Of a stretch of DNA of 64,000 nt, positions 1-64,000 are shown in pieces. The DNA is from Lentisphaeria bacterium (lineage in GTDB: Bacteria; Verrucomicrobiota; Lentisphaeria; Victivallales; UBA1829). The translations under genes were made by a program, and so were the position numbers. The notes under the pieces are model-generated. The model ran no database searches. It was not told where the DNA came from and saw only the letters and a program-made list of their open reading frames with translations. Within the stretch, counting starts at the first letter, position 1; each line of letters opens with the position of its first letter. The stretch is taken from assembly GCA_017541665.1 (NCBI GenBank), contig JAFXYP010000064.1, positions 1 to 64,000 on the forward strand, read 5' to 3'.

Positions 1-104
1 AACGTCTGCAATCCGAAATCGCCGAAATCCAGTTTGTTGCAACGTTGGGACAGCCCGGCGTTATTACCGCGCTGCACCTTTCTGTGCTTTACTCTTTTTG
101 GCAT
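1..104 (-). CDS. rplP: 50S ribosomal protein L16, N-terminal part (cut by window edge)
   Basis: The first 34 codons of L16 are visible, running off the left edge. The start reads [13 protein letters not shown] and the frame continues to D-F-G-D-F-G-L-Q-T, the usual N-terminal pattern of L16, a protein of the large subunit near the peptidyl-transferase centre. The ATG is at 104..102, inside the end of rpsC. The two genes therefore overlap by 41 bases in different frames, which suggests translational coupling. The order rplV-rpsC-rplP is the standard S10 order. The short visible length is the only reason for less than full confidence. Confidence 0.9.
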
Positions 105-765
105 TAACGGCATTTTGCATTTCCTCCGTGAGTTCCTTGTGACAGATCCAAACCTTCACGCCGATTTTGCCGGCGGTCGTGTTGGCTTCGGTGAATCCGT
201 AATCGATGAAAGCCTTCAGGGTCTGAAGCGGCGTGCGCCCTTCCTTGTAGGTTTCGGTGCGGGCCAGTTCCGCGGCGCCGAGGCGGCCGGAGCACTGGAT
301 TTTGACGCCTTCGGCGCCGAGTTCCATGGCGGTCTGGATGGCCTTCTTCATGGCACGGCGGAAACCGATGCGGCGTTCGAGCTGGGCAGCCACGTTCTCG
401 GCGACGAGCTGAGCGTTGGTCTCGGGCTGCTTCACCTCGATGACGTCGACGATGAGCTCCTGCCCGTCGGCGAGCAGCTTGCTCACTTCGTCGCGCAGTC
501 TGTCGATCTCGGCGTCCTTGCCGCCTTTTTTGCCGAGCAGAACGCCCGGGCGAGCGGCGAAGATGGTGGTGCGAACGCGGTTGAAATAGCGTTCGATCAG
601 GATGTTGGAGATCGCAGCCTGATTGTAGTTCTTCTTAATGAAGGTGCGGACCTTGCGGTCTTCGTGAAGCCACGTCCCGAAGTTGTCCTTGCGGGCGAAC
701 CAACGGGAGCACCAATTCTTGTTCAGGGCAAGTCTGAGCCCGATTGGATTAATTTTTTGTCCCAC
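64..765 (-). CDS. rpsC: 30S ribosomal protein S3
   Basis: S3, a small-subunit protein at the mRNA entry site. The 233 residues match the family's usual length. The start ([18 protein letters not shown]) and the KH-type region with G-V-L-L-G-K-K-G-G around residues 74-82 are characteristic. The C-terminal half carries the S3-specific stretch [14 protein letters not shown]. The C-terminal tail is rich in Lys and Ala. It lies 17 bases after rplV and overlaps the start of rplP, so it sits in the middle of a ribosomal-protein operon read leftwards. Confidence 0.97.
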
Positions 766-782
766 TGTGACTTCCTTTCATC

Positions 783-1112
783 TCAGTCGTCGGTAAGAAC
801 CACCGTGAAGTGGCTCATGCGTTTGCGGATTCTGCCCGCCATGCCGCGCGCCTTCGGACGGAACCGCTTCAGCATCGGACCGGGGTCCGCGACTGCGGTT
901 TTGACCATCAGGGACGCTTCGTTCATGCCGTTCTCAGCTGCAGCCGCCTTCGCGCATTTGAGCGTCTTGGCGAACAGCTTGGCGGCCTTCCTCGGGGAAA
1001 GTTCCGCGATTGCAAGCGCATCGGCGTAGGATTTTCCCTGGATGACCCGGGAGAAATCCATACCCTTGGACGGAGCAATGCGGACATACCTTGTTACTGC
1101 CCGAACTTCCAT
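783..1112 (-). CDS. rplV: 50S ribosomal protein L22
   Basis: L22 is a large-subunit protein lining the peptide exit tunnel. At 109 residues it is the normal length. The N-terminus V-T-R-Y-V-R-I-A-P-S-K and the C-terminal hairpin region with R-F-R-P-K-A-R-G-M-A-G-R-I are typical. It is the first gene of this cluster as seen here. No rpsS, rplB or other upstream S10-operon gene precedes it; the next gene upstream is an unrelated DUF362 protein. The mRNA probably starts near 1344, giving a leader of about 230 bases. Confidence 0.96.
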   Translation of the reverse strand: MEVRAVTRYVRIAPSKGMDFSRVIQGKSYADALAIAELSPRKAAKLFAKTLKCAKAAAAENGMNEASLMVKTAVADPGPMLKRFRPKARGMAGRIRKRMSHFTVVLTDD

Positions 1113-1350
1113 GTTGTTCTCGCTTTGTTGCTATGGTTTTGGGTTGAAGATGGTGCGAATTGTATGTATTTAAGCATCCCGGACCCCGCGGCACAATGCA
1201 CCGCAAGACCCGGAACGGGTTTCCAATGGAGCTGCCGTCCGCCGCGTCTGATACCGGGCATTTTCAGCTGGGCTGAGTGTCCCCGGGCAAGGATCGCATA
1301 AAACAGCGAATTGGACTGCCGCCACCTTTTCTGCGGCAAACAGAGTTAAT
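1113..1350 (-). promoter_or_regulatory. Long 5' leader of the rplV-rpsC-rplP operon
   Basis: About 230 bases lie between the predicted transcription start and the rplV ATG, with no convincing gene. It contains a short hairpin (TGCCGC...GCGGCA, 1317-1338). Leaders of this length on ribosomal-protein operons often carry autoregulatory RNA structures, but I recognise no specific known motif here. A weak G-A-rich patch just before the rplV start may be the ribosome site. Regulation is inferred from length and position only. Confidence 0.4.
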
Positions 1351-1379
1351 AATATACCTTCTCATTTCCGTTTTTTCCA
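1351..1379 (-). promoter_or_regulatory. Promoter of ribosomal-protein operon
   Basis: Read on the minus strand: TGGAAA, 17-base spacer, TATATT. The -10 box matches the TATATT boxes seen throughout this window. Confidence 0.55.
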
Positions 1380-1460
1380 GTCCGTTTCCAAAAAAATCGC
1401 ATTTTTTTTTGATTTTTTTCGTTTCGTCCCGGAAAAAATAAAAAATGCAATATCTGATAT

Positions 1461-2705
1461 TTATTTGCTTTTCCTCTTTTTTGTCCCGCGGAACAGCCGG
1501 TCGACCGCTTTCACGAACCGCATCGTCCGTGTCATCTTCGGTTCGATCGCCCCTTTCGGGCAGTGTTCCTGGCAGCAGAAACACCGGATGCAGTGCGGGA
1601 GGTCGAAGTCGGGTTTGCCGCCGGAGAGCTTCAGGGATTTCGGCGGGCACATCTTCACGCAGACGCCGCATCCGACGCATTTGTCCGGGTCGACCTTCGG
1701 ATTGACGACCAGCGCCTTGTAAAGGGGCTTCTGAATCCATCTCGGGATGCCGACGCCGAGATGCAGCTGCGCCATGTCCATGACGGGGCGTTCCGGGAGC
1801 GCCAGGGGTTCGCAGACGGGCGGCGTGTCCAGGATCCCGACCGATTCCGGCGCCGGGAAGAGACCGCGCGCCTTCGCCCGTTTGATGATATGGAGTTCGT
1901 CGGGATCGACCCCGAGCACCCGCGCCGCCGCGGCGTCGAGCGCCAGTGCGTCCGTGCCGCCCGCGATGAAATTCCGGTCCGTCGGAGTCCCGGACCCGGG
2001 GCCGTTGCCCTCCATGCAGGTGACGGCGTCGAGCAGGTTGAACGCCGGGCGGACGACGAGATAGAGGTCGATCAGCATGTCGGCGAATTTGTCGTAGTCG
2101 CGTCCGACGGCGAGGTGCCAGGCGAGACGGTCACCGCCGTTGACGAGACCGAAGAGGTTCTTGACGCAGAAAGTCAGCGTCATCATGCCGTGCGTCTTGG
2201 CTTTTGCCAGGTCGGCGACGAAATCGTACTCGCGGAACTCGTCGGCGATCTCCAGATTGCGGAAGCAGACGGCGTCGAGCGGGGGCTGTTTCCGGTAGTT
2301 CGTGAAATTGGCGGCATCGACGCCGAGCGATTTCAGTTCGTCGGAGATTCCCATGGCACGGAGGATCTGCGGCGTGGTCTGCACGGCGGGGTTCTCCAGG
2401 ATGGCGACGCGCGAAGCGCCCGCGTCCAGAAACACTTTCGCCGTTTCGACGATGAACCGCGGGTTCACGGCCTGCGGATCGTTGGCTTTGCGCCAGGCCA
2501 GCAGATTGGGTTTCAGCATCACTGTTTTGCCGGAGACGCCGCCTGCAGCTTTGATCTGCGGGTGCAGGACGTGCTCCAGCGCCGGGCGCAGGGCTTGTGT
2601 CGTGTAGTCGGTGCAGGGTGCGAACGCCAGCCGGATGGGCGTGGTGCTGTCAGCGGGGGTGTTCCCCTGCGTCGCCGCGTCGGGCGCTATTTGTTTTTCA
2701 GCCAT
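1461..2705 (-). CDS. DUF362 domain protein with two-cluster ferredoxin tail
   Basis: This 414-residue protein has a DUF362 domain (about residues 20-320) followed by a bacterial-type ferredoxin domain. The ferredoxin part shows two cysteine sets: C343-x2-C346-x2-C349-x3-C353-P and C372-x2-C375-x2-C378-x3-C382-P, as expected for two [4Fe-4S] clusters. DUF362-ferredoxin proteins are common in anaerobes; their exact reaction is unknown, though electron transfer is likely. No signal peptide is seen, so it is probably cytoplasmic. It is monocistronic and divergent from the sugar-salvage operon. The basic C-terminus (KKRKSK) might contact membrane or nucleic acid, but that is a guess. Confidence 0.9.
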   Translation of the reverse strand: MAEKQIAPDAATQGNTPADSTTPIRLAFAPCTDYTTQALRPALEHVLHPQIKAAGGVSGKTVMLKPNLLAWRKANDPQAVNPRFIVETAKVFLDAGASRVAILENPAVQTTPQILRAMGISDELKSLGVDAANFTNYRKQPPLDAVCFRNLEIADEFREYDFVADLAKAKTHGMMTLTFCVKNLFGLVNGGDRLAWHLAVGRDYDKFADMLIDLYLVVRPAFNLLDAVTCMEGNGPGSGTPTDRNFIAGGTDALALDAAAARVLGVDPDELHIIKRAKARGLFPAPESVGILDTPPVCEPLALPERPVMDMAQLHLGVGIPRWIQKPLYKALVVNPKVDPDKCVGCGVCVKMCPPKSLKLSGGKPDFDLPHCIRCFCCQEHCPKGAIEPKMTRTMRFVKAVDRLFRGTKKRKSK

Positions 2706-2764
2706 TGGATGCGTTTCGTGATGTCGGCGACGTGTTGGAGGCCTTTTGGTTTCTCAAAACACTT

Positions 2765-2792
2765 AATATAGCATCATCCCGGAGAAATTCAA
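2765..2792 (-). promoter_or_regulatory. Promoter of the DUF362 gene
   Basis: Minus strand: TTGAAT, 16-base spacer, TATATT. It lies back-to-back with the promoter of the sugar-salvage operon. Confidence 0.6.
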
Positions 2793-2800
2793 AATGATGC

Positions 2801-2829
2801 TTGAAAAAATCAGGGCGCGCGTGTATTGT
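2801..2829 (+). promoter_or_regulatory. Promoter of the sugar-salvage operon
   Basis: TTGAAA, 17-base spacer, TATTGT. It places the start of transcription near 2836. This rules out a start codon at 2794 for the kinase and supports the ATG at 2905. Confidence 0.6.
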
Positions 2830-2904
2830 ATTCAGTTAGGAAATGAGAAAGCGGAACGATCGTACGGGAACGCGTGTCCGCATCTTTTTTTGAAAGAGGT
2901 AACC

Positions 2905-4320
2905 ATGGCAAATCTGGAAACGCCGTGCGCCGGCGAAAAAGACGGGGTTCCGCTCCCGTGTCTCGAACCCGGATTCCGTCCGGCCGTGCTGGAGCGCCTT
3001 TGTTTTCGGACCGCGGTCCGTGCGTCGCGCCGGTCGAGGCCGCTGAAGCTCGCGGTTGCGACGCCTTCCGGGCAGGTCATCTCGGTCGAGACTGTCGTGT
3101 ATGGCGCGCCGAACGAGGTGGAAGCCGCGGCGAACGTCCGCCATGCGGAACGCCTCGTAAAGTCTCTGTTGTGGATCGGCGGCGGGAGCCGGATTGTTGT
3201 CGCCGGGGCGGATGACGTGGCCGCCGAACTTGCGAAAATTTACGCTCCGGGCGGCGAACGCGCGTTCGATTTCGCCAGCATGACGAGAATTTACGAGACC
3301 CCGCTTGCCGTCGAGTCCGTTCCGTTCGAAGATGCCCCGGCGGCATCCGAGCCGCAGAACGGCCTCGGACGGCATTTCGAGGGTTGCCGCGTGGGATTCG
3401 ATCTCGGCGCGAGCGACCGCAAATGCGCCGCCGTACAGGACGGCAAGCTCGTTTTTTCCGAGGAAGTCGTGTGGAACCCGTCCGCGCAGGCCGATCCCGC
3501 CTGGCACCGCGCGGGCATCAACGACTCCATCCGCCGGGCCGCCGCGCATCTGCCGCGCGTCGACGCCATCGGCGGCAGCGCCGCGGGCGTGTACATCAAC
3601 AACCGCGTGCGGATGGCCTCGCTGTTCCGCAGCGTCCCGCCGGACCGCTTCGATCAGGAAGCCGCGCCCGTATTCGAGTTCGTTCATGACGACTGGAAGG
3701 GCGTGCCGTTCGCCGTCGTGAACGACGGGGAAGCCGCCGCGCTCGCCGCCTCGATCCAGCTCGACCGGAACGGCATCCTCGGGGTGTCGTTCGGCAGCAG
3801 CATGGCGGGCGGATATGTGAACGGCGCCGGGTGCATCACGGGCCGCCTCAACGAGCTCGCGTTTGTGCCGGTGGACCACTCCGCCTCCGCGCCGCGCGAC
3901 GAATGGAGCGGCGACCGCGGATGCGGCGTGAACTATTTCTCCCAGCAGGGCGTGGCGCGTCTCGCCGCGGCTGCCGGGCTCGTTTTTCCCGTGGGCATGC
4001 CGCTGCCGGAGGTGCTTCTGGGGGTCCAGGGGCTCGCGGAAAAAGGCGATGAACGTGCGCTGAGCATCTTCCGCAGCATCGGGACGGCGTTCGGATACAC
4101 CGTCGCGGGATTCTGCGATTTCTACCCGCTCGTCAATACCGTCGTCATCATGGGCCGCGTGACGAGCGGCGCCGGCGGCGATGTCATCAGCCGCGAGGCG
4201 AACCGCATCCTCGCGGATGTGTTTCCCTCGCTCGAAACGACCGTGTCCGTGCCGGACGATTCCCTGCGGCGGCACGGTCAGGCCATCGCGGCGGCTACGC
4301 TCGCGGAAATCCGGACCTGA
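2905..4320 (+). CDS. ROK-like sugar kinase family protein
   Basis: A 471-residue protein with an N-terminal region of about 140 residues of unknown role, then an actin/hexokinase-fold domain like ROK kinases. Visible motifs are D-L-G-A-S-D (phosphate-binding start), the catalytic-type V-N-D-G-E-A-A-A-L-A-A and the glycine-rich G-V-S-F-G-S-S. The zinc motif CxCGxxGC of classic ROK kinases is missing; only a D-R-G-C-G stretch occurs there, so kinase activity is not certain. The ATG at 2905 follows a good ribosome site (GAAAGAGG) and lies downstream of the promoter. It leads a three-gene operon with a nucleotidyltransferase and a NahK-like kinase, which points to amino-sugar or hexose salvage in the cytoplasm. 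Confidence 0.75.
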   Translation: MANLETPCAGEKDGVPLPCLEPGFRPAVLERLCFRTAVRASRRSRPLKLAVATPSGQVISVETVVYGAPNEVEAAANVRHAERLVKSLLWIGGGSRIVVAGADDVAAELAKIYAPGGERAFDFASMTRIYETPLAVESVPFEDAPAASEPQNGLGRHFEGCRVGFDLGASDRKCAAVQDGKLVFSEEVVWNPSAQADPAWHRAGINDSIRRAAAHLPRVDAIGGSAAGVYINNRVRMASLFRSVPPDRFDQEAAPVFEFVHDDWKGVPFAVVNDGEAAALAASIQLDRNGILGVSFGSSMAGGYVNGAGCITGRLNELAFVPVDHSASAPRDEWSGDRGCGVNYFSQQGVARLAAAAGLVFPVGMPLPEVLLGVQGLAEKGDERALSIFRSIGTAFGYTVAGFCDFYPLVNTVVIMGRVTSGAGGDVISREANRILADVFPSLETTVSVPDDSLRRHGQAIAAATLAEIRT

Positions 4321-4362
4321 TCCTATTTCAACTCAACAGACATAAAACAGGAGACGAAAAAC

Positions 4363-5271
4363 ATGAAAGAAATGACCTTGATGGTGCTTGCCGCCGGAAT
4401 GGGCAGCCGCTACGGAGGCCTGAAGCAGATCGATCCGGTCGGGCCGAACGGCGAGATCATCCTCGACTATTCCATCCACGACGCCATGCAGGGCGGGTTC
4501 AACAAAGTCGTGTTCGTGATCCGGCGCGACATCGAACAGGCGTTCCGCGAGGCCGTCGGCGCGAAATGGGAGAGCCGCATCGCCGTGGAATATGCGTTCC
4601 AGGAGCTTGATGCCCTGCCCGCGGGACACGGTGTTCCCGAGGGCCGCCAGAAGCCGTGGGGCACCGGCCACGCCGTGCTCTGTGCCGCCGACAGGATCTC
4701 CGGTCCCTTCGCCGCCATCAACGCGGATGATTTCTACGGACGAAGCGGGTTCGTCCAGCTCGGTGCGGCGCTCGCCGGAAACACCGATCCCGACCGTCAT
4801 TTCATGGTCGGGTACCCGCTCCGCAACACGCTCTCCAAGTTCGGCTCCGTCTCCCGCGGCGTCTGCACGGCCAACCCGGACGGCACGCTGAAGGAAGTCA
4901 CCGAACGCACGAAGATCGAACCGGACGGCGCGGTTGGCGCGGTCGCCGTCGACGAGAACGGCGCGAAGCTCGCGTTCACCGGCGGCGAGATCGTCTCCAT
5001 GAACTTCTGGGGCTTCATGCCGTCGCTCTTCGAAGGTCTCCGCGGGCTTTTCGAGGCATTTCTGCGCGAACACGGATCCGAGCTCAAATCCGAGTTCTAC
5101 CTCCCCGCCGCCGTCGCCTCCATGATCGGAGCCGGGCAGGCGTCCGTCGGCATTCTCGAAAGCCGGGATTCCTGGCTCGGCGTCACCTACCGCGAGGACA
5201 AGCCCCGCGTGCAGGCCGGCATCGCCGCGCTGGTCGAGTCCGGCGTGTACCCGTCGCCGCTCCTCGGCTGA
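4363..5271 (+). CDS. Sugar-phosphate nucleotidyltransferase
   Basis: A 302-residue NTP-transferase-fold protein. The N-terminus L-A-A-G-M-G-S-R-Y-G-G-L-K-Q is the G-x-G-x-R-type nucleotide-binding loop with the following Lys. L-D-Y-S-I-H-D and A-I-N-A-D-D-F-Y-G supply the usual substrate and metal residues. It should join a sugar-1-phosphate to a nucleotide, giving an NDP-sugar. Placed between a ROK-like kinase and a NahK-like sugar-1-kinase, it probably completes a kinase-plus-pyrophosphorylase salvage route. The sugar (GlcNAc, GalNAc, galactose or another) cannot be told from sequence. Ribosome site: AGGAGA upstream of the ATG. Confidence 0.85.
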   Translation: MKEMTLMVLAAGMGSRYGGLKQIDPVGPNGEIILDYSIHDAMQGGFNKVVFVIRRDIEQAFREAVGAKWESRIAVEYAFQELDALPAGHGVPEGRQKPWGTGHAVLCAADRISGPFAAINADDFYGRSGFVQLGAALAGNTDPDRHFMVGYPLRNTLSKFGSVSRGVCTANPDGTLKEVTERTKIEPDGAVGAVAVDENGAKLAFTGGEIVSMNFWGFMPSLFEGLRGLFEAFLREHGSELKSEFYLPAAVASMIGAGQASVGILESRDSWLGVTYREDKPRVQAGIAALVESGVYPSPLLG

Positions 5272-5296
5272 ACTTAGATCTTTCAGGAAAAACACC

Positions 5297-6376
5297 ATGT
5301 CCGTTTCCGCGCGCACCGCACTGGAAGCCGCTTCCTTTTTCGAGCTCGGCGGCAGGGCCGTCTCCGCGACGGCGTTCGGCAGCGGGCACATCAACGACAC
5401 CTTCGCGCTGACGGTCGAAAAGCCAGCCTCCGAAGCGTTCGTGCGGTTCGTCCTCCAGCGCATCAATCCGCACGTTTTCCCGGACCCGTTGTCCGTGATG
5501 GACAACATCGTTCGCGTAACGCGGCATCTCAGGGAGAAATATGCGATCCTGCCGGATGCCGGGCGGCGCGTGCTGACCGTGGTCCCCGCCAGGAATGCCT
5601 GGCCGTGCCAGTTCGACGGATCCGGCGCGTGCTGGCGCTGTTACCGTATGATCGAAGGCGCGGGGACCGTCGACGCCGTGCGGGAGCCCGCCCAGGCCAG
5701 GACCGCCTCGTTCGCATTCGCCCGGTTCGCACGCGATCTCTCCGACCTGCCGCCGCCGCGTCTTCACGAAACCATCCCCGCGTTCCACGATACGCCGGCG
5801 CGTCTCCGTTCGCTCGACGCCATTGCCGCGGAGGACCGTCTCGGACGCGCCGCCTCCGCCTCGCAGGAACTTGCCGAGATCGACGCCATGCGGCATCTGG
5901 CGCCGCTGATCACGGATGCGTTCGCCGCCGGGCTCATCCCGGAGCGCATCACCCACAACGACACGAAGATCAACAATGTGATGCTCGACTCCGCCACGGG
6001 CGAGGCCGTCTGCGTCGTGGATCTCGACACCGTGATGCCGGGCCTCGCGCCGTACGATTTCGGCGACCTCGTCCGCGTTGCGGCGAACCCGGCCCGCGAG
6101 GACGCCGGCAGGCTTGCTGACCTGGAGGCCCGTCGCGACATGTACGAAGCCTGCGCCGAAGGCTTTCTTGCAGGTTTCGACGGTTACCTTACCCCGCAGG
6201 AGATCAGGCTCATGCCGATTGCCGGGGCCGTCATCACCTTCGAGCTTGCCGTGCGGTTCCTGTCCGATTACCTCGACGGCGACCGGTATTTCAAGACGGC
6301 GCGTCCCGGCCACAACCTCGACCGTGCGCGCACCCAGATCGCCCTCGCCCGTTCTCTCGAAAGACTTGCCGGCTGA
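5297..6376 (+). CDS. NahK-like (N-acetylhexosamine 1-kinase type) phosphotransferase
   Basis: A 359-residue aminoglycoside-phosphotransferase/choline-kinase-fold enzyme. The Brenner-type catalytic motif I-T-H-N-D-T-K-I-N-N is near residue 220, followed by the metal-binding V-V-D-L-D-T-V-M and the family-typical P-Y-D-F-G-D-L-V-R. This pattern is that of N-acetylhexosamine 1-kinases of the bifidobacterial lacto-N-biose pathway, which make hexosamine-1-phosphate from the free sugar. It starts 25 bases after the nucleotidyltransferase, so the product could be passed directly to it. Substrate identity is inferred; homologues are also annotated simply as phosphotransferases. Confidence 0.8.
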   Translation: MSVSARTALEAASFFELGGRAVSATAFGSGHINDTFALTVEKPASEAFVRFVLQRINPHVFPDPLSVMDNIVRVTRHLREKYAILPDAGRRVLTVVPARNAWPCQFDGSGACWRCYRMIEGAGTVDAVREPAQARTASFAFARFARDLSDLPPPRLHETIPAFHDTPARLRSLDAIAAEDRLGRAASASQELAEIDAMRHLAPLITDAFAAGLIPERITHNDTKINNVMLDSATGEAVCVVDLDTVMPGLAPYDFGDLVRVAANPAREDAGRLADLEARRDMYEACAEGFLAGFDGYLTPQEIRLMPIAGAVITFELAVRFLSDYLDGDRYFKTARPGHNLDRARTQIALARSLERLAG

Positions 6377-6387
6377 CCTTCCCCACC

Positions 6388-6441
6388 GGCTGCATCCGGG
6401 ACTTCGCCCGCCTGCTTCCTGCCGGAGCAGCCAGCTTTTTT
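6388..6441 (+). terminator. Rho-independent terminator of the sugar-salvage operon
   Basis: GGCTGC(a)TCCGG pairs with CCGGAGCAGCC across a loop of about 22 bases and is followed by AGCTTTTTT. Confidence 0.6.
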
Positions 6442-6464
6442 ATAGAGAAAAAGGGAAAAAAGAT

Positions 6465-6492
6465 TTGAAAAAGGCCAAAAGCAGGATATATT
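6465..6492 (+). promoter_or_regulatory. Promoter of the 282-residue membrane protein gene
   Basis: TTGAAA, 16-base spacer, TATATT, about 90 bases before the ATG at 6577. Confidence 0.6.
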
Positions 6493-6576
6493 GCTTTTGT
6501 ACAGTCTTTTTTCGTAAAACATAAAACGTGCGTTCGCCCGCGCGTCGGAACCACCCCCGTAAAGGAGTCAAGCAAA

Positions 6577-7425
6577 ATGCTTTTTGCAAACATTGAGTTT
6601 CCCGTCCTGGCTGTCTATGTCCTGATGGTGATCGGTTTTATTGTAATGGTCTGGGGCATCAAGAACCAGAATACCAAGCCGAATGCCCGCATCTTTATCG
6701 CGCTGGGCGCCATAATGGTGATCGGCGGGACGGTCGGCAGACTGCTCATTTCCCCCAAGAATGCGGAAAATGCCCGCCTTGAGAGGAATGCCACCCTCTT
6801 TCAGAACGCGAAAGCCGAGAAGGCCGCGCAGTATATCGCGAGCCGGTTCCAGGAAGAAGGCAGTGCCGTCGCATTCCTGATCGACGAAGAATCCTACAGC
6901 AATTCCTCGTCGGATAACCATATCATGCTCGAGTATTTCCAGCGGATCCTGCCGGAGAAGGGCATTTCCTGGTCGGATATACTCGTCGTGGGCGAAATGA
7001 CCACGGACAAGAAAACCGGCGAGGAGAAACGCAACGATCCTCTGGATGCTGCTATCATGAAGAAAAAACTGGACCAGGTCTATGACAAGGTCGACGTCGT
7101 CATCAATTTCGTCGGACTGCCCAGGTCGATCTCCGACCTTAAGAAGATCACGTTCCTCACGAAGAAAAACAACAACACGGGCAAGAACAACATGTTCCTG
7201 ATGACCGATACCGGACTTGCGTTCGTTGAACAGGACATGCTGAAGAGCGGCCGCGTGTGCGGCATCATCAGGAACTCCAGCGAAGAGAGTATGGCGTTCA
7301 ACATTCGCAAGGACGAAGTGCCGAAGGATCTCTCCAAGGCATTTGATACGTTCTTCCTCCTCATCAGCCCGGATACGGTTTCGGATTTCATCGACAAGAA
7401 TCCCAACTACTTCGTTTCCCAGTGA
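6577..7425 (+). CDS. Membrane-anchored protein of unknown function
   Basis: I do not recognise this 282-residue protein. Two hydrophobic segments near residues 8-28 and 40-58 suggest a membrane anchor with the rest in the cytoplasm or periplasm. The soluble part is mixed alpha/beta in appearance, with A-V-A-F-L-I-D-E-E and D-V-V-I-N-F-V-G as probable buried strands, but has no motif I can name. A strong ribosome site (AAAGGAG) precedes the ATG. It has its own promoter and terminator, so it is a single-gene unit between the salvage operon and clpC. Confidence 0.75.
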   Translation: MLFANIEFPVLAVYVLMVIGFIVMVWGIKNQNTKPNARIFIALGAIMVIGGTVGRLLISPKNAENARLERNATLFQNAKAEKAAQYIASRFQEEGSAVAFLIDEESYSNSSSDNHIMLEYFQRILPEKGISWSDILVVGEMTTDKKTGEEKRNDPLDAAIMKKKLDQVYDKVDVVINFVGLPRSISDLKKITFLTKKNNNTGKNNMFLMTDTGLAFVEQDMLKSGRVCGIIRNSSEESMAFNIRKDEVPKDLSKAFDTFFLLISPDTVSDFIDKNPNYFVSQ

Positions 7426-7578
7426 GTCCGGCTTCCCCGGATGCCGTTATCCGCGCGGAAACGGAAGCGGCCTGAATAAGGCGGACGACGGGGAGGGGCG
7501 CATGCCGCACGGCATTTTCCCGGCGTCGGCTGTGCCGTCCGGGTCCGGGCGGCGCACGGGACGAACGGAATGACAGGC

Positions 7579-7605
7579 GGGACGCGGCGACGCGTCCCGA
7601 TTTTT
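7579..7605 (+). terminator. Rho-independent terminator
   Basis: Perfect 8-base stem GGGACGCG/CGCGTCCC with a GCGA loop, then GATTTTT. It ends the unit containing the membrane protein gene before clpC. The roughly 150 bases between 7426 and 7578 hold nothing else that I recognise. Confidence 0.8.
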
Positions 7606-7652
7606 CTGAAAAAGCAAAAAAACATCAGAATCATCCATCGCAGGAGAAAAAC

Positions 7653-10175
<2,523 letters not shown>

Positions 10176-10193
10176 ACCTGACCCGAGGCCGCC

Positions 10194-11462
10194 ATGGAAC
10201 GGAATGCCGAAGCAGAACAGAACGAACCGGTGCAGGCGCAGACTCCGTCCGGCGAGACGGATTCCGCGGCGTATCTGACGCCCGGCCGGCTCATGGCACG
10301 CAGGTTCTTCCGCGAAAAGACCGCCGTTTGCGGTCTTGTCTTCGTCATCCTGCTGATCCTCGCGGCCATCGCCGCCCCCCTTTTCGTAAACGGCAAGCCG
10401 CTCCTCATCATCTCCCGAGCTTCCGTGCCCGGGGCTCCGCATCCGGCGGAAAGCGGCATTTTCAGTCCGGCGCTCCGCGACTTCTTCGCCCCGGACGCGC
10501 AGGAAGTCTTTGTGGAGAAGTTGTTCAACTGGCTGCTTCTGGCGCTTCCGGCGTCGCTGATCCTGTACGGGTGTTTCCGGAAGCGGAAACGCATCCTCTG
10601 GCCGGCGCTTGCCGCGGTCCTGGTCCTGCTTGCCGTCCCGTTCGTCGTCTCCCGTTCGCAGATGACGCAGATCGACTGGCGGAAGGCGGCTGCGGAGGAC
10701 ATGGCGTCGAAGTATTATTTCGCCGCGGTGCCGTACGGCCCGTTCGAGACGTCGCCCGACACCTACGCGATGCCGTCGCGCAAGCACCCGTTCGGCACCG
10801 ACAATGTGGGGCGCGACGTTTTCGCCCGCATGATGTACGGGGCGCGCGTCTCCCTGGCGGTCGGGTTCCTCGCGACGGCGATCGAGCTTGTGCTCGGGAC
10901 GATGATCGGGCTGTTCTCGGGATACCGGGGCGGCCGCGTCGACCTGGTCGTCCAGCGCCTGGTGGAGATCGTGATCTGTTTCCCGACATTTCTCCTGCTG
11001 CTGATCCTGATGGCGATCATGCTGGACTACGGGGCGCGCCAGTCAATCCTGCTCGTGATCTTCGTGCTGGGGATGACCGGGTGGCCCGGCCTCTCCCGGC
11101 TGGTGCGAGGCGAGGTCCTGAAGGCTCGCCAGATGGCGTACATTCAGAGCTGCGAGAGCCTCGGCGTGCCCCTGCGGAGCATCCTGTTCCGGCACCTCCT
11201 GCCGAACGTCTCCGGGCCGATCTTCGTCTCGTTCGCGTTCAGCATCGCCGGATCCATCCTGGCGGAGAACAGCCTGAGCTTCCTCGGATTCGGGGTGCAG
11301 GCGCCGTCCGCCAGCTGGGGCGAGCTGCTGAAGCAGGCGTTCGCCGATCCGCTGAGCTACTGGAACCTGATGCTGTGGCCCGGCCTCGCCATATTCCTTT
11401 GCGTGACCGCGTTCAATTTCATTGCGGACGGGATACGCCGTTCCATCGACCTGAAGAGCTGA
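10194..11462 (+). CDS. OppC/DppC-type ABC transporter permease
   Basis: A 422-residue inner-membrane permease of the peptide/nickel type. A first membrane segment (about residues 45-65) is followed by an unusually long periplasmic or partly hydrophobic insert to about residue 195. The signature region H-P-F-G-T-D-N-V-G-R-D-V-F-A-R-M then begins the standard DppC core. The EAA-like loop (E-S-L-G-V-P-L-R-S-I-L-F-R-H-L-L-P-N) contacts the ATPase. Partners (OppA, B, D, F) are absent here: it sits between clpC and dut on one strand. A stranded permease whose partners lie elsewhere is the simplest reading. Confidence 0.85.
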   Translation: MERNAEAEQNEPVQAQTPSGETDSAAYLTPGRLMARRFFREKTAVCGLVFVILLILAAIAAPLFVNGKPLLIISRASVPGAPHPAESGIFSPALRDFFAPDAQEVFVEKLFNWLLLALPASLILYGCFRKRKRILWPALAAVLVLLAVPFVVSRSQMTQIDWRKAAAEDMASKYYFAAVPYGPFETSPDTYAMPSRKHPFGTDNVGRDVFARMMYGARVSLAVGFLATAIELVLGTMIGLFSGYRGGRVDLVVQRLVEIVICFPTFLLLLILMAIMLDYGARQSILLVIFVLGMTGWPGLSRLVRGEVLKARQMAYIQSCESLGVPLRSILFRHLLPNVSGPIFVSFAFSIAGSILAENSLSFLGFGVQAPSASWGELLKQAFADPLSYWNLMLWPGLAIFLCVTAFNFIADGIRRSIDLKS

Positions 11463-11491
11463 CATTTCATTAACCCGGAAGGAGTCCCCAC

Positions 11492-11932
11492 ATGCCGATC
11501 TCGGTCCGTTTCAAAATGCAGGAGGGCGCGGAAGACCTCGCCCCGAAGAAAGCCCATGAGGACGACGCCGCCTGGGACCTGAAAAGCCGCGTGGACGTCG
11601 AGGCCGCGCCCGGCAAGGTCACGCTCGTCCCGACCGGGCTTTTTCTCGAGCTGCCCGCCGGATACGAGGCGCAGATACGCCCACGCAGCGGACTCGCGCT
11701 CAAAAACGCCGTGACCCTGCTCAACACGCCCGGCACCATCGACGCCGGATACCGCGGCGAGGTCTGCGTGATCCTGTTCAACGCCGGAGAAAACGTGTTT
11801 CCCGTGCACCGCGGCGACCGGATCGCCCAGATGGTGATCGCCGCGCTCCCGGATGTCGTTTTGTCGCCCGCCGTCGAGCTGAACGAGACCGGCCGGAACG
11901 CCGGCGGGTTCGGTTCGACGGGAATCCACTGA
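11492..11932 (+). CDS. dut: dUTP diphosphatase
   Basis: A 146-residue trimeric-type dUTPase, hydrolysing dUTP to dUMP and pyrophosphate. It keeps uracil out of DNA and feeds dTMP synthesis. All five family motifs are seen: D-D-A-A-W-D-L (1), P-R-S-G-L-A (2), G-T-I-D-A-G-Y-R-G-E (3), R-G-D-R-I-A-Q-M-V (4) and G-G-F-G-S-T-G (5). Length is normal. A good ribosome site (GGAAGGAG) precedes the ATG. Confidence 0.95.
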   Translation: MPISVRFKMQEGAEDLAPKKAHEDDAAWDLKSRVDVEAAPGKVTLVPTGLFLELPAGYEAQIRPRSGLALKNAVTLLNTPGTIDAGYRGEVCVILFNAGENVFPVHRGDRIAQMVIAALPDVVLSPAVELNETGRNAGGFGSTGIH

Positions 11933-12171
11933 GCCGTTATGACCGGCGCAAAAGGTTTTTGCACTTGCTTTTTTCCAAAAGATAATGATTTTCTTGTCGT
12001 TTTTTTCATTTTTTCAAAAGATATGATATAATTAAAGATGCGATTCCTCGAACTCCTCCATCAGCAACACCGTAAAACATGATTTTGTACCTTTTTTTGG
12101 AAAGTGGCTTGAAAAAACGGATTTATCGGCTATATTGGAATTAAATTCCAAAATAGACGAGGTTTTGAGCT
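11933..12171 (+). promoter_or_regulatory. AT-rich intergenic region with promoter(s) for the AAA/DUF4143 gene
   Basis: No gene is seen. The best promoter is TTGAAA (12109-12114), 16 bases, TATATT (12131-12136). A second TATAAT at 12027-12032 has only a weak -35 box (TTTCAT). Confidence 0.5.
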
Positions 12172-13401
12172 GTGTACATAACGCGACACTTGACCGAGGT
12201 GATTCAGGCCGGGAGCAGTTTTTTTCCGGCAATCCTGCTGACAGGCCCCAGACAGGTCGGGAAGACTACGCTCCTGAGGCGGTTGGCGGAACCCGAAAGA
12301 AAGTATGTGACGCTGGATGATTCCAATCTGCGTCTGCTGGCGAAGGAAGACCCGCGTGCCTTCATTGAACGGTATTCCCCTCCGGTGCTGATTGATGAAA
12401 TCCAGTATGTCCCCGAACTCCTGAATTTTATAAAAATCGTCATTGATGAACAGCGTTTCCGGTCTCCGGATGAAGCAAAAGGCATGTACTGGCTTACCGG
12501 ATCGCAGCGTTTCCCGCTCATGAAGGGAGTCTCGGAATCTCTGGCCGGACGAATCGGCATATTCGAACTCTCCGGGCTTTCTCAGTCCGAACTCGCCGGA
12601 GAACCGAATGTTCCGTTCATTCCCGACAAGCATTTCAGCACATCGGCCGGCCGGTTCGATACCGCGGAACTGTTCCGCCGGATTTGGCGGGGATGTTATC
12701 CCGAAGTCCTGAACGCTACACCGCAGGAACGCGATTTCTTCTATTCGAGCTATATCAACACATACATGGAACGGGATATCCGGAATCTGACGAAGGTTCA
12801 CGATCTCGACAAGTTTTACAAGTTCCTTTGTTCCTGTGCAGCCAGGACGGGACAGCTGCTCAACAACAGTGAACTTGCACGGGACGCAGGGATCGACGTC
12901 AAAACGGCGGAGAGCTGGCTGAGCATACTCACATCGTCGCGTATCGCGTATCTGCTGCGCCCGTATGCAAGCAGCCTGACCACCAGACTGGTAAAAACGC
13001 CGAAACTCTATATGCTTGACACCGGGCTGTGCTCCTATCTGACCCGCTGGCCGACATCGGAAACACTGGAATCAGGTGCGATGAACGGGTTCATCTTCGA
13101 GACATGGTGTGTTTCCGAAATCCTGAAAAGCTGCTGGAACGCCGGAACGGAGCGTCCGGCATTGTATTTCTATCGGGATAAGGATCAAAGGGAAATTGAT
13201 CTCCTGATCGAAAGTGGAAATGAGTTTTATCCCGTTGAGTTCAAAAAGTCATCAACGCCAAAAAAAGACGATGTCCGGCACTTCGGCGTTTTGGAACGTT
13301 TGAATCTCAAAACCGGAAAAGGCGCACTGGTATGTACCTGTCCGGAGATCGAACCGTTGCCGGGAAAAAACGTGGATTGCATTCCTGTATCGCTTATCTG
13401 A
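12172..13401 (+). CDS. AAA_14/DUF4143 family ATPase
   Basis: A 409-residue protein with an N-terminal ATPase and a C-terminal DUF4143 domain. Walker A is L-L-T-G-P-R-Q-V-G-K-T-T (about residues 22-33). Walker B-like P-P-V-L-I-D-E-I-Q-Y and the sensor-like W-L-T-G-S-Q-R-F follow. The C-terminal half ends with the family's D-K-D-Q-R-E-I-D-L-L-I-E...Y-P-V-E-F-K-K pattern, which resembles a PD-(D/E)xK nuclease core. The family is common, often mobile, and its role is unsettled. The start is GTG at 12172, and GACGAGG lies about 9 bases upstream. Confidence 0.85.
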   Translation: MYITRHLTEVIQAGSSFFPAILLTGPRQVGKTTLLRRLAEPERKYVTLDDSNLRLLAKEDPRAFIERYSPPVLIDEIQYVPELLNFIKIVIDEQRFRSPDEAKGMYWLTGSQRFPLMKGVSESLAGRIGIFELSGLSQSELAGEPNVPFIPDKHFSTSAGRFDTAELFRRIWRGCYPEVLNATPQERDFFYSSYINTYMERDIRNLTKVHDLDKFYKFLCSCAARTGQLLNNSELARDAGIDVKTAESWLSILTSSRIAYLLRPYASSLTTRLVKTPKLYMLDTGLCSYLTRWPTSETLESGAMNGFIFETWCVSEILKSCWNAGTERPALYFYRDKDQREIDLLIESGNEFYPVEFKKSSTPKKDDVRHFGVLERLNLKTGKGALVCTCPEIEPLPGKNVDCIPVSLI

Positions 13402-13420
13402 ATACCATAGAAGGGATGAA

Positions 13421-13789
13421 ATGATGTCGAACACGAAAAACATCCGAAACGTTTTCTTCGCCGTTATCGCGGCCTTCCTGACCGTCGCATCGTTTGCCGG
13501 ATGCGAAACGACGAAAGAAATCAACGAAGATTATCTTGTCGTTTCCAGCATGGCGGTTATTCCGAATGAAGAAGAGCGCGGCATGCTGACGTTGAAAATC
13601 GAGGGAGACTATGCGGAAAGCGCCTGGGGCATCAAGAGCATCGAACAGGAAACGACCGGCAACACCATCGTCCTGACCGGCACTTTGGTGTCGAAAGGAC
13701 AGGGCGCGTTCGAATATGAGGTCAGGATTCCTCAATATGTCGATGTTGTGAAGTTCAACAAACGGGTCTTGTGGACCCGGAATCCATAA
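13421..13789 (+). CDS. Small predicted lipoprotein, unknown function
   Basis: A 122-residue protein whose N-terminus has a hydrophobic core and ends in F-A-G-C, a lipobox-like site with Cys about 28, so it is probably a lipoprotein. The mature part is about 95 residues of likely beta structure with no named domain. It starts 19 bases after the DUF4143 gene and 28 bases before the next secreted protein, so the three may be co-transcribed. Confidence 0.7.
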   Translation: MMSNTKNIRNVFFAVIAAFLTVASFAGCETTKEINEDYLVVSSMAVIPNEEERGMLTLKIEGDYAESAWGIKSIEQETTGNTIVLTGTLVSKGQGAFEYEVRIPQYVDVVKFNKRVLWTRNP

Positions 13790-13817
13790 ACAGGCTTTTT
13801 CCGCAGGAGAAGTCCGC

Positions 13818-14354
13818 ATGAAGACGCGTCCGACACGCTCCATCCGCCTTAAAACGCTGCTCGTGGCGGCACTGCTCGCGCCGTTCGCCTGCCCGGCGGA
13901 CGGGGAGGAGCCGGTCTGGCAGGACCCCGTGATCGTCCGGCAGGGGGAGGAGGAGCATCGGCTCCTGACCGCGGAAGAAGCGGACGAACTGAGGTGGAAG
14001 CAGCAGGAAGCGGCGGCGTCCGCCGCCCGGAAGCCCGACCCCGGATGGATCGGGGACTGCTATTACTATGCGGACGGCGGGTATTACCACAAGGACGGTA
14101 TCTACTGGCGCCCCGACATGAAGACGCATTACGTCTACGAGGAGGGATGCTGGCACCTGGCGAACGGCGGCATCCTGACGGAAACCGGAGTCTATTACCC
14201 GGTGGTGGCCGCACCGGAAGGCATCCTCGGGCTGCCGTGGCGGCTGGCTGCGGTCGCGACTGCCCTGATCGCGGGCCCTCCGCAGGATCCGGGGGTTCCG
14301 CCGGAGAAGCCGGTGCGCGTGATCATCGAAGTTCGTCCGGCTTCGGAGCGATGA
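13818..14354 (+). CDS. Secreted protein with Tyr/Trp-rich repeat-like centre
   Basis: A 178-residue protein with a signal peptide (positive start, then L-L-V-A-A-L-L-A-P-F-A-C). A charged helical part (about residues 40-70) leads to a Tyr/Gly/Trp-rich stretch with C-Y-Y-Y-A-D-G-G-Y-Y-H-K-D-G-I-Y-W and a further G-C-W-H, which resembles short beta-repeat units. The C-terminus is hydrophobic, then basic. The function is unknown. The ribosome site (GCAGGAG) is good. Confidence 0.65.
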   Translation: MKTRPTRSIRLKTLLVAALLAPFACPADGEEPVWQDPVIVRQGEEEHRLLTAEEADELRWKQQEAAASAARKPDPGWIGDCYYYADGGYYHKDGIYWRPDMKTHYVYEEGCWHLANGGILTETGVYYPVVAAPEGILGLPWRLAAVATALIAGPPQDPGVPPEKPVRVIIEVRPASER

Positions 14355-14479
14355 GGCGGACGATGGTCCGGGCAGGCGGTTTGCGGCAGAATCTTCCGGG
14401 CGCAGCGGAATCCTTGAACGATCCGGCAAAGCCGATGTCTTCCATTGCCGGGCTCGGGGTCGTGGCCGAAGCCTGACGG

Positions 14480-15175
14480 TCAATGCTTTTTTATGGATTT
14501 GATGACCCCGTCGATCAATTTGTCGGAATCGGGATTGAGTTTCTCTTTCTTTTTTTTGATTGTTTCCTGATCCGCCAGAAAAACGTCTTTGATTCTTTCT
14601 TTCAGCTCCAAAAGACTTTTTGCAGAGATTTGAAACGCCTTGACACTGTCTTCGATTTCTTTATATTGCAAAAGGGATGCAATCCTTTCCATCCAATCGA
14701 CGTTGATCGCGTCAAGATGCTGAAGAGCCAGGTTTGCCATGGTTCTTCTCTCTATGATGTTGTAACTGCAGCAGACGCATTTCCTGACCGTATCATTTGA
14801 GGCAAAAGCATCCGCGACGTCATCGCAATTGCAATGACGGGCGAGGCCATAGGCGTGTTTTTTATACTTTTCTTCTTTGATGGGGGTCAGGAGATCGACG
14901 TCCTTTTCTTTCGCAACGTATTTGAAGTCGCGGGTCAGCTTCTGTTCCCTGTCCCGGAAACTCCGCACAAGCGAATCGGCATACTCCCCGGAATCGTGCT
15001 TTGAGTGCAACGCGTCAACGATTCTTTCCCCGTTGTCAAACAGATGCTTCATGCAGTTGAAGTACAGAATCAGATTCTGGTCTGTCCGGATTATAATATG
15101 ATACTTCCGCTTTATGAAACAGCATTTGATCTTGAAGATCAGGCTGTTTATGAATTCCGTTATTTTGAGATACAT
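14480..15175 (-). CDS. Hypothetical protein, helical and Cys-containing
   Basis: I do not recognise this 231-residue protein. It is mostly helical with many Lys, Asp and Glu. Cysteines cluster at H-C-N-C-D-D and K-C-V-C-C, which could bind a metal. There is no signal peptide, although the first 35 residues are moderately hydrophobic and basic. Base composition is visibly lower in G+C than in rng upstream or the genes to the left, so recent transfer is possible. It is separated from rng by a strong hairpin and probably has its own transcript or is read through from rng. Confidence 0.55.
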   Translation of the reverse strand: MYLKITEFINSLIFKIKCCFIKRKYHIIIRTDQNLILYFNCMKHLFDNGERIVDALHSKHDSGEYADSLVRSFRDREQKLTRDFKYVAKEKDVDLLTPIKEEKYKKHAYGLARHCNCDDVADAFASNDTVRKCVCCSYNIIERRTMANLALQHLDAINVDWMERIASLLQYKEIEDSVKAFQISAKSLLELKERIKDVFLADQETIKKKKEKLNPDSDKLIDGVIKSIKKH

Positions 15176-15197
15176 AGTTCCGGGTGACAGATCGGGG

Positions 15198-15229
15198 CCC
15201 GCAAGGAGAGAAAGCGCCCTCCTTGCGGG
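15198..15229 (-). terminator. Strong hairpin after rng
   Basis: Perfect 11-base stem CCCGCAAGGAG/CTCCTTGCGGG with a 10-base loop. No T-run follows on the minus strand, so it may be an RNA 3'-end or processing structure rather than a classic terminator. Confidence 0.45.
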
Positions 15230-15247
15230 AGAAAGCGGAGAAAATCG

Positions 15248-16918
15248 TTACAGAAGCTCGTTCGTCTTCGGGTCGATGAGGCGGAATTCCTCGACGTGGA
15301 TGGCGGGGTCCGCACGGAATTCGAGGTCCCTGCCGTATTTGCTTTCCATTTCGTAGAGGATTTTCGCGTCGTCGTTTTTGAGGCGCGCGAGCACGGCCGG
15401 GTTCAGGATCACGCGGACGGTGGCGGCCTTCTTCGACTTGGTGCGCTGCTTGAGGATTTCGAGCAGGCGGCGCTGGATTTCGACGCTCATGCTGATGGCG
15501 GATTTCACGTGGCCGGACCCGCCGCAGTAGGGGCACGGATCGAACAGGGAGTCCTGCACGCTCTCGCTTTCGCGCTGGCGCGTCATCTCCATGAGTCCGA
15601 ACTTGCTGATCGGCAGGATCTTCGTGCGTGCGCGGTCGAGGTCGGCGAGCTTGTTCATCATGCGGTTGACCTGCTCGCGGTCGGAGCTGTTCGACATGTC
15701 GATGAAGTCGATGACGATCTGGCCGCCGATGTTGCGGAGCCGGATCTGGCGTGCGATTTCCTTCGCGGCCTCGAGGTTGGTGTTCAGGATGAGTTCGCGC
15801 TGCGCTTTGCCGGCCTTGGATTTGCCGGTGTTGATGTCGATTGCCACGAGCGCTTCGGTCTCGTCGATGCAGAGGTAGCCGCCGCCTGGGAGGTTCACGA
15901 TGCGGTTGTAGATCTCGGCGACCTGCGGCGTGACCTTGTAGCGGTCGAAGACGGACTCGGCGCGCTTATGGCGCGTGATCCGGGTATTGAAATCGTTCCC
16001 GACGAACTTGTCGAGTGCGGCGACCAGGAAATCGTATTTCTCCTTGTCGTCGACCACGATCTCGTCGATGTCGTCGGTCAGGAGATCGCGCACGGTGCGC
16101 TCCAGGAGGTCCGGCTCGGCGTAGACGAGCGCGGGCGCCCGCGGCTTCAGCAGGGCATTGTCGACCTTCTGCCAGAGCTCCAGCAGCATTTCCAGGTCGC
16201 GCTGGAAGAAGACGGCCTTGCGGTGTTCGCCGACGGTGCGGCAGATGAGTCCCATGCCGTCCGGGAGCTTGAGTCCGAGCAGGATCTTGCGGAGGCGGTC
16301 GCGTTCCTTCTTGTCTTCGATGCGGGACGAAAGCCCGATGTGCTTGGAGTACGGGAGCAGGACCAGATAGCGGCCGGGGATGGTGATGTTGGTCGTCACG
16401 CGTGCGCCCTTGGTGCCGATGGGGCCCTTGGTGACCTGGACGAGGAGTTCGGACCCGGCGGGGAAGACGCGCGGGATGTCCTCGATGGTGATCTTGCCGG
16501 TGTGGATGCGCTCCTCCATTTCCTTCAGGCGTTTGGCGCGGTCGCCGCCCGTCACGAGGTTGCGGAATTTTTCGCTGAGGATGGAGATGATGTGTTTTTT
16601 CTTTTTCGGCGGTGCGTCGGCGGCCTTGACGCGGTCGCGTTCGTCGCCGATCTTCTTGAGGTTGTCGAGGATGTCGTAGGAAGCCGGGAGCATGTCGCGA
16701 AAGTGCATGAACGCGTTCTTCTCCGCGCCGATGTCGACGAAGCAGGCTTCCAGGCCTGGCTCGATGCGGGTGATCTTGCCGAGGTAGATGGACCCGGCGA
16801 CGATGTCGTCGCCCTTGCGCTCGATCTGGTAGTCTTCCAGATGGCCGTTGATGAGCAATGCCGAGCGGGTCTCCAGTTCCTCGCAGTTCAGGATGATCTG
16901 TTTTTTCTCTTGAGGCAT
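15248..16918 (-). CDS. rng: RNase E/G family ribonuclease
   Basis: A 556-residue endoribonuclease for rRNA maturation and mRNA decay. The S1-like RNA-binding region is near residues 38-75, with an insert rich in Lys at 96-130. The catalytic DNase-I-like part has V-A-I-D-I-N-T-G-K-S and V-I-D-F-I-D-M, carrying the two metal-binding Asp residues. C-P-Y-C-G-G-S-G matches the Zn-link. No long C-terminal degradosome scaffold is present, so it is RNase G-like in size. It starts 16 bases after fmt and is co-transcribed with it. Confidence 0.92.
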   Translation of the reverse strand: MPQEKKQIILNCEELETRSALLINGHLEDYQIERKGDDIVAGSIYLGKITRIEPGLEACFVDIGAEKNAFMHFRDMLPASYDILDNLKKIGDERDRVKAADAPPKKKKHIISILSEKFRNLVTGGDRAKRLKEMEERIHTGKITIEDIPRVFPAGSELLVQVTKGPIGTKGARVTTNITIPGRYLVLLPYSKHIGLSSRIEDKKERDRLRKILLGLKLPDGMGLICRTVGEHRKAVFFQRDLEMLLELWQKVDNALLKPRAPALVYAEPDLLERTVRDLLTDDIDEIVVDDKEKYDFLVAALDKFVGNDFNTRITRHKRAESVFDRYKVTPQVAEIYNRIVNLPGGGYLCIDETEALVAIDINTGKSKAGKAQRELILNTNLEAAKEIARQIRLRNIGGQIVIDFIDMSNSSDREQVNRMMNKLADLDRARTKILPISKFGLMEMTRQRESESVQDSLFDPCPYCGGSGHVKSAISMSVEIQRRLLEILKQRTKSKKAATVRVILNPAVLARLKNDDAKILYEMESKYGRDLEFRADPAIHVEEFRLIDPKTNELL

Positions 16919-16934
16919 GACTGGGAAAAATCTT

Positions 16935-17924
16935 TCACGGGGTTGGCTGCTGTTCGGGCATCCCGTTCAGCAGGACGTCGCCGACTTCGAGGTGGGCGCC
17001 ATTCAGGAAATCGGCGACGGACATTTCCTTCTTGCCTTCGGGCACGATGCGGTCGAGCAGCAGGGAACCGGAGCCGCAGGACACCATGATCCTGTTGTCG
17101 GCGAGCGCAGTGATCTTCCCCGGTTCCGCACCGGCGGCTTTGAAGGCAGTGTATGACGCTTTGGTGATCTTGACCGACATCACGCGTCCGCGCACCATGA
17201 CGCGGAACGACATCGACGGCCAGTTATGATAAGCCCTCACCTTTCGTTCCAGGACGGCGGCGTCTTCATCCCACACGACGAACCCGTCCGACTTTCGGAT
17301 CTTGACCGCCACCGTGACGCCCTCTTCGGGCTGGGGGCGCGGCGTGATCTCGCCGCGCGCGATGCGGCCTACGCATTCGCAGATGCGGTCCCCGGCCATT
17401 TCGGAGAGCTCCCGTTCGAGCTCTTCCGCCGTGATCCCGGGCGGGACGGGCATGCGGTGCATCTCATAGATCGGCCCCGAGTCCAGTCCCCGCTCCATCT
17501 GCATAAACGTTACTCCGGTGATTTCATCTCCGTTCAATACGCAGGTGGTGATGGGCGAGGCCCCGCGGTATTTCGGGAGAAGGGACGCATGGACGTTCAG
17601 ACAGCCCAGGGGCGGGAGGTTCAGGAGCGGTTCCCGCAGGATCTGTCCGAACGACACCACCACGATCATGTCCGGCTCCAGCGCCGCGACGTGCTCCAGA
17701 AACTCCGGAGTGTTCACGGACTGCACGCGTTCGCACGGGATCCCCGCCGCATCCGCATACCGGCCGAGCGGCGTCGGCGTCAGCATGCGCTTGCGTCCCG
17801 CCGCGCGGTCCGGCTGGGTCACGGCCACGGCGAGCGTGAGGTCATGGCTGTTCGCCAGGGCCTCCAGGATCGGGACGGCGAAAATGCCGGCTCCCATGAA
17901 TACGATGCGCGGGTTCCTGATCAT
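16935..17924 (-). CDS. fmt: Methionyl-tRNA formyltransferase
   Basis: A 329-residue cytoplasmic enzyme that formylates initiator Met-tRNA using 10-formyl-tetrahydrofolate. The catalytic triad is visible: N110 and H112 in C-L-N-V-H-A-S-L-L-P-K-Y-R-G, and D148 in G-L-D-S-G-P-I. The C-terminal tRNA-binding domain is present (about residues 210-315). Length is as usual. It is the first gene of an fmt-rng operon; def is not adjacent, unlike in many bacteria. Confidence 0.95.
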   Translation of the reverse strand: MIRNPRIVFMGAGIFAVPILEALANSHDLTLAVAVTQPDRAAGRKRMLTPTPLGRYADAAGIPCERVQSVNTPEFLEHVAALEPDMIVVVSFGQILREPLLNLPPLGCLNVHASLLPKYRGASPITTCVLNGDEITGVTFMQMERGLDSGPIYEMHRMPVPPGITAEELERELSEMAGDRICECVGRIARGEITPRPQPEEGVTVAVKIRKSDGFVVWDEDAAVLERKVRAYHNWPSMSFRVMVRGRVMSVKITKASYTAFKAAGAEPGKITALADNRIMVSCGSGSLLLDRIVPEGKKEMSVADFLNGAHLEVGDVLLNGMPEQQPTP

Positions 17925-17959
17925 GGTGTTTTTTCACATCCAAAAAAATTTTAAACTTT

Positions 17960-17988
17960 AATATATCATAAAACTTTGTCTATTTCAA
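17960..17988 (-). promoter_or_regulatory. Promoter of fmt-rng
   Basis: Minus strand: TTGAAA, 17-base spacer, TATATT, about 36 bases before the fmt start. Confidence 0.65.
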
Positions 17989-18145
17989 ACGTTATTTGCC
18001 GAAAATTTGCCGATCCTGAAACATTTTCGGACAAAAAGTGCATGCCGCAGCACGTCCGGACTGTTTTCAGCCCGGGCAGTCCCGTCCTTCTTCGAACGGG
18101 AAGGGGGGGATGGAAATAACGGATCTCCGCGTTTCGACGCAGGAC

Positions 18146-19798
18146 TTATTCCGCTTTCGTTTCCGCTTTCGTTTCCGTTCCGGGCAGGATCAGGCGCATG
18201 AAGATCCTGACCGTCGGCGGATTGCCGCGCAGTTTCCGGTACCAGGCGGGGACGGCGCGTTCGAACTGCATCGTCCGGATTTCGCCGAGCTTTTCCGCGG
18301 GCATCGACTTCAGGAAACTGACGATCGTCGGCGGGACGCCGTCTTTTTCACTCCAGATCACCACGCCGCCGCGTTTTTTGACTTCCTCCGGGTCGATCCA
18401 CTGGCTCTGCGTGACGTCGGCGTCGAAAAATGCCTCCGGCGCTTCCGGGGAGTAGACTGCCGTATTGCAGGCGCCCGTCCGGTCCGCGACCACGAACGGG
18501 AGCGGCTGTTCGGAAACTTCGTGCCAGAGTTCGGTCGCCGCCGCGGCCACGGCGTGTCCGGGGTAGTTTTCATAGTCGCATCCGCGTTTGCGGTAGCCCT
18601 GCTTCTCCAGGTCGCGGACGAAGAAGATCACGCCGAACGCGAACCCCATCAGCAGGACGGCGGTCAGGTAGGCGCGCGCTTTGATCCGGGTGATCCGCGG
18701 CGACCAGACCATGAAGAGCCAGACGCCCAGGAACGGGAAGCACGGCACGACCCACGAATAGTTGATCTTGCCGCCGGTCACCATCGAGAACAGCAGCGCC
18801 GATCCGAAGGAGCCACAGCAGCAGGCCCACACGAACACCTTGTCGAACGCGGAATACTGCGGCCTGTCCTCGCGTTTCCTGCGCCACGGGAAGAACAGCG
18901 CGAAGAAGATGACCGCCACGCCGAACACGCCCGCGGCGCGGTCAAGCGCCTTCAGCGGGCGCGTGAAATGGTCGGATATCTGAATGCCGCCTCCGCCCTC
19001 CAGCGCCGCTCGGCCCGCCGCATAGTGGAACGGCTTGAAGTCGTAGGAGACCAGCCACAGGACATTCGGCAGGATCACCAGGATGAACGGGATCGCCGCC
19101 AGGTAGAACTGCGGCTTGCGGAAGACGGCGCGCCCCTCCTTCGTGAACAGCAGAGGGATCGCCACGCAGACATACATCGCCGGCGCGAAATACTTCACCA
19201 TCAGGGACAGCCCGGCGAAGAACCCCGCGCACAGCCAGTACGCCCAGCCGTATTTCGGATCGCCCTTCACGCCGAGGTAGACGAACAGCATGGTCAACGG
19301 CCATGTCGCGAGTTCCATCACGTCGTCGCACAGCTCCGTCGCCTTGATCCCGTAGAAATTGATGAGGATGAGCGTGACCGCGGCCAGAAACGCCGTGCGG
19401 AGCGGCAGGATGCGTTTCGCGACCAGGAACACGCAGAAAATGCCCGTGAACACACAGACCTGGCTGGCGAGGAAGCTCGAGAAGAACGCTTTGCCCCCGA
19501 GATACCACACCCCGATGCCGAAGAACGGCCCGGCGTACGGGTTCTTGTCGAATCCGAACTGGAAATGCCGTCCCCATACGATGTTCTCCAGCACGTCGAT
19601 GTAGTCATTGGCGAGGCAGATGCAGGGGAGGACCGTCCAGAACGCCATCCAGGCGAACAGGATGACGAGGAGCATGCGCGTGAAGTTCACGCCGTCCTGC
19701 CCGCGGTCGTTTTCATCGTCGAAAAGGTAGTGGCGGAAGAAATTGGCGACGGGGTTGGACCGGGGCGTTTCCGGCTGTGCGGTCTGGTCGGTTTTCAT
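18146..19798 (-). CDS. GT39-like (PMT/ArnT type) integral membrane glycosyltransferase
   Basis: A 550-residue protein with about 10-12 membrane segments, a short cytoplasmic start and a soluble C-terminal domain of about 150 residues. The early periplasmic loop C-L-A-N-D-Y-I-D-V-L-E-N-I-V-W-G with D-K-N-P-Y-A-G-P-F-F is the lipid-sugar binding type seen in GT39/ArnT enzymes, which move a sugar from a polyprenyl phosphate onto lipid or protein. The donor is unknown. A start at 19903 would lie upstream of the predicted transcript start, so I use the ATG at 19798. The C-terminus ends in a short repeat (ETKAETKAE) encoded by repeated CGCTTTCGTTTC units on the plus strand. Confidence 0.8.
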   Translation of the reverse strand: MKTDQTAQPETPRSNPVANFFRHYLFDDENDRGQDGVNFTRMLLVILFAWMAFWTVLPCICLANDYIDVLENIVWGRHFQFGFDKNPYAGPFFGIGVWYLGGKAFFSSFLASQVCVFTGIFCVFLVAKRILPLRTAFLAAVTLILINFYGIKATELCDDVMELATWPLTMLFVYLGVKGDPKYGWAYWLCAGFFAGLSLMVKYFAPAMYVCVAIPLLFTKEGRAVFRKPQFYLAAIPFILVILPNVLWLVSYDFKPFHYAAGRAALEGGGGIQISDHFTRPLKALDRAAGVFGVAVIFFALFFPWRRKREDRPQYSAFDKVFVWACCCGSFGSALLFSMVTGGKINYSWVVPCFPFLGVWLFMVWSPRITRIKARAYLTAVLLMGFAFGVIFFVRDLEKQGYRKRGCDYENYPGHAVAAAATELWHEVSEQPLPFVVADRTGACNTAVYSPEAPEAFFDADVTQSQWIDPEEVKKRGGVVIWSEKDGVPPTIVSFLKSMPAEKLGEIRTMQFERAVPAWYRKLRGNPPTVRIFMRLILPGTETKAETKAE

Positions 19799-19893
19799 GT
19801 TCGGGGGGTATCCTGTGCGGGCGGTCTGATCGGCCGGCGTGTTGAATGTGAGGGAGGACGGATGCCTGTTTTTATGGCAGAAACAGGCAATAC

Positions 19894-19922
19894 AATATAG
19901 CATCTTTCGAATGACAAATCAA
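19894..19922 (-). promoter_or_regulatory. Promoter of the GT39-like gene
   Basis: Minus strand: TTGATT, 17-base spacer, TATATT. Confidence 0.65.
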
Positions 19923-19972
19923 CCCGGAAACGGAATCCGGCGTTTGAAAACCGGTACGATTTGCCGTGGATT

Positions 19973-22285
19973 TCACTGGCGTCCGCCGCGCGGCATCCTG
20001 CGTCCGGGGCCGGCCCCGAACCCCTGTCCCTGCGCGGGCTGCTGCCGTCCCGTGCGGCGACCCGGCTGAAGCTGGTTTTGAGGCTGAGTCTGCGGCTGCT
20101 GTTGCTGCGCTTGCATCTGAGGCTGTTGCCGCGGCCTCGGGTTCTTCGGGTCGGGGCCGATGGTCACGATGAGGTCGCGGCCGTCGACTTCGATGTTGGA
20201 GATGTCGAGCCCGGAGGGCGAGCCGTCCCACCAGAGGCTGTCCGGCTTCGACATGTCGTTGAAGACGACGCGGTCCGGCGGGTAGAAATAATCGGTGGCG
20301 ATGCCGTTGCAGTCCCTGCCGTGGATCTGGTGCCCGAATGTGCCGGGGCACGGCTTTTCGAGGAGCGGGACACCACCTGCCTGCTCCAGCGAGATCTCAT
20401 AGTGTTTCTCCTTCGTCATTTCCTCGTCCTCCTCCTGGTCGGTCACGGCGTCGTCGACGTGCCAGATGGCGAGCCCGTGCGAGGGAAGCGCGCGGTAGAA
20501 CGACGTGTCGGCGTTTCGGTTTTCGAGCAGAAAATACTCGTCTGGGTTGGCGGGGTTGCGGTAGATGTAGCCGTACTCGCTGGAGGCCGGGATCCGGACT
20601 TTGCCCTTCGACGGGAGCGGGAGCGCCTTCATCCAGCCGAGGCGGCAGCGGAACGGCCCGGCGAGGGCGGTCGGGTTGGTCTGGAGGGCGGTGATGCGGT
20701 CGTACATGCCGATGCCCATGATGCAGTGGTTGCCGAGGCCGTGCGAGACTTTCTGCTCGTTCTTTGGCGTCTTGTCGCTTTTGTCGCCGTAGTCGACGTA
20801 GTCCAGCAGGCCGAACGTCTGGTGCATGATCTCGTGAATCAGGATGCTGACCGTGGGGCTGTCCTGGATGCCGCAGATCAGCACCTGCATGCTGTGGAGC
20901 CCGCCGGGCAGCCGGATCTGGTCCATCGGCGAGAACCAGTGCGCCTGCGGCCAGAGCCCGTCGAACGAGCTGTTGCGCGAATAAAGCACGCAGGCGGAAC
21001 GGATGGTGCCGTCGGCCGACCTCGAGACGGTCGAGAGGTCGAAGTCGCGCGGAAGCTTTGCCATGGCCTCCTTGATGAGCATATCTGCGCCGCGGTAGTT
21101 CAGCGCCTGCTGGTAGTAATCGCGGTTGTGGTCGGCCACAACGTAGTCCGAGACCAGGTATTTGAGGTCGCATCTCCCGTAGGACTGGTTGTCGACGAAA
21201 TCATGGATGGAGCAGGAGTTGCCGTATCCGCGGTAGTTCTTTTCGTTCAGGAAAAACTCCACTTTCTCCTTCGGGATGATGACGTCCGGCGGATCGTCCG
21301 GGAACTTCACGAGGACGGCCAGCCCGGTGATATGGTCCTGGTGGAGCGGCGTCTGCGCGTACTGGACAGCCGATTTCGGGATGTTCGCAACCGGCTTCAG
21401 CGCGAGGCGGAATCCTGCGTCAAATACGGGGATGGAGGCGTCGACGGGCCTGCACGCGGTCACGGTGCAGTCCTCCGGCGAAGCATGCCAGGAGCCGCCT
21501 CGCATCGCGCACAGATCCCCCTTGTAAGCCGCGGAGAAATCGCGCATGAACCAGTCCAGGCAGAGTTCCTGCACGTTTCCGTGCATGTCGTAGAGACCCC
21601 AGGCGTTCGGCCGCTTCAACCCGGCTTCGGACACGGACGGTGTGGAGATAAAGGAATTGCCGCGGTACCAGGCGACCTCGGCGAGCGCATTGGAGATGTT
21701 GTTCCGGGCGCGCAGTTCCCGGCCGCTGTTGAGCTCGGCAGCCGTCCCGGCGCGGCAGGCATATTCCCACTCGGCTTCGTTCGGGAGCGTGAACCGGTAG
21801 CGGAAGGAGCCCGGGAGCGATCTGTTGAGGCGTGCGCAGAACTCTTTCGCCTGTTCCGCCGAGACGTCGTACACCGGCAGGTTCGGCCCGACGCCAAAAG
21901 ACGCGCCGCCCGGCCGTGCCGCCTCGGTAAGCTCCTTCTGCGTGGTCCGCATGACGGCCTGCCACTGCGCCTGCGTCACCTCGAATTTCCCGATGGAGAG
22001 CTCGTTTTCCTTGAACTTGTAGACCACGCGTCCGTCCTTGTCGGCCGTCTCGTTCGCCTGCGGCTTGCGGTTGACCTCCATCGCGATGGATCCGGCGGGC
22101 AGCGTGACGAGTTCGAGCGGGATTTCGCCGGGGAGCATGAACCGGATGGACGGCAGGGCGCCGTCTTTGTGCTCGTAGACGGGCGAGATGGCGGACGCGC
22201 ACGACGCGCATAGAAAGACAATGAGGATGAGGGGCGCGGACCGCAGGACGGACCTGCGGTGCTTCGGGATAACCTGGATCAGCAT
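19973..22285 (-). CDS. Lipoprotein fusing an FGE-like domain to an M6-like metallopeptidase
   Basis: A 770-residue exported protein. The signal sequence ends near C-A-S-C, a probable if atypical lipobox (Cys about 29). Residues about 60-300 are an FGE/SUMF1-like domain: I-G-K-F-E-V-T-Q-A-Q-W, L-P-N-E-A-E-W-E-Y-A-C-R-A-G, G-L-Y-D-M-H-G-N-V-Q-E, R-G-G-S-W and F-D-A-G-F-R-L. Residues about 310-700 resemble M6 peptidases, with H-E-I-M-H at 484-488 and later G-I-A-T-D-Y-F-Y-P. The zinc motif has one extra residue before the Gly compared with HExxHxxG. The tail is rich in Gln, Pro, Gly and Arg. The start at 22285 is chosen because earlier ATGs lie in or next to the promoter. Confidence 0.78.
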   Translation of the reverse strand: MLIQVIPKHRRSVLRSAPLILIVFLCASCASAISPVYEHKDGALPSIRFMLPGEIPLELVTLPAGSIAMEVNRKPQANETADKDGRVVYKFKENELSIGKFEVTQAQWQAVMRTTQKELTEAARPGGASFGVGPNLPVYDVSAEQAKEFCARLNRSLPGSFRYRFTLPNEAEWEYACRAGTAAELNSGRELRARNNISNALAEVAWYRGNSFISTPSVSEAGLKRPNAWGLYDMHGNVQELCLDWFMRDFSAAYKGDLCAMRGGSWHASPEDCTVTACRPVDASIPVFDAGFRLALKPVANIPKSAVQYAQTPLHQDHITGLAVLVKFPDDPPDVIIPKEKVEFFLNEKNYRGYGNSCSIHDFVDNQSYGRCDLKYLVSDYVVADHNRDYYQQALNYRGADMLIKEAMAKLPRDFDLSTVSRSADGTIRSACVLYSRNSSFDGLWPQAHWFSPMDQIRLPGGLHSMQVLICGIQDSPTVSILIHEIMHQTFGLLDYVDYGDKSDKTPKNEQKVSHGLGNHCIMGIGMYDRITALQTNPTALAGPFRCRLGWMKALPLPSKGKVRIPASSEYGYIYRNPANPDEYFLLENRNADTSFYRALPSHGLAIWHVDDAVTDQEEDEEMTKEKHYEISLEQAGGVPLLEKPCPGTFGHQIHGRDCNGIATDYFYPPDRVVFNDMSKPDSLWWDGSPSGLDISNIEVDGRDLIVTIGPDPKNPRPRQQPQMQAQQQQPQTQPQNQLQPGRRTGRQQPAQGQGFGAGPGRRMPRGGRQ

Positions 22286-22352
22286 GGGGAGGCGAATCCT
22301 TTCGAGGGGGAAAAAGGCGGGGCGTTCGGAGTCGTAGGACATTATTGATTTT

Positions 22353-22381
22353 ATTATAGCATCCGTGCAGGAGTTTGTCAA
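22353..22381 (-). promoter_or_regulatory. Promoter of the FGE/M6 lipoprotein gene
   Basis: Minus strand: TTGACA, 17-base spacer, TATAAT, a full consensus match and the strongest-looking promoter in the window. Confidence 0.8.
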
Positions 22382-22573
22382 GCAGGGGACGAAACTGTTT
22401 TCCGTTCATCCGGGGGGGCATTGGCATTTCGCCCCCTCCCCGTTTCGACTGCGGCTCCCCGGTTGTGCCGCTTCATGCCGTTCTGCCGCGCCGGATCTTG
22501 TACAGCAAATCTGGTCAGGCGGCGTTTTCAGGCGATTTCCGGGAAAAACCGCATCCTGCGCAGGAAAAGACGC

Positions 22574-22608
22574 TGGAAAAAAACTCCGCGGGCAATTATA
22601 GTAATCGC
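22574..22608 (+). promoter_or_regulatory. Promoter of the lexA-like gene with candidate operator
   Basis: TGGAAA (22574-22579), 17-base spacer, TATAGT (22597-22602). The imperfect palindrome GCAATTA-TAG-TAATCGC (22592-22608) covers the -10 box and could be an autoregulatory site. The stretch 22382-22573 holds nothing I recognise. Confidence 0.5.
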
Positions 22609-22687
22609 AAATAGGGCGGGTAAATCTCCGACGCGAGGGGCGTCGAGCTGCCGTCCGAACAAAAACAAACCCAGGAGGGAATTAACC

Positions 22688-23272
22688 ATGAAAGGTCTCA
22701 CCCAGAAACAGAAAAACATCATCGAGTTCATCAACGAATTCATGAACACGCAGGAAATGGCACCGACCATCTACGAGATCGCCGAGCATTTCCACATCAA
22801 GACTTCGACTGTCTTCGCCCACATCCGGGCGCTGCAGAAGAAGAACTACCTCACGCGCAGCTCCAAAGCCCGGAGCATCAGCCTCTCCCACCCGAAGAAG
22901 CGCACGCGCTTCCCGGCAGGCGTCCAGTCCATCCCGTTCCATCAGATCGGCGAGGCGACGCCGGCGGAACCCGGCGACAAGGCGCTGGTCTGCGACGTGG
23001 CGCGGCTGCTGGACAGTTCCGCGAAGGAGGACCTCTACGCCGTGCACGTGCACGGATCCGACCTGAACGGCAGCGGCATTTTCGACGGCGACATCCTGAT
23101 CGTGAAGAGCAATCCGGAGACCGTCGGCAAGGAGGACATCGTCGTGGCCGAAGAGAACGGACGCGAAATCCTCAAGCAGGCGAAGGATGCCGTCCTCAAC
23201 GGCGTCCCGGACAATCTCCCGCAGTTCAAGGGAGTCGTCATCGGGCTCCAGAGGCGGATCGCCAAGCCGTGA
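22688..23272 (+). CDS. LexA-like repressor with altered self-cleavage residues
   Basis: A 194-residue protein with the LexA layout: a winged helix (residues 4-66; M-A-P-T-I-Y-E-I-A-E-H-F matches the LexA recognition helix) and an S24 peptidase-like domain (about 80-190). The family's G-[x]-S-M nucleophile site aligns with G123-S124-D125-L126, so Asp replaces the catalytic Ser. The Ala-Gly cleavage pair aligns with P92-A93. The general-base Lys is kept at K163, and G-I-F-D-G-D is intact. It probably binds DNA and dimerises but may not be cleaved after DNA damage. The ATG at 22688 follows GGAGGGA. I give no gene symbol because orthology to SOS LexA is unproven. Confidence 0.85.
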   Translation: MKGLTQKQKNIIEFINEFMNTQEMAPTIYEIAEHFHIKTSTVFAHIRALQKKNYLTRSSKARSISLSHPKKRTRFPAGVQSIPFHQIGEATPAEPGDKALVCDVARLLDSSAKEDLYAVHVHGSDLNGSGIFDGDILIVKSNPETVGKEDIVVAEENGREILKQAKDAVLNGVPDNLPQFKGVVIGLQRRIAKP

Positions 23273-23291
23273 CCATGCCCTTTTTACGCTG

Positions 23292-23328
23292 CCCGCCGCA
23301 TCCATCACCGGCGGCGGGTACGCTTTTT
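23292..23328 (+). terminator. Terminator after the lexA-like gene
   Basis: Perfect 8-base stem CCCGCCGC/GCGGCGGG with an 11-base loop and a nearby CTTTTT. A second hairpin (CCGCC/GGCGG, 23373-23392) is followed directly by TTTTTTT and may act as a backup. Confidence 0.6.
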
Positions 23329-23422
23329 CGTACGGCATCGCCGACATCCTTTTTATTTCCTTATTCTTCCCGCCGCCCGTGAGGGTTGGCGGTTTTTTTC
23401 TGTCAAAAAAATGGTTTTCCGC

Positions 23423-23464
23423 TTGACATAAAGCAGAAAAGGCGCTATATTACTTAGCAAGTAA
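23423..23464 (+). promoter_or_regulatory. Promoter of the RND efflux operon with palindromic operator
   Basis: TTGACA (23423-23428), 17-base spacer, TATATT (23446-23451). A perfect inverted repeat TTACTT-AGC-AAGTAA (23450-23464) begins at the last bases of the -10 box and covers the transcription start. This is the position of a repressor site of TetR or MarR type; no such regulator gene is next to it. Confidence 0.6.
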
Positions 23465-23522
23465 GTCTTTTTGGAGTCTGAAATCATTAGTTTGCATCCT
23501 TTTCGAAACGAATGAGGCGATT

Positions 23523-24692
23523 ATGAAAAATCCTTCTTCTTTCCTGCTCTTGTCCGCCGGGTTCCTCTGCCTCGCCGCCGCATGCTCCAGGCTTGACCGG
23601 AGCGACGAAGCGAAATCCGGGACCGTCTACCAGGTCAAAGTCCAGACCGCTCCGGCGCGGCAATGCCATTTCCGCAAACAGATCCGCGTGCAGGGCACGA
23701 TCGAAGCGTATGTTTTCACGAATGTCGTCGCACGCGCGGTCGGGAACATGGATTTGAAAGTCGATGACGGCGACCAGGTCAAGAAGGGGCAGATACTGTT
23801 TACGATCGACCAGACCACATTGAAAAACCGCGTTGCGCAGGCGGAGCAGGCAGTGAAGATGATCGAGGAATCGCTCCACACCGTTTTGCAGATGGACGCC
23901 AACATGGCGAAGACCCAGCTCGAAAAGGCACAGAAGGATTACAACCGCAACTTCAAGCTCCATGAGCAGCACGCCGTGTCCGACAACACGTTCGAGACCT
24001 TCGAGCTCGCGCTTGACAATGCGCAGAAGTCGTATGAAAAGGTTCTGGCCGAGCTGCATTTCACCGAGATTAAAACCGAACAGGCCAAGCTCGACATGGC
24101 GATCGCCAACAAGGACCTGAACGATGCTACGGAAATTGCTCCTTACGACGGCGTGATCACGGCCAAATACCATGAGGACGGCGAATTCGTCAGCAAGGGC
24201 ATGAACATCATCCGCATCAACGACCCGCAGCAGCTCCGTGCCGCCTGCCTCATCAGCGCCGTGTATTTCGACGCGGTGAAGCCGGGCGAGACCCCGGTCA
24301 CCGTGAGCTTCCATGACAGGAAGCTCGAGGCGAAGGCCGACTGGTGCAGTCCGGTCATCGACCCCCTCAGCCGCACCTTCACGATGCGTTCGTACCTCCC
24401 GAAGGGCGTGCCCCTCATGGACGGCATGCTCGTCGACGTGGATATCCTGCTCGCCGAACGTGACGGGTTGGGCGTGCCGCGTGACGCCGTGATCCTGAAG
24501 AAGGGCGGCCGGAGCGCGGTGTTCACCGTGCAGGACGGCAAGGCGCAGGAGATCGAGGTCGAGACCGGCATTTCCTCGGACGGGTTCACCGAGATCCTGA
24601 ACCCCGAGGCGGTCGAGGGAAAGGACATCATCGTTTCCGGCCAGTATTTCGTCAACGACGGTTCCGCCGTGAACGTCACGAACGCGAAGTGA
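23523..24692 (+). CDS. RND efflux periplasmic adaptor (HlyD/AcrA family) lipoprotein
   Basis: A 389-residue membrane-fusion protein. The signal peptide ends in L-A-A-A-C (lipobox, Cys 21). The order is a beta-barrel/lipoyl half, a long helical hairpin (about residues 105-190, rich in Glu, Lys and Gln), the second lipoyl half (T-E-I-A-P-Y-D-G-V-I-T-A) and a membrane-proximal domain ending near the C-terminus. It should link the inner-membrane pump encoded just downstream to an outer-membrane TolC-type channel, which is not in this window. It overlaps nothing and is spaced 16 bases from the pump gene. Confidence 0.88.
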   Translation: MKNPSSFLLLSAGFLCLAAACSRLDRSDEAKSGTVYQVKVQTAPARQCHFRKQIRVQGTIEAYVFTNVVARAVGNMDLKVDDGDQVKKGQILFTIDQTTLKNRVAQAEQAVKMIEESLHTVLQMDANMAKTQLEKAQKDYNRNFKLHEQHAVSDNTFETFELALDNAQKSYEKVLAELHFTEIKTEQAKLDMAIANKDLNDATEIAPYDGVITAKYHEDGEFVSKGMNIIRINDPQQLRAACLISAVYFDAVKPGETPVTVSFHDRKLEAKADWCSPVIDPLSRTFTMRSYLPKGVPLMDGMLVDVDILLAERDGLGVPRDAVILKKGGRSAVFTVQDGKAQEIEVETGISSDGFTEILNPEAVEGKDIIVSGQYFVNDGSAVNVTNAK

Positions 24693-24708
24693 GCGGGGAG
24701 GCCGTCCC

Positions 24709-27700
24709 ATGACTCTGAGCCAGTTCTCCATCCGCCGGAAGGTCGCCATGACCTGCATCATCCTGATGCTGGCGATCCTCGGCATCTTCGCCTACACGAA
24801 GATCGGCATCGACCTGCTGCCGAAATTCGATGTGCCGTACGTGCAGGTCACGGCCGTCTATCCCGGCGCCTCCCCCGAGGAGATCGAGGTCGACGTGGCG
24901 CGCCGCATTGAGGACGCGATCGCCTCGATCGAAGGCCTGAAGCACATCACGACCGTCTGCATGGAGAATGCCGCCGCGCTGACGCTCGAGTTCGAGCTCG
25001 GCACCGACGTCGACGTGATGATCCACCAGGTCCGCGAGAAGATCAACACCATCATGGACGATTTCCCGGATGGCGTCAAGACCCCGCAGCTCAGCAAGAT
25101 CAACGTCAACGCCATCCCGGTCGTCACACTTTTCCTCACCGGCACGCGCACGCTCGACGAGATGTACGACTACGTCGACGACAAGCTCTCCGACCAGTTC
25201 TCCTCCATCCCCGGCGTCGGCGAGGTCCGCGTCCACGGCGGCAACGAGGTCCAGCTTCACATCATTCTGGACCGCGACAAGATGGCCGCCGCCAACCTCA
25301 CGGTCGCCGAGGTCATCCAGCGCGTCGCGAAGAACAACATCAAGCTCCCCGTCGGGCGCGTCCGCGAGGCCGGGCGCGAGATCAGCCTGACCTACAACGC
25401 CGAATTCCAGGATGTCGAGGACGTGAAGAGCCTCGAGGTCGGCTCGCAGGCCGGAAAACGCCTCTACCTCGGCGATATCGCCGACGTCCGTCTGATCTCC
25501 CAGGAGATCCGCCAGGAGGGTTACTTCGGCGATGAGCTCGGCGTCTGCATCGAGATCGTCAAGCGGAGCGACGCCAACGCCGTCAATGTCATCGAAGGCA
25601 TCCGCAAAAAATACGATGAACTGAACCGGGGCGGCGCGCTTCCCGGCGGCATGCGCCTGACGTGGTTCAAGGACACCGGCAGCTTCATCCGCGCGTCCGT
25701 GGCGGACTCGTGGCAGAGCGTCCTGCTGGGCATCCTGCTGACCGCCGTCCTGATCTTCCTCTTCCTGCACGAGGTGCGCCCCACGCTCATCATCTCCATC
25801 ACCATGCCGGTCTCGGTCGTCATCACGTTTGCGGCCATGGACCTGATGCACTATACGTTCGACATGATGACGCTGGTGGCGATCGGGTGCTCCGCCGGCA
25901 TCCTCGTGGCGAACTCGGTCGTGGTGATCGAAAACATCATCAAAAAACAGCACGAGGGCATGCCCCCTGCCGAAGCCGCCGCGAAAGGCGCCGACGAGGT
26001 GCTTGTGGCCGTGGCGGCCTCCGCGCTGACCAACATTGTGGTGTTCGTGCCCGTCGCGCTGATGAAATCGGTCATCGGCCTCCTGATCGCCCCGTTCGCG
26101 GGCGTGATGGTGATCGCCACGGTCGTCTCCCTTTTCGTGAGCTTCACGCTGACTCCGCTGCTGGCGTCCATCCTCCTGAAGGAATCGGCCGGGCCGCGGG
26201 CGTGGCAGAAGGCGCTTTTCTGGCTGTGGGACAATGTTTATGACCTGGTCGAAGCCGCCTACGGCCGCACGCTGGACATGATCCACCGTTTCAGCGGAAT
26301 CGTCATTATCCTGATTGTCGTCGGCTGCTTCCTCATTATGCGCATGGTGCTGCCGAACGTGAGCATGTCGTTCGTGCCGGACAACGACAAGGGCGAAATC
26401 TCCATCGAACTGGAGTTCCCCGCCAACTACAGCCTGGACGAGACGCGTGCCCGCACGCTGGAGATTATGAAGGATGTCCGCGCAATGCCGTGGGTCGTGA
26501 AGACCGGTGCGACCGTGGGCTACCGCAACGTGATGCCCGGCCAGGTCCCGGAGGGCGTCCATCTGGCGGAGATCGCGATCATCGGCAAGCAGAAAAGCGA
26601 ACGCGAGCCGATAGCCGAGCTTGTGACGCAGATCCACTCCATCCTGGACAAGTATGAGAACCTGCTGTATTCGCTGACGCTTCCGAAGGCGACCGGCGTG
26701 TCCGGCGTGGATATGACGGCGTTCGTCTCCGGCGTCGACTTCGACAAGGTGGAGGAATACGCCCTGCTCGGCGCAAAGATCCTGCGCGAATCCGGCATGG
26801 CGCAGGACATCGACACCAGCGTCCGCACCCGCAAGCCCCGTATCGTGCTGAAGCCGAACCGCACCGTCATCAAGGATCTCGGCGTGGACGCCTCCACGCT
26901 CGGCACTTCGCTGGTCGGATACTACGAAGGCGTCGAGTCCGGCACCTTCAAGGTCGGAGGACGCAGCTACGACATCCGCGTGAAGACCGAGGACGTCCCC
27001 GGATTCGACCAGGCTGCGAACATCGTCGCCGGATCCATCCGGGGCAGGCCGATCGACCTGGACGTGGTGGCGACGCTTGAGGCCGACCCGGTCTCCATCG
27101 CGCTGATGCGCGAGGACAAGATGCGCGGCGGCTGGATCTACGCGAACCCCGCCCCCGGCTATACGATGGACGACATCATGCGGCTGCTGGAACGCAAACT
27201 GGCGCCTGAGCTGGACCAGGGCTATGAGCTGAAGTTCTTCGGACAGGCGGAAATGATGCGCGAGGGCGCCGCCGAATTCACCTCGGTCTTCGCCATCGCC
27301 ATCATCATGACCTACCTGCTGATCGCCGCCCTGCTCGAATCCTGGACGCGCCCGATCCTCATCATGTTTACCGTGCCGCTCGGGTTCGTCGGCCTCTTCC
27401 TCATCATCTTCCTGGCGCACTCCTCGCTCTCCATGGTCGGTATGCTCGGCGCCGTCATGATGATCGGCATCGTGGTGAACAACGCCATCCTGATCCTGGA
27501 CGAGACGCGCATGCTGGAGCTTTCCGGCATGACCTCGCACGACGCCATGACGCAGGCGGCGAAGAACAAGTTCCGCCCCGTCGTGATGACCTCCATCGCG
27601 AGCGTCGCCGGCATGCTGCCGATGGCGTTCGGACGCGGACTCGGTTCCGAACTGCGGTCCAGCTGCGGGCTCGGCGTGGTCGGCGGCCTGGCCTTCGCCT

Positions 27701-27822
27701 CCGCCCTCACCATCTACCTGATCCCCGCGCTGTTCTACAAGTTCGTCTACGATACCGCGCTGCCGAAGGCCACGATCGGACGCCGCCTGATGTGCTTCTT
27801 CGGATTCCGTCCGAAGGGATGA
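24709..27822 (+). CDS. RND family efflux permease (AcrB-like) lacking the usual proton-relay residues
   Basis: A 1037-residue inner-membrane pump with 12 membrane segments and two large periplasmic loops, as in AcrB. In TM4, AcrB has V-D-D-A-I-V-V-V-E-N. Here the same place reads V-A401-N402-S-V-V-V-I-E-N, so both Asp are gone. In TM10 the Lys of K-N-A-I-L is Asn (N924). The rest of the fold looks complete, so it is unlikely to be a decaying gene. The energy-coupling residues must differ, as in some RND subfamilies. The substrate is unknown. Strong ribosome site: GGGGAGG. Confidence 0.88.
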   Translation: MTLSQFSIRRKVAMTCIILMLAILGIFAYTKIGIDLLPKFDVPYVQVTAVYPGASPEEIEVDVARRIEDAIASIEGLKHITTVCMENAAALTLEFELGTDVDVMIHQVREKINTIMDDFPDGVKTPQLSKINVNAIPVVTLFLTGTRTLDEMYDYVDDKLSDQFSSIPGVGEVRVHGGNEVQLHIILDRDKMAAANLTVAEVIQRVAKNNIKLPVGRVREAGREISLTYNAEFQDVEDVKSLEVGSQAGKRLYLGDIADVRLISQEIRQEGYFGDELGVCIEIVKRSDANAVNVIEGIRKKYDELNRGGALPGGMRLTWFKDTGSFIRASVADSWQSVLLGILLTAVLIFLFLHEVRPTLIISITMPVSVVITFAAMDLMHYTFDMMTLVAIGCSAGILVANSVVVIENIIKKQHEGMPPAEAAAKGADEVLVAVAASALTNIVVFVPVALMKSVIGLLIAPFAGVMVIATVVSLFVSFTLTPLLASILLKESAGPRAWQKALFWLWDNVYDLVEAAYGRTLDMIHRFSGIVIILIVVGCFLIMRMVLPNVSMSFVPDNDKGEISIELEFPANYSLDETRARTLEIMKDVRAMPWVVKTGATVGYRNVMPGQVPEGVHLAEIAIIGKQKSEREPIAELVTQIHSILDKYENLLYSLTLPKATGVSGVDMTAFVSGVDFDKVEEYALLGAKILRESGMAQDIDTSVRTRKPRIVLKPNRTVIKDLGVDASTLGTSLVGYYEGVESGTFKVGGRSYDIRVKTEDVPGFDQAANIVAGSIRGRPIDLDVVATLEADPVSIALMREDKMRGGWIYANPAPGYTMDDIMRLLERKLAPELDQGYELKFFGQAEMMREGAAEFTSVFAIAIIMTYLLIAALLESWTRPILIMFTVPLGFVGLFLIIFLAHSSLSMVGMLGAVMMIGIVVNNAILILDETRMLELSGMTSHDAMTQAAKNKFRPVVMTSIASVAGMLPMAFGRGLGSELRSSCGLGVVGGLAFASALTIYLIPALFYKFVYDTALPKATIGRRLMCFFGFRPKG

Positions 27823-27870
27823 AAAACGGGCGGGGAGCGGGCGAAAGCGCGAAAAAAACGCGAAAGCGGC

Positions 27871-27898
27871 TTGAAAGCGGCGATTTTTGATGTATATT
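27871..27898 (+). promoter_or_regulatory. Promoter of rpmB
   Basis: TTGAAA, 16-base spacer, TATATT, about 60 bases before the rpmB start. Confidence 0.65.
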
Positions 27899-27959
27899 AT
27901 ATGTTACGTTTATCGAAAATCATACAAATCAATATCAAGATAGCTCGGAGGAACCCATC

Positions 27960-28190
27960 ATGAGCAACGTTTGCGAAATCTGCGGAAAGCACAAAGTCCA
28001 GGGCGGACACATCATCCGTCGTGGTTTGGCCAAGAAAAAAGGCGGTATCGGTATGCACGTCGTGAAAAACACCACGCGAACCTTCACGCCGAACATCCAG
28101 ACCATCCGCGTGGTCGAGAACGGCAACACCGTCCGGAAAAAAGTCTGCACGGCTTGCATCCGGAGCGGAAAAGTCCAGAAGGCCTGCTGA
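27960..28190 (+). CDS. rpmB: 50S ribosomal protein L28, zinc-binding type
   Basis: L28 of the large subunit, 76 residues. Two cysteine pairs (C-E-I-C near the start, C-T-A-C near the end) mark the zinc-binding 'C+' form. N-T-T-R-T-F-T-P-N-I-Q is the typical core. It is monocistronic with its own promoter and terminator; rpmG is not adjacent. A good ribosome site (CGGAGG) precedes the ATG. Confidence 0.95.
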   Translation: MSNVCEICGKHKVQGGHIIRRGLAKKKGGIGMHVVKNTTRTFTPNIQTIRVVENGNTVRKKVCTACIRSGKVQKAC

Positions 28191-28240
28191 GGGATCCTTT
28201 CCTCGCGCTTCATGGTCTTTGCCTGAATCGCACGCCGAAG

Positions 28241-28284
28241 CCGCTTCGGACGCAAGCCCGCGTCCCGGAGCGGTTTTGTTTTTT
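28241..28284 (+). terminator. Terminator of rpmB
   Basis: CCGCTTCGGACGC pairs with GCGTCCCGGAGCGG (one bulge) over a 6-base loop, followed by TTTTGTTTTTT. Confidence 0.75.
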
Positions 28285-28373
28285 AAACGCAAAATTTCTT
28301 TCGTTCCAAACACTTTCATATCGGCCGGAACCGTGAGATGTTCCGCCGAATCCAACAAGAAGGAGAAAACGTC

Positions 28374-29234
28374 ATGGCCAAAAGTAAAACCGGTCTGCTC
28401 GTCAAAATCATCCTCGCCATCCTGATCGTCCTCGTCGTCCTCGCCGTCGTGGTCATCCTGCTGATCGACCCGATCGCGAAGAACGCTCTGGAGAAGGGCG
28501 CCCCGCTGATCCTCGGCACCAACGTCTCCGTGGAGCGCATCCACATCGAGCCGTTCAACGGCCGCGTGGAGATCACCGAGCTCATCATCGACAACCCGTC
28601 CGAATCCTATTCCTCCGACTACGCGATCAAGCTCGGCGACATCATCGCCGACATCGACCTCGGCACCGTCACGAAGAAAAAGATCCGCATCGAGGATATG
28701 TTCCTGAAGGACATCGACGTCGTCTATGAGACGAGCGTCATCAACAGCAACCTGCAGGAGATCCTCGACAATGTGAAGAAGCTGGACACTGCCGAGAAAG
28801 AGGAAAAGAAGGCCGACGGCGGGAAGAAGGAAGCCGAGGAGAAGACGCTCCAGGTCGACAGGATCGAACTCGACAACGTCGGCATCACCGTCCAGGCCAA
28901 GGGCGCTGCCACGGGCCTCCCGATCAAGGTTTCCATGGATCCGATGACGAACCTCGGCACGGACGAAGAGGGCATCACGCCCGTCGGCCTCACTCTCCGC
29001 ATCCTCGGCGCCATCGTCACGACCGCCATCAAGAGCGCGGGCGGTTCCGTCAGTGATGCCGCCGCCGTGATCAGCGATGCCACTGCGGACGCCGTCGCGG
29101 GCGCGACCAGCGCCGCCGTCGACGCAGGCAAGAACGTCGTGAACGACGCGACCAACGCCGCTGCCGACGCTCTCAAGGGCCTTTTCGGCGGCAAGAAGGA
29201 AGACGCCGCGGAAGCCCAGCCGCAGGGCAACTGA
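28374..29234 (+). CDS. AsmA-like membrane-anchored protein
   Basis: A 286-residue protein with one N-terminal membrane segment (about residues 9-32, rich in Val, Leu and Ile) and the rest probably periplasmic. N-V-S-V-E-R-I-H-I-E-P-F-N-G-R-V-E and the following strand pattern resemble the N-terminal repeat of AsmA/DUF748 proteins, which shape or carry envelope lipids. A Lys/Glu-rich stretch (about 145-165) interrupts it. The C-terminal 90 residues are Ala/Asp/Val-rich and helical, low in complexity. The start is chosen for its strong ribosome site (AGAAGGAG) 8 bases upstream. Confidence 0.7.
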   Translation: MAKSKTGLLVKIILAILIVLVVLAVVVILLIDPIAKNALEKGAPLILGTNVSVERIHIEPFNGRVEITELIIDNPSESYSSDYAIKLGDIIADIDLGTVTKKKIRIEDMFLKDIDVVYETSVINSNLQEILDNVKKLDTAEKEEKKADGGKKEAEEKTLQVDRIELDNVGITVQAKGAATGLPIKVSMDPMTNLGTDEEGITPVGLTLRILGAIVTTAIKSAGGSVSDAAAVISDATADAVAGATSAAVDAGKNVVNDATNAAADALKGLFGGKKEDAAEAQPQGN

Positions 29235-29303
29235 CCGCCTTGAAAAGACATTGAATCCGCCTGTCCGCTGAACGGGACGGCGGGGAAGAAAGGAAAACAA
29301 ACC

Positions 29304-32258
29304 ATGCGCAAATTCTTTTGCTGTCTGCTGTTCTTTTTGCTGACTGCCCTGCCGTTCCTCTGCGAAGCCTGGGAGACGAAACAGGCCGTCGACAAGGACG
29401 GGTTCGCCTACGAATACATCCCCGACGATCCGTTTTCCTCGCGCACCTATGTATTGGAAAATGGTCTGAAGGTCTTCCTCTCCCGCAACACCCTCGAACC
29501 GCGCATCACCTCGCTGATCTCCGTCCGCGTGGGCGGCGCCGACGACCCGGAGGCCTCCACCGGCCTGGCGCACTACTTCGAGCACATGATGTTCAAGGGC
29601 AACGGCGTGCTGGCGTCGTTGGACTGGGAGAAGGAGGCCCCCCTGCTCGACGAGCTCGCGAAGCTCTTCGACAAGTACCGTCAGGAGACCGACCCCGACA
29701 AGCGAGCGGCCATCTACCGGGAGATCGACAAGGTCTCCGGCGAGGCCGCCAAGTATTCCAACGATGAATACTGGACGCTTGTGCGCGGCCTCGGCGCGAC
29801 CGACACCAACGCCTGGACCGGATACGATGAGACCGTCTACATCAACGACATCCCCTCCAACGCCCTCGACAAGTATCTCTACCTCGAATCCGTGCGCTTC
29901 TCCGCCATCGCGCTCCGCAGGTTCCATACCGAAATCGAGGCTGTCTACGAGGAGTTCAACCGTTCCCAGAACAACGACGGGCGCCGCGCCTCCGAGGCCC
30001 TCCGCAAGCAGCTTTTCCTGACGCATCCCTACGGACGCGACATCCTCGGCCTGCCGGAACACCTGAAGAGCCCGTCCATGAGCGATATCCTGCTCTTCTT
30101 CCAGGAGTATTACCAGCCCGCGAACATGGCGATCATCCTGTCCGGAGACCTGAACTACGAAGACGCCATGCGTTCCGTCCGCAAGTATTTCGGCGTGTTC
30201 CGCACCGACACGGCCAAACAGCTCGAAGCCCGCAAGGCGCTCGGCGAAAACGGCCGCGCCCGCCGCGAGCAGCCCATCGAATCCGTCCGCACTGCCGAGG
30301 TCGTCGGTCCCGACGCCGAAAGTCTCCAGCTGGCGTTCCGCTTCGAGAATACCCGCGAGAACGAGGTCATGCTGGAGATGGTCAACAGCATCCTGAACAA
30401 CAATCTCTGCGGGATCATGGAGCTCAATCTGGAGCTCCCGCGCAAGGTGATGTCCGAATCCAGCGGCGTCCACGGCATGCGCGACTATCTGCTGCATGCG
30501 TTCGCCGCGGAGCCGGCACAGGGCAAGACGCTGGAGGAAACGCGCGACATGATCCTCGGCGAACTCGAAAAGCTCAAACGCGGCGAGTTCCCCGACTGGC
30601 TGCCCGGCGCAATCGTGAACAACCAGCGCATGGCGCTCATCACGATCTCCGAAGACGCTTCCACTGCCGCCCACGTGCTTAACGACGCATTCATCCAGGG
30701 ACGCCCGCTCGTCGACCAGCTGAACGACATCGACGCCATGGAGAAGATCACGAAAGAGCAGATCACCGAGTTCGCGAAGAAGCATTACCGCGACAACTAT
30801 GTGATCGTCTACAAGCGCAAAGGCGAGGCGGAGGGCATCGTGAAGGCAGAGAAGCCCCCGATCACGCCCGTCGCCGTCCATGAGGAGCTCTCCGAGTTCG
30901 GACGCAATTTCGAACTCCTGCCCGTGGAGCCGGAAAAGGGTCCCGTCTATGCGGATCTGGAAAAGGACCTCCACATCACCCCGCTGGGCGACGGTCTGGC
31001 CCTCTTCACCTCCAAAAACGACATCAACGAGCGCTTCTCCCTTTCGTTGCAGTTCCCCGTCGGCACCCGCATGGACAAGGAGCTCGCCCTCGCCCTCGGC
31101 TGGATCGACGAACTCGGCACCGACAAGTATTCCGCCGAAGAACTCCGCCAGGAGTGGTTCAAGCTCGCCGCCCGCATGGGCACGTTCGTGGAGACCGACC
31201 GCTGCGGCCTCACGCTGAGCGGGCTCCAGCGCAATTTCAAGGAATCCCTCGCGCTTTTCGATCATGTGATTTCCAACGTGAAGGCCGACCCCGAATCGTA
31301 CAGGACGCTGGTCGATGCCGTCGAGAAGAGCCGTGCCGACCGCAGGACGAACCGCAGTTCCCTTTTCTCCGCCGCTGCCGGATTCGCCATCTACGGCGGC
31401 CCGGAAAACTATTCCGCCGACATTCTGCCGGTAAAGAAAATGCGCGAGATCGACCCGGAGAAGCTCATCGAACGCATTCACAACCTGCGCTCGTTCACGC
31501 ACGACATTGTGTACTACGGCCCCGCGGACGACAAGGAAGTGAAGGAGCTCCTGTCCGGCGTCATCGACCCGAAGGGCGCGCCCGGCACGTTCCCGAAGAC
31601 GCAGTTCTTCCAGGCGGCCGAGCCCGAAGAGGATGTGGTCTACGTAGTGGACTATCCCGGCGCGGCGCAGGCGCAGATCGAGGTCATCCGCCTCGACGGC
31701 AGGTTCAAGGACAAGCCCTACGATTTCGAGGACATCTACTCCACGCTCGAATCCCGCACGTTCATGAACGAACTTCGCGAACGCCAGGCGCTTGCGTATT
31801 CGGTCGGCGCGGGGTATTCCAACCCGGGCCGCGACCCGAACGGATACTCCATGTCCTACGGCGCGATCGGCACTCAGCACGATAAGTTCTTCACCTCGCT
31901 TGACGGCGTGCTCGCCCTGCTGGACGATCCGGCGGTCGGCGCCGCCGCGGCGTTCGAGTCTTCCCGCCAGAACCTGCTTTCCCAGTACCGCAACGTCCGT
32001 GTCCGGAAGGAAGACTATTACGGCGTCCGCCGCACGATGAAGAAGTTCGGCCTGAAGGAAGAATCGCGCAGGACCGCCTACGAAGGGCTGCTCAAGATGA
32101 GCATGGAACAATATCTCGGGCAGGCGAAGGAGCATATCACCGGGAAGAAGAACATCATCCTGATCCTCGCCGACCTGAAGCAGATCGACCGCGACGCGCT
32201 CGAAAAGTACGGCAAGGTCAGGATCATGAAGACCGACGAGCTCTTCCCGAACGACTGA
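29304..32258 (+). CDS. M16 family (pitrilysin-type) zinc metallopeptidase
   Basis: A 984-residue exported peptidase. The signal peptide is about residues 1-22. The inverted zinc motif H90-Y-F-E93-H94 is followed by the third ligand in E-I-E-A-V-Y-E-E-F-N (about 216). The active M16 domain (about 45-260) is followed by inactive M16C-type halves, giving the four-domain length of pitrilysin or insulysin. It probably degrades peptides in the periplasm. It follows the AsmA-like gene by 69 bases and precedes a small membrane protein by 7 bases, so the genes are likely one operon. Confidence 0.9.
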   Translation: MRKFFCCLLFFLLTALPFLCEAWETKQAVDKDGFAYEYIPDDPFSSRTYVLENGLKVFLSRNTLEPRITSLISVRVGGADDPEASTGLAHYFEHMMFKGNGVLASLDWEKEAPLLDELAKLFDKYRQETDPDKRAAIYREIDKVSGEAAKYSNDEYWTLVRGLGATDTNAWTGYDETVYINDIPSNALDKYLYLESVRFSAIALRRFHTEIEAVYEEFNRSQNNDGRRASEALRKQLFLTHPYGRDILGLPEHLKSPSMSDILLFFQEYYQPANMAIILSGDLNYEDAMRSVRKYFGVFRTDTAKQLEARKALGENGRARREQPIESVRTAEVVGPDAESLQLAFRFENTRENEVMLEMVNSILNNNLCGIMELNLELPRKVMSESSGVHGMRDYLLHAFAAEPAQGKTLEETRDMILGELEKLKRGEFPDWLPGAIVNNQRMALITISEDASTAAHVLNDAFIQGRPLVDQLNDIDAMEKITKEQITEFAKKHYRDNYVIVYKRKGEAEGIVKAEKPPITPVAVHEELSEFGRNFELLPVEPEKGPVYADLEKDLHITPLGDGLALFTSKNDINERFSLSLQFPVGTRMDKELALALGWIDELGTDKYSAEELRQEWFKLAARMGTFVETDRCGLTLSGLQRNFKESLALFDHVISNVKADPESYRTLVDAVEKSRADRRTNRSSLFSAAAGFAIYGGPENYSADILPVKKMREIDPEKLIERIHNLRSFTHDIVYYGPADDKEVKELLSGVIDPKGAPGTFPKTQFFQAAEPEEDVVYVVDYPGAAQAQIEVIRLDGRFKDKPYDFEDIYSTLESRTFMNELRERQALAYSVGAGYSNPGRDPNGYSMSYGAIGTQHDKFFTSLDGVLALLDDPAVGAAAAFESSRQNLLSQYRNVRVRKEDYYGVRRTMKKFGLKEESRRTAYEGLLKMSMEQYLGQAKEHITGKKNIILILADLKQIDRDALEKYGKVRIMKTDELFPND

Positions 32259-32265
32259 CCCCTGC

Positions 32266-32868
32266 ATGAGCAACAGGCTTTATACCGTTCTCATTCTCAT
32301 CGCATCGGTGCTTATGCTCGTCGCGGCCGTGATCGCCCTGCGGTCGGGGGCGCGCCTCCAGCCGTCCGAGGACGAACCTGATGAACCCATTGTGGAAGAA
32401 TGTTTCCGGGCGGAACCGGGCGGCACAGCGGATGAACCGGAAACCCGTGCAGAGGATTCCCGTCCGGCGAAAGGCCGCAAGTCCGGGAAGACACTGGACG
32501 AACGCAATAAGGCCGCGTTCGAAGTCGCGGAGATGTGCCATGAAGTGGAGGAGATGGTCCGGCGGTTCCGCGGCACCCCGGAGGAACGGCAGGACGTGAT
32601 CGATGAATGCGAGGAGGGCAGGGAACTGATCCGCCTGATCGCCGAGCTCAGCGTGTCCTCCATCGAAACGATGTCGCCCGAGGAGCTGGAGGAGGAACGC
32701 GAGAATTTTGAGCGGGACTACCGTGCGCAGCTGGACTACCTCCGGACCGGACGCCTTCAGCGCATGCTCAAGACCCCGGAGGAACGAGAAGTCATCGGCG
32801 GCACGATCGAGACGGTGCAGGATTTCCTGGAGCGGATCGACGAGGCGATGCGTTCCGCAGGATACTGA
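32266..32868 (+). CDS. Small single-pass membrane protein with charged coiled-coil
   Basis: A 200-residue protein. One membrane segment (about residues 6-26) is followed by a Pro/Glu-rich linker and then a strongly charged helical region (about 75-200) with runs of Glu and Arg. No named family is recognised. It starts 7 bases after the M16 peptidase gene, so translation is probably coupled, and it may act with that peptidase at the inner membrane. Confidence 0.65.
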   Translation: MSNRLYTVLILIASVLMLVAAVIALRSGARLQPSEDEPDEPIVEECFRAEPGGTADEPETRAEDSRPAKGRKSGKTLDERNKAAFEVAEMCHEVEEMVRRFRGTPEERQDVIDECEEGRELIRLIAELSVSSIETMSPEELEEERENFERDYRAQLDYLRTGRLQRMLKTPEEREVIGGTIETVQDFLERIDEAMRSAGY

Positions 32869-32935
32869 CGGGGCAAATGCCCCTCCGCAAGATTCCACCG
32901 GCGTTCCGGCCGGCTTGCCGCCGCTGTTTTTCCTC

Positions 32936-32964
32936 TTGAAAAACGACCCGTTTGGAGCTATATT
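32936..32964 (+). promoter_or_regulatory. Promoter of the BASS-like transporter gene
   Basis: TTGAAA, 17-base spacer, TATATT. It shows that the in-frame ATG at 32952 cannot be the start. Confidence 0.65.
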
Positions 32965-33008
32965 ATTTCTTTCTTTTGCATCACGCGTCTATAATTCTTA
33001 AGGCTCTT

Positions 33009-33971
33009 ATGTGGAAAGCGCTCGGCCAGCCGGCCAAAATCATCATCCCTCTCTTCATCGGACTCTGCCTCCCCTGGATGTCCCGCGCATCCTTCATGGT
33101 CCGCTGGCTGCTCGTCGTCATGCTCCTGAACGCCTGCCTGGGGATCAAGTTCAGCGGCCTGAAGGTGCGCCTGTACCACTGGTACCTGCTCGCCGCCAAC
33201 CTCGCGATCGGCGTGCTGGCGTGGCTTCTTGCCTGCTGGCTCTGCGGCGGCAACACCGAGGTCGCGAAAGCCGTCTTCTTCACGGCGATCTCCCCCACGG
33301 CCACCGCCGCCCCGGTCGTGATCGCGTTCCTGGGCGGAAACGTTGCCACGGTGCTGATGGGGTTCCTGATCAGCGACCTCGGCATCTCGCTCTTCCTGAT
33401 CGGCCTGCTCCCGGTCGTCACGGGGCAGATGGACTGGCGGTTCGTGCAGGAAGTCTTCCTGAACATCGCGTTCGTGATGGCGCTCCCCGTCTTCCTTTCG
33501 CGCGTCCTGCTGCATTTCTGGCCGTGGCTTGCCGATTTCGCCAAATATAAGATCGCGCCGCACGCCCTCTGGGCGTGGTCGGTCATGCTCCTTATTCTCG
33601 GCGGCATGGCGCGCACCACGTTCGACAAGCAGGAAGTCAGTGCCGTCGTCATCCTGCTGCAGATCGGCAGCGCCACGCTCGCCGTCTGCATCCTGAACTT
33701 CCTGCTCGGCTGGATCATCGGCCCGCGCCGCTGCAAGCTCGAATCCAGCCAGCTGCTCGGCCAGAAAAATACCTCGTTCACGATCTATCTGGCGATCACG
33801 TTCGCCTCTCCCGTCGCCGCGCTCGGCCCGCTTTTCTACATCCTCTGGCACAACAGCTGGAACGCCATCCAGATGTTCCAGTACGAGAAACGCAGGCAGC
33901 GCAGGTCGGCGTGCTTCCTCTCCTCTTCGGCTCCGGCGTCCGGCGCGGGCGCGGGACACCCCACACACTGA
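33009..33971 (+). CDS. BASS (bile acid:sodium symporter)-like membrane transporter
   Basis: A 320-residue protein with about 9-10 membrane segments. S-P-T-A-T-A-A-P-V-V resembles the crossover region of the BASS/SBF fold, and T-F-A-S-P-V-A-A-L-G may be the second crossover. Such carriers move organic anions with sodium; the substrate is unknown. The ATG at 33009 follows AAGG and lies downstream of the promoter. The C-terminal 30 residues are Ser/Arg/Ala-rich and probably cytoplasmic. It ends 26 bases before uvrA. Confidence 0.7.
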   Translation: MWKALGQPAKIIIPLFIGLCLPWMSRASFMVRWLLVVMLLNACLGIKFSGLKVRLYHWYLLAANLAIGVLAWLLACWLCGGNTEVAKAVFFTAISPTATAAPVVIAFLGGNVATVLMGFLISDLGISLFLIGLLPVVTGQMDWRFVQEVFLNIAFVMALPVFLSRVLLHFWPWLADFAKYKIAPHALWAWSVMLLILGGMARTTFDKQEVSAVVILLQIGSATLAVCILNFLLGWIIGPRRCKLESSQLLGQKNTSFTIYLAITFASPVAALGPLFYILWHNSWNAIQMFQYEKRRQRRSACFLSSSAPASGAGAGHPTH

Positions 33972-33997
33972 ACTCAATCTCAACGGACGCGATCATC

Positions 33998-36871
<2,874 letters not shown>

Positions 36872-36888
36872 TTCTAAGAGGCTTCCGG

Positions 36889-36917
36889 TTTGCATTTCCT
36901 TTTTTTTCTGCTATAGT
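36889..36917 (+). promoter_or_regulatory. Promoter of the WalJ-like hydrolase/kinase operon
   Basis: TTGCAT, 17-base spacer, TATAGT. Confidence 0.6.
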
Positions 36918-36954
36918 ATTCTGTCATTACGGATCGAATATTTTTCAGGCAACC

Positions 36955-37788
36955 ATGATTTCTCCGGCAGAAACATCTCCCGCAAATACGTCCTCCGCCC
37001 GTTCCCGCGCGTTCGGCTGCACCATCCTCGGAAGCGGCAGCAAGGGAAACGCCTCGGTCATCCACGGGCCGCAGGGCAACCTGCTGCTTGACGCGGGATT
37101 CTCCGCGAAGGAGCTGATGTGCCGCCTCGAACGTGTCCACGTCGATCCGTGTTCGCTCCGCGCCATCCTCATCACGCACGACCACTCCGACCACACCAGC
37201 GCGTGCCGCATCGTCTCGAACCGCCTCGGCATCCCCGCCTATTTCATCCCGGAGACGTTCTGCGAACTCTCGAAATGCGCCAACAAGGTCCCGGAGCACA
37301 AGATCCTCATCACGCCCGGCTCCCCGCTCGACCTGTGCGGCATCCACGTCGAACCTTTCTCCGTCTCGCACGACACGCCCGCCGTCGCGTACACGTTTGC
37401 CGTCCACGGCCACAAGATCGGGTTCGCGACCGACCTCGGCTTCGTCTCCAACCTCGCGAAATCCAAGCTCAGCGGCTGCGACCTGCTCGTGCTGGAGACC
37501 AACTACGACCCCGGCAGGCTCCGCGCCTCGGCGCGTCCGATCACGCTCAAACGCCGCATTGCGGGCCGGCAGGGCCACCTCGGCAATCCCGATGCCATGG
37601 AGGCGCTGGCCGAGCTCCTGTCCCCGAACACGCGCAGCCTGGTCTTCGCGCACCTCAGCCAGGAGTGCAATGACCCGGCCCTGGTCGCCGAACTGGCAGA
37701 ATCCCGCCTCGCCGAGCTTCGGCGGCAGGACGTCTCGTTCCGCATCGCCTCGCAGTTCGAACCGCTTGAGACTTTCTGGCTGGAGTGA
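36955..37788 (+). CDS. MBL-fold metallohydrolase, WalJ/YycJ-like
   Basis: A 277-residue metallo-beta-lactamase-fold enzyme. The start of the domain is G-S-G-S-K-G-N-A-S-V, the metal motif is T-H-D-H-S-D-H, and later metal ligands lie in F-A-T-D-L-G-F and F-A-H-L-S-Q-E-C-N. This pattern is that of WalJ/YycJ, a probable 5'-3' nuclease linked to cell-wall control in Firmicutes. There is an N-terminal extension of about 18 residues rich in Ser, Ala and Thr. It overlaps or nearly touches the kinase gene downstream (8 bases apart). Confidence 0.85.
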   Translation: MISPAETSPANTSSARSRAFGCTILGSGSKGNASVIHGPQGNLLLDAGFSAKELMCRLERVHVDPCSLRAILITHDHSDHTSACRIVSNRLGIPAYFIPETFCELSKCANKVPEHKILITPGSPLDLCGIHVEPFSVSHDTPAVAYTFAVHGHKIGFATDLGFVSNLAKSKLSGCDLLVLETNYDPGRLRASARPITLKRRIAGRQGHLGNPDAMEALAELLSPNTRSLVFAHLSQECNDPALVAELAESRLAELRRQDVSFRIASQFEPLETFWLE

Positions 37789-37796
37789 ACGGAACC

Positions 37797-39668
37797 ATGG
37801 CAGAGCAGGCCCCGCGCAGGATCAAGATCGCATGTCCCGGCTGCGGACAGAAGCTCGACGTCTCCGAGATGCCGCCTTTTTCCCGCGTGAACTGCCCCGC
37901 CTGCAATTTCGAGCTCATCGTTCCGAAGTGGTTCAACAACTACCTGCTGGAGGCGCCCGAGGGGAAGGGCGGCATGGCGGTCGTCTACCGCGCGCTCGAC
38001 ATTGCCCTGGACCGCGAGGTCGCCATCAAGATCTTCGACCGGGAGCTTGCCTCGAAGGGCGTTTCCCCGGGCCTCTTCCTGCACGAGGCGCGCATCGCGG
38101 CCACCATCAACCATCCGGCCGTCGTCCCGATCTATTCCTGCGGGGAATGGGACGGCTCCGCGTATATCGTCATGCAGTACATGGGCGGCGGCACGCTCGA
38201 AAGCCGCCTTGCCAAGGCGGGCGGACGCCTGCCGGTCATGGAGACCTGCCGCTGGATCCGCGACGTTTGCGAAGGGCTGGACGCCGCCCGCAGTCTCGGC
38301 ATCATCCACCACGACATCAAGCCCGCGAACATCCTGCTCGACCTCGATTCCAGCGCGAAGGTTTCCGACTTCGGGCTTGCACAGGCCGTTTCCGGCAAAT
38401 CCGCCTCGGCCTTCCTCGATCCCTCCCACATGTGGCTCAGCCCGCATTACGTCAGCCCCGAGAAAGTGCTGACGGGCGAGGAGGGACCCGAAGGCGACGT
38501 CTACAGCCTCGGCGCATCGTTCTACCATCTCCTCGCGGGCGAACCGCCGTTCAAGTCCGCTGACACGCAGGAACTCGTCAACATGAGGACCGAGCGCGAT
38601 CCCGTCTCCCCCGACCTGGTCCGCCCCGACATCACGCCCGCGCTCGCCTCTCTCATCCTCGATATGATGGCCCGCGATCCCGGGGCGCGTCCGACGTACA
38701 AGCAGGCGGCCGCGCGCATCAACGACGCCATCCGCGCCATCATGCGGCCCGCCGTGCCGTCCGTTTCCGGCGCGGGCGCCGCCCCTGCGCCGCAGCCGTC
38801 GCGCAAGGTTTTCAGCGTCCCCGCCGGACGCATCGACCCTGCGAAAAAGCATTCCTACCGCGCCTCGCATATCACGCTGCTTCTGATCCTGCTTTTCCTG
38901 ATGTCCGGCTTCTGTTTCCTCGTATTCCTGCCGCGTTTCGTGGACAAGCGATCCCTGCTAAACGCCGCACCCTCGCTGAGGATCCTCTATGGCGACATGC
39001 CCGCCGAATCCTTCCCCTTCCTGTCCGAATCCTTCTACGATTCCCCGATGCTGGACGCCGAACTCGCCTTCGCCGATTACGACTTCCCGCTCGAAGCCCG
39101 GTACGCCGCCGCCTGGGTCTCCGGGGTCTGCCGGTTGCTGGACGCGGTGCCGTCCGCGACCGCTTCCGCCGCGGACATGGGCGACCATCTCCGTTCCGCC
39201 GCCTCTCTTGCCGGGGTGCGGCCCCCGCCCGCCGACGCGTACTGTCTCGCCGTCCTGTCCCGCCTGGACCCGAATCCGCCGGACGCCTATTTTTCGCCCG
39301 AACAGCAGGTGCGCGTGCTTCTGGGGCGTCTGGTCCGCTCCGTCTACGACCTCGACCCCGGCGAACTCCCGAACGGGCGGATCCCGGACCGCATCCTGAC
39401 TCAGTTCGGTGCGCTTCGTTCGGCGTTCCAATCCCTGCCGGAAGGCTCCTGGCTGGCGAAACTTTACGGACCGAGGCTTCAGGACTGGCAGGCCGCGCTG
39501 TCCGGCGCCGCAGCGCCTTCCGCGGACCTGGAACCTGTCTTCCGCCGTCTGCTCTCCGGTGCATCCGGTCCTGCAAGGAGACCGGGCAGTATTCTCCCCG
39601 GCTCCTCCGCGGCGGTCGACGCGCCGTTCGGCATTCCCTCGCGCACGACGTCCCCGGACGGAGACTGA
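37797..39668 (+). CDS. Membrane serine/threonine protein kinase with N-terminal zinc ribbon
   Basis: A 623-residue protein. A zinc ribbon comes first (C13-x2-C16 ... C33-x2-C36). The kinase domain (about residues 50-315) shows a Gly-rich loop (G-K-G-G-M), ATP-Lys K78, E97, H171-H-D173-I-K-P-A-N catalytic loop, D191-F-G and S-P-E in place of APE. A membrane segment at about 358-378 is followed by about 245 residues outside the cytoplasm with no recognised domain. The catalytic-loop Arg of HRD is His, placing it among non-RD-type kinases. It probably senses the envelope. It follows the WalJ-like gene closely. Confidence 0.88.
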   Translation: MAEQAPRRIKIACPGCGQKLDVSEMPPFSRVNCPACNFELIVPKWFNNYLLEAPEGKGGMAVVYRALDIALDREVAIKIFDRELASKGVSPGLFLHEARIAATINHPAVVPIYSCGEWDGSAYIVMQYMGGGTLESRLAKAGGRLPVMETCRWIRDVCEGLDAARSLGIIHHDIKPANILLDLDSSAKVSDFGLAQAVSGKSASAFLDPSHMWLSPHYVSPEKVLTGEEGPEGDVYSLGASFYHLLAGEPPFKSADTQELVNMRTERDPVSPDLVRPDITPALASLILDMMARDPGARPTYKQAAARINDAIRAIMRPAVPSVSGAGAAPAPQPSRKVFSVPAGRIDPAKKHSYRASHITLLLILLFLMSGFCFLVFLPRFVDKRSLLNAAPSLRILYGDMPAESFPFLSESFYDSPMLDAELAFADYDFPLEARYAAAWVSGVCRLLDAVPSATASAADMGDHLRSAASLAGVRPPPADAYCLAVLSRLDPNPPDAYFSPEQQVRVLLGRLVRSVYDLDPGELPNGRIPDRILTQFGALRSAFQSLPEGSWLAKLYGPRLQDWQAALSGAAAPSADLEPVFRRLLSGASGPARRPGSILPGSSAAVDAPFGIPSRTTSPDGD

Positions 39669-39704
39669 CGGCATCCCCGCGCCGACAACTTTGTCCTCCC
39701 GCGG

Positions 39705-39733
39705 TTGCATTTCGGGCTTCCCGATGCTATATT
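39705..39733 (+). promoter_or_regulatory. Promoter of rsmB
   Basis: TTGCAT, 17-base spacer, TATATT. Confidence 0.6.
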
Positions 39734-39815
39734 ATTTAGATTGGAGCACATGCGGGACGGCGTTCGCCCGCTTCCGCATCCCCGTTATTCCCACACTCGA
39801 CAGAAAGGCTTACCG

Positions 39816-41063
39816 TTGAAGACATCCCGCATTTCCGAGGGCATCCTGGAACACGCGCTCTCCGCCCTGACCGCATGGGAAAATGACGGCATTTCCCTCG
39901 ACGACTGCCTGGACGATCTCCGGGCCGGGGATTTCCCGGCGAAAGCCGCCGTCGCATCGCTCCTTTTCGAGTATTTTCGCCACAAGTATTTCCTGGATTC
40001 CCTGCTCATCCGCCATGCCAGGAAGGGCAAGGTCAACCAGCAGATGCGGCTCCTGGTTTCGCTTGCGGCCGCCCAGGTCTTCTTCCAGACCGGGCTCCCC
40101 TGGCAGTCCGCCGTCAATATCGCCGTCGACACCGCCAAGAAGCTCCGCGGAGCCGGAGGCGGCGCTTTCGTGAACGCCATCCTCCGCGCCTATGTCCGCG
40201 ACGATTCCATCGACCGGGCGCACATCCCCGTCGACTGTCCCCCGCTGCTGCAGGAACGCTGGACCGCCGCCTACGGGCCCGAACGCGCGGCAGCCATCCT
40301 CGGCCAGTTTGCCTCCAATCCGCCGGTTTCGGTGCGGCTGCGTCCCGGCGCGGACGTCTCCCTGCTGGCGGACTGCGGGCCCGAACCGTTCGAGCCGGAC
40401 TTCGACACGGGCGACTTCCGCTTTTTCTCCCTGAAATCCTCCGCCGGGCTTTTCGACAACCCGCTTCTGCAGGACGGCTCCGTCTACGTGCAGGATCCTG
40501 CCACATCCATGGGGCTTGGCCTCCTGGATTTCAGACCGTCCGGCGCCATCCTCGACCTGTGCGCCGCGCCCGGCGGCAAGACCATCATGCTTTCCGAGCT
40601 CGCCGCGCCCGGCGCGAAGATCACCGCCGCCGACCGTTCGGGCAAGCGCGTCTCCACGCTGAACATCAACCTCCGCCGCGCCAAAGTCAAGGCGAAGACC
40701 GTCGTCGCCGACGCCCGCGAACTCCCGTTCCCGCCGCAGTCCTTCGACTTCATCCTCGCCGACGTCCCGTGTTCCAACACCGGCGTCATCCGCCGCCGCC
40801 CCGACGTCCCGTGGCGTTTCTCGAAAAAACGCCTCGCGGAGCTGGCCGTCCTTCAGCATGCCATCCTGAAGAGCGCGGTGTCCATGCTCCGGCCCGGCGG
40901 CACGCTTCTGTATTCCACCTGCAGCCTGGAGTTCGAGGAGAATCTCGGACGCGTCCAGCTTCTTCTTTCCGAGTATCCCGGCCTCACCCTTGTCCGCGAA
41001 CAGACCCTGTTTCCCTCCGATTCGCACGACGGCGCGTTCTCCGCGGTCCTGAAACTCGCCTGA
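39816..41063 (+). CDS. rsmB: 16S rRNA m5C967 methyltransferase
   Basis: A 415-residue enzyme with an N-terminal NusB-like RNA-binding domain (about residues 1-140) and a C-terminal RsmB/NOL1 methyltransferase domain. The SAM site is D-L-C-A-A-P-G-G-K-T. The two catalytic cysteines are in D-V-P-C-S-N-T-G and Y-S-T-C-S-L-E. I prefer the TTG start at 39816, 7 bases after AGAAAGG. An ATG at 39750 in the same frame has GGAG only 3 bases away and would add 22 unlikely residues. Confidence 0.88.
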   Translation: MKTSRISEGILEHALSALTAWENDGISLDDCLDDLRAGDFPAKAAVASLLFEYFRHKYFLDSLLIRHARKGKVNQQMRLLVSLAAAQVFFQTGLPWQSAVNIAVDTAKKLRGAGGGAFVNAILRAYVRDDSIDRAHIPVDCPPLLQERWTAAYGPERAAAILGQFASNPPVSVRLRPGADVSLLADCGPEPFEPDFDTGDFRFFSLKSSAGLFDNPLLQDGSVYVQDPATSMGLGLLDFRPSGAILDLCAAPGGKTIMLSELAAPGAKITAADRSGKRVSTLNINLRRAKVKAKTVVADARELPFPPQSFDFILADVPCSNTGVIRRRPDVPWRFSKKRLAELAVLQHAILKSAVSMLRPGGTLLYSTCSLEFEENLGRVQLLLSEYPGLTLVREQTLFPSDSHDGAFSAVLKLA

Positions 41064-41136
41064 CGCCCCGCCTGCCGGACAGAACCGCCGCATGGTTCCC
41101 CGGCGTGCATCCACTCCGCAAAAACAGACCAGCATC

Positions 41137-42858
41137 ATGAATGACAGACATCAGCCCGACGCGATTTCTCCGGATCCCGTTTCCGGGAAGGAAGCGACTG
41201 CGCCCGGAAACAGCGCGCAGGCCGCGCGCCGCAGGAAATTATTCCTGTTGGTGTGTCTTGTCGTTTTTGCGGTTCTGATCGTGATCCGGGTCATGAATAT
41301 CCTGGAGAACGCTCCGGCATACGACGAGATCTGGACCGTGCAGCACTACACGGACATCCCGGTCGGCGCGGTCTTCACCGATGTTTCCATGCCGAACAAC
41401 CATGTGCTGAACACGCTGGGGATCCGCTTCTTCCTGTCCGCGATCCCGTATCGCAATCCCAAGCTCGCCATGCGAATGACCGCGTTGCTCGGTTTCTGCG
41501 GCCTGTTTCTGGTCCTGCTCCGGGCGTCGCTTCTGCTGTTGAAGAACGATGCCGCCCGGGGCGGCGTCCTGGCCGTGGTGCTGCTGAACGGCATGCTCCT
41601 TCACTACGCCGAGACGGCCCGCGGGTATTCGCTCCAGTCGTTCTTCGTGTTCGGGCTGTTTTTCGCGCTGCTGTGTTTTCAGTTCCGGCCGCCGGAGAAC
41701 CGCCTGTTCAACGCCGCCATGTGGCTGCTCTGCGCAGTCGGGGCATGTCTGTCCGTCTCATCCGGGGTGCTGTACGTCGCCGTCCTGACCGGTTTATGGG
41801 GACTTCTGTATGTGCCGTTCCGGGCGGGGCCCAGGAAGATCTGGCGGGACTGCCGTTGCCTGGTCATTGCCGGCGCGCTCTGGTCGGTTTTCGTGCTGGC
41901 ATGGTACGGCGGCAACTATTCGAGCTTTGCGGAAGGCCGGGTGTTCGGCGAATCCTTCCACTCTCCGGCGCGTTTCCTGTCCTACTGCTGGACTGCCGCC
42001 TTTGACACCGGTCTGGTCTGGGTCCTGCCGTGGCTTGCGGCCGGCGGCATCCTGCTTCGCGGCAGGCCGCAATGGCGGATTTGCGCGCTGGCGGGCGGGG
42101 CGGCGGTCCTGATATTCCTTTCGGCGCTGGTCACGAAGGGCGGCCCGTCGAGGATCTATCTGGCTCTGATTGCTCCGGCTGTTTTCGCGGTCGGCGCCGC
42201 GGCGGACGAATTGCTGACGGAGAACGGAACCCTGCGGCGGATCGGCCTGTGGATCCTGCTGGCCCTTGCTGCTGTCTGCATCTTTTTCTCGAACAGTATG
42301 AGGATGCGGTCCGCCGACCCGGACATGACCGTCATCTTTCAGGAGATCGTGAAGCTGGACCCCCACGTGTTCGTTTCCTATAAATCCACGGACCTGTACG
42401 TGGTGCGGATGCTGTTCAAGGATGACGTGAATACGGACAACTTCAACAGGCAGACTGCGCCGCAGATGCTTCTGCTGCTGCATGACAATGCCATTTCGGC
42501 CGTTCATGCCGGGGACACCCCCATCGAGGAGCTTGTGCCGCCGGGCGCCGCGCCGGTCTCCGTCGACCATGTCGTGCCGGAGGAGAACGTTCTCTTCTAC
42601 CTTTACCGCCTGCGCCCGCTCGAGTCCGGCGAAACGCTGGACGGAAAGGCTGTCCTGTGTTTCACGAACGACTCCATCCGTGAGGACACGAAGCAGTGGC
42701 TGTTCGACCATTTCGGGGTGGTGAACAGCATGCTGTTCGACTGGGATGCGGCGAGGACGTGTTTCGCCGCGCCCGGAAACGGGCTGAACGCCGATGCCCT
42801 GCGGAAACTGGAGCAGAGCAATCCGGGAACCCTTTTCTTCCGGGTCGTCACGGATTGA
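41137..42858 (+). CDS. Second GT39-like integral membrane glycosyltransferase
   Basis: A 573-residue protein with a cytoplasmic start of about 35 residues, about 10 membrane segments and a C-terminal soluble part of about 180 residues. The first periplasmic loop has P-A-Y-D-E-I-W-T-V-Q-H-Y, the acidic donor/catalytic-type motif of GT39/PMT proteins. T-A-R-G-Y-S-L-Q-S in the next loop is also family-like. Donor and acceptor are unknown. It lies 73 bases after rsmB and may share its transcript. It is not closely alike to the GT39-like protein at 18.1-19.8 kb. Confidence 0.75.
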   Translation: MNDRHQPDAISPDPVSGKEATAPGNSAQAARRRKLFLLVCLVVFAVLIVIRVMNILENAPAYDEIWTVQHYTDIPVGAVFTDVSMPNNHVLNTLGIRFFLSAIPYRNPKLAMRMTALLGFCGLFLVLLRASLLLLKNDAARGGVLAVVLLNGMLLHYAETARGYSLQSFFVFGLFFALLCFQFRPPENRLFNAAMWLLCAVGACLSVSSGVLYVAVLTGLWGLLYVPFRAGPRKIWRDCRCLVIAGALWSVFVLAWYGGNYSSFAEGRVFGESFHSPARFLSYCWTAAFDTGLVWVLPWLAAGGILLRGRPQWRICALAGGAAVLIFLSALVTKGGPSRIYLALIAPAVFAVGAAADELLTENGTLRRIGLWILLALAAVCIFFSNSMRMRSADPDMTVIFQEIVKLDPHVFVSYKSTDLYVVRMLFKDDVNTDNFNRQTAPQMLLLLHDNAISAVHAGDTPIEELVPPGAAPVSVDHVVPEENVLFYLYRLRPLESGETLDGKAVLCFTNDSIREDTKQWLFDHFGVVNSMLFDWDAARTCFAAPGNGLNADALRKLEQSNPGTLFFRVVTD

Positions 42859-42889
42859 CCGGATCCCGAATTGCCTGTGCTGCCGCGAC

Positions 42890-42921
42890 AAAAAGCGGTT
42901 CCCCGGAAATGGGGGAACCGC
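42890..42921 (-). terminator. Terminator of the alpha-galactosidase gene
   Basis: Minus strand: 10-base stem GCGGTTCCCC/GGGGAACCGC with a 7-base loop, then TTTTTG. Confidence 0.8.
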
Positions 42922-42949
42922 GCGAGATTGATCGTGGATGGAGAGAAGT

Positions 42950-44722
42950 TCAGTCGGCCGGAGTGATCCGGTAGACGCCCGCGTCATGGCATTTGAGCTC
43001 GCGGGAGAAGGACCCCTCGAACGTGCCGAGGTCTTTCCCTTCCCACAGGTCGCGGACGCGGGCCTTTTTGCCGATGCCGAGTTCGGCGAATTCCACGGAG
43101 ACTTCCGCCGTGTCCTTGACTTCCACGTCGAACGCCTCGTCGGTCAGGATGAGGAATTCGATCGTGCCGCCCTGCCGTTCGGTGCCGTCGGCCAGGACGC
43201 CGCGCGCGGAGATGGTGTCGTATCCTTCGGGGCGGTCGTAGATAATGAGGGAGGCGGCGTGCGTGCCGATGCCGTCGATCTGGCGTCCGTCGGAGGTCTG
43301 TCCGATGCGGGTGTTGCCCCAGCCCTGGGACGCGCTCTTCCAGCGGAGTTCCGTGAGCTTCTTCGTGCCCGCGGGGCCGGAGAGGACGGGTTCCAGCCAG
43401 GCGGCGTGGTCGTAGTTGATGCCGTCGCCGCCGTCGGTCACGGCCAGTGCGAAGGATTTCGAGCCGCCGATGTCGGCCTTGATGACCGCCTCGCGTTCAC
43501 CGGATCCGCCGATCAGGATGCTGCGGTATTTCGCCTTCAGGTAATCGACGTTATGTTTGCCGGGCGTGGATGCGTTGAAGAGCGCGACGTATTTGTCCTT
43601 GCTGCCGGGGACGTCCGCGGTCCAGACGAAGAGGTCGCCCTTCTGCGAGAGCTGGCGGTTGTTCTCGCTGTTCTGGTTGATCTCGATGACCTCCTTGTTC
43701 GTGAGGAGTTTCAGCGTCCAGTCGTCGAGCTTGGTCATGTCGGCGCCGAGGATGAGCGGCGACCGCGCGATCGACCACAGCGTGAAGCACAGGCGCTGCT
43801 CCTCCTGCGTGAAATTCGTCTTGCGGGTGAACTGGATGATGCCGAAGGGGAGCATGTCGGCGTCCGGCCAGGAGCCCTTGATGCGGTAGGGTTCCCACCT
43901 GTGCAGGCGTCCGAACATGCCGTACAGCGGATCCCAGCGGTCCCAGAAATCGTCGGAGACGCGCCACATGTTCGCATGCTCGTCGGCGTGCTTGCCGTTC
44001 TGGATCGGAGTGTCGCCGGGCGAGAGGCTGAGGATAATCGGGCGGCCGCACTTGTCGATGGCTTTGCGGATGGCCTCGATTTCGGCGGTGGCGTACGGAC
44101 GGGAGAGGTCGTCGATCTTGATGAAGTCGAGCCCCCACTCGGCGAACTGCTCGAAGAGGGAATCATAGTATTCCTGCGCGCCGGGCTTGCTCATGTCCAC
44201 GCCGTACATGTCCTGGTTCCACGCGCACGTGCTCCGCATGTTCACGATGTCCTGCGCGCGATAGTTCGTCCCCTTGACCTTCGTGTTCTCGCGGACGGCC
44301 TGGCGCGGGATGCCGCGCATCAGGTGCACGCCGATCTTCAGCCCGCGTTCGTGCATGTAGTCGGCGAGCGGCTTCAATCCCTTGCCGTCCTTCGAGGACG
44401 GGAAACGCCCCGGCGCGGGGATGAACCTGCCGTACTCGTCCATGGAGAAGACATGGCGGGCGTCGCTCTGGAATCCCCTCTGGTTGTCGTTGTACCACTG
44501 GTGGTCGATCACGAAGATGTCCCAGCCGTAGGGCTTCAGTAATTTGATCATGGCTTCCGCCTGTTCCTTCGCCTGAGCTTCGGTCAGGCTGAGGCCGAAA
44601 CAGTCGAAGCTGTTCCATCCCATCGGCGGGGTCGGCGCCCAGTCGTGGAAATCGGCCGCGGAGAGCGCCGCGCCCGCGAGCATGGCGCATGCGATCGTCA
44701 GAGTTTTGAGTGTTGCTTTCAT
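42950..44722 (-). CDS. GH27 alpha-galactosidase with NPCBM-like domain, exported
   Basis: A 590-residue glycoside hydrolase. The signal peptide is residues 1-22 (A-L-S-A-A-D). The GH27 start P-T-P-P-M-G-W-N-S-F-D is followed by the nucleophile in L-D-F-I-K-I-D-D and the probable acid/base Asp in S-D-D-F-W-D-R-W-D. An NPCBM-like carbohydrate-binding region (about residues 420-540: G-D-G-I-N-Y-D-H-A, G-I-G-T-H-A-A-S-L-I) lies in the C-terminal half. It should release terminal alpha-galactose (or alpha-N-acetylgalactosamine) from plant or mucin glycans in the periplasm. It is a single-gene unit. Confidence 0.9.
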   Translation of the reverse strand: MKATLKTLTIACAMLAGAALSAADFHDWAPTPPMGWNSFDCFGLSLTEAQAKEQAEAMIKLLKPYGWDIFVIDHQWYNDNQRGFQSDARHVFSMDEYGRFIPAPGRFPSSKDGKGLKPLADYMHERGLKIGVHLMRGIPRQAVRENTKVKGTNYRAQDIVNMRSTCAWNQDMYGVDMSKPGAQEYYDSLFEQFAEWGLDFIKIDDLSRPYATAEIEAIRKAIDKCGRPIILSLSPGDTPIQNGKHADEHANMWRVSDDFWDRWDPLYGMFGRLHRWEPYRIKGSWPDADMLPFGIIQFTRKTNFTQEEQRLCFTLWSIARSPLILGADMTKLDDWTLKLLTNKEVIEINQNSENNRQLSQKGDLFVWTADVPGSKDKYVALFNASTPGKHNVDYLKAKYRSILIGGSGEREAVIKADIGGSKSFALAVTDGGDGINYDHAAWLEPVLSGPAGTKKLTELRWKSASQGWGNTRIGQTSDGRQIDGIGTHAASLIIYDRPEGYDTISARGVLADGTERQGGTIEFLILTDEAFDVEVKDTAEVSVEFAELGIGKKARVRDLWEGKDLGTFEGSFSRELKCHDAGVYRITPAD

Positions 44723-44805
44723 GGAAAACTCCTGGTATGAGGTTGCTTTGAGTCGGTTCGAGGGAGAGATGAACTCCGGAACAATATCCGGATAGTTTTC
44801 TTTTT

Positions 44806-44833
44806 AATATATTCAATCTCGAAACAAAGTCAA
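44806..44833 (-). promoter_or_regulatory. Promoter of the GH27 gene
   Basis: Minus strand: TTGACT, 16-base spacer, TATATT. Confidence 0.65.
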
Positions 44834-44865
44834 GCTCTGTCCGAAAAAAATATTGACAGAATGAA

Positions 44866-44914
44866 CCCGCCTGCCCGTAATGAACGGAAAAGCCTTCCGT
44901 TCCGGGCAGGCGGG
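44866..44914 (-). terminator. Very stable hairpin after the aromatic-pathway fusion gene
   Basis: Outer stem CCCGCCTGCCCG/CGGGCAGGCGGG and inner stem GAACGGAA/TTCCGTTC with a TAA bulge. T-rich sequence comes only about 15 bases later on the minus strand, so it may stabilise the 3' end rather than act as a simple terminator. Confidence 0.6.
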
Positions 44915-44942
44915 CCGGATCATGCCGTGGGTGAATGCGGAC

Positions 44943-46796
44943 TTACAGCACCGGGTAGCTGCCGAGCAGCTTCAGTTCCTCGGTCAGCGGCTTCAGGCCG
45001 GCGAGCGCGGCGGCCACGCGCGGGGCGTTCGCGGCGCCTTCGATGTCGACGAAGAACCGGTAGTGCCAGCAGCCGGAGCCGGAGGGACGGCTTTCGATCA
45101 TGGTCAGCGTGACGCCGGCGTTCTTGAAGGGTTCCAGGCAGTCGTGGAGTGCGCCGAAGCGTTCGCGCGCCGTGAAGCAGATGCAGCATTTCGCGTGCGG
45201 CATGAGCGTGTTTTCGGCGCGGGAGAGGATCAGGAACCGCGTGCGGTTGTCCGGGGTGTCCTGGATGGAGCGGTCCAGGATGTTCAGGTGGTATTGCGCG
45301 GCGATGCTCTCCCCGCCGATGACGGCGGCGTTCGGGCTGAGCGCGGCGAACTCGGCGGCGCGCGCGTTGGAGCCCACGCCGACGGTCTCGACGTCCGGGA
45401 AGTTGCGTTCGAGGTATTTCCGGCACTGGCCGAGCGACTGGACATGGCTGTAGATGATGCCGATCTTCTCCTTCGGCACGGACGCCATGAGGCAGTGGTG
45501 AATGTTCATGGACGTCTCGGCGTAGATCTTCAGCGTGGTGCCCGCCAGCACGTCGAGCGTGCCGATCACGACGCCCTCCGTGGTGTTCTCCACCGGCACG
45601 CAGCCGTATTCGCACTCGCCGGTTTCGACGGCGGCGAAGACGTTCTGGATGCCGGAGCACGGGCGGTATTCCGCGGTTTCGGCGAAGACTTTCCGCGCGG
45701 CCTCGTGCGTGAACGTCCCGGCAGGCCCCAGGTATGCCACCATGGGCTTGGCGGCGGACATGGCGTGCGGCGTGCCGTGGCGCAGGCGTTCCGCGGCGTT
45801 CAGGATCAGGCGTTCGGTCTCCTCGAATCCGATGCAGGCGTCCGTGACGGAGATGCGCGGGTCGGGGACGACGCCGGGCATCAGGTTCTGCTTGCCGGGC
45901 AGCAGGCAGCTTTCGAGCATCATGCCCGCGATGCCGTCGTTTCCCGCGAGCTTCTGCGACAGGACGTCCTCGAAGACGATGTGCTGTCGGTTCGGGTCGC
46001 GGCGCGAATTGCCGTGGCTGCAGTCGACCACGACCGTGCGCGGGATGCCCGCGTTTTCGAGCTTGCGGAGTGCGGCGTCGATGCACGCGGCGTAGTAGTT
46101 CTCGCCGGAGATGCCGCCGCGCAGGACCAGGTGGCAGTACGGGTTGCCCTCGCTGCGGATGATGCCGCTGCGGCCGTCGTGCATGATCCCGATGTAGCTG
46201 TGCGGCGCGCGGGCGGCGCAGATGGCGTCCACTGCGATCTGCAGGTTGCCGTCGGTGCTGTTCTTGAACCCGACGGGCATTTCGAGCGCGCTGGCGAGCT
46301 GGCGGTGCGTCTGGGACTCCGTCGTGCGGGCGCCGATCCCGGCCCACGAAACGAGTTCGGAGAGGTAGTTTGCGATGGCGGGGTCGAGCAGTTCGGTGGC
46401 GGTGCCGAGCCCGAGCGCCGAGACATCGAGCAGCAGTTTGCGGGCGAGCTCCAGGCCGCGCGCGATATCGCAGCCGCCGTCCAGTTCGGGATCGTACACG
46501 AGCCCCTTCCAGCCGAGCGTGGTGCGCGGTTTCTCGAAATAGCACCGCATCACGATCTTGACCTCGTCCGAGACGCGTTCCGACAGCTTCGCGAGCTTCT
46601 CCGCGTATTCCAGTGCGGCGGGGATGTTGTGGATGGAGCACGGGCCGGCGATCACCATGAGGCGCTTGTCCGTCCGGTCGAAGATCCGGCGCAGCTCGGC
46701 ACGGTTCCGGGTGATGTGTTCCACGATGGACGCGTTCGGCGCAAGTTCGGACGCGAGTTGTTCGGGCGATTTGATGGGCTGTTCTGTCTGGTTCAT
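44943..46796 (-). CDS. DAHP synthase fused to prephenate dehydratase-ACT
   Basis: A 617-residue bifunctional enzyme. Residues 1-345 are an AroG/F/H-type 3-deoxy-7-phosphoheptulonate synthase: G-P-C-S-I-H (51-56), K-P-R-T-T-L-G-W-K-G (89-98) and metal-site D-C-S-H-G-N. Residues about 352-530 are prephenate dehydratase: Y-L-G-P-A-G-T-F-T-H, E-N-T-T-E-G and N-R-T-R-F. An ACT domain (about 540-617) has R-F-G-A-L-H and E-S-R-P-S. It thus joins the first step of the shikimate pathway to the phenylalanine branch, and the ACT domain would let Phe control activity. No chorismate mutase domain is seen. It is preceded by an attenuator. Confidence 0.93.
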   Translation of the reverse strand: MNQTEQPIKSPEQLASELAPNASIVEHITRNRAELRRIFDRTDKRLMVIAGPCSIHNIPAALEYAEKLAKLSERVSDEVKIVMRCYFEKPRTTLGWKGLVYDPELDGGCDIARGLELARKLLLDVSALGLGTATELLDPAIANYLSELVSWAGIGARTTESQTHRQLASALEMPVGFKNSTDGNLQIAVDAICAARAPHSYIGIMHDGRSGIIRSEGNPYCHLVLRGGISGENYYAACIDAALRKLENAGIPRTVVVDCSHGNSRRDPNRQHIVFEDVLSQKLAGNDGIAGMMLESCLLPGKQNLMPGVVPDPRISVTDACIGFEETERLILNAAERLRHGTPHAMSAAKPMVAYLGPAGTFTHEAARKVFAETAEYRPCSGIQNVFAAVETGECEYGCVPVENTTEGVVIGTLDVLAGTTLKIYAETSMNIHHCLMASVPKEKIGIIYSHVQSLGQCRKYLERNFPDVETVGVGSNARAAEFAALSPNAAVIGGESIAAQYHLNILDRSIQDTPDNRTRFLILSRAENTLMPHAKCCICFTARERFGALHDCLEPFKNAGVTLTMIESRPSGSGCWHYRFFVDIEGAANAPRVAAALAGLKPLTEELKLLGSYPVL

Positions 46797-46851
46797 GGTG
46801 ATTCCTTGGGGTTGAGAAGTATTTTAGTTTTTGTGTTGTTGTTTTTCGGGA

Positions 46852-46889
46852 AAAGAAAAACCGCATTCGTGGGATTGGCCCGGATGCGG
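46852..46889 (-). terminator. Second leader terminator before the DAHPS-PDT gene
   Basis: Minus strand: CCGCAT...ATGCGG stem (46884-46889 with 46861-46866), then TTTTTCTTTT. It lies downstream of the main attenuator hairpin and before the start codon, giving tandem terminators. Confidence 0.65.
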
Positions 46890-46900
46890 CGGTGTCTGCC

Positions 46901-46942
46901 AAAAAAAGAAAACGGGTCAGGCCCCTGCTTGGGCCGAACCCG
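46901..46942 (-). terminator. Attenuator terminator (segments 3:4) of the aromatic leader
   Basis: Minus strand: CGGGT-TC-GGCCC pairs with GGGCC-TG-ACCCG over AAGCAG, followed by TTTTCTTTTTTT. Segment 3 (46936-46946, CAAGCGGGTTC) can instead pair with upstream segment 2 (46974-46985, GAAGCCCGTTTG) for 11 base pairs with one bulge, an antiterminator. Confidence 0.82.
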
Positions 46943-46986
46943 CTTGATGTCATACTTTTCTCGTGTACACGTGCAAACGGGCTTCG

Positions 46987-47052
46987 TCAGGCGGTAAATC
47001 GCCAGGAGAAGCCGTAAAATCGAATGCTGTTGTACGCGGAGATCGTTTTCAT
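46987..47052 (-). CDS. Aromatic leader peptide (21 residues) of the DAHPS-PDT attenuator
   Basis: A short reading frame, ATG at 47052..47050 and TGA at 46989..46987. It begins M-K-T-I-S-A-Y and has 6 aromatic residues of 21: Y7, F12, Y13, F15, W17 and F19, so Phe, Tyr and Trp are all sampled. The stop lies one base before segment 2 of the attenuator, so a ribosome reaching the stop would block segment 2 and allow termination. Stalling at the aromatic codons would leave it free. No Shine-Dalgarno site is seen and the predicted transcript start is only 1-3 bases upstream, so it may be translated leaderless. Confidence 0.75.
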   Translation of the reverse strand: MKTISAYNSIRFYGFSWRFTA

Positions 47053-47060
47053 AATGTTTT

Positions 47061-47088
47061 AATTTACACCTGTTTTCCAAAAAGTCAA
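47061..47088 (-). promoter_or_regulatory. Promoter of the aromatic leader/DAHPS-PDT transcript
   Basis: Minus strand: TTGACT, 16-base spacer, TAAATT. Confidence 0.6.
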
Positions 47089-47194
47089 CCTGCCCTCTCA
47101 TCTTTTTTCGATATTTCAACGGGTTCCGGCTGAAAAAAGAAAAACGGGGATCCCCGGATTGGTTTTCCTTTTTGTGCCGAGATTGTTTTTCTGA

Positions 47195-47224
47195 GCTTGC
47201 GTCGTTCCCGGATGCGACGCAAGC
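47195..47224 (-). terminator. Hairpin at the end of the membrane-protein operon
   Basis: Perfect 10-base stem GCTTGCGTCG/CGACGCAAGC with a 10-base loop, 30 bases after the 109-residue gene. There is no clean T-run, so the type is uncertain. Confidence 0.45.
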
Positions 47225-47254
47225 CGAAAGAGATCAGGTGCGGACGAGGTGCGG

Positions 47255-47584
47255 TTATTTCTTTTCCTCAGGGGATTTGCCGTTATTTGCCTCTTCTTTC
47301 AGCAGATACCTGGCGTAACAATCCACGATGAGCAATATGATCGCGACGATCAGGAGCGGTCCCGAAATCATTCCCTCATCAGGGACATGGACGTAAATGG
47401 CGCGTGCCAGTCCCAATGCGGCTGCGATGCCGGGAAACAGAGAGTCGTATCCCGCGAGAAGGAACAGAAAAAGAAACACAGTCCCTAATACGGACCATCC
47501 GCAAAGGTAAAAAACAAACATCAGGATGCCGAAAAAGAGAATGGCATAGAGGTTTCCGCCGCCCATTGGGGTTCCGCGATTCAT
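47255..47584 (-). CDS. Small membrane protein, WYL-linked operon
   Basis: A 109-residue protein with three hydrophobic stretches (about residues 12-30, 32-60 and 72-92) and a charged C-terminus rich in Glu and Lys. No family is recognised. The ribosome site AGAAGGAGA is strong. It starts 24 bases after the stop of the WYL-like membrane protein and is therefore the second gene of that operon, presumably its membrane partner. Confidence 0.7.
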   Translation of the reverse strand: MNRGTPMGGGNLYAILFFGILMFVFYLCGWSVLGTVFLFLFLLAGYDSLFPGIAAALGLARAIYVHVPDEGMISGPLLIVAIILLIVDCYARYLLKEEANNGKSPEEKK

Positions 47585-47608
47585 GTTTTGTCTCCTTCTG
47601 TTGTCCGG

Positions 47609-49033
47609 TCAATTTTTGGATGTGAATGAAAAGAATAGGATCCAGGCGATCATGATCAGCCCCAAAATGACTGCGGCCGGGAACTCGTGCCCGGAGAAAA
47701 GCCCCCTCTTCCCCAGCGCAGCAAACACTGCCGGCAACGCCAGATATCCCCAGAGACCCGCGCCTTCCAGACGAAGGCGTTTGCCCCCTTTTTCTCCGCG
47801 GTCGTAATGCCCGTCAAGCTCCTGTGCGTCTCTCCCGTCCTTGTTTTTGAGCAGCCGGACCGTCGAGGCGGGACGGGATTCCCGGTCCTGCGTTTTCGGC
47901 GGAACAGGATCTTTTGTTTTCTCCGGCGTTTCCGCCTGCGTCTTTTCCGCCTGTACCGGCTTCTGTTCGATCCGGACGGGTACGTCATTCCCGGGGGCGG
48001 GCGCAGGCGTGTCGGTCGGAATGGCCTCCAGGATCCGCGGAACGAGAAACGTGCGTCGTTCTTCGCGCAGAGTGCAGTAGGCCTTCAAGTGCCAGATGAA
48101 ATCCTTTTCCTCCAGTGAATCGGGCCGGACGAGCCGGACGGTTTCTTCCCCGTTCCGGTCCCGATACCGGATTTTCACCAGGAAACCCCGGCCAATGGCG
48201 TTCTTCAGCGTATTCAGCACATCATATTCGTCCTGGGGCACAGGTGCAGATGTCTCCTGCTTTTCCTCGTGCGATTCCCTCACCCAGCCACCGAGCCGGA
48301 ACAGGGAGTCGAACTCGGTGGCCAGCGGTGTGTCCGGGCGAACCGGAACGAGCCGGAATTCGTCCGTTTCCATATTGGCTGCGAGCAGATATCCGGCGGA
48401 GGATTCCGGGACACCGTTCCATTGGTCCCGCCAGGCGATTATCTTCACGTCGTCTTTCGTGCGGTAATACGCGAGGCGGCCGGTTTCGATCTCATCCTCA
48501 ATGTCGACTGCCCTGGTATCATCGAAATCGCAATCCAGCGGAGAAGGATAAAGCTCATCAAGCGCAGGCACGAGCGAATCGGGGTCGCCGAAAAAACGGA
48601 GTTTGTCGGCGACTCGTTCCAGGCCGTTTCCCGTCAGGTAGCTTGTCGCTCGGCGGAGACAGCCGTCTATCTCGTAGGCTGCACGGTCGGCATCCGCCTC
48701 GTCTGGATGCCTCAGGATGATGTACGCTTCCAGAGAAGCCCGCTGGACAAGACGGCTGGACTCCGTGGGGCCGGTGGCGGGGCCATAGTATTGGACGAAG
48801 GCTTCGCAGAGCATGTCCTTCAGGGCGCGATAGATGGCCTTATTCAGTTCCGTGCGGACGATTTCATCCGGCAGGTCCTTCTTCCAAAAGTCGAAGGGGT
48901 ATTCGGCCCTGTACAGAACCCATTCGAATGCGCCGTATTCGCCAAGCAGTCTCATTACGGTCGGCGTGACCACTTCGGCATACTCCTCGCGGGCGATTTT
49001 GAGGCGAACCGGCGTAAGTTGCGAAAGTCTCAT
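47609..49033 (-). CDS. Membrane protein with degenerate WYL-like domain
   Basis: A 474-residue protein. The N-terminal 250 residues are mostly helical and unrecognised. Residues about 275-338 look like a WYL domain: F-L-V-K-I-R-Y-R-D then I-W314-H-L-K-A-Y-C-T-L-R-E-E-R-R-T-F, matching W-x-[LI]-K-A-Y-C-x-L-R in the neighbouring regulator, with His in place of Tyr in the W-Y-L triad. A Pro/Glu/Lys-rich linker (about 340-400) leads to one or two membrane segments near the C-terminus. WYL domains bind nucleotide or nucleic-acid ligands, so this may be a membrane-tethered sensor. It has no DNA-binding domain. The start has a good AAAGGAG site. Confidence 0.72.
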   Translation of the reverse strand: MRLSQLTPVRLKIAREEYAEVVTPTVMRLLGEYGAFEWVLYRAEYPFDFWKKDLPDEIVRTELNKAIYRALKDMLCEAFVQYYGPATGPTESSRLVQRASLEAYIILRHPDEADADRAAYEIDGCLRRATSYLTGNGLERVADKLRFFGDPDSLVPALDELYPSPLDCDFDDTRAVDIEDEIETGRLAYYRTKDDVKIIAWRDQWNGVPESSAGYLLAANMETDEFRLVPVRPDTPLATEFDSLFRLGGWVRESHEEKQETSAPVPQDEYDVLNTLKNAIGRGFLVKIRYRDRNGEETVRLVRPDSLEEKDFIWHLKAYCTLREERRTFLVPRILEAIPTDTPAPAPGNDVPVRIEQKPVQAEKTQAETPEKTKDPVPPKTQDRESRPASTVRLLKNKDGRDAQELDGHYDRGEKGGKRLRLEGAGLWGYLALPAVFAALGKRGLFSGHEFPAAVILGLIMIAWILFFSFTSKN

Positions 49034-49083
49034 GGCGGGACTCCTTTCCCTTCTGTTGATGATTCCATTTTCCGCGTCTGAGC

Positions 49084-49122
49084 ATAATATAGCATGTCAC
49101 ACTGACATTTGACGTCAGTTAA
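49084..49122 (-). promoter_or_regulatory. WYL-module promoter/operator, copy A
   Basis: ATAATATAGCATG, 9 bases, then CATTTGACGTCAGT, ending in the inverted repeat TTGAC-GTCA-GTTAA. On the minus strand the TATATT (49091-49086) is the -10 box for the WYL-like membrane protein; there is no good -35 box. Nothing coding is seen between 49123 and 49365. Confidence 0.65.
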
Positions 49123-49365
49123 ATGAAGCCCGCTTGAAAGAGTCAGAAAAACATTTATCCCATGCTCATGCCAACCTCAACATGGATGCAGGATTCCGGC
49201 AGGCGCGGGCAGGGGCGCATCTTCGAGTGCGCGATGCCGGACCTCGCCTTTGATGTCCGAAGCCGATGGGAGGGACCGGAGCGGGACGCCGGGGAACCTT
49301 GCCTTGCCGTCCTGCAGCCGACATAATCATTGAAGGCGATCGCCAGCTTGGGCTTTCCCCTTTCC

Positions 49366-49758
49366 TCAGACGGCCTTCGGCGGCCTGTATTCTCCGTAAC
49401 GGCGCGTGACGGCGAAGCAGAATGCCACGAGCGAGCGGAACGCCCGCCACTGGTCTTGCGGCGGGTATCCGCTGCTCCCGCTGGACTCCTTGACGATGGC
49501 GCTCCCCATTAACAGCCTCAGATTCCAGCAGGATCCGTCCATGGCGGGGCCGATGTAGCGTGCTCCCCATTCGTCCGGGCGGCCCGTGTCCAGTTTCGCC
49601 TCGATCGTGGAGCGTTCGCGGGGCCCGATATGGCCCCACTTGACGCCCTCGGCCATGGAGTCGACGATGATCTCGTTCAGGTCGAAATCGATCATGACGG
49701 TCCTTCCGGGGCTGCCCGGCCAGGCGCTTTCATGAAAAACGAGTTTGCTGTAGTTCAT
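49366..49758 (-). CDS. Hypothetical 130-residue protein in the WYL unit
   Basis: A 130-residue protein of unknown family, starting M-N-Y-S-K-L-V-F-H-E-S. It has V-M-I-D-F-D-L-N-E-I-I-V-D-S and is rich in Trp and Gly, suggesting a small alpha/beta fold. There is no signal peptide or membrane segment apart from a mildly hydrophobic helix near residues 108-118. The start at 49758 has AAGGAAA upstream and follows the 39-residue membrane peptide by 14 bases, so the two are co-transcribed from the copy-B promoter. Confidence 0.6.
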   Translation of the reverse strand: MNYSKLVFHESAWPGSPGRTVMIDFDLNEIIVDSMAEGVKWGHIGPRERSTIEAKLDTGRPDEWGARYIGPAMDGSCWNLRLLMGSAIVKESSGSSGYPPQDQWRAFRSLVAFCFAVTRRYGEYRPPKAV

Positions 49759-49772
49759 CTGTTTCCTTGTCC

Positions 49773-49892
49773 TCATGCGCAGGCGAGTTTGAGGATGACG
49801 GCGAGGGCGATTCCGCAGACGAGGAAGAATCCGACATCTTCCATCGTGACGGCGAGCATGATCTGCATGGCGTGGCAAACTTTCTGTTTCAT
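49773..49892 (-). CDS. 39-residue membrane peptide
   Basis: A very short gene with a strong ribosome site (GAAAGGAG). The peptide has a Met/Ala-rich amphipathic start and one membrane helix (about residues 20-37: V-G-F-F-L-V-C-G-I-A-L-A-V-I-L-K). Small hydrophobic peptides like this may be toxins, membrane-protein subunits or regulators; the sequence alone does not say which. It is the first gene after the copy-B promoter and shares its leader layout with the WYL-like membrane protein gene. Confidence 0.6.
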   Translation of the reverse strand: MKQKVCHAMQIMLAVTMEDVGFFLVCGIALAVILKLACA

Positions 49893-49926
49893 GGCGTGTC
49901 TCCTTTCGAATCGATTCGTTTCCGAT

Positions 49927-49988
49927 TTGATTTTTCCGCGTTTGCGAGTATAATATATCATGCTTGATTGCCATTTGACGTCAGTCAA
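49927..49988. promoter_or_regulatory. Divergent WYL-module promoter/operator, copy B
   Basis: Plus strand: TTGATT (49927-49932), 16 bases, TATAAT (49949-49954), driving the WYL regulator. Minus strand: TATATT (49957-49952), driving the 39-residue peptide operon. ATAATATATCATG, 9 bases, CATTTGACGTCAGT copies module A with identical spacing. The perfect inverted repeat TTGAC-GTCA-GTCAA (49975-49988) sits just after the plus-strand start and over the minus-strand -35 zone. Confidence 0.7.
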
Positions 49989-50005
49989 CTCCAGGAGCCG
50001 AAAAA

Positions 50006-51082
50006 ATGATGAAAAAATACTCCCCTCGAAAAAACGAACAGGTCATGAAAAAACGCCGGAAACCGGGAAAAAGCGGCCGGTCGACGGTGTCGCGGAACAT
50101 CCAGATCATCCGCATCGCCAGAATCGCCTCCCTTTTGAAGCGGAACTGCTGCCCGACGGCGGAAGGCATCCTCAAGGAATACGAGACACTGAGCATCGAC
50201 GAAGGGAATCTCCTGGGCGGGCAGTACAGCCTGCGGACGGTGTACCGCGATATCAAAGCGCTCAAAAACGAATTCGGCTGCCCGATCCGGTTCGACCGCC
50301 GGACGAACACCTATTACCTCAAGGACCGCAGCTGGGACTTCAACTGCCCGGCGAATCTTTCGGAGTCTGCCATGCTCGCGCTCATCATCGGCGGGCGCAT
50401 CGCGGAGGACGTGTTTCCCGATCCCGTGCGCGGACGCATTTCCAGAGCTGTGGACGAGATCCTGAAGTCGAACAGCCCGGAGTTTCTGGAAAAGACGCTC
50501 GTCAGTTCGCTGAAGGTGTTTGCAGCGGGCGGAGTCTCCGAGAATCCCGGCGTCTTTTCCGTGGTGTTCGAAGCCTGGCAGACCCACCGGCGTCTGCACA
50601 TCATCTACAACGATCAGCACGGCGGCGAGGTGGAACGCGACATCGATCCGCATGTGCTGTTCCTTTATCTCCACGAATGGCGCATCAAGGCGTACTGTCA
50701 CCTGCGGAAAGCCCCCCGCACGTTCGTCATCAACCGCATCAAAAACGCATGGCTGCTCAAGGAGACGTTCAAGCCGGACCGCAGGATCATCGATTCCGTC
50801 ACGCTCGACAACATCGTGAGCTACAAAAAGATCCGCGACGTGAAGATCCGCCTGACCGGTGACGCGGTGAAGTTCGCCAATGCCAACCAGATGCACTCCG
50901 GGCAGAAGGTGAAGAAGAACCGCGACGGTTCGTTTCTGTTTTCTATTCCGGAAGTCCCGGCAGAAGTCGTCGTGCCGTGGATCCTGTCGCAGAAGGGCGA
51001 GGCCGTGCCTGTCGAACCGCCTGAGATCGTCGAAGCCGTCAGGAAGGCGGCGCAGACCACTCTGGACAGCCTGGCGAAATAA
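50006..51082 (+). CDS. WYL-domain transcriptional regulator
   Basis: A 358-residue regulator of the YafY/DeoR-like WYL type. A basic N-terminus of about 28 residues precedes a winged helix (about 32-105, with Y-S-L-R-T-V-Y-R-D-I-K-A-L as recognition helix). A WYL domain follows (about 185-270, E-W-R-I-K-A-Y-C-H-L-R) and then a WCX-like C-terminal part. WYL regulators bind DNA as dimers and respond to ligands; CapW and BrxR control CBASS and BREX defence genes in this way. The ATG at 50006 has AGGAG 8 bases upstream. Its own operator is probably TTGACGTCAGTCAA, shared with module A. Confidence 0.87.
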   Translation: MMKKYSPRKNEQVMKKRRKPGKSGRSTVSRNIQIIRIARIASLLKRNCCPTAEGILKEYETLSIDEGNLLGGQYSLRTVYRDIKALKNEFGCPIRFDRRTNTYYLKDRSWDFNCPANLSESAMLALIIGGRIAEDVFPDPVRGRISRAVDEILKSNSPEFLEKTLVSSLKVFAAGGVSENPGVFSVVFEAWQTHRRLHIIYNDQHGGEVERDIDPHVLFLYLHEWRIKAYCHLRKAPRTFVINRIKNAWLLKETFKPDRRIIDSVTLDNIVSYKKIRDVKIRLTGDAVKFANANQMHSGQKVKKNRDGSFLFSIPEVPAEVVVPWILSQKGEAVPVEPPEIVEAVRKAAQTTLDSLAK

Positions 51083-51710
51083 ATGGGCTTCCTGTTCTCT
51101 GCATGGCTTGTTTTTTAGGGATTTTTCGCGGAGAATGACAAGCGCCCCCATGCTCAGGAACCATTTGGGAACCAACTTCAAGACCTAATACCGAGGCCTA
51201 TGCGCAACCTTTTCGGCGAAAAAGGGTTGAATGATTGAACTTGGTTAAAGACATAGCGGAAAAACAGAGAATTTGAGGGGCCAAAACAGGCCAAACATAC
51301 CCGATTTAAAGAATGGGGTTCGTTCTCCGGTGGGGATTGCCGCGTGTCGCAAACTGCTGACTTTGAGGCGGTAATAGCAAAATAAACGAGGGCCGGAATA
51401 TTGGACTTCCGACCCTCGGAAATTCAAATGGTGGGGGTTGCGAACCGATTTCAGCACCACTCTTTATGAGGGGAGAAACCACTCACCGCTCATTTTTCAC
51501 GACTTTTTCTTGCGATAAAAAACGCAACCTATGCGATATTTCTGCCGAAAAAGGAGAATAAATCGTAGAAAAATGAACGTAGAGTTCAACTGGTCGACCG
51601 CGCTGAACGTTTTTTTTGCGCGGAGAAGCGATTGTTACGCACTCAAGACGTCGATGAGCTCAGTTCCGGCATGCACATCTGGACTTGGAAAAACAAAAAA
51701 GCAAGATAAC
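51083..51710. other. Long non-coding stretch, possible junction of accessory DNA
   Basis: No gene is supported here. It contains an 11-of-12 hairpin (CGAGGGCCGGAA/TTCCGACCCTCG, 51387-51418) followed on the minus strand by TTTATTTTG, a likely leftward terminator. A small inverted repeat TTGCG/CGCAA lies at 51510-51527. Composition becomes AT-rich from about 51.5 kb. I see no tRNA or recombinase to prove an insertion boundary. Confidence 0.4.
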
Positions 51711-51751
51711 TCAAGATTAAACTTGACTTTCTTGGCGCATAATGCTATTTT
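51711..51751 (+). promoter_or_regulatory. hipBA promoter with palindrome
   Basis: TTGACT (51723-51728), 17 bases, TATTTT (51746-51751). The inverted repeat TCAAG-ATTAAA-CTTGA (51711-51726) overlaps the -35 box, where a HipB-type repressor would bind. Confidence 0.55.
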
Positions 51752-51796
51752 AATATGTGTTATCGCTTGTTTTGAGTTTGAATCATGGAGGCAGAC

Positions 51797-52111
51797 ATGG
51801 CGAAGAAAACTGCAATCGTAATGCCGAAGACGGAAGAACTCCTGCGTACCTTCGGCGAAAATATCCGTCTGGCGCGTCTGCGCCGGAATATCACGGCGAA
51901 ACTTGAGGCGGAACGAGCTGGAATCAGTATCGTGACACTCGCAAAGATCGAGAACGGTGCACCGACCGTGGCGATAGGGCATTATATGCAGGTCCTCCTG
52001 ACGCTGGGACTGGAACGCGACATCCTGAAAGTCGCTGCAGACGACGAGCTTGGGCGGAAGCTTCAGGATATCGGGCTGTCCGTCCGCAGGCGTGCATCGA
52101 AACGGAGCTGA
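51797..52111 (+). CDS. hipB: HipB-like XRE-family antitoxin/repressor
   Basis: A 104-residue helix-turn-helix protein. The XRE domain spans about residues 15-75 (F-G-E-N-I-R-L-A-R-L-R-R then A-G-I-S-I-V-T-L-A-K-I-E-N-G as the HTH). In HipBA systems HipB neutralises the HipA kinase and represses the operon. The ATG at 51797 is preferred over one 12 bases earlier because GGAGG sits 5 bases upstream. hipA starts 2 bases after its stop, giving tight coupling. Confidence 0.88.
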   Translation: MAKKTAIVMPKTEELLRTFGENIRLARLRRNITAKLEAERAGISIVTLAKIENGAPTVAIGHYMQVLLTLGLERDILKVAADDELGRKLQDIGLSVRRRASKRS

Positions 52112-52113
52112 GC

Positions 52114-53364
52114 ATGAACACGGGCAAAACTATTTACGTTTACTTCGATCATCGGTCTGCAGGACGAGCTCCCGTTTCGCTTGGTACGCTCACGGCGCAG
52201 CAGGTCCGGGGCAAGGAAGTCTTTTCGTTCGAGTTCAGCAAAGACTGGCTGAGGGAACATCCAGGTCAGGCACTTGATCCCGATTTACAGTTGTACGCCG
52301 GACCTCAATTCACCATGAAACCGAACTTCGGACTCTTCATGGATTCTGCACCGGATCGCTGGGGACGGAAGCTCATGCAGCGTCGGGAGGCATATCGGGC
52401 CCGCCGAGAGGGAGAATCGCCGAGGATTCTGATGGAATCCGATTACCTGCTGGGCGTTCATGATGAAGCCCGCATGGGGGCATTGCGCTTCAAAACGAAT
52501 CCCGACGGTCATTTCCTAAACGACGATCAGGCTATGGCGGCTCCGCCGTGGGCCCGTTTGCGCGAACTTGAGGAAGCGAGCAGACACGTCGACGATGATA
52601 GCACGGACTCCGAACGTGAAAAATGGCTTGCGATGCTGATCGCGCCCGGTTCGTCGTTGGGCGGGGCTCGACCGAAAGCCTGCGTATCGGCTCAGGACGG
52701 GTCGCAGTGGATCGCCAAGTTCCCCAGCCACAAGGATACCTCGAACACGTCCGCGTGGGAATATGCGGTCATGCGGATGGCGCGTGATGCGGGCTTGAAC
52801 GTGCCGGAAATCAAGTTGGAGCACTTCTCCAAGTACGGTTCGACCTTCCTGACCAAACGTTTTGACCGAAAAGGTTCCGAACGGATTCATTTCGCCTCGG
52901 CCATGACGCTGCTTGGCAAAACCGACGGAGCCGACGCTCAGCAGGGCGAAAGCTATCTTGAGCTTGCGGAATTCATCATGCGCTACGGAGCCAGGCCGGA
53001 CGCCGATTTGCATGAACTCTGGCGACGCATCGTTTTCTCCATCGCAGTATCCAACACGGACGACCATCTGCGCAACCACGGTTTTCTGCTGGCGGAATCG
53101 GGGTGGGAGCTTTCGCCCGCCTACGACATCAACCCGAATCCGCAGGGACACGGTCTCTCATTGAACATAACCGACACGGACAACTCCCTCGACTTTGAGC
53201 TTGCGATGGATGTCGCGCCATTTTTCAGGATCGGCAATTCCGAGGCGAAGAAGATACTGAATAAGATCGGTTCCACCGTTGGAAAGTGGCGTCGTTATGC
53301 GACTGGCGCAGGAATCGGACACGCCGAGCAGGAGGAAATGGAACCCGCATTCCGAGCATATTGA
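52114..53364 (+). CDS. hipA: HipA-like serine/threonine kinase toxin
   Basis: A 416-residue HipA-family kinase. The N-terminal couple_hipA domain (about residues 1-110, ending M-D-S-A-P-D-R-W-G) precedes the kinase core. S-S-L-G-G-A-R-P-K-A is the phosphate-binding loop, W-I-A-K-F carries the ATP Lys, S-N-T-D-D-H-L-R-N-H is the catalytic loop and A-Y-D-I-N-P-N is the metal-binding DFG equivalent. All key residues are present, so it should be active. E. coli HipA phosphorylates glutamyl-tRNA synthetase and causes growth arrest; the target here is unknown. It is paired with hipB. Confidence 0.92.
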   Translation: MNTGKTIYVYFDHRSAGRAPVSLGTLTAQQVRGKEVFSFEFSKDWLREHPGQALDPDLQLYAGPQFTMKPNFGLFMDSAPDRWGRKLMQRREAYRARREGESPRILMESDYLLGVHDEARMGALRFKTNPDGHFLNDDQAMAAPPWARLRELEEASRHVDDDSTDSEREKWLAMLIAPGSSLGGARPKACVSAQDGSQWIAKFPSHKDTSNTSAWEYAVMRMARDAGLNVPEIKLEHFSKYGSTFLTKRFDRKGSERIHFASAMTLLGKTDGADAQQGESYLELAEFIMRYGARPDADLHELWRRIVFSIAVSNTDDHLRNHGFLLAESGWELSPAYDINPNPQGHGLSLNITDTDNSLDFELAMDVAPFFRIGNSEAKKILNKIGSTVGKWRRYATGAGIGHAEQEEMEPAFRAY

Positions 53365-53489
53365 TATCGAAAAAACTAAAGGGCACTTTGGAATTCCAGC
53401 TGGCGGGATCATAAGGACCTGGCCAGCAGATGCCCGCGCAGCAGCGGCGGAATTGTCCAAAATACCCTGTGCAAAACATCCCCTGTTAT

Positions 53490-54347
53490 TTATAGTTTTT
53501 GATCCAGTAATGTTCTCATTGCATTCATTGGAGACAGCGACATCGGATCCTCAGCGTTGGAACAAAAATGTCTTTTATATAGAATATCCCAGTCGAACTC
53601 CTCGGAGAGCCACTTTTCTTTTAATATTTCTACGACTTTGTCGACATACTTCGCATCATCTTCGAGTTTCCCGTATTTGCTGTTATATCTTTTCTTGAAA
53701 TCTTTTGGATCCATATTAAAATACGTTTGAACAGCTCGGATATGGACCGTCATATTCCGTTTGTACCATTCGATAATATGGTCATACCATTTTTTTTCAA
53801 ATCGGTCCTTTTTAGGTTCATCGCGATTGTCATCCAAACATTTTTTCAGTATATCTAGAACTTTAACAGCGCTTTGCGTTAACAGTTTGAAAGAATCCTC
53901 ATAGGAAAAGCAGTAACCGGATCGACGGAGATAATCAAAACACCCCCATTCGATTTTGTTCCACCCAAGCTGTCGGTGAAACTTCTTATATCGAATCGAA
54001 TCTTTTGGCTTGTTGTGGCAGATTATTGACCGTAACTCCTGCAATGAATCATAAAAGAAATTTATATATTGGGCATCTGCAGACGCAATGTCGGTCAGGA
54101 ACGGAGAATCAATATCTTTAATATATTTACCGGAATCGAAGAAAAGATCATATAAGTTGATGATCGTATAGGAGTAGACCAACTGGTCTGAAGCGTTTTC
54201 TTCAACCGGTTTTTCTTGAAAACTATCGAAAAGAAATAAATTGGGAGAAAAATCATGAGCCGACTTGACCAAACCGTCGTTCTTATCTTCGAGTTTGATG
54301 CGCCAATCATATTGCGAATCGTGCAAGAGTGAGTACAAACTAGCCAT
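53490..54347 (-). CDS. Hypothetical partner of the P-loop ATPase
   Basis: A 285-residue protein of no recognised family. It is largely helical, AT-rich in coding, and contains S-I-I-C-H-N-K-P-K-D-S-I-R-Y near residue 120. Its pattern of long helices with scattered His and Arg could fit a HEPN-like or other helical effector, but I cannot show a catalytic motif. It starts 5 bases after the stop of the 1124-residue ATPase gene, so the two form an operon. The pairing suggests an effector or accessory subunit. Confidence 0.65.
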   Translation of the reverse strand: MASLYSLLHDSQYDWRIKLEDKNDGLVKSAHDFSPNLFLFDSFQEKPVEENASDQLVYSYTIINLYDLFFDSGKYIKDIDSPFLTDIASADAQYINFFYDSLQELRSIICHNKPKDSIRYKKFHRQLGWNKIEWGCFDYLRRSGYCFSYEDSFKLLTQSAVKVLDILKKCLDDNRDEPKKDRFEKKWYDHIIEWYKRNMTVHIRAVQTYFNMDPKDFKKRYNSKYGKLEDDAKYVDKVVEILKEKWLSEEFDWDILYKRHFCSNAEDPMSLSPMNAMRTLLDQKL

Positions 54348-54352
54348 CGTTA

Positions 54353-57300
54353 TTACTCCTCCGCATCAACCTTAAGACCCGTTCTGGATAGCGCTATGCG
54401 AAACAACTTGCGTGTTGGAACATTTGCTTTTCGGCAAGTTTCATCGGTCAAGCCAACGTTCCAGAGATTGTAGCACCGTACCCATTTGAATTTCATGTTT
54501 TCTGGCTTTTTGATACTCACTTCGCCGTATCGCTGATCCGGATGATAAGAGCAGAGCCCGGAAAAAAGAATGGGGTTACTTTTTTCATCACAGATCAAAT
54601 ATAAACTTCTTCTTCCAGATTCCGATTGGTTTCGAGAATCCAAAAGCATTGCCTCTTTTTCAGTATAAATCCCCAAATGAACTGAGGCAAGAACATAAAG
54701 GTAGTCGATCAAAAAAACACTCGGGAATGATTGTTCTTTGCATAGATATGAGTAAAGTTCACACTTTTCTCGGAAAAAAGCCCACTCGTTTGGCTGAAGA
54801 CCGACCATAATGCGTTCTTCTCCATTTCGAGGCAATACAGAAGGCAGACCAGTGATGCTTTCCCATTTAAGGGTAATCAGTCTATATAAACATGCAGGCT
54901 CGCTATTGATTAGTGGTTGATACTCTGGCTTTTCCAAATAAGAATCAAGCAAGCTCTTTATGCCTTTTTTACGCTCTTCTGTGAGATTATCAGATGGCAG
55001 CTTGCGCAATTTATTCACGACCCGGATACATATTGCGGATGCATCACCTTGTGCAATGCTTCTGTTCAGGAAGTCGTCATTCTTGCTGAATTCATCTGCT
55101 GCCGACTCAACAAGTGCAATTTCTTGGGACAGATAACTATCTGTGGTCTCGGAGGAAGATGTTTCTGCAAACTGGAGCAGGTTACTCAGTAAGTGCATTT
55201 TCTCAGAATCATTTTGGGAGATGCTGTTATAATAGCTTACGCCTAGTTTGAGATAGTTGACTGGTATATAGGAATCAACTATGCCAGTCTTACTATAATT
55301 GCAATACTCCACAAAATCATGCTGAAGCAGCTTGAAATGAGATTCTAAATTGATTTCGGAAGGAAACTTCTCTGAAATGAACAGTAAGAAATTAACGTAT
55401 TCCACAAGAACTTTTCTGCGATAATCGAAAGACCAATCATCGGTACGTTTTTTTAAGTAAAAGTATTCGTCATGCAGCTCATCTTTTGCTGCCGTAAGTT
55501 CTTTTAAAGCGACACCCTTTTCCGTGTCATTGGATATGTCTTTCCATTTTGTGCGATACCACTCGCGTATCAGAGATTTTTCCAAAGGCAATATTTTTTC
55601 AAAAAAACGTTTCCGCTTCCGCTGTTGGGCAAGAGCATTCCATATTTTTGGATATTCATCCAAATATTTTTCCCAAATGCTTTTTTCATCATTCCACATA
55701 TCATTTCGATTGGGATTAGGCCCCGATTGTTTCAACAGGATTATCAGGAGATCGACTTCTCTCTCGTTAGAAATGGCATTTATGAGGTCCATAACAAGTT
55801 GAAATTGCGTGAGCCCGGTGTCTTGTTCGTTGGAGGGCAGAAATAGCTTGGCATCCAGCGCACTGCGGAACTGGTAACTGACTGGCTCGGTTGGCAATTC
55901 GCGAAGGATGTTGTTCCGAGTGCATAACCGGTATAATGGCCATGTGGGAATATCCAGATTAGTCGAGTTAATCAAAATGCGGACAAACAGTTCATTGCTT
56001 ACCGAACATGAATATATGGTACACAGTGCCACGATCCCAAGCGTTTTTCTAAGCCCATGTTCCGCTTCTGCAACAACTTCTTTGTCGCTTTTGAACTCGT
56101 CTGTAGTTTCCCTGCTTTCTTCCGGGAAATAATCTTTTACGAATTGATCCAATTTTTCCATTTCTTTTGAGAAAGAAGCCAATGTGCCGAATAATTGGTT
56201 TTTCAATGATTCCTTTATACAATCGCTAAAAATTTTTTTCAATGAATTGATGTCGGAGTCGGCTTCCTTGCCGATATGACTGCGGAGCAGGGGGCGAAGC
56301 CGTCTGAATTGATAAAGATAACCCAAAAATTCCGAATCAGTTGCTTCTGCCAATTTGCGAACATATAGATCGAATTCATATTCCGAAAAAGCTTTTTTAT
56401 CTATCAGTATTGTGCGGAAATCACTGATTTCTTTTTCTTTAAGTTTTGGGGGTATTGATATCCGGTGAAATAAACAGTGGAGCTCCTGATCTATTTCGGG
56501 GTAGCAATCAGTGTTATATCCTGAACAAAGCAATTCGACTTGCCACCCGGACCAGCGCAAATCGGTACGAAAGCGAACGATTTCCTTATATTCGTTGATT
56601 TGTTTGCAGGCGGTGTCCCACACCAGTAGCACGGGAGTCTTGCTGCCAACGGTCTTTTCGATTGTCTGCAAAATGAATTTTGTGCCGGAATAGATACTAT
56701 GCCAATTGACGGTCACTCCCATATTTGGCATGTAAATCACGGGATATTTGCGTTTTGAGAAAAAATGATATGCGACAGAGCAGAGGATATTGGTTTTGCC
56801 GGAGAAACTGCGCCCTTGCAGAAGGATTGGCCTGCCTTTCCTCTCTTTACTCTTTGCGGATTCAAGCGCGGCACTGGTGATTCTGATGACCTCGTCTTCG
56901 ATCGTTCTTTTTACATAAAAGTTGGTATCTGGGGAATACCAGTACCAACAGGGGAATCCTCCAGTACTTTTTTCCAAGTAATACTGAAAAAACGTCGGTT
57001 CATCCGCTTTGGAGATAACCGGGATCTCATCGGCTGATTCCTGTGTCAGCAACTGTCCGAAATGCCTTATGATATCGAGTGCTTGTGAGGGAATCGAATA
57101 TAATTTGGAATTGATAAACAGGCTTTCGGTTTCTTCCTGTCTGGCCGTGGCAAGATCTTCATCCCAATAGGTTTGCAGGAGTTCCATCGAGAGAAGCACT
57201 CTCTTGTCTTCCTTCCACTGATCGATGTATTTGTCGGCATCTCCACCTGGCTGACTGCCGAAGATACAGATATCATACCGCCGCGGAAATGCCGATGTAA

Positions 57301-57727
57301 TGTCGTATAAATACTCATAATACTCAGCGGGGATATCCTGAATGAAGATCAAACCAGAAACACTCAAAATGTCCTCTAGAGTCTTTTTTAAGGCCAGTTT
57401 TTTCGCGGTTTTCCGTTTGAGTTCATTTCCTTTCAATGAATCTGGGTTGAAAACAACGAGCGGGAACTTGTCTTTGCTGGAAATGGGTATGTTTTCCTGA
57501 TTGTTTTCCAGATAGAAGTCCTCTGCCCGCTTTATAAAGGCGATTCTGTCTATTGCATTATTCAACAAGGAATCTTCTTCCCCGTTGATGCAAAACACGA
57601 TGTTCCATTGCAACTGTAACAATTTCTTTGCATCATCTGATTTCAGTGGTCCCGTGATGAAAGCACTCGGGACAATTCCGATTTTTTGTAAAACGATTGA
57701 AAAGTCATTGTTTTGAACCACACCCAT
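54353..57727 (-). CDS. Large P-loop (STAND-like) ATPase, candidate anti-phage protein
   Basis: A 1124-residue protein. Residues 1-240 form an N-terminal domain I cannot name; its layout loosely recalls SIR2-like or other effector domains of defence ATPases. The Walker A motif is L-L-Q-G-R-S-F-S-G-K-T (GKT at 310-312), and a Walker B-like P-V-L-L-V-W-D lies near 366-372. The remaining 700 residues are mostly helical, as in the sensor regions of STAND/Avs-type proteins. A strong AGGAGG site precedes the ATG. Low G+C and neighbours (hipBA, IS fragments, methyltransferase-GHKL pair) fit a defence island. Defence is inferred from architecture and context only. Confidence 0.75.
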   Translation of the reverse strand: MGVVQNNDFSIVLQKIGIVPSAFITGPLKSDDAKKLLQLQWNIVFCINGEEDSLLNNAIDRIAFIKRAEDFYLENNQENIPISSKDKFPLVVFNPDSLKGNELKRKTAKKLALKKTLEDILSVSGLIFIQDIPAEYYEYLYDITSAFPRRYDICIFGSQPGGDADKYIDQWKEDKRVLLSMELLQTYWDEDLATARQEETESLFINSKLYSIPSQALDIIRHFGQLLTQESADEIPVISKADEPTFFQYYLEKSTGGFPCWYWYSPDTNFYVKRTIEDEVIRITSAALESAKSKERKGRPILLQGRSFSGKTNILCSVAYHFFSKRKYPVIYMPNMGVTVNWHSIYSGTKFILQTIEKTVGSKTPVLLVWDTACKQINEYKEIVRFRTDLRWSGWQVELLCSGYNTDCYPEIDQELHCLFHRISIPPKLKEKEISDFRTILIDKKAFSEYEFDLYVRKLAEATDSEFLGYLYQFRRLRPLLRSHIGKEADSDINSLKKIFSDCIKESLKNQLFGTLASFSKEMEKLDQFVKDYFPEESRETTDEFKSDKEVVAEAEHGLRKTLGIVALCTIYSCSVSNELFVRILINSTNLDIPTWPLYRLCTRNNILRELPTEPVSYQFRSALDAKLFLPSNEQDTGLTQFQLVMDLINAISNEREVDLLIILLKQSGPNPNRNDMWNDEKSIWEKYLDEYPKIWNALAQQRKRKRFFEKILPLEKSLIREWYRTKWKDISNDTEKGVALKELTAAKDELHDEYFYLKKRTDDWSFDYRRKVLVEYVNFLLFISEKFPSEINLESHFKLLQHDFVEYCNYSKTGIVDSYIPVNYLKLGVSYYNSISQNDSEKMHLLSNLLQFAETSSSETTDSYLSQEIALVESAADEFSKNDDFLNRSIAQGDASAICIRVVNKLRKLPSDNLTEERKKGIKSLLDSYLEKPEYQPLINSEPACLYRLITLKWESITGLPSVLPRNGEERIMVGLQPNEWAFFREKCELYSYLCKEQSFPSVFLIDYLYVLASVHLGIYTEKEAMLLDSRNQSESGRRSLYLICDEKSNPILFSGLCSYHPDQRYGEVSIKKPENMKFKWVRCYNLWNVGLTDETCRKANVPTRKLFRIALSRTGLKVDAEE

Positions 57728-57919
57728 ATAAGCCTCCTGAAATATACTGATTGATTGTCAGAAAAAACGTTCCGTCCAGGCAGAAATGAAGCACATCCCC
57801 TGTCCCCTTGAGCCTGAACTATTCAAAATGACTCGTAAATACTAATGGATACTATAGCAGGCATTGACTGAATGTCAAGCCTGATTCCGAAAAAACAATG
57901 TTTTTTAGAGTCTCTCATC

Positions 57920-58035
57920 GGGACGCATCTCCCTTTGTAGGCGGAATCGGGAGTGAGATTCTTCAAAGATGAGTAAAGCCGCCTGTGGTTATGGAAGTTC
58001 ACATAGCTTTGGATGCCTCGGCTGTGTTGAACCAA
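57920..58035 (-). pseudogene. C-terminal fragment of an IS3-family transposase (OrfB)
   Basis: The minus-strand frame reads I-Q-S-Y-V-N-F-H-N-H-R-R-L-Y-S-S-L and T-P-D-S-A-Y, the usual end of IS3 OrfB integrases after the catalytic Glu. The catalytic DDE core upstream is missing, so this is a small leftover. Confidence 0.75.
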
Positions 58036-58348
58036 AGAATGTAGTTAATCTTCCGTTTATGAGTCCTTGTGCTGGTATCCCATGAGCATCTGTTTCAGGC
58101 TGTCATCGCATTTCAAGTCATCCCCGCGGAAAACCCCGGCATCGATTCCCGGGGTCGTGGCGATCTTCCTGCTGGCGCTGCTGGTCGAAAACGGCCTGAT
58201 CAGGATCGTGCCGTGTCGGACGCCAAAAGATTTGACCGCATTTCCGCCAGATAAGGTGCCGGTTAAAACCGGACAAGGATTTGGCGCAGAGGTTTAGTTT
58301 TCGTTTTTCTTCCGGTTTTTCTTATTTTTTTCTTGCACCATGCATTTT

Positions 58349-58384
58349 GTCCGGTTCCTGAGATTTCAGAACCGGACTTTTTTT
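58349..58384 (+). terminator. Perfect rho-independent terminator, orphan
   Basis: 9-base stem GTCCGGTTC/GAACCGGAC with an 11-base loop, then TTTTTTT. No plus-strand gene clearly precedes it, so the gene it served has probably been lost. Confidence 0.8.
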
Positions 58385-58835
58385 CTTAGAGTGGAGGCCA
58401 TGATGATCCTGTTTCCCGTAAAGAACCGTAATTTCGAGATGTCTCATTTTTTTGTCGGCAGCCGCCACTGGCTGAATACCCCGCTTCCGCATCTTTGGAA
58501 AGCAGCAGTCCGATTACAAATCCACCGCCTAATCTGGGGTTCAAGGAAGCCTGTCTTATCTTGTCTTGGAAACCGTGTGATCGACGTTTTCCAATTTTAT
58601 ACGAAATGTTTTGTTTTTTAGGCTCGGATTTACCCTCAACATGGTGCGCGCTGAGGGCATACTCTTGCGACGATTCTTACCGCCTCGTTCCTCCCCGAAG
58701 ATATGAGAATAGCGATAGAGACATTGGTCTTTGACTGCATCTCCCGGATTCGCCGATTATAATTTGTGTGGCAATCTGTCCCATGGAGATTCTTTTCTAT
58801 GGGCGTGCGAAAGACGGTCCAAAGTCTTGCGTCGA

Positions 58836-61052
58836 TTACAATTTTGTATTCAATGCCTCTATGACAAAATTTAAAAAAGGCTGAAGTTTCTTCATGAATT
58901 GCATTACCTCATTGGGAGATGCGTGTGTATTAGGGTTATGAACATAAGCATTAAGATCAAGTTTATCATATGCTTTAGTAATATGCCCGCTACAATCAAT
59001 CAAAGTCTTCTCGTATTTTGATAGGATACTTGGGGCAATTGCAAGTTTTTTATTGCGTATTCTTTGAAACAAACTCGTCAAATTATCAATTACGCCAAAA
59101 GAACGATTGTTTTTTTCTTTGGCAAATATTGCATCTGATTCAGGTTTGGAATAAAATTCAAGAATAAAAGCTTTCAATGCAAACTCAACCAAGGGACGCA
59201 TTGCAATCATGCAAAGCGTCGGATGATTTGTATAACTCTCCGATATGGAGGCAATCACATCAGAGATTTTAGGGTATTTCGAGCACTGATAAGGAAATAG
59301 TTTTTGAATTTTATCTGTTTCTTTATAATGAATCTGTTTAATTGTAACTTGAATCGTTTTAGCTATTTCATCTGAGAATTTATAGAAAACTACATACTGC
59401 CCCGGGAGGTTATCGGAGGAAAGAGTCGCCCCATTTAATATCTTTAACCCATTGCTACTAATCTTAATGTCGCCAATAGATAGGTTTTTTAAAGAAGTTG
59501 CTTTTATTAGACTTCTTAAATCAAATGCATTTTTTTCAAGGATGGTAATAGATGCTTTTTTTAATTCAAAAGACGGAGTATTATCTTCAACATCAATATC
59601 AATAGAAATTATTTCGCCATTATGTTCAAATTGAAGTTTTTGGTGACCAATTTGCGAAAAGACAATGTTTCCATCTCCATTCATTGTAACACTGCTTGGG
59701 AAGTCAGCATTGATCTCTTCCATTGACAAATTTGTGCAAATCAACTCATTAGCCTTTAATGGATTGCCAAGAGTTACACGTCTCTTTGCATTTGCCTTTT
59801 TCTTAAATATTATCGCCCCTGAGTCGTCGAAATTTTTAATGTTCATATCTATTGTGCTAAATATTGCTGATACGAATTTGCGCATGATAAACAAAAACTT
59901 CTTTTTTGCAAGAGTCTCAGTGAAATCATTACGTTCATTTGATATTTTAAGAGAAGAAGTATCTTCGTTGTATTGCGAAAACGAAACATAACCATAGGTG
60001 TTTTTTAGCTTATAATTAGTGGCTTTTTTGTTTTGAGAGATCTCGGAGTGTTGAAGCCAGTCGAATTCGCTGTTGAGATAATTATACAAACCATAATTAT
60101 TAATATATATGCGTACCCCATAAGGGTAATCTTTTATTGAGTCTTTTGTTCCACGCCAGATGTAATATACGCCATCAAAATCATCAATCACTGTCTTCGA
60201 ATCAAAATTTTCAACTTCTTCTTTCAAGTTTAACCCTGAAATCTTATGATATCTCAAAAAAGCAAGAACTGATGACAAATCAGTTAAATCAATTTCTTCA
60301 TCACGGAAATTAAAAAGGCCTTTTATGTTGTCTTCATAGGACAAGGAAAGCTTGTTTGCTTTATATTTGAATGATGCTTTTGCAACAAAAAAACCTTTGG
60401 AGTTTTTGCGGTTCTTTTTATACAACTCTTCAATCTTTATTTGTGGAGCAGATTGATCGAGTATGCCGCCATTAAACAATTCTATTCGCGGCAAGTTCTT
60501 TTTGTCTACACAAGATTTTATAGATGAGAAATATAATTTCGTTAATTCCTCTTTTAATAATATTAATTGAAATGTCTCTGCCGCAACTCCATGAAGAATA
60601 AACTCTGAACCAAGTCTTTGTTCTTGAATTTCTTTCCACCTAATCTCTCCCGTTCCTTTTTCCCAAACGATATGATATGTTTTCTTGTCATCCTGGGAAA
60701 AAGTTCTTATTTCTAACTTATCACATAAGTTAAATGCTGTAAGAATTCCAAGGCCTTTGCTTCCTGCAAATGGTTCGTTGATACGAGAAACGGTATTACC
60801 ATCTCTCATTTTTGAGGAAAAACCAACTACAAATAAGCTTTCAATATCTTTATGGCTGAATCCATAACCATTATCAATAATGCGTATTTTTTGACTTTGC
60901 TTATCAATATAAATAGCAATCTTATCATCTGGAGTCATGCATGCATCTGATGCGTTCTTGATCAGTTCCGTTAATGCTACTACAGGCGCAAAAGCAACTG
61001 CCAATACTCGCTCAAAATTGCCATCCTGAATTGAAACTTTGTTTTTGGGCAT
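58836..61052 (-). CDS. GHKL (HSP90/MutL/MORC-like) ATPase
   Basis: A 738-residue protein. The N-terminal GHKL fold is complete: E29-L-I-K-N33-A-S-D36 (N-box), I-I-D60-N-G-Y-G (G1) and G97-S-K-G-L-G (G2). A long middle region with a probable transducer-like part follows. The C-terminal 150 residues (R-P-L-V-E-F-A-L-K-A-F and N-A-Y-V-H-N-P-N-T-H) resemble helical HEPN/DUF4145-like domains of abortive-infection proteins. It starts 18 bases after the methyltransferase gene. Iyer, Abhiman and Aravind described MutL/MORC-type ATPases in restriction-modification operons; this fits that class, but no nuclease is visible here. Confidence 0.85.
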   Translation of the reverse strand: MPKNKVSIQDGNFERVLAVAFAPVVALTELIKNASDACMTPDDKIAIYIDKQSQKIRIIDNGYGFSHKDIESLFVVGFSSKMRDGNTVSRINEPFAGSKGLGILTAFNLCDKLEIRTFSQDDKKTYHIVWEKGTGEIRWKEIQEQRLGSEFILHGVAAETFQLILLKEELTKLYFSSIKSCVDKKNLPRIELFNGGILDQSAPQIKIEELYKKNRKNSKGFFVAKASFKYKANKLSLSYEDNIKGLFNFRDEEIDLTDLSSVLAFLRYHKISGLNLKEEVENFDSKTVIDDFDGVYYIWRGTKDSIKDYPYGVRIYINNYGLYNYLNSEFDWLQHSEISQNKKATNYKLKNTYGYVSFSQYNEDTSSLKISNERNDFTETLAKKKFLFIMRKFVSAIFSTIDMNIKNFDDSGAIIFKKKANAKRRVTLGNPLKANELICTNLSMEEINADFPSSVTMNGDGNIVFSQIGHQKLQFEHNGEIISIDIDVEDNTPSFELKKASITILEKNAFDLRSLIKATSLKNLSIGDIKISSNGLKILNGATLSSDNLPGQYVVFYKFSDEIAKTIQVTIKQIHYKETDKIQKLFPYQCSKYPKISDVIASISESYTNHPTLCMIAMRPLVEFALKAFILEFYSKPESDAIFAKEKNNRSFGVIDNLTSLFQRIRNKKLAIAPSILSKYEKTLIDCSGHITKAYDKLDLNAYVHNPNTHASPNEVMQFMKKLQPFLNFVIEALNTKL

Positions 61053-61070
61053 AGTAAAACCTCCTTATAG

Positions 61071-62420
61071 TTATTTCTTTTGTGTGGTTTGTTTCCGCAT
61101 AACAAGTAAAGATTCTTCTGTCATAGTTGCGCTACTTCGATTTTTTGAAGCCATTCTTTTTGTTGGAATATCTCGATATATTTCTGTAATAAAAACAGCA
61201 CCATGTCCTTCGAGAAGATCTCGCATAATGATATCCATTGGGACAATTTGATTAGCAACCCTTCTATTACCAAGAGTAAAAATCATGAATGCTCCATCTG
61301 CCATTTGACGAACAATATTCTCAAGAGCTAAATCCATATCATAGAAAAAATTAGCTACTTTGTGCTGGCGTTTTTGTTTGTCATTGGAGAGATGATCTAA
61401 CAATTGTTTTAGAGCCTCAGACTTCGTATTCATTATGTGTAACACATGGTCCTTATTGCTACAAGCCCCCCCTAAACTTTGTCTGTCAATTTCTTGTGCT
61501 GTTCTTAGAAAATCAAACGGCATTTTTCCTGGTATATCATCAGGGGCAATCCATTGCAATGGCAAATATGAGTATTGACCATAAGGAACAGTCGTTCCAT
61601 TATCGCCATACGGGGGGGAAGTAATGAGTAAATCGTATTTATGATTTTGAAAAATACCACCCTTAACAATATCTTTGCATTTAATGTTAATAGACTCTAT
61701 ATATGAAAAACGATTCAACTTTTTTTGGGAATCAAGAGCCACTTGTAATTCTTGAAGACGTAATAGATTATCATCAACTTTCCGCAAAAAATCTAATTTG
61801 GGACTTGTTGTTCGAGAAGCAATATCTGTTTGTGTGCGGATGTGCAACTTAAATGTACTTGTCCTTGAATTGCTTGTTGCTCTGACTGTATCAACCATTG
61901 CAAGCCAAAAAAAACATCGAACTCTTTTTGACTTTTCTTTCATAATCGCTCGGCGAATAATCGACAACTCCACAAGGACGTCTTTTGTAAACCATTTGTC
62001 ACGTTTTTCAAATTCTATTTCAATATCGGAAGCATGGTCTTCATTTATTCGTTTTCGCAACAAATCAATACTCTTTTTTACCTTTTTAATATAGAATGGC
62101 CCTTTTTTTACATAACACGCTAGTACTGCCAATGGATTAATATCCTGTCCTGCAAATGAAAGCCCGTGTAACATGGCCTCTGTCATTACTGTTCCTGAAC
62201 CAACGAAGGGATCATAGATTGATTTGATTTCAGGGTAGAAGCGTAGAAAAACATCAATTATCTCACTTTGCATTTGGGGAACCATCATTGCAGGATACTT
62301 TATAAAAGCATGTGCGTGTTCACGCTTTGCTCCTTTAAAAGCCCAATGTTCTCTAGGTTGTTCTTTAAGCGCAAGAACAAGTTTTTCTATTTTTGCATTG
62401 TCTGAGGTTTGTGCTTTCAT
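61071..62420 (-). CDS. DNA methyltransferase paired with the GHKL ATPase
   Basis: A 449-residue SAM-dependent methyltransferase. The SAM motif I is D70-P-F-V-G-S-G-T and the catalytic motif IV is T268-S-P-P-Y-G-D, so motif I comes before IV. T/S-P-P-Y is the form found in N4-cytosine and some N6-adenine DNA methyltransferases. A target-recognition region probably lies between (about residues 110-260). It is the first gene of a two-gene operon with the GHKL ATPase, and could mark self DNA for that system. A tRNA or rRNA substrate is less likely given the context. Confidence 0.85.
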   Translation of the reverse strand: MKAQTSDNAKIEKLVLALKEQPREHWAFKGAKREHAHAFIKYPAMMVPQMQSEIIDVFLRFYPEIKSIYDPFVGSGTVMTEAMLHGLSFAGQDINPLAVLACYVKKGPFYIKKVKKSIDLLRKRINEDHASDIEIEFEKRDKWFTKDVLVELSIIRRAIMKEKSKRVRCFFWLAMVDTVRATSNSRTSTFKLHIRTQTDIASRTTSPKLDFLRKVDDNLLRLQELQVALDSQKKLNRFSYIESINIKCKDIVKGGIFQNHKYDLLITSPPYGDNGTTVPYGQYSYLPLQWIAPDDIPGKMPFDFLRTAQEIDRQSLGGACSNKDHVLHIMNTKSEALKQLLDHLSNDKQKRQHKVANFFYDMDLALENIVRQMADGAFMIFTLGNRRVANQIVPMDIIMRDLLEGHGAVFITEIYRDIPTKRMASKNRSSATMTEESLLVMRKQTTQKK

Positions 62421-62640
62421 CGTTGTATGCTTTACCGCACTATCTTAAATCTTCTTATCATGGGATAACCCCATACAAGAATTGTTTTCAAGGCCAAATA
62501 TATTATTAGGGAACATCTATCAATTCGTTTTTGAGAGAGTGTTCGGTTGTTGACGGATAAGAATCGCCGGATGCGATTCTTCGTTACCATAAAATAAGCC
62601 TTTGTTATCGTTTTGTCAAGGCTTGAAGACAGGAAAAATA
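62421..62640. other. AT-rich gap before the IS element
   Basis: No gene and no convincing promoter are seen, apart from a small inverted repeat GAATCGC/GCGATTC near 62570. Confidence 0.4.
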
Positions 62641-63773
62641 GTTTTTTCTGTGATTATCTCGAAGAAATCCTCCATTTTATGCTGCTTGTAACATCAATGT
62701 GCAGTATCTGTCCATGTTGTATGCGAGGTTCCGCAACCCCAGCTTCACCTCGGCGGCCTTTATTCCGATTGTCCTCAGAATAACATTTCCGGCTCGTTGA
62801 ACCATCGCCCTGAACACGTGTTCTATCCTTGATCGGGTCTTGGATCGGGTCCGGTTCCCTTGCTTCTCCCATGAGGTCAAGGGGCGTCCCCGGCATCCTT
62901 TCCGTTGCAGATGAGCTCGGAACTTCAATGCTTTCAGCTCGGCTTCGTGCTCCGCCGAACGGTACGCGCTGTCCGCGTAAACGTCCCGACTGGTGTTGGT
63001 TTCATCCAGAATCTCCTCGAAAACCCTGCTGTCATGAACAGAAGCATCGGTAACCTTGTACTTCCTGATGAGCTTGTGCTTGTCGTCCACCTCGACATGA
63101 TTCTTGTAGCCGAAGTAGTTTTTGCCCCGTTTCTTCGTCCAACGGGCATCCGTATCTTTCTGGCATTTCTTCGTCTCGCTCCAGTTCTCGACGGGCGGTT
63201 TTCCCTCCTTGATCGCCTCGTTTTCCTTCCTCGTGTTGCGCTGAATCGGCACCCGGACGATCGTAGCATCCACAATCTGCCCCTTGCGAGCCTCAAAGCC
63301 CGAACTTGCCAGAAACTCGCTGAACTTGTCGAACAGCTTCCGGGTCAGGTGGAACGTTTCCAGTTTCGAGCGGAACAGCCAGATTGTTTTTGCATCGGGC
63401 ACACGGCTGTCAAGGTCCAGTCCGAGGAAACGCATGAAGCTCAGACGGTCCATGATCTGATACTCCATCTCATCATCGCTCAGGTTGTACAGCGATTGCA
63501 GAATCAGATCTTGAACATCATCACCACATCGAACGGCCGACTCCGGCATTGCTCTTGCGTTCGTGATCATAAATAACCTCAAGCTCGCTTCGGAACTCCT
63601 CCCACGGAATCAGATTCTTCAAGGTCGGAAGGATGTCGCCGTTGGCAGTCAGATAATCAAGGCGGTTCTCTACGTCGAAAAATCCGTTCACCATTTTTTG
63701 TCTCCTGTGCTGTTCCGTGGTTACAATAATATATCCCGCGCGAGGTCCTCTTTCAAGAATGATTTCAGAAAAC
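62641..63773 (-). mobile_element. IS5-family insertion sequence with a broken transposase
   Basis: About 1.13 kb holding an IS5-type transposase. Imperfect terminal inverted repeats are suggested: GTTTTTTCTGTGATTATCTC... (62641-62673) against GTTTTCTGAAATCATTCTTG... (minus strand, 63773-63742), alignable with small gaps. I could not identify a clear target-site duplication, so the outer limits are approximate. Confidence 0.55.
62677..63694 (-). pseudogene. IS5-family transposase, disrupted by two frameshifts
   Basis: The N-terminus (M-V-N-G-F-F-D-V-E-N-R-L...E-R-K-S-N-A-G) starts at 63694 after a good AGGAGA site. Near 63530-63540 the frame must shift to read R-P-F-D-V-V-M-M-F-K-I, then shift again near 63510 to reach I-L-Q-S-L-Y-N-L-S-D and the long C-terminal part. 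That part has the DDE catalytic residues (V-D-A-T-I-V, Y-A-D-S-A-Y, R-I-E-H-V-F). Three frames are needed to give one normal IS5 protein, so the copy is probably inactive unless programmed frameshifting occurs. Confidence 0.8.
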
Positions 63774-64000
63774 TGCGGCAATTAATAGATACCCATTAGT
63801 AGACTTGCTCTTTTTTTGTTTGCGTTCCACAATCTGATGCATCCCAGAAGACCCGTCATTAAAGACTCCAAGTGTTTTGTCTGGGAGGTTATAGCTTTAT
63901 GCCGCATGAATACATTGCTACTCATGAAACTGTCAACTATGTTTGAACCGACTCGTGTATCCTAATTCCAAATGGGATCGTTATATATATTATTATCGCG
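63774..64000. other. Right-edge stretch, nothing recognised
   Basis: AT-rich DNA with no supported gene. It may be the end of a gene or more insertion debris lying beyond the window. Confidence 0.4.

Follow-up and report, generated by a model that had tools for sequence, protein, structure and literature searches.

Organization of the locus

The window analysed here is a 64,000-nucleotide stretch of contig JAFXYP010000064.1 from a Lentisphaeria bacterium. An ORF on its minus strand encodes a fusion of a DAHP synthase and a prephenate dehydratase, as the first-pass annotation of this DNA had proposed; Pfam matches to DAHP_synth_1 and PDT agree with that assignment. The DAHP synthase part is of the AroFGH type, and the ACT match, at 26.9 bits, lies just below the 27.0 cut-off. 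The fusion gene is present as a single copy in the genome, and the following features, all on the minus strand, were assigned to the gene and the region ahead of it.

47061-47088, minus strand: sigma-70-type promoter, -35 TTGACT (47088-47083), -10 TAAATT (47066-47061), spacer 16
46987-47052, minus strand: putatively translated leader peptide ORF, MKTISAYNSIRFYGFSWRFTA*, predicted leaderless
47008-47013, minus strand: segment 1 core, GGCTTC, within the leader ORF
46974-46985, minus strand: segment 2, GAAGCCCGTTTG, partner of segment 1 or 3 and possibly of the terminator 2 5' arm too
46936-46946, minus strand: segment 3, CAAGCGGGTTC, 3' strand of the antiterminator and 5' arm of terminator 1
46910-46945, minus strand: terminator 1 (3:4) stem-loop, from energy folding and compensatory changes
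46901-46912, minus strand: T-run of terminator 1, TTTTCTTTTTTT
46860-46890, minus strand: terminator 2 (5:6) stem-loop, T-run TTTTTCTTTT at 46860-46851
46803-46807, minus strand: AAGGA, Shine-Dalgarno-like site of the structural gene
44943-46796, minus strand: DAHP synthase (residues ~1-340) fused to prephenate dehydratase with an ACT-like end (~350-617)

The leader ORF runs from an ATG at 47052 to a TGA stop at 46989-46987 and specifies 21 residues, six of them aromatic (Y7, F12, Y13, F15, W17 and F19). A single base, C46986, separates its stop from segment 2. When the region was shuffled, an ATG mini-ORF with at least five aromatics per nine codons appeared in 8 of 1000 sequences. The promoter, a 21-residue leader with Phe, Tyr and Trp codons (6 of 21) and the one-base gap before segment 2 had all been called in the first-pass annotation, and each was found where it had been placed.

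Across the 11 closest orthologues, the window's included, TTGACT is invariant and the spacing from the -10 element to the ATG is retained. The AUG of the initial MKT lies ~9 nt past the -10 element in most of the leaders preceding the fusion gene (hereafter aro leaders). If RNA starts at the normal distance of ~7 nt after the -10 element, the leader mRNA is predicted to begin ~2 nt before the AUG, at ~47054, and is probably leaderless, a feature that the earlier reading overlooked. No Shine-Dalgarno-like motif was seen ahead of the leader AUG in most aro leaders inspected, whereas the structural gene carries AAGGA. The start regions of the trp leaders of the window's genus and of genus g9 resemble those of the aro leaders. 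A further hairpin, CTTGCGTCG-CATCCGGGAA-CGACGCAAG, is located at 47196-47223, after the upstream gene and ahead of the attenuator promoter; it has no T-run and includes the same GCATCCGGG as terminator 2.

Conservation of the leader among fusion orthologues

With the window included, 16 full-length orthologues of the fusion were collected from four genera, at 46-96% identity. The related loci belong to the Lentisphaeria/Victivallales and come mostly from rumen samples; no additional fusions turned up in 388 sampled genomes of the phylum. A close group of 11 species, again including the window's, has fusions 88-96% identical to it, but as near relatives these species carry barely more weight than one or two independent observations. 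The remainder comprise G020, listed in the same genus (65%), G086 and G087 from another family (65 and 63%, respectively), and G004 and G005 from another genus of the window's family (46-49%). At 63-65% identity the fusions of G086 and G087 (loci L073 and L074) are nearer to the window's than is genus g4 of its own family, a family of the same order, and horizontal transfer is possible.

The first-pass annotation had suggested looking for a conserved aromatic-rich peptide upstream of orthologues, and a leader containing aromatic residues, followed by a downstream terminator, precedes all 16 fusion genes. Every one of these peptides starts with MKT. In the close species they are variants of MKTISVNNSIRFYGFFWRFTA, with MKTTTVNSFRFFGFFWRFYA at L053, itself one of the 11; those of L073, L074, L055 and L056 read MKTMQKYNFRFTGFYCFMQ, MKTNTTYSTRFFRLFWLCP, MKTKRHIFTANSFFGFFLFWRSFRCDRRLCV and MKTTRLLNIAFYFFNFFLFRRSFRFDRGACV, respectively. 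The leader of G020 (L054) is longer, looser and remodelled, its first hairpin having no T-run; the G020 genome yielded no hit to the anthranilate synthase N-terminal family. Alignment of the 11 close species is good from the promoter to the gene and breaks down immediately ahead of the promoter.

Alternative pairings in the leader RNA

The 1:2, 2:3 and 3:4 pairings of the first-pass annotation are all present at the positions it gave. The core of 1:2 joins GGCTTC (47013-47008) with GAAGCC (46985-46980), the 2:3 antiterminator comprises 11 pairs with one bulged G, and terminator 1 has a folding energy of -24.1 kcal/mol. Computation of leader folds, which had been proposed as a check, gave z = -4.4 for the whole leader, with an equal or better fold in 0 of 200 shuffles. 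Unconstrained energy folding returned 1:2, 3:4 and 5:6 as the main elements in most species. Neither hairpin appeared in the output of a simple terminator scan; both were recovered by energy folding and conservation.

Duplexes were also compared with dinucleotide shuffles. The 1:2 duplex gave p <= 0.017 in every close leader and the 2:3 duplex mostly p 0.007-0.06 in the same group, while no above-chance 1:2 signal was seen in L055, L056 and L074 with the regions chosen.

Compensating base changes, the other check that had been suggested, were found in 1:2, 2:3, 3:4 and 5:6, in few independent lineages (approximately four to five). They were counted with hand-set registers because automatic alignment places the 1:2 helix one column out of register in L073 and L074. 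An example is L074 (G087), which differs from the reference L050 in all three segments: UCU stands in place of UUC in segments 1 and 3, and AGA in place of GAA in segment 2; two 1:2 pairs and two 2:3 pairs are thereby exchanged on both sides and both helices are retained. In addition, L073 carries one double change in 1:2, and double changes in 3:4 occur once in L044 and twice in L074.

Stall modelling and proposed mechanism

The effect of ribosome position was modelled with an idealised ribosome that hides all RNA as far as 12 nt from the first base in the A-site, pairing of segment 3 being computed on RNA ending at that segment. When the A-site was placed at codons 12-19, segment 2 was the partner of 64-88% of segment-3 positions across the 11 close leaders, as opposed to 3-46% with the ribosome at the stop codon and 1-42% without a ribosome. 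The same trend was obtained for L056, L073 and L074 and was less clean in L055. Codon 19 is both the end of the Phe run of L056 and the point at which its antiterminator disappears. Terminator 1 remains the preferred equilibrium structure in most stalled states, and the decision must therefore be one of kinetic folding, which is the usual assumption for attenuators.

Taken together, the elements themselves, their conservation, the coordinated base changes and the energetics make it very probable that the element is a ribosome-mediated transcription attenuator. The attenuator logic set out in the first-pass annotation is thus supported by orthologues, coordinated changes and stall modelling alike. 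In the mechanism we propose, RNA polymerase would initiate ~2 nt ahead of the leader AUG with a ribosome trailing. When charged tRNA-Phe is scarce, with Tyr or Trp possibly contributing, the ribosome would pause at codons 12-19 and mask segment 1; 2:3 could then form, terminator 1 would be blocked and the fusion gene would be transcribed. With an ample supply of aromatic amino acids, the ribosome would reach the stop codon and cover segment 2, so that 3:4 forms and transcription ends. If translation were absent, 1:2 would form and leave segment 3 to pair with segment 4. We infer translation of the leader, stalling upon it and termination in vivo on this basis.

Two readings that dispense with a translated leader were weighed against this attenuator. 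The hairpins might be mere insulating terminators, or an mRNA-stability element, beside a fortuitous short ORF, and hairpins of the terminator 2 type do also end ordinary genes in the genus; such a reading is nevertheless very improbable given the promoter-like sequence upstream of the hairpins in orthologues, the retention of an aromatic-rich peptide across genera and the co-variation of segment 2 with its alternative partners. A structured 5' leader with a terminator ahead of a biosynthetic gene would equally suit a riboswitch or T-box, but when the window and seven related loci were searched against Rfam, amino acid leader families included, no family reached the gathering threshold, a lax threshold gave only weak, unconvincing matches, and the coding frame is conserved, all of which leaves that explanation with next to no likelihood.

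The amino acid sensed

The first-pass annotation had taken the leader to sample all three aromatics, in keeping with control of the first common step. Phe, Tyr and Trp do occur together in 13 of the 16 leaders, L055 being without Tyr and L056 and L073 without Trp, and to that extent the claim stands; Phe, however, is the sole aromatic common to all 16, and dominates them. Further points against the claim are that the genus has a separate Trp leader at trpE, that the second domain of the fusion, PDT, belongs to the Phe branch, and that, in a review's account of Corynebacterium glutamicum aroR-aroF, the AroR peptide (Phe-Tyr-Phe) answers to Phe and not to Tyr, limitation for Phe alone being effective (PMC11802643).

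These same observations speak for a sensor of Phe only, in which codons for Tyr and Trp would be incidental or matter only under multiple starvation, and we regard this as rather probable. It is opposed by the retention of the core RFYGFFWRF, Tyr and Trp included, in the close species, and by the modelling, where predicted stalls at Tyr13 and Trp17 work as well as those at Phe. A three-amino-acid sensor is accordingly possible but not most likely, and Phe sensing is the safest reading of these sequences.

The second terminator

A second terminator before the gene, also noted in the first-pass annotation, is present and is conserved in orthologues, being retained in the close species, G086, G087 and G020. 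Two terminators were counted in the window and 12 relatives and one in G004, G005 and G020. The hairpin has a folding energy of -13.6 kcal/mol, and double changes or gained pairs in 5:6 were found in L053, L073 and L074. Its motif was considered as a leader-specific sequence; this was ruled out, as hairpins of the same type also terminate an ordinary gene in several species.

Because the same type of hairpin ends ordinary genes, terminator 2 probably does terminate transcription and would be expected to block induced transcripts too. This is a real mechanistic problem that the earlier reading overlooked: the conserved tandem terminators pose the direct question of how one stalled ribosome could open two. 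An induced transcript would have to pass terminator 2, but neither segment 4 nor segment 2 provided a well-supported antiterminator against it. For segment 4, pairing to the terminator 2 5' arm was rejected, since it is found in some species only and is gone in the complete RNA.

The pairing of segment 2 would allow a single stalled ribosome to open both terminators in series: 2:3 would let polymerase past terminator 1, 3:4 would refold, and segment 2, now freed, would pair with the terminator 2 5' arm (candidate 2:5 pairing GCCCG-UU-UGC with GCA-UC-CGGGC). For RNA that ends in that arm and carries a stalled ribosome, 2:5 enclosing 3:4 is predicted in most aro leaders. Against shuffles the 2:5 duplex gave p ~0.01-0.02 in the close species and L053, 0.04-0.13 in L073 and 0.01-0.07 in G020, whose segment 2 can pair with the arm directly, its first hairpin being without a T-run. 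On the other hand, p was 0.14-0.18 in L074, the trp leaders of the same genus gave no 2:5 signal (p > 0.3), and longer flanks raised the values to ~0.03-0.3 in the close species and brought L054, L073 and L074 to chance. Moreover, segment 2 finds a better partner in one terminator at the end of an ordinary gene than in terminator 2, the terminator 2 hairpin dominates the complete RNA in nearly all species, and the regions were picked after the pairing had been seen. We therefore consider serial opening of the two terminators unlikely; if true, the re-use of one segment in series would sharpen the switch provided by a leaderless leader mRNA. An equally simple alternative is that terminator 2 is leaky and merely limits maximum expression.

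Unfused genes, other loci and trpE leaders

To look for similar control elsewhere in the order, unfused genes were screened for short ORFs with at least four aromatics per nine codons. No comparable conserved leader was found at any of 25 unfused DAHP synthase genes or 40 unfused dehydratase genes; matches were scattered, single and unconserved between related species. A Phe leader at the nearest unfused PDT genes (genus g10) was rejected, the candidate short ORFs differing between species. Possession of an attenuator is thus tied to the enzyme fusion, every fusion found having a leader and no unfused relative a comparable one.

No leader was found at leuA or hisG, a proper match to ilvB is missing in the genus, and TIGR00118 (acetolactate synthase large subunit) had no full match in 13 genomes of genus g1. 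The only obvious amino-acid-rich leaders returned by a search of the window's own genome with the pattern TTGA...ATGAAAA were those of aro and trp.

The trp leader of that genome, MKIYANKSFNSCWWRWW (L161/L177), lies on the minus strand of G000:C35 at ~20838-20882, before trpE. At all 11 trpE loci of the genus (L151-L161) the leader peptide ends WWRWW or WWRWR, and Trp leader, terminator and second terminator precede the gene; G031 has the trpE leader, and a fusion gene was not found there. In the family's other genera, Trp-codon leaders such as MNTRTCIFISNRWQWRW and MRTSEYKNIPVFGWRWR occur at 10 of 12 trpE loci (L211-L219 and L222), with tandem terminators in some genera and an apparently single one in g10. 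Four genera have trpE leaders with a second terminator behind the first. Approximately 6-7 kb downstream of trpE, and on the same strand, an unfused DAHP synthase gene is located in G016, G017, G018 and G001 (L212, L211, L213 and L218), and it is possibly part of a trp operon under the Trp leader. These sister leaders suggest wide use of attenuation control in the lineage.

Comparison with known systems

Leader-peptide attenuation as such is already known, including before DAHP synthase genes. The aroR-aroF attenuator of C. glutamicum was reportedly described by Neshat et al. in 2014. It is the closest characterised case, with an aromatic-codon leader, ribosome stalling and a DAHP synthase target, a likeness that is functional only and set by a review's description (PMC11802643). 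The system presented here differs in its phylum, its fusion target and its tandem terminators, and has the core RFYGF(F/S)WRF where the review gives Phe-Tyr-Phe (PMC11802643).

With E. coli pheL-pheA (and pheST) it shares a Phe-rich leader, the 1:2/2:3/3:4 logic and a prephenate dehydratase target domain. Unlike pheA, the target begins with DAHP synthase and is without a chorismate mutase domain, and the leader has Tyr and Trp codons, is predicted to be leaderless, is followed by two terminators and has no Rfam match. The predicted leaderless start has a parallel in Sinorhizobium meliloti trpL-trpE(G), where the leader RNA starts at the AUG of the leader ORF, as is only predicted here; that system uses Trp codons in a 14-residue peptide and belongs to an alphaproteobacterium (PMC7298713). 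A table in PMC1173090 lists attenuators predicted for DAHP synthase-tyrA operons of Vibrio, again preceding a DAHP synthase gene, in another lineage and operon and as database predictions only. Attenuation of DAHP synthase genes is thus known outside E. coli, a point that the earlier reading overlooked.

According to a 2010 survey, leader-peptide systems had been known only from Proteobacteria and Actinobacteria, to which Firmicutes were added (PMC2965389). No description of such an attenuator in Lentisphaerota or Verrucomicrobiota was found in the open-licence literature searched, and the present locus would extend classical leader-peptide attenuation to the Lentisphaerota. What appears to be new is the phylum, the DAHP synthase-prephenate dehydratase fusion as target, the predicted leaderless transcript and the conserved tandem terminators.
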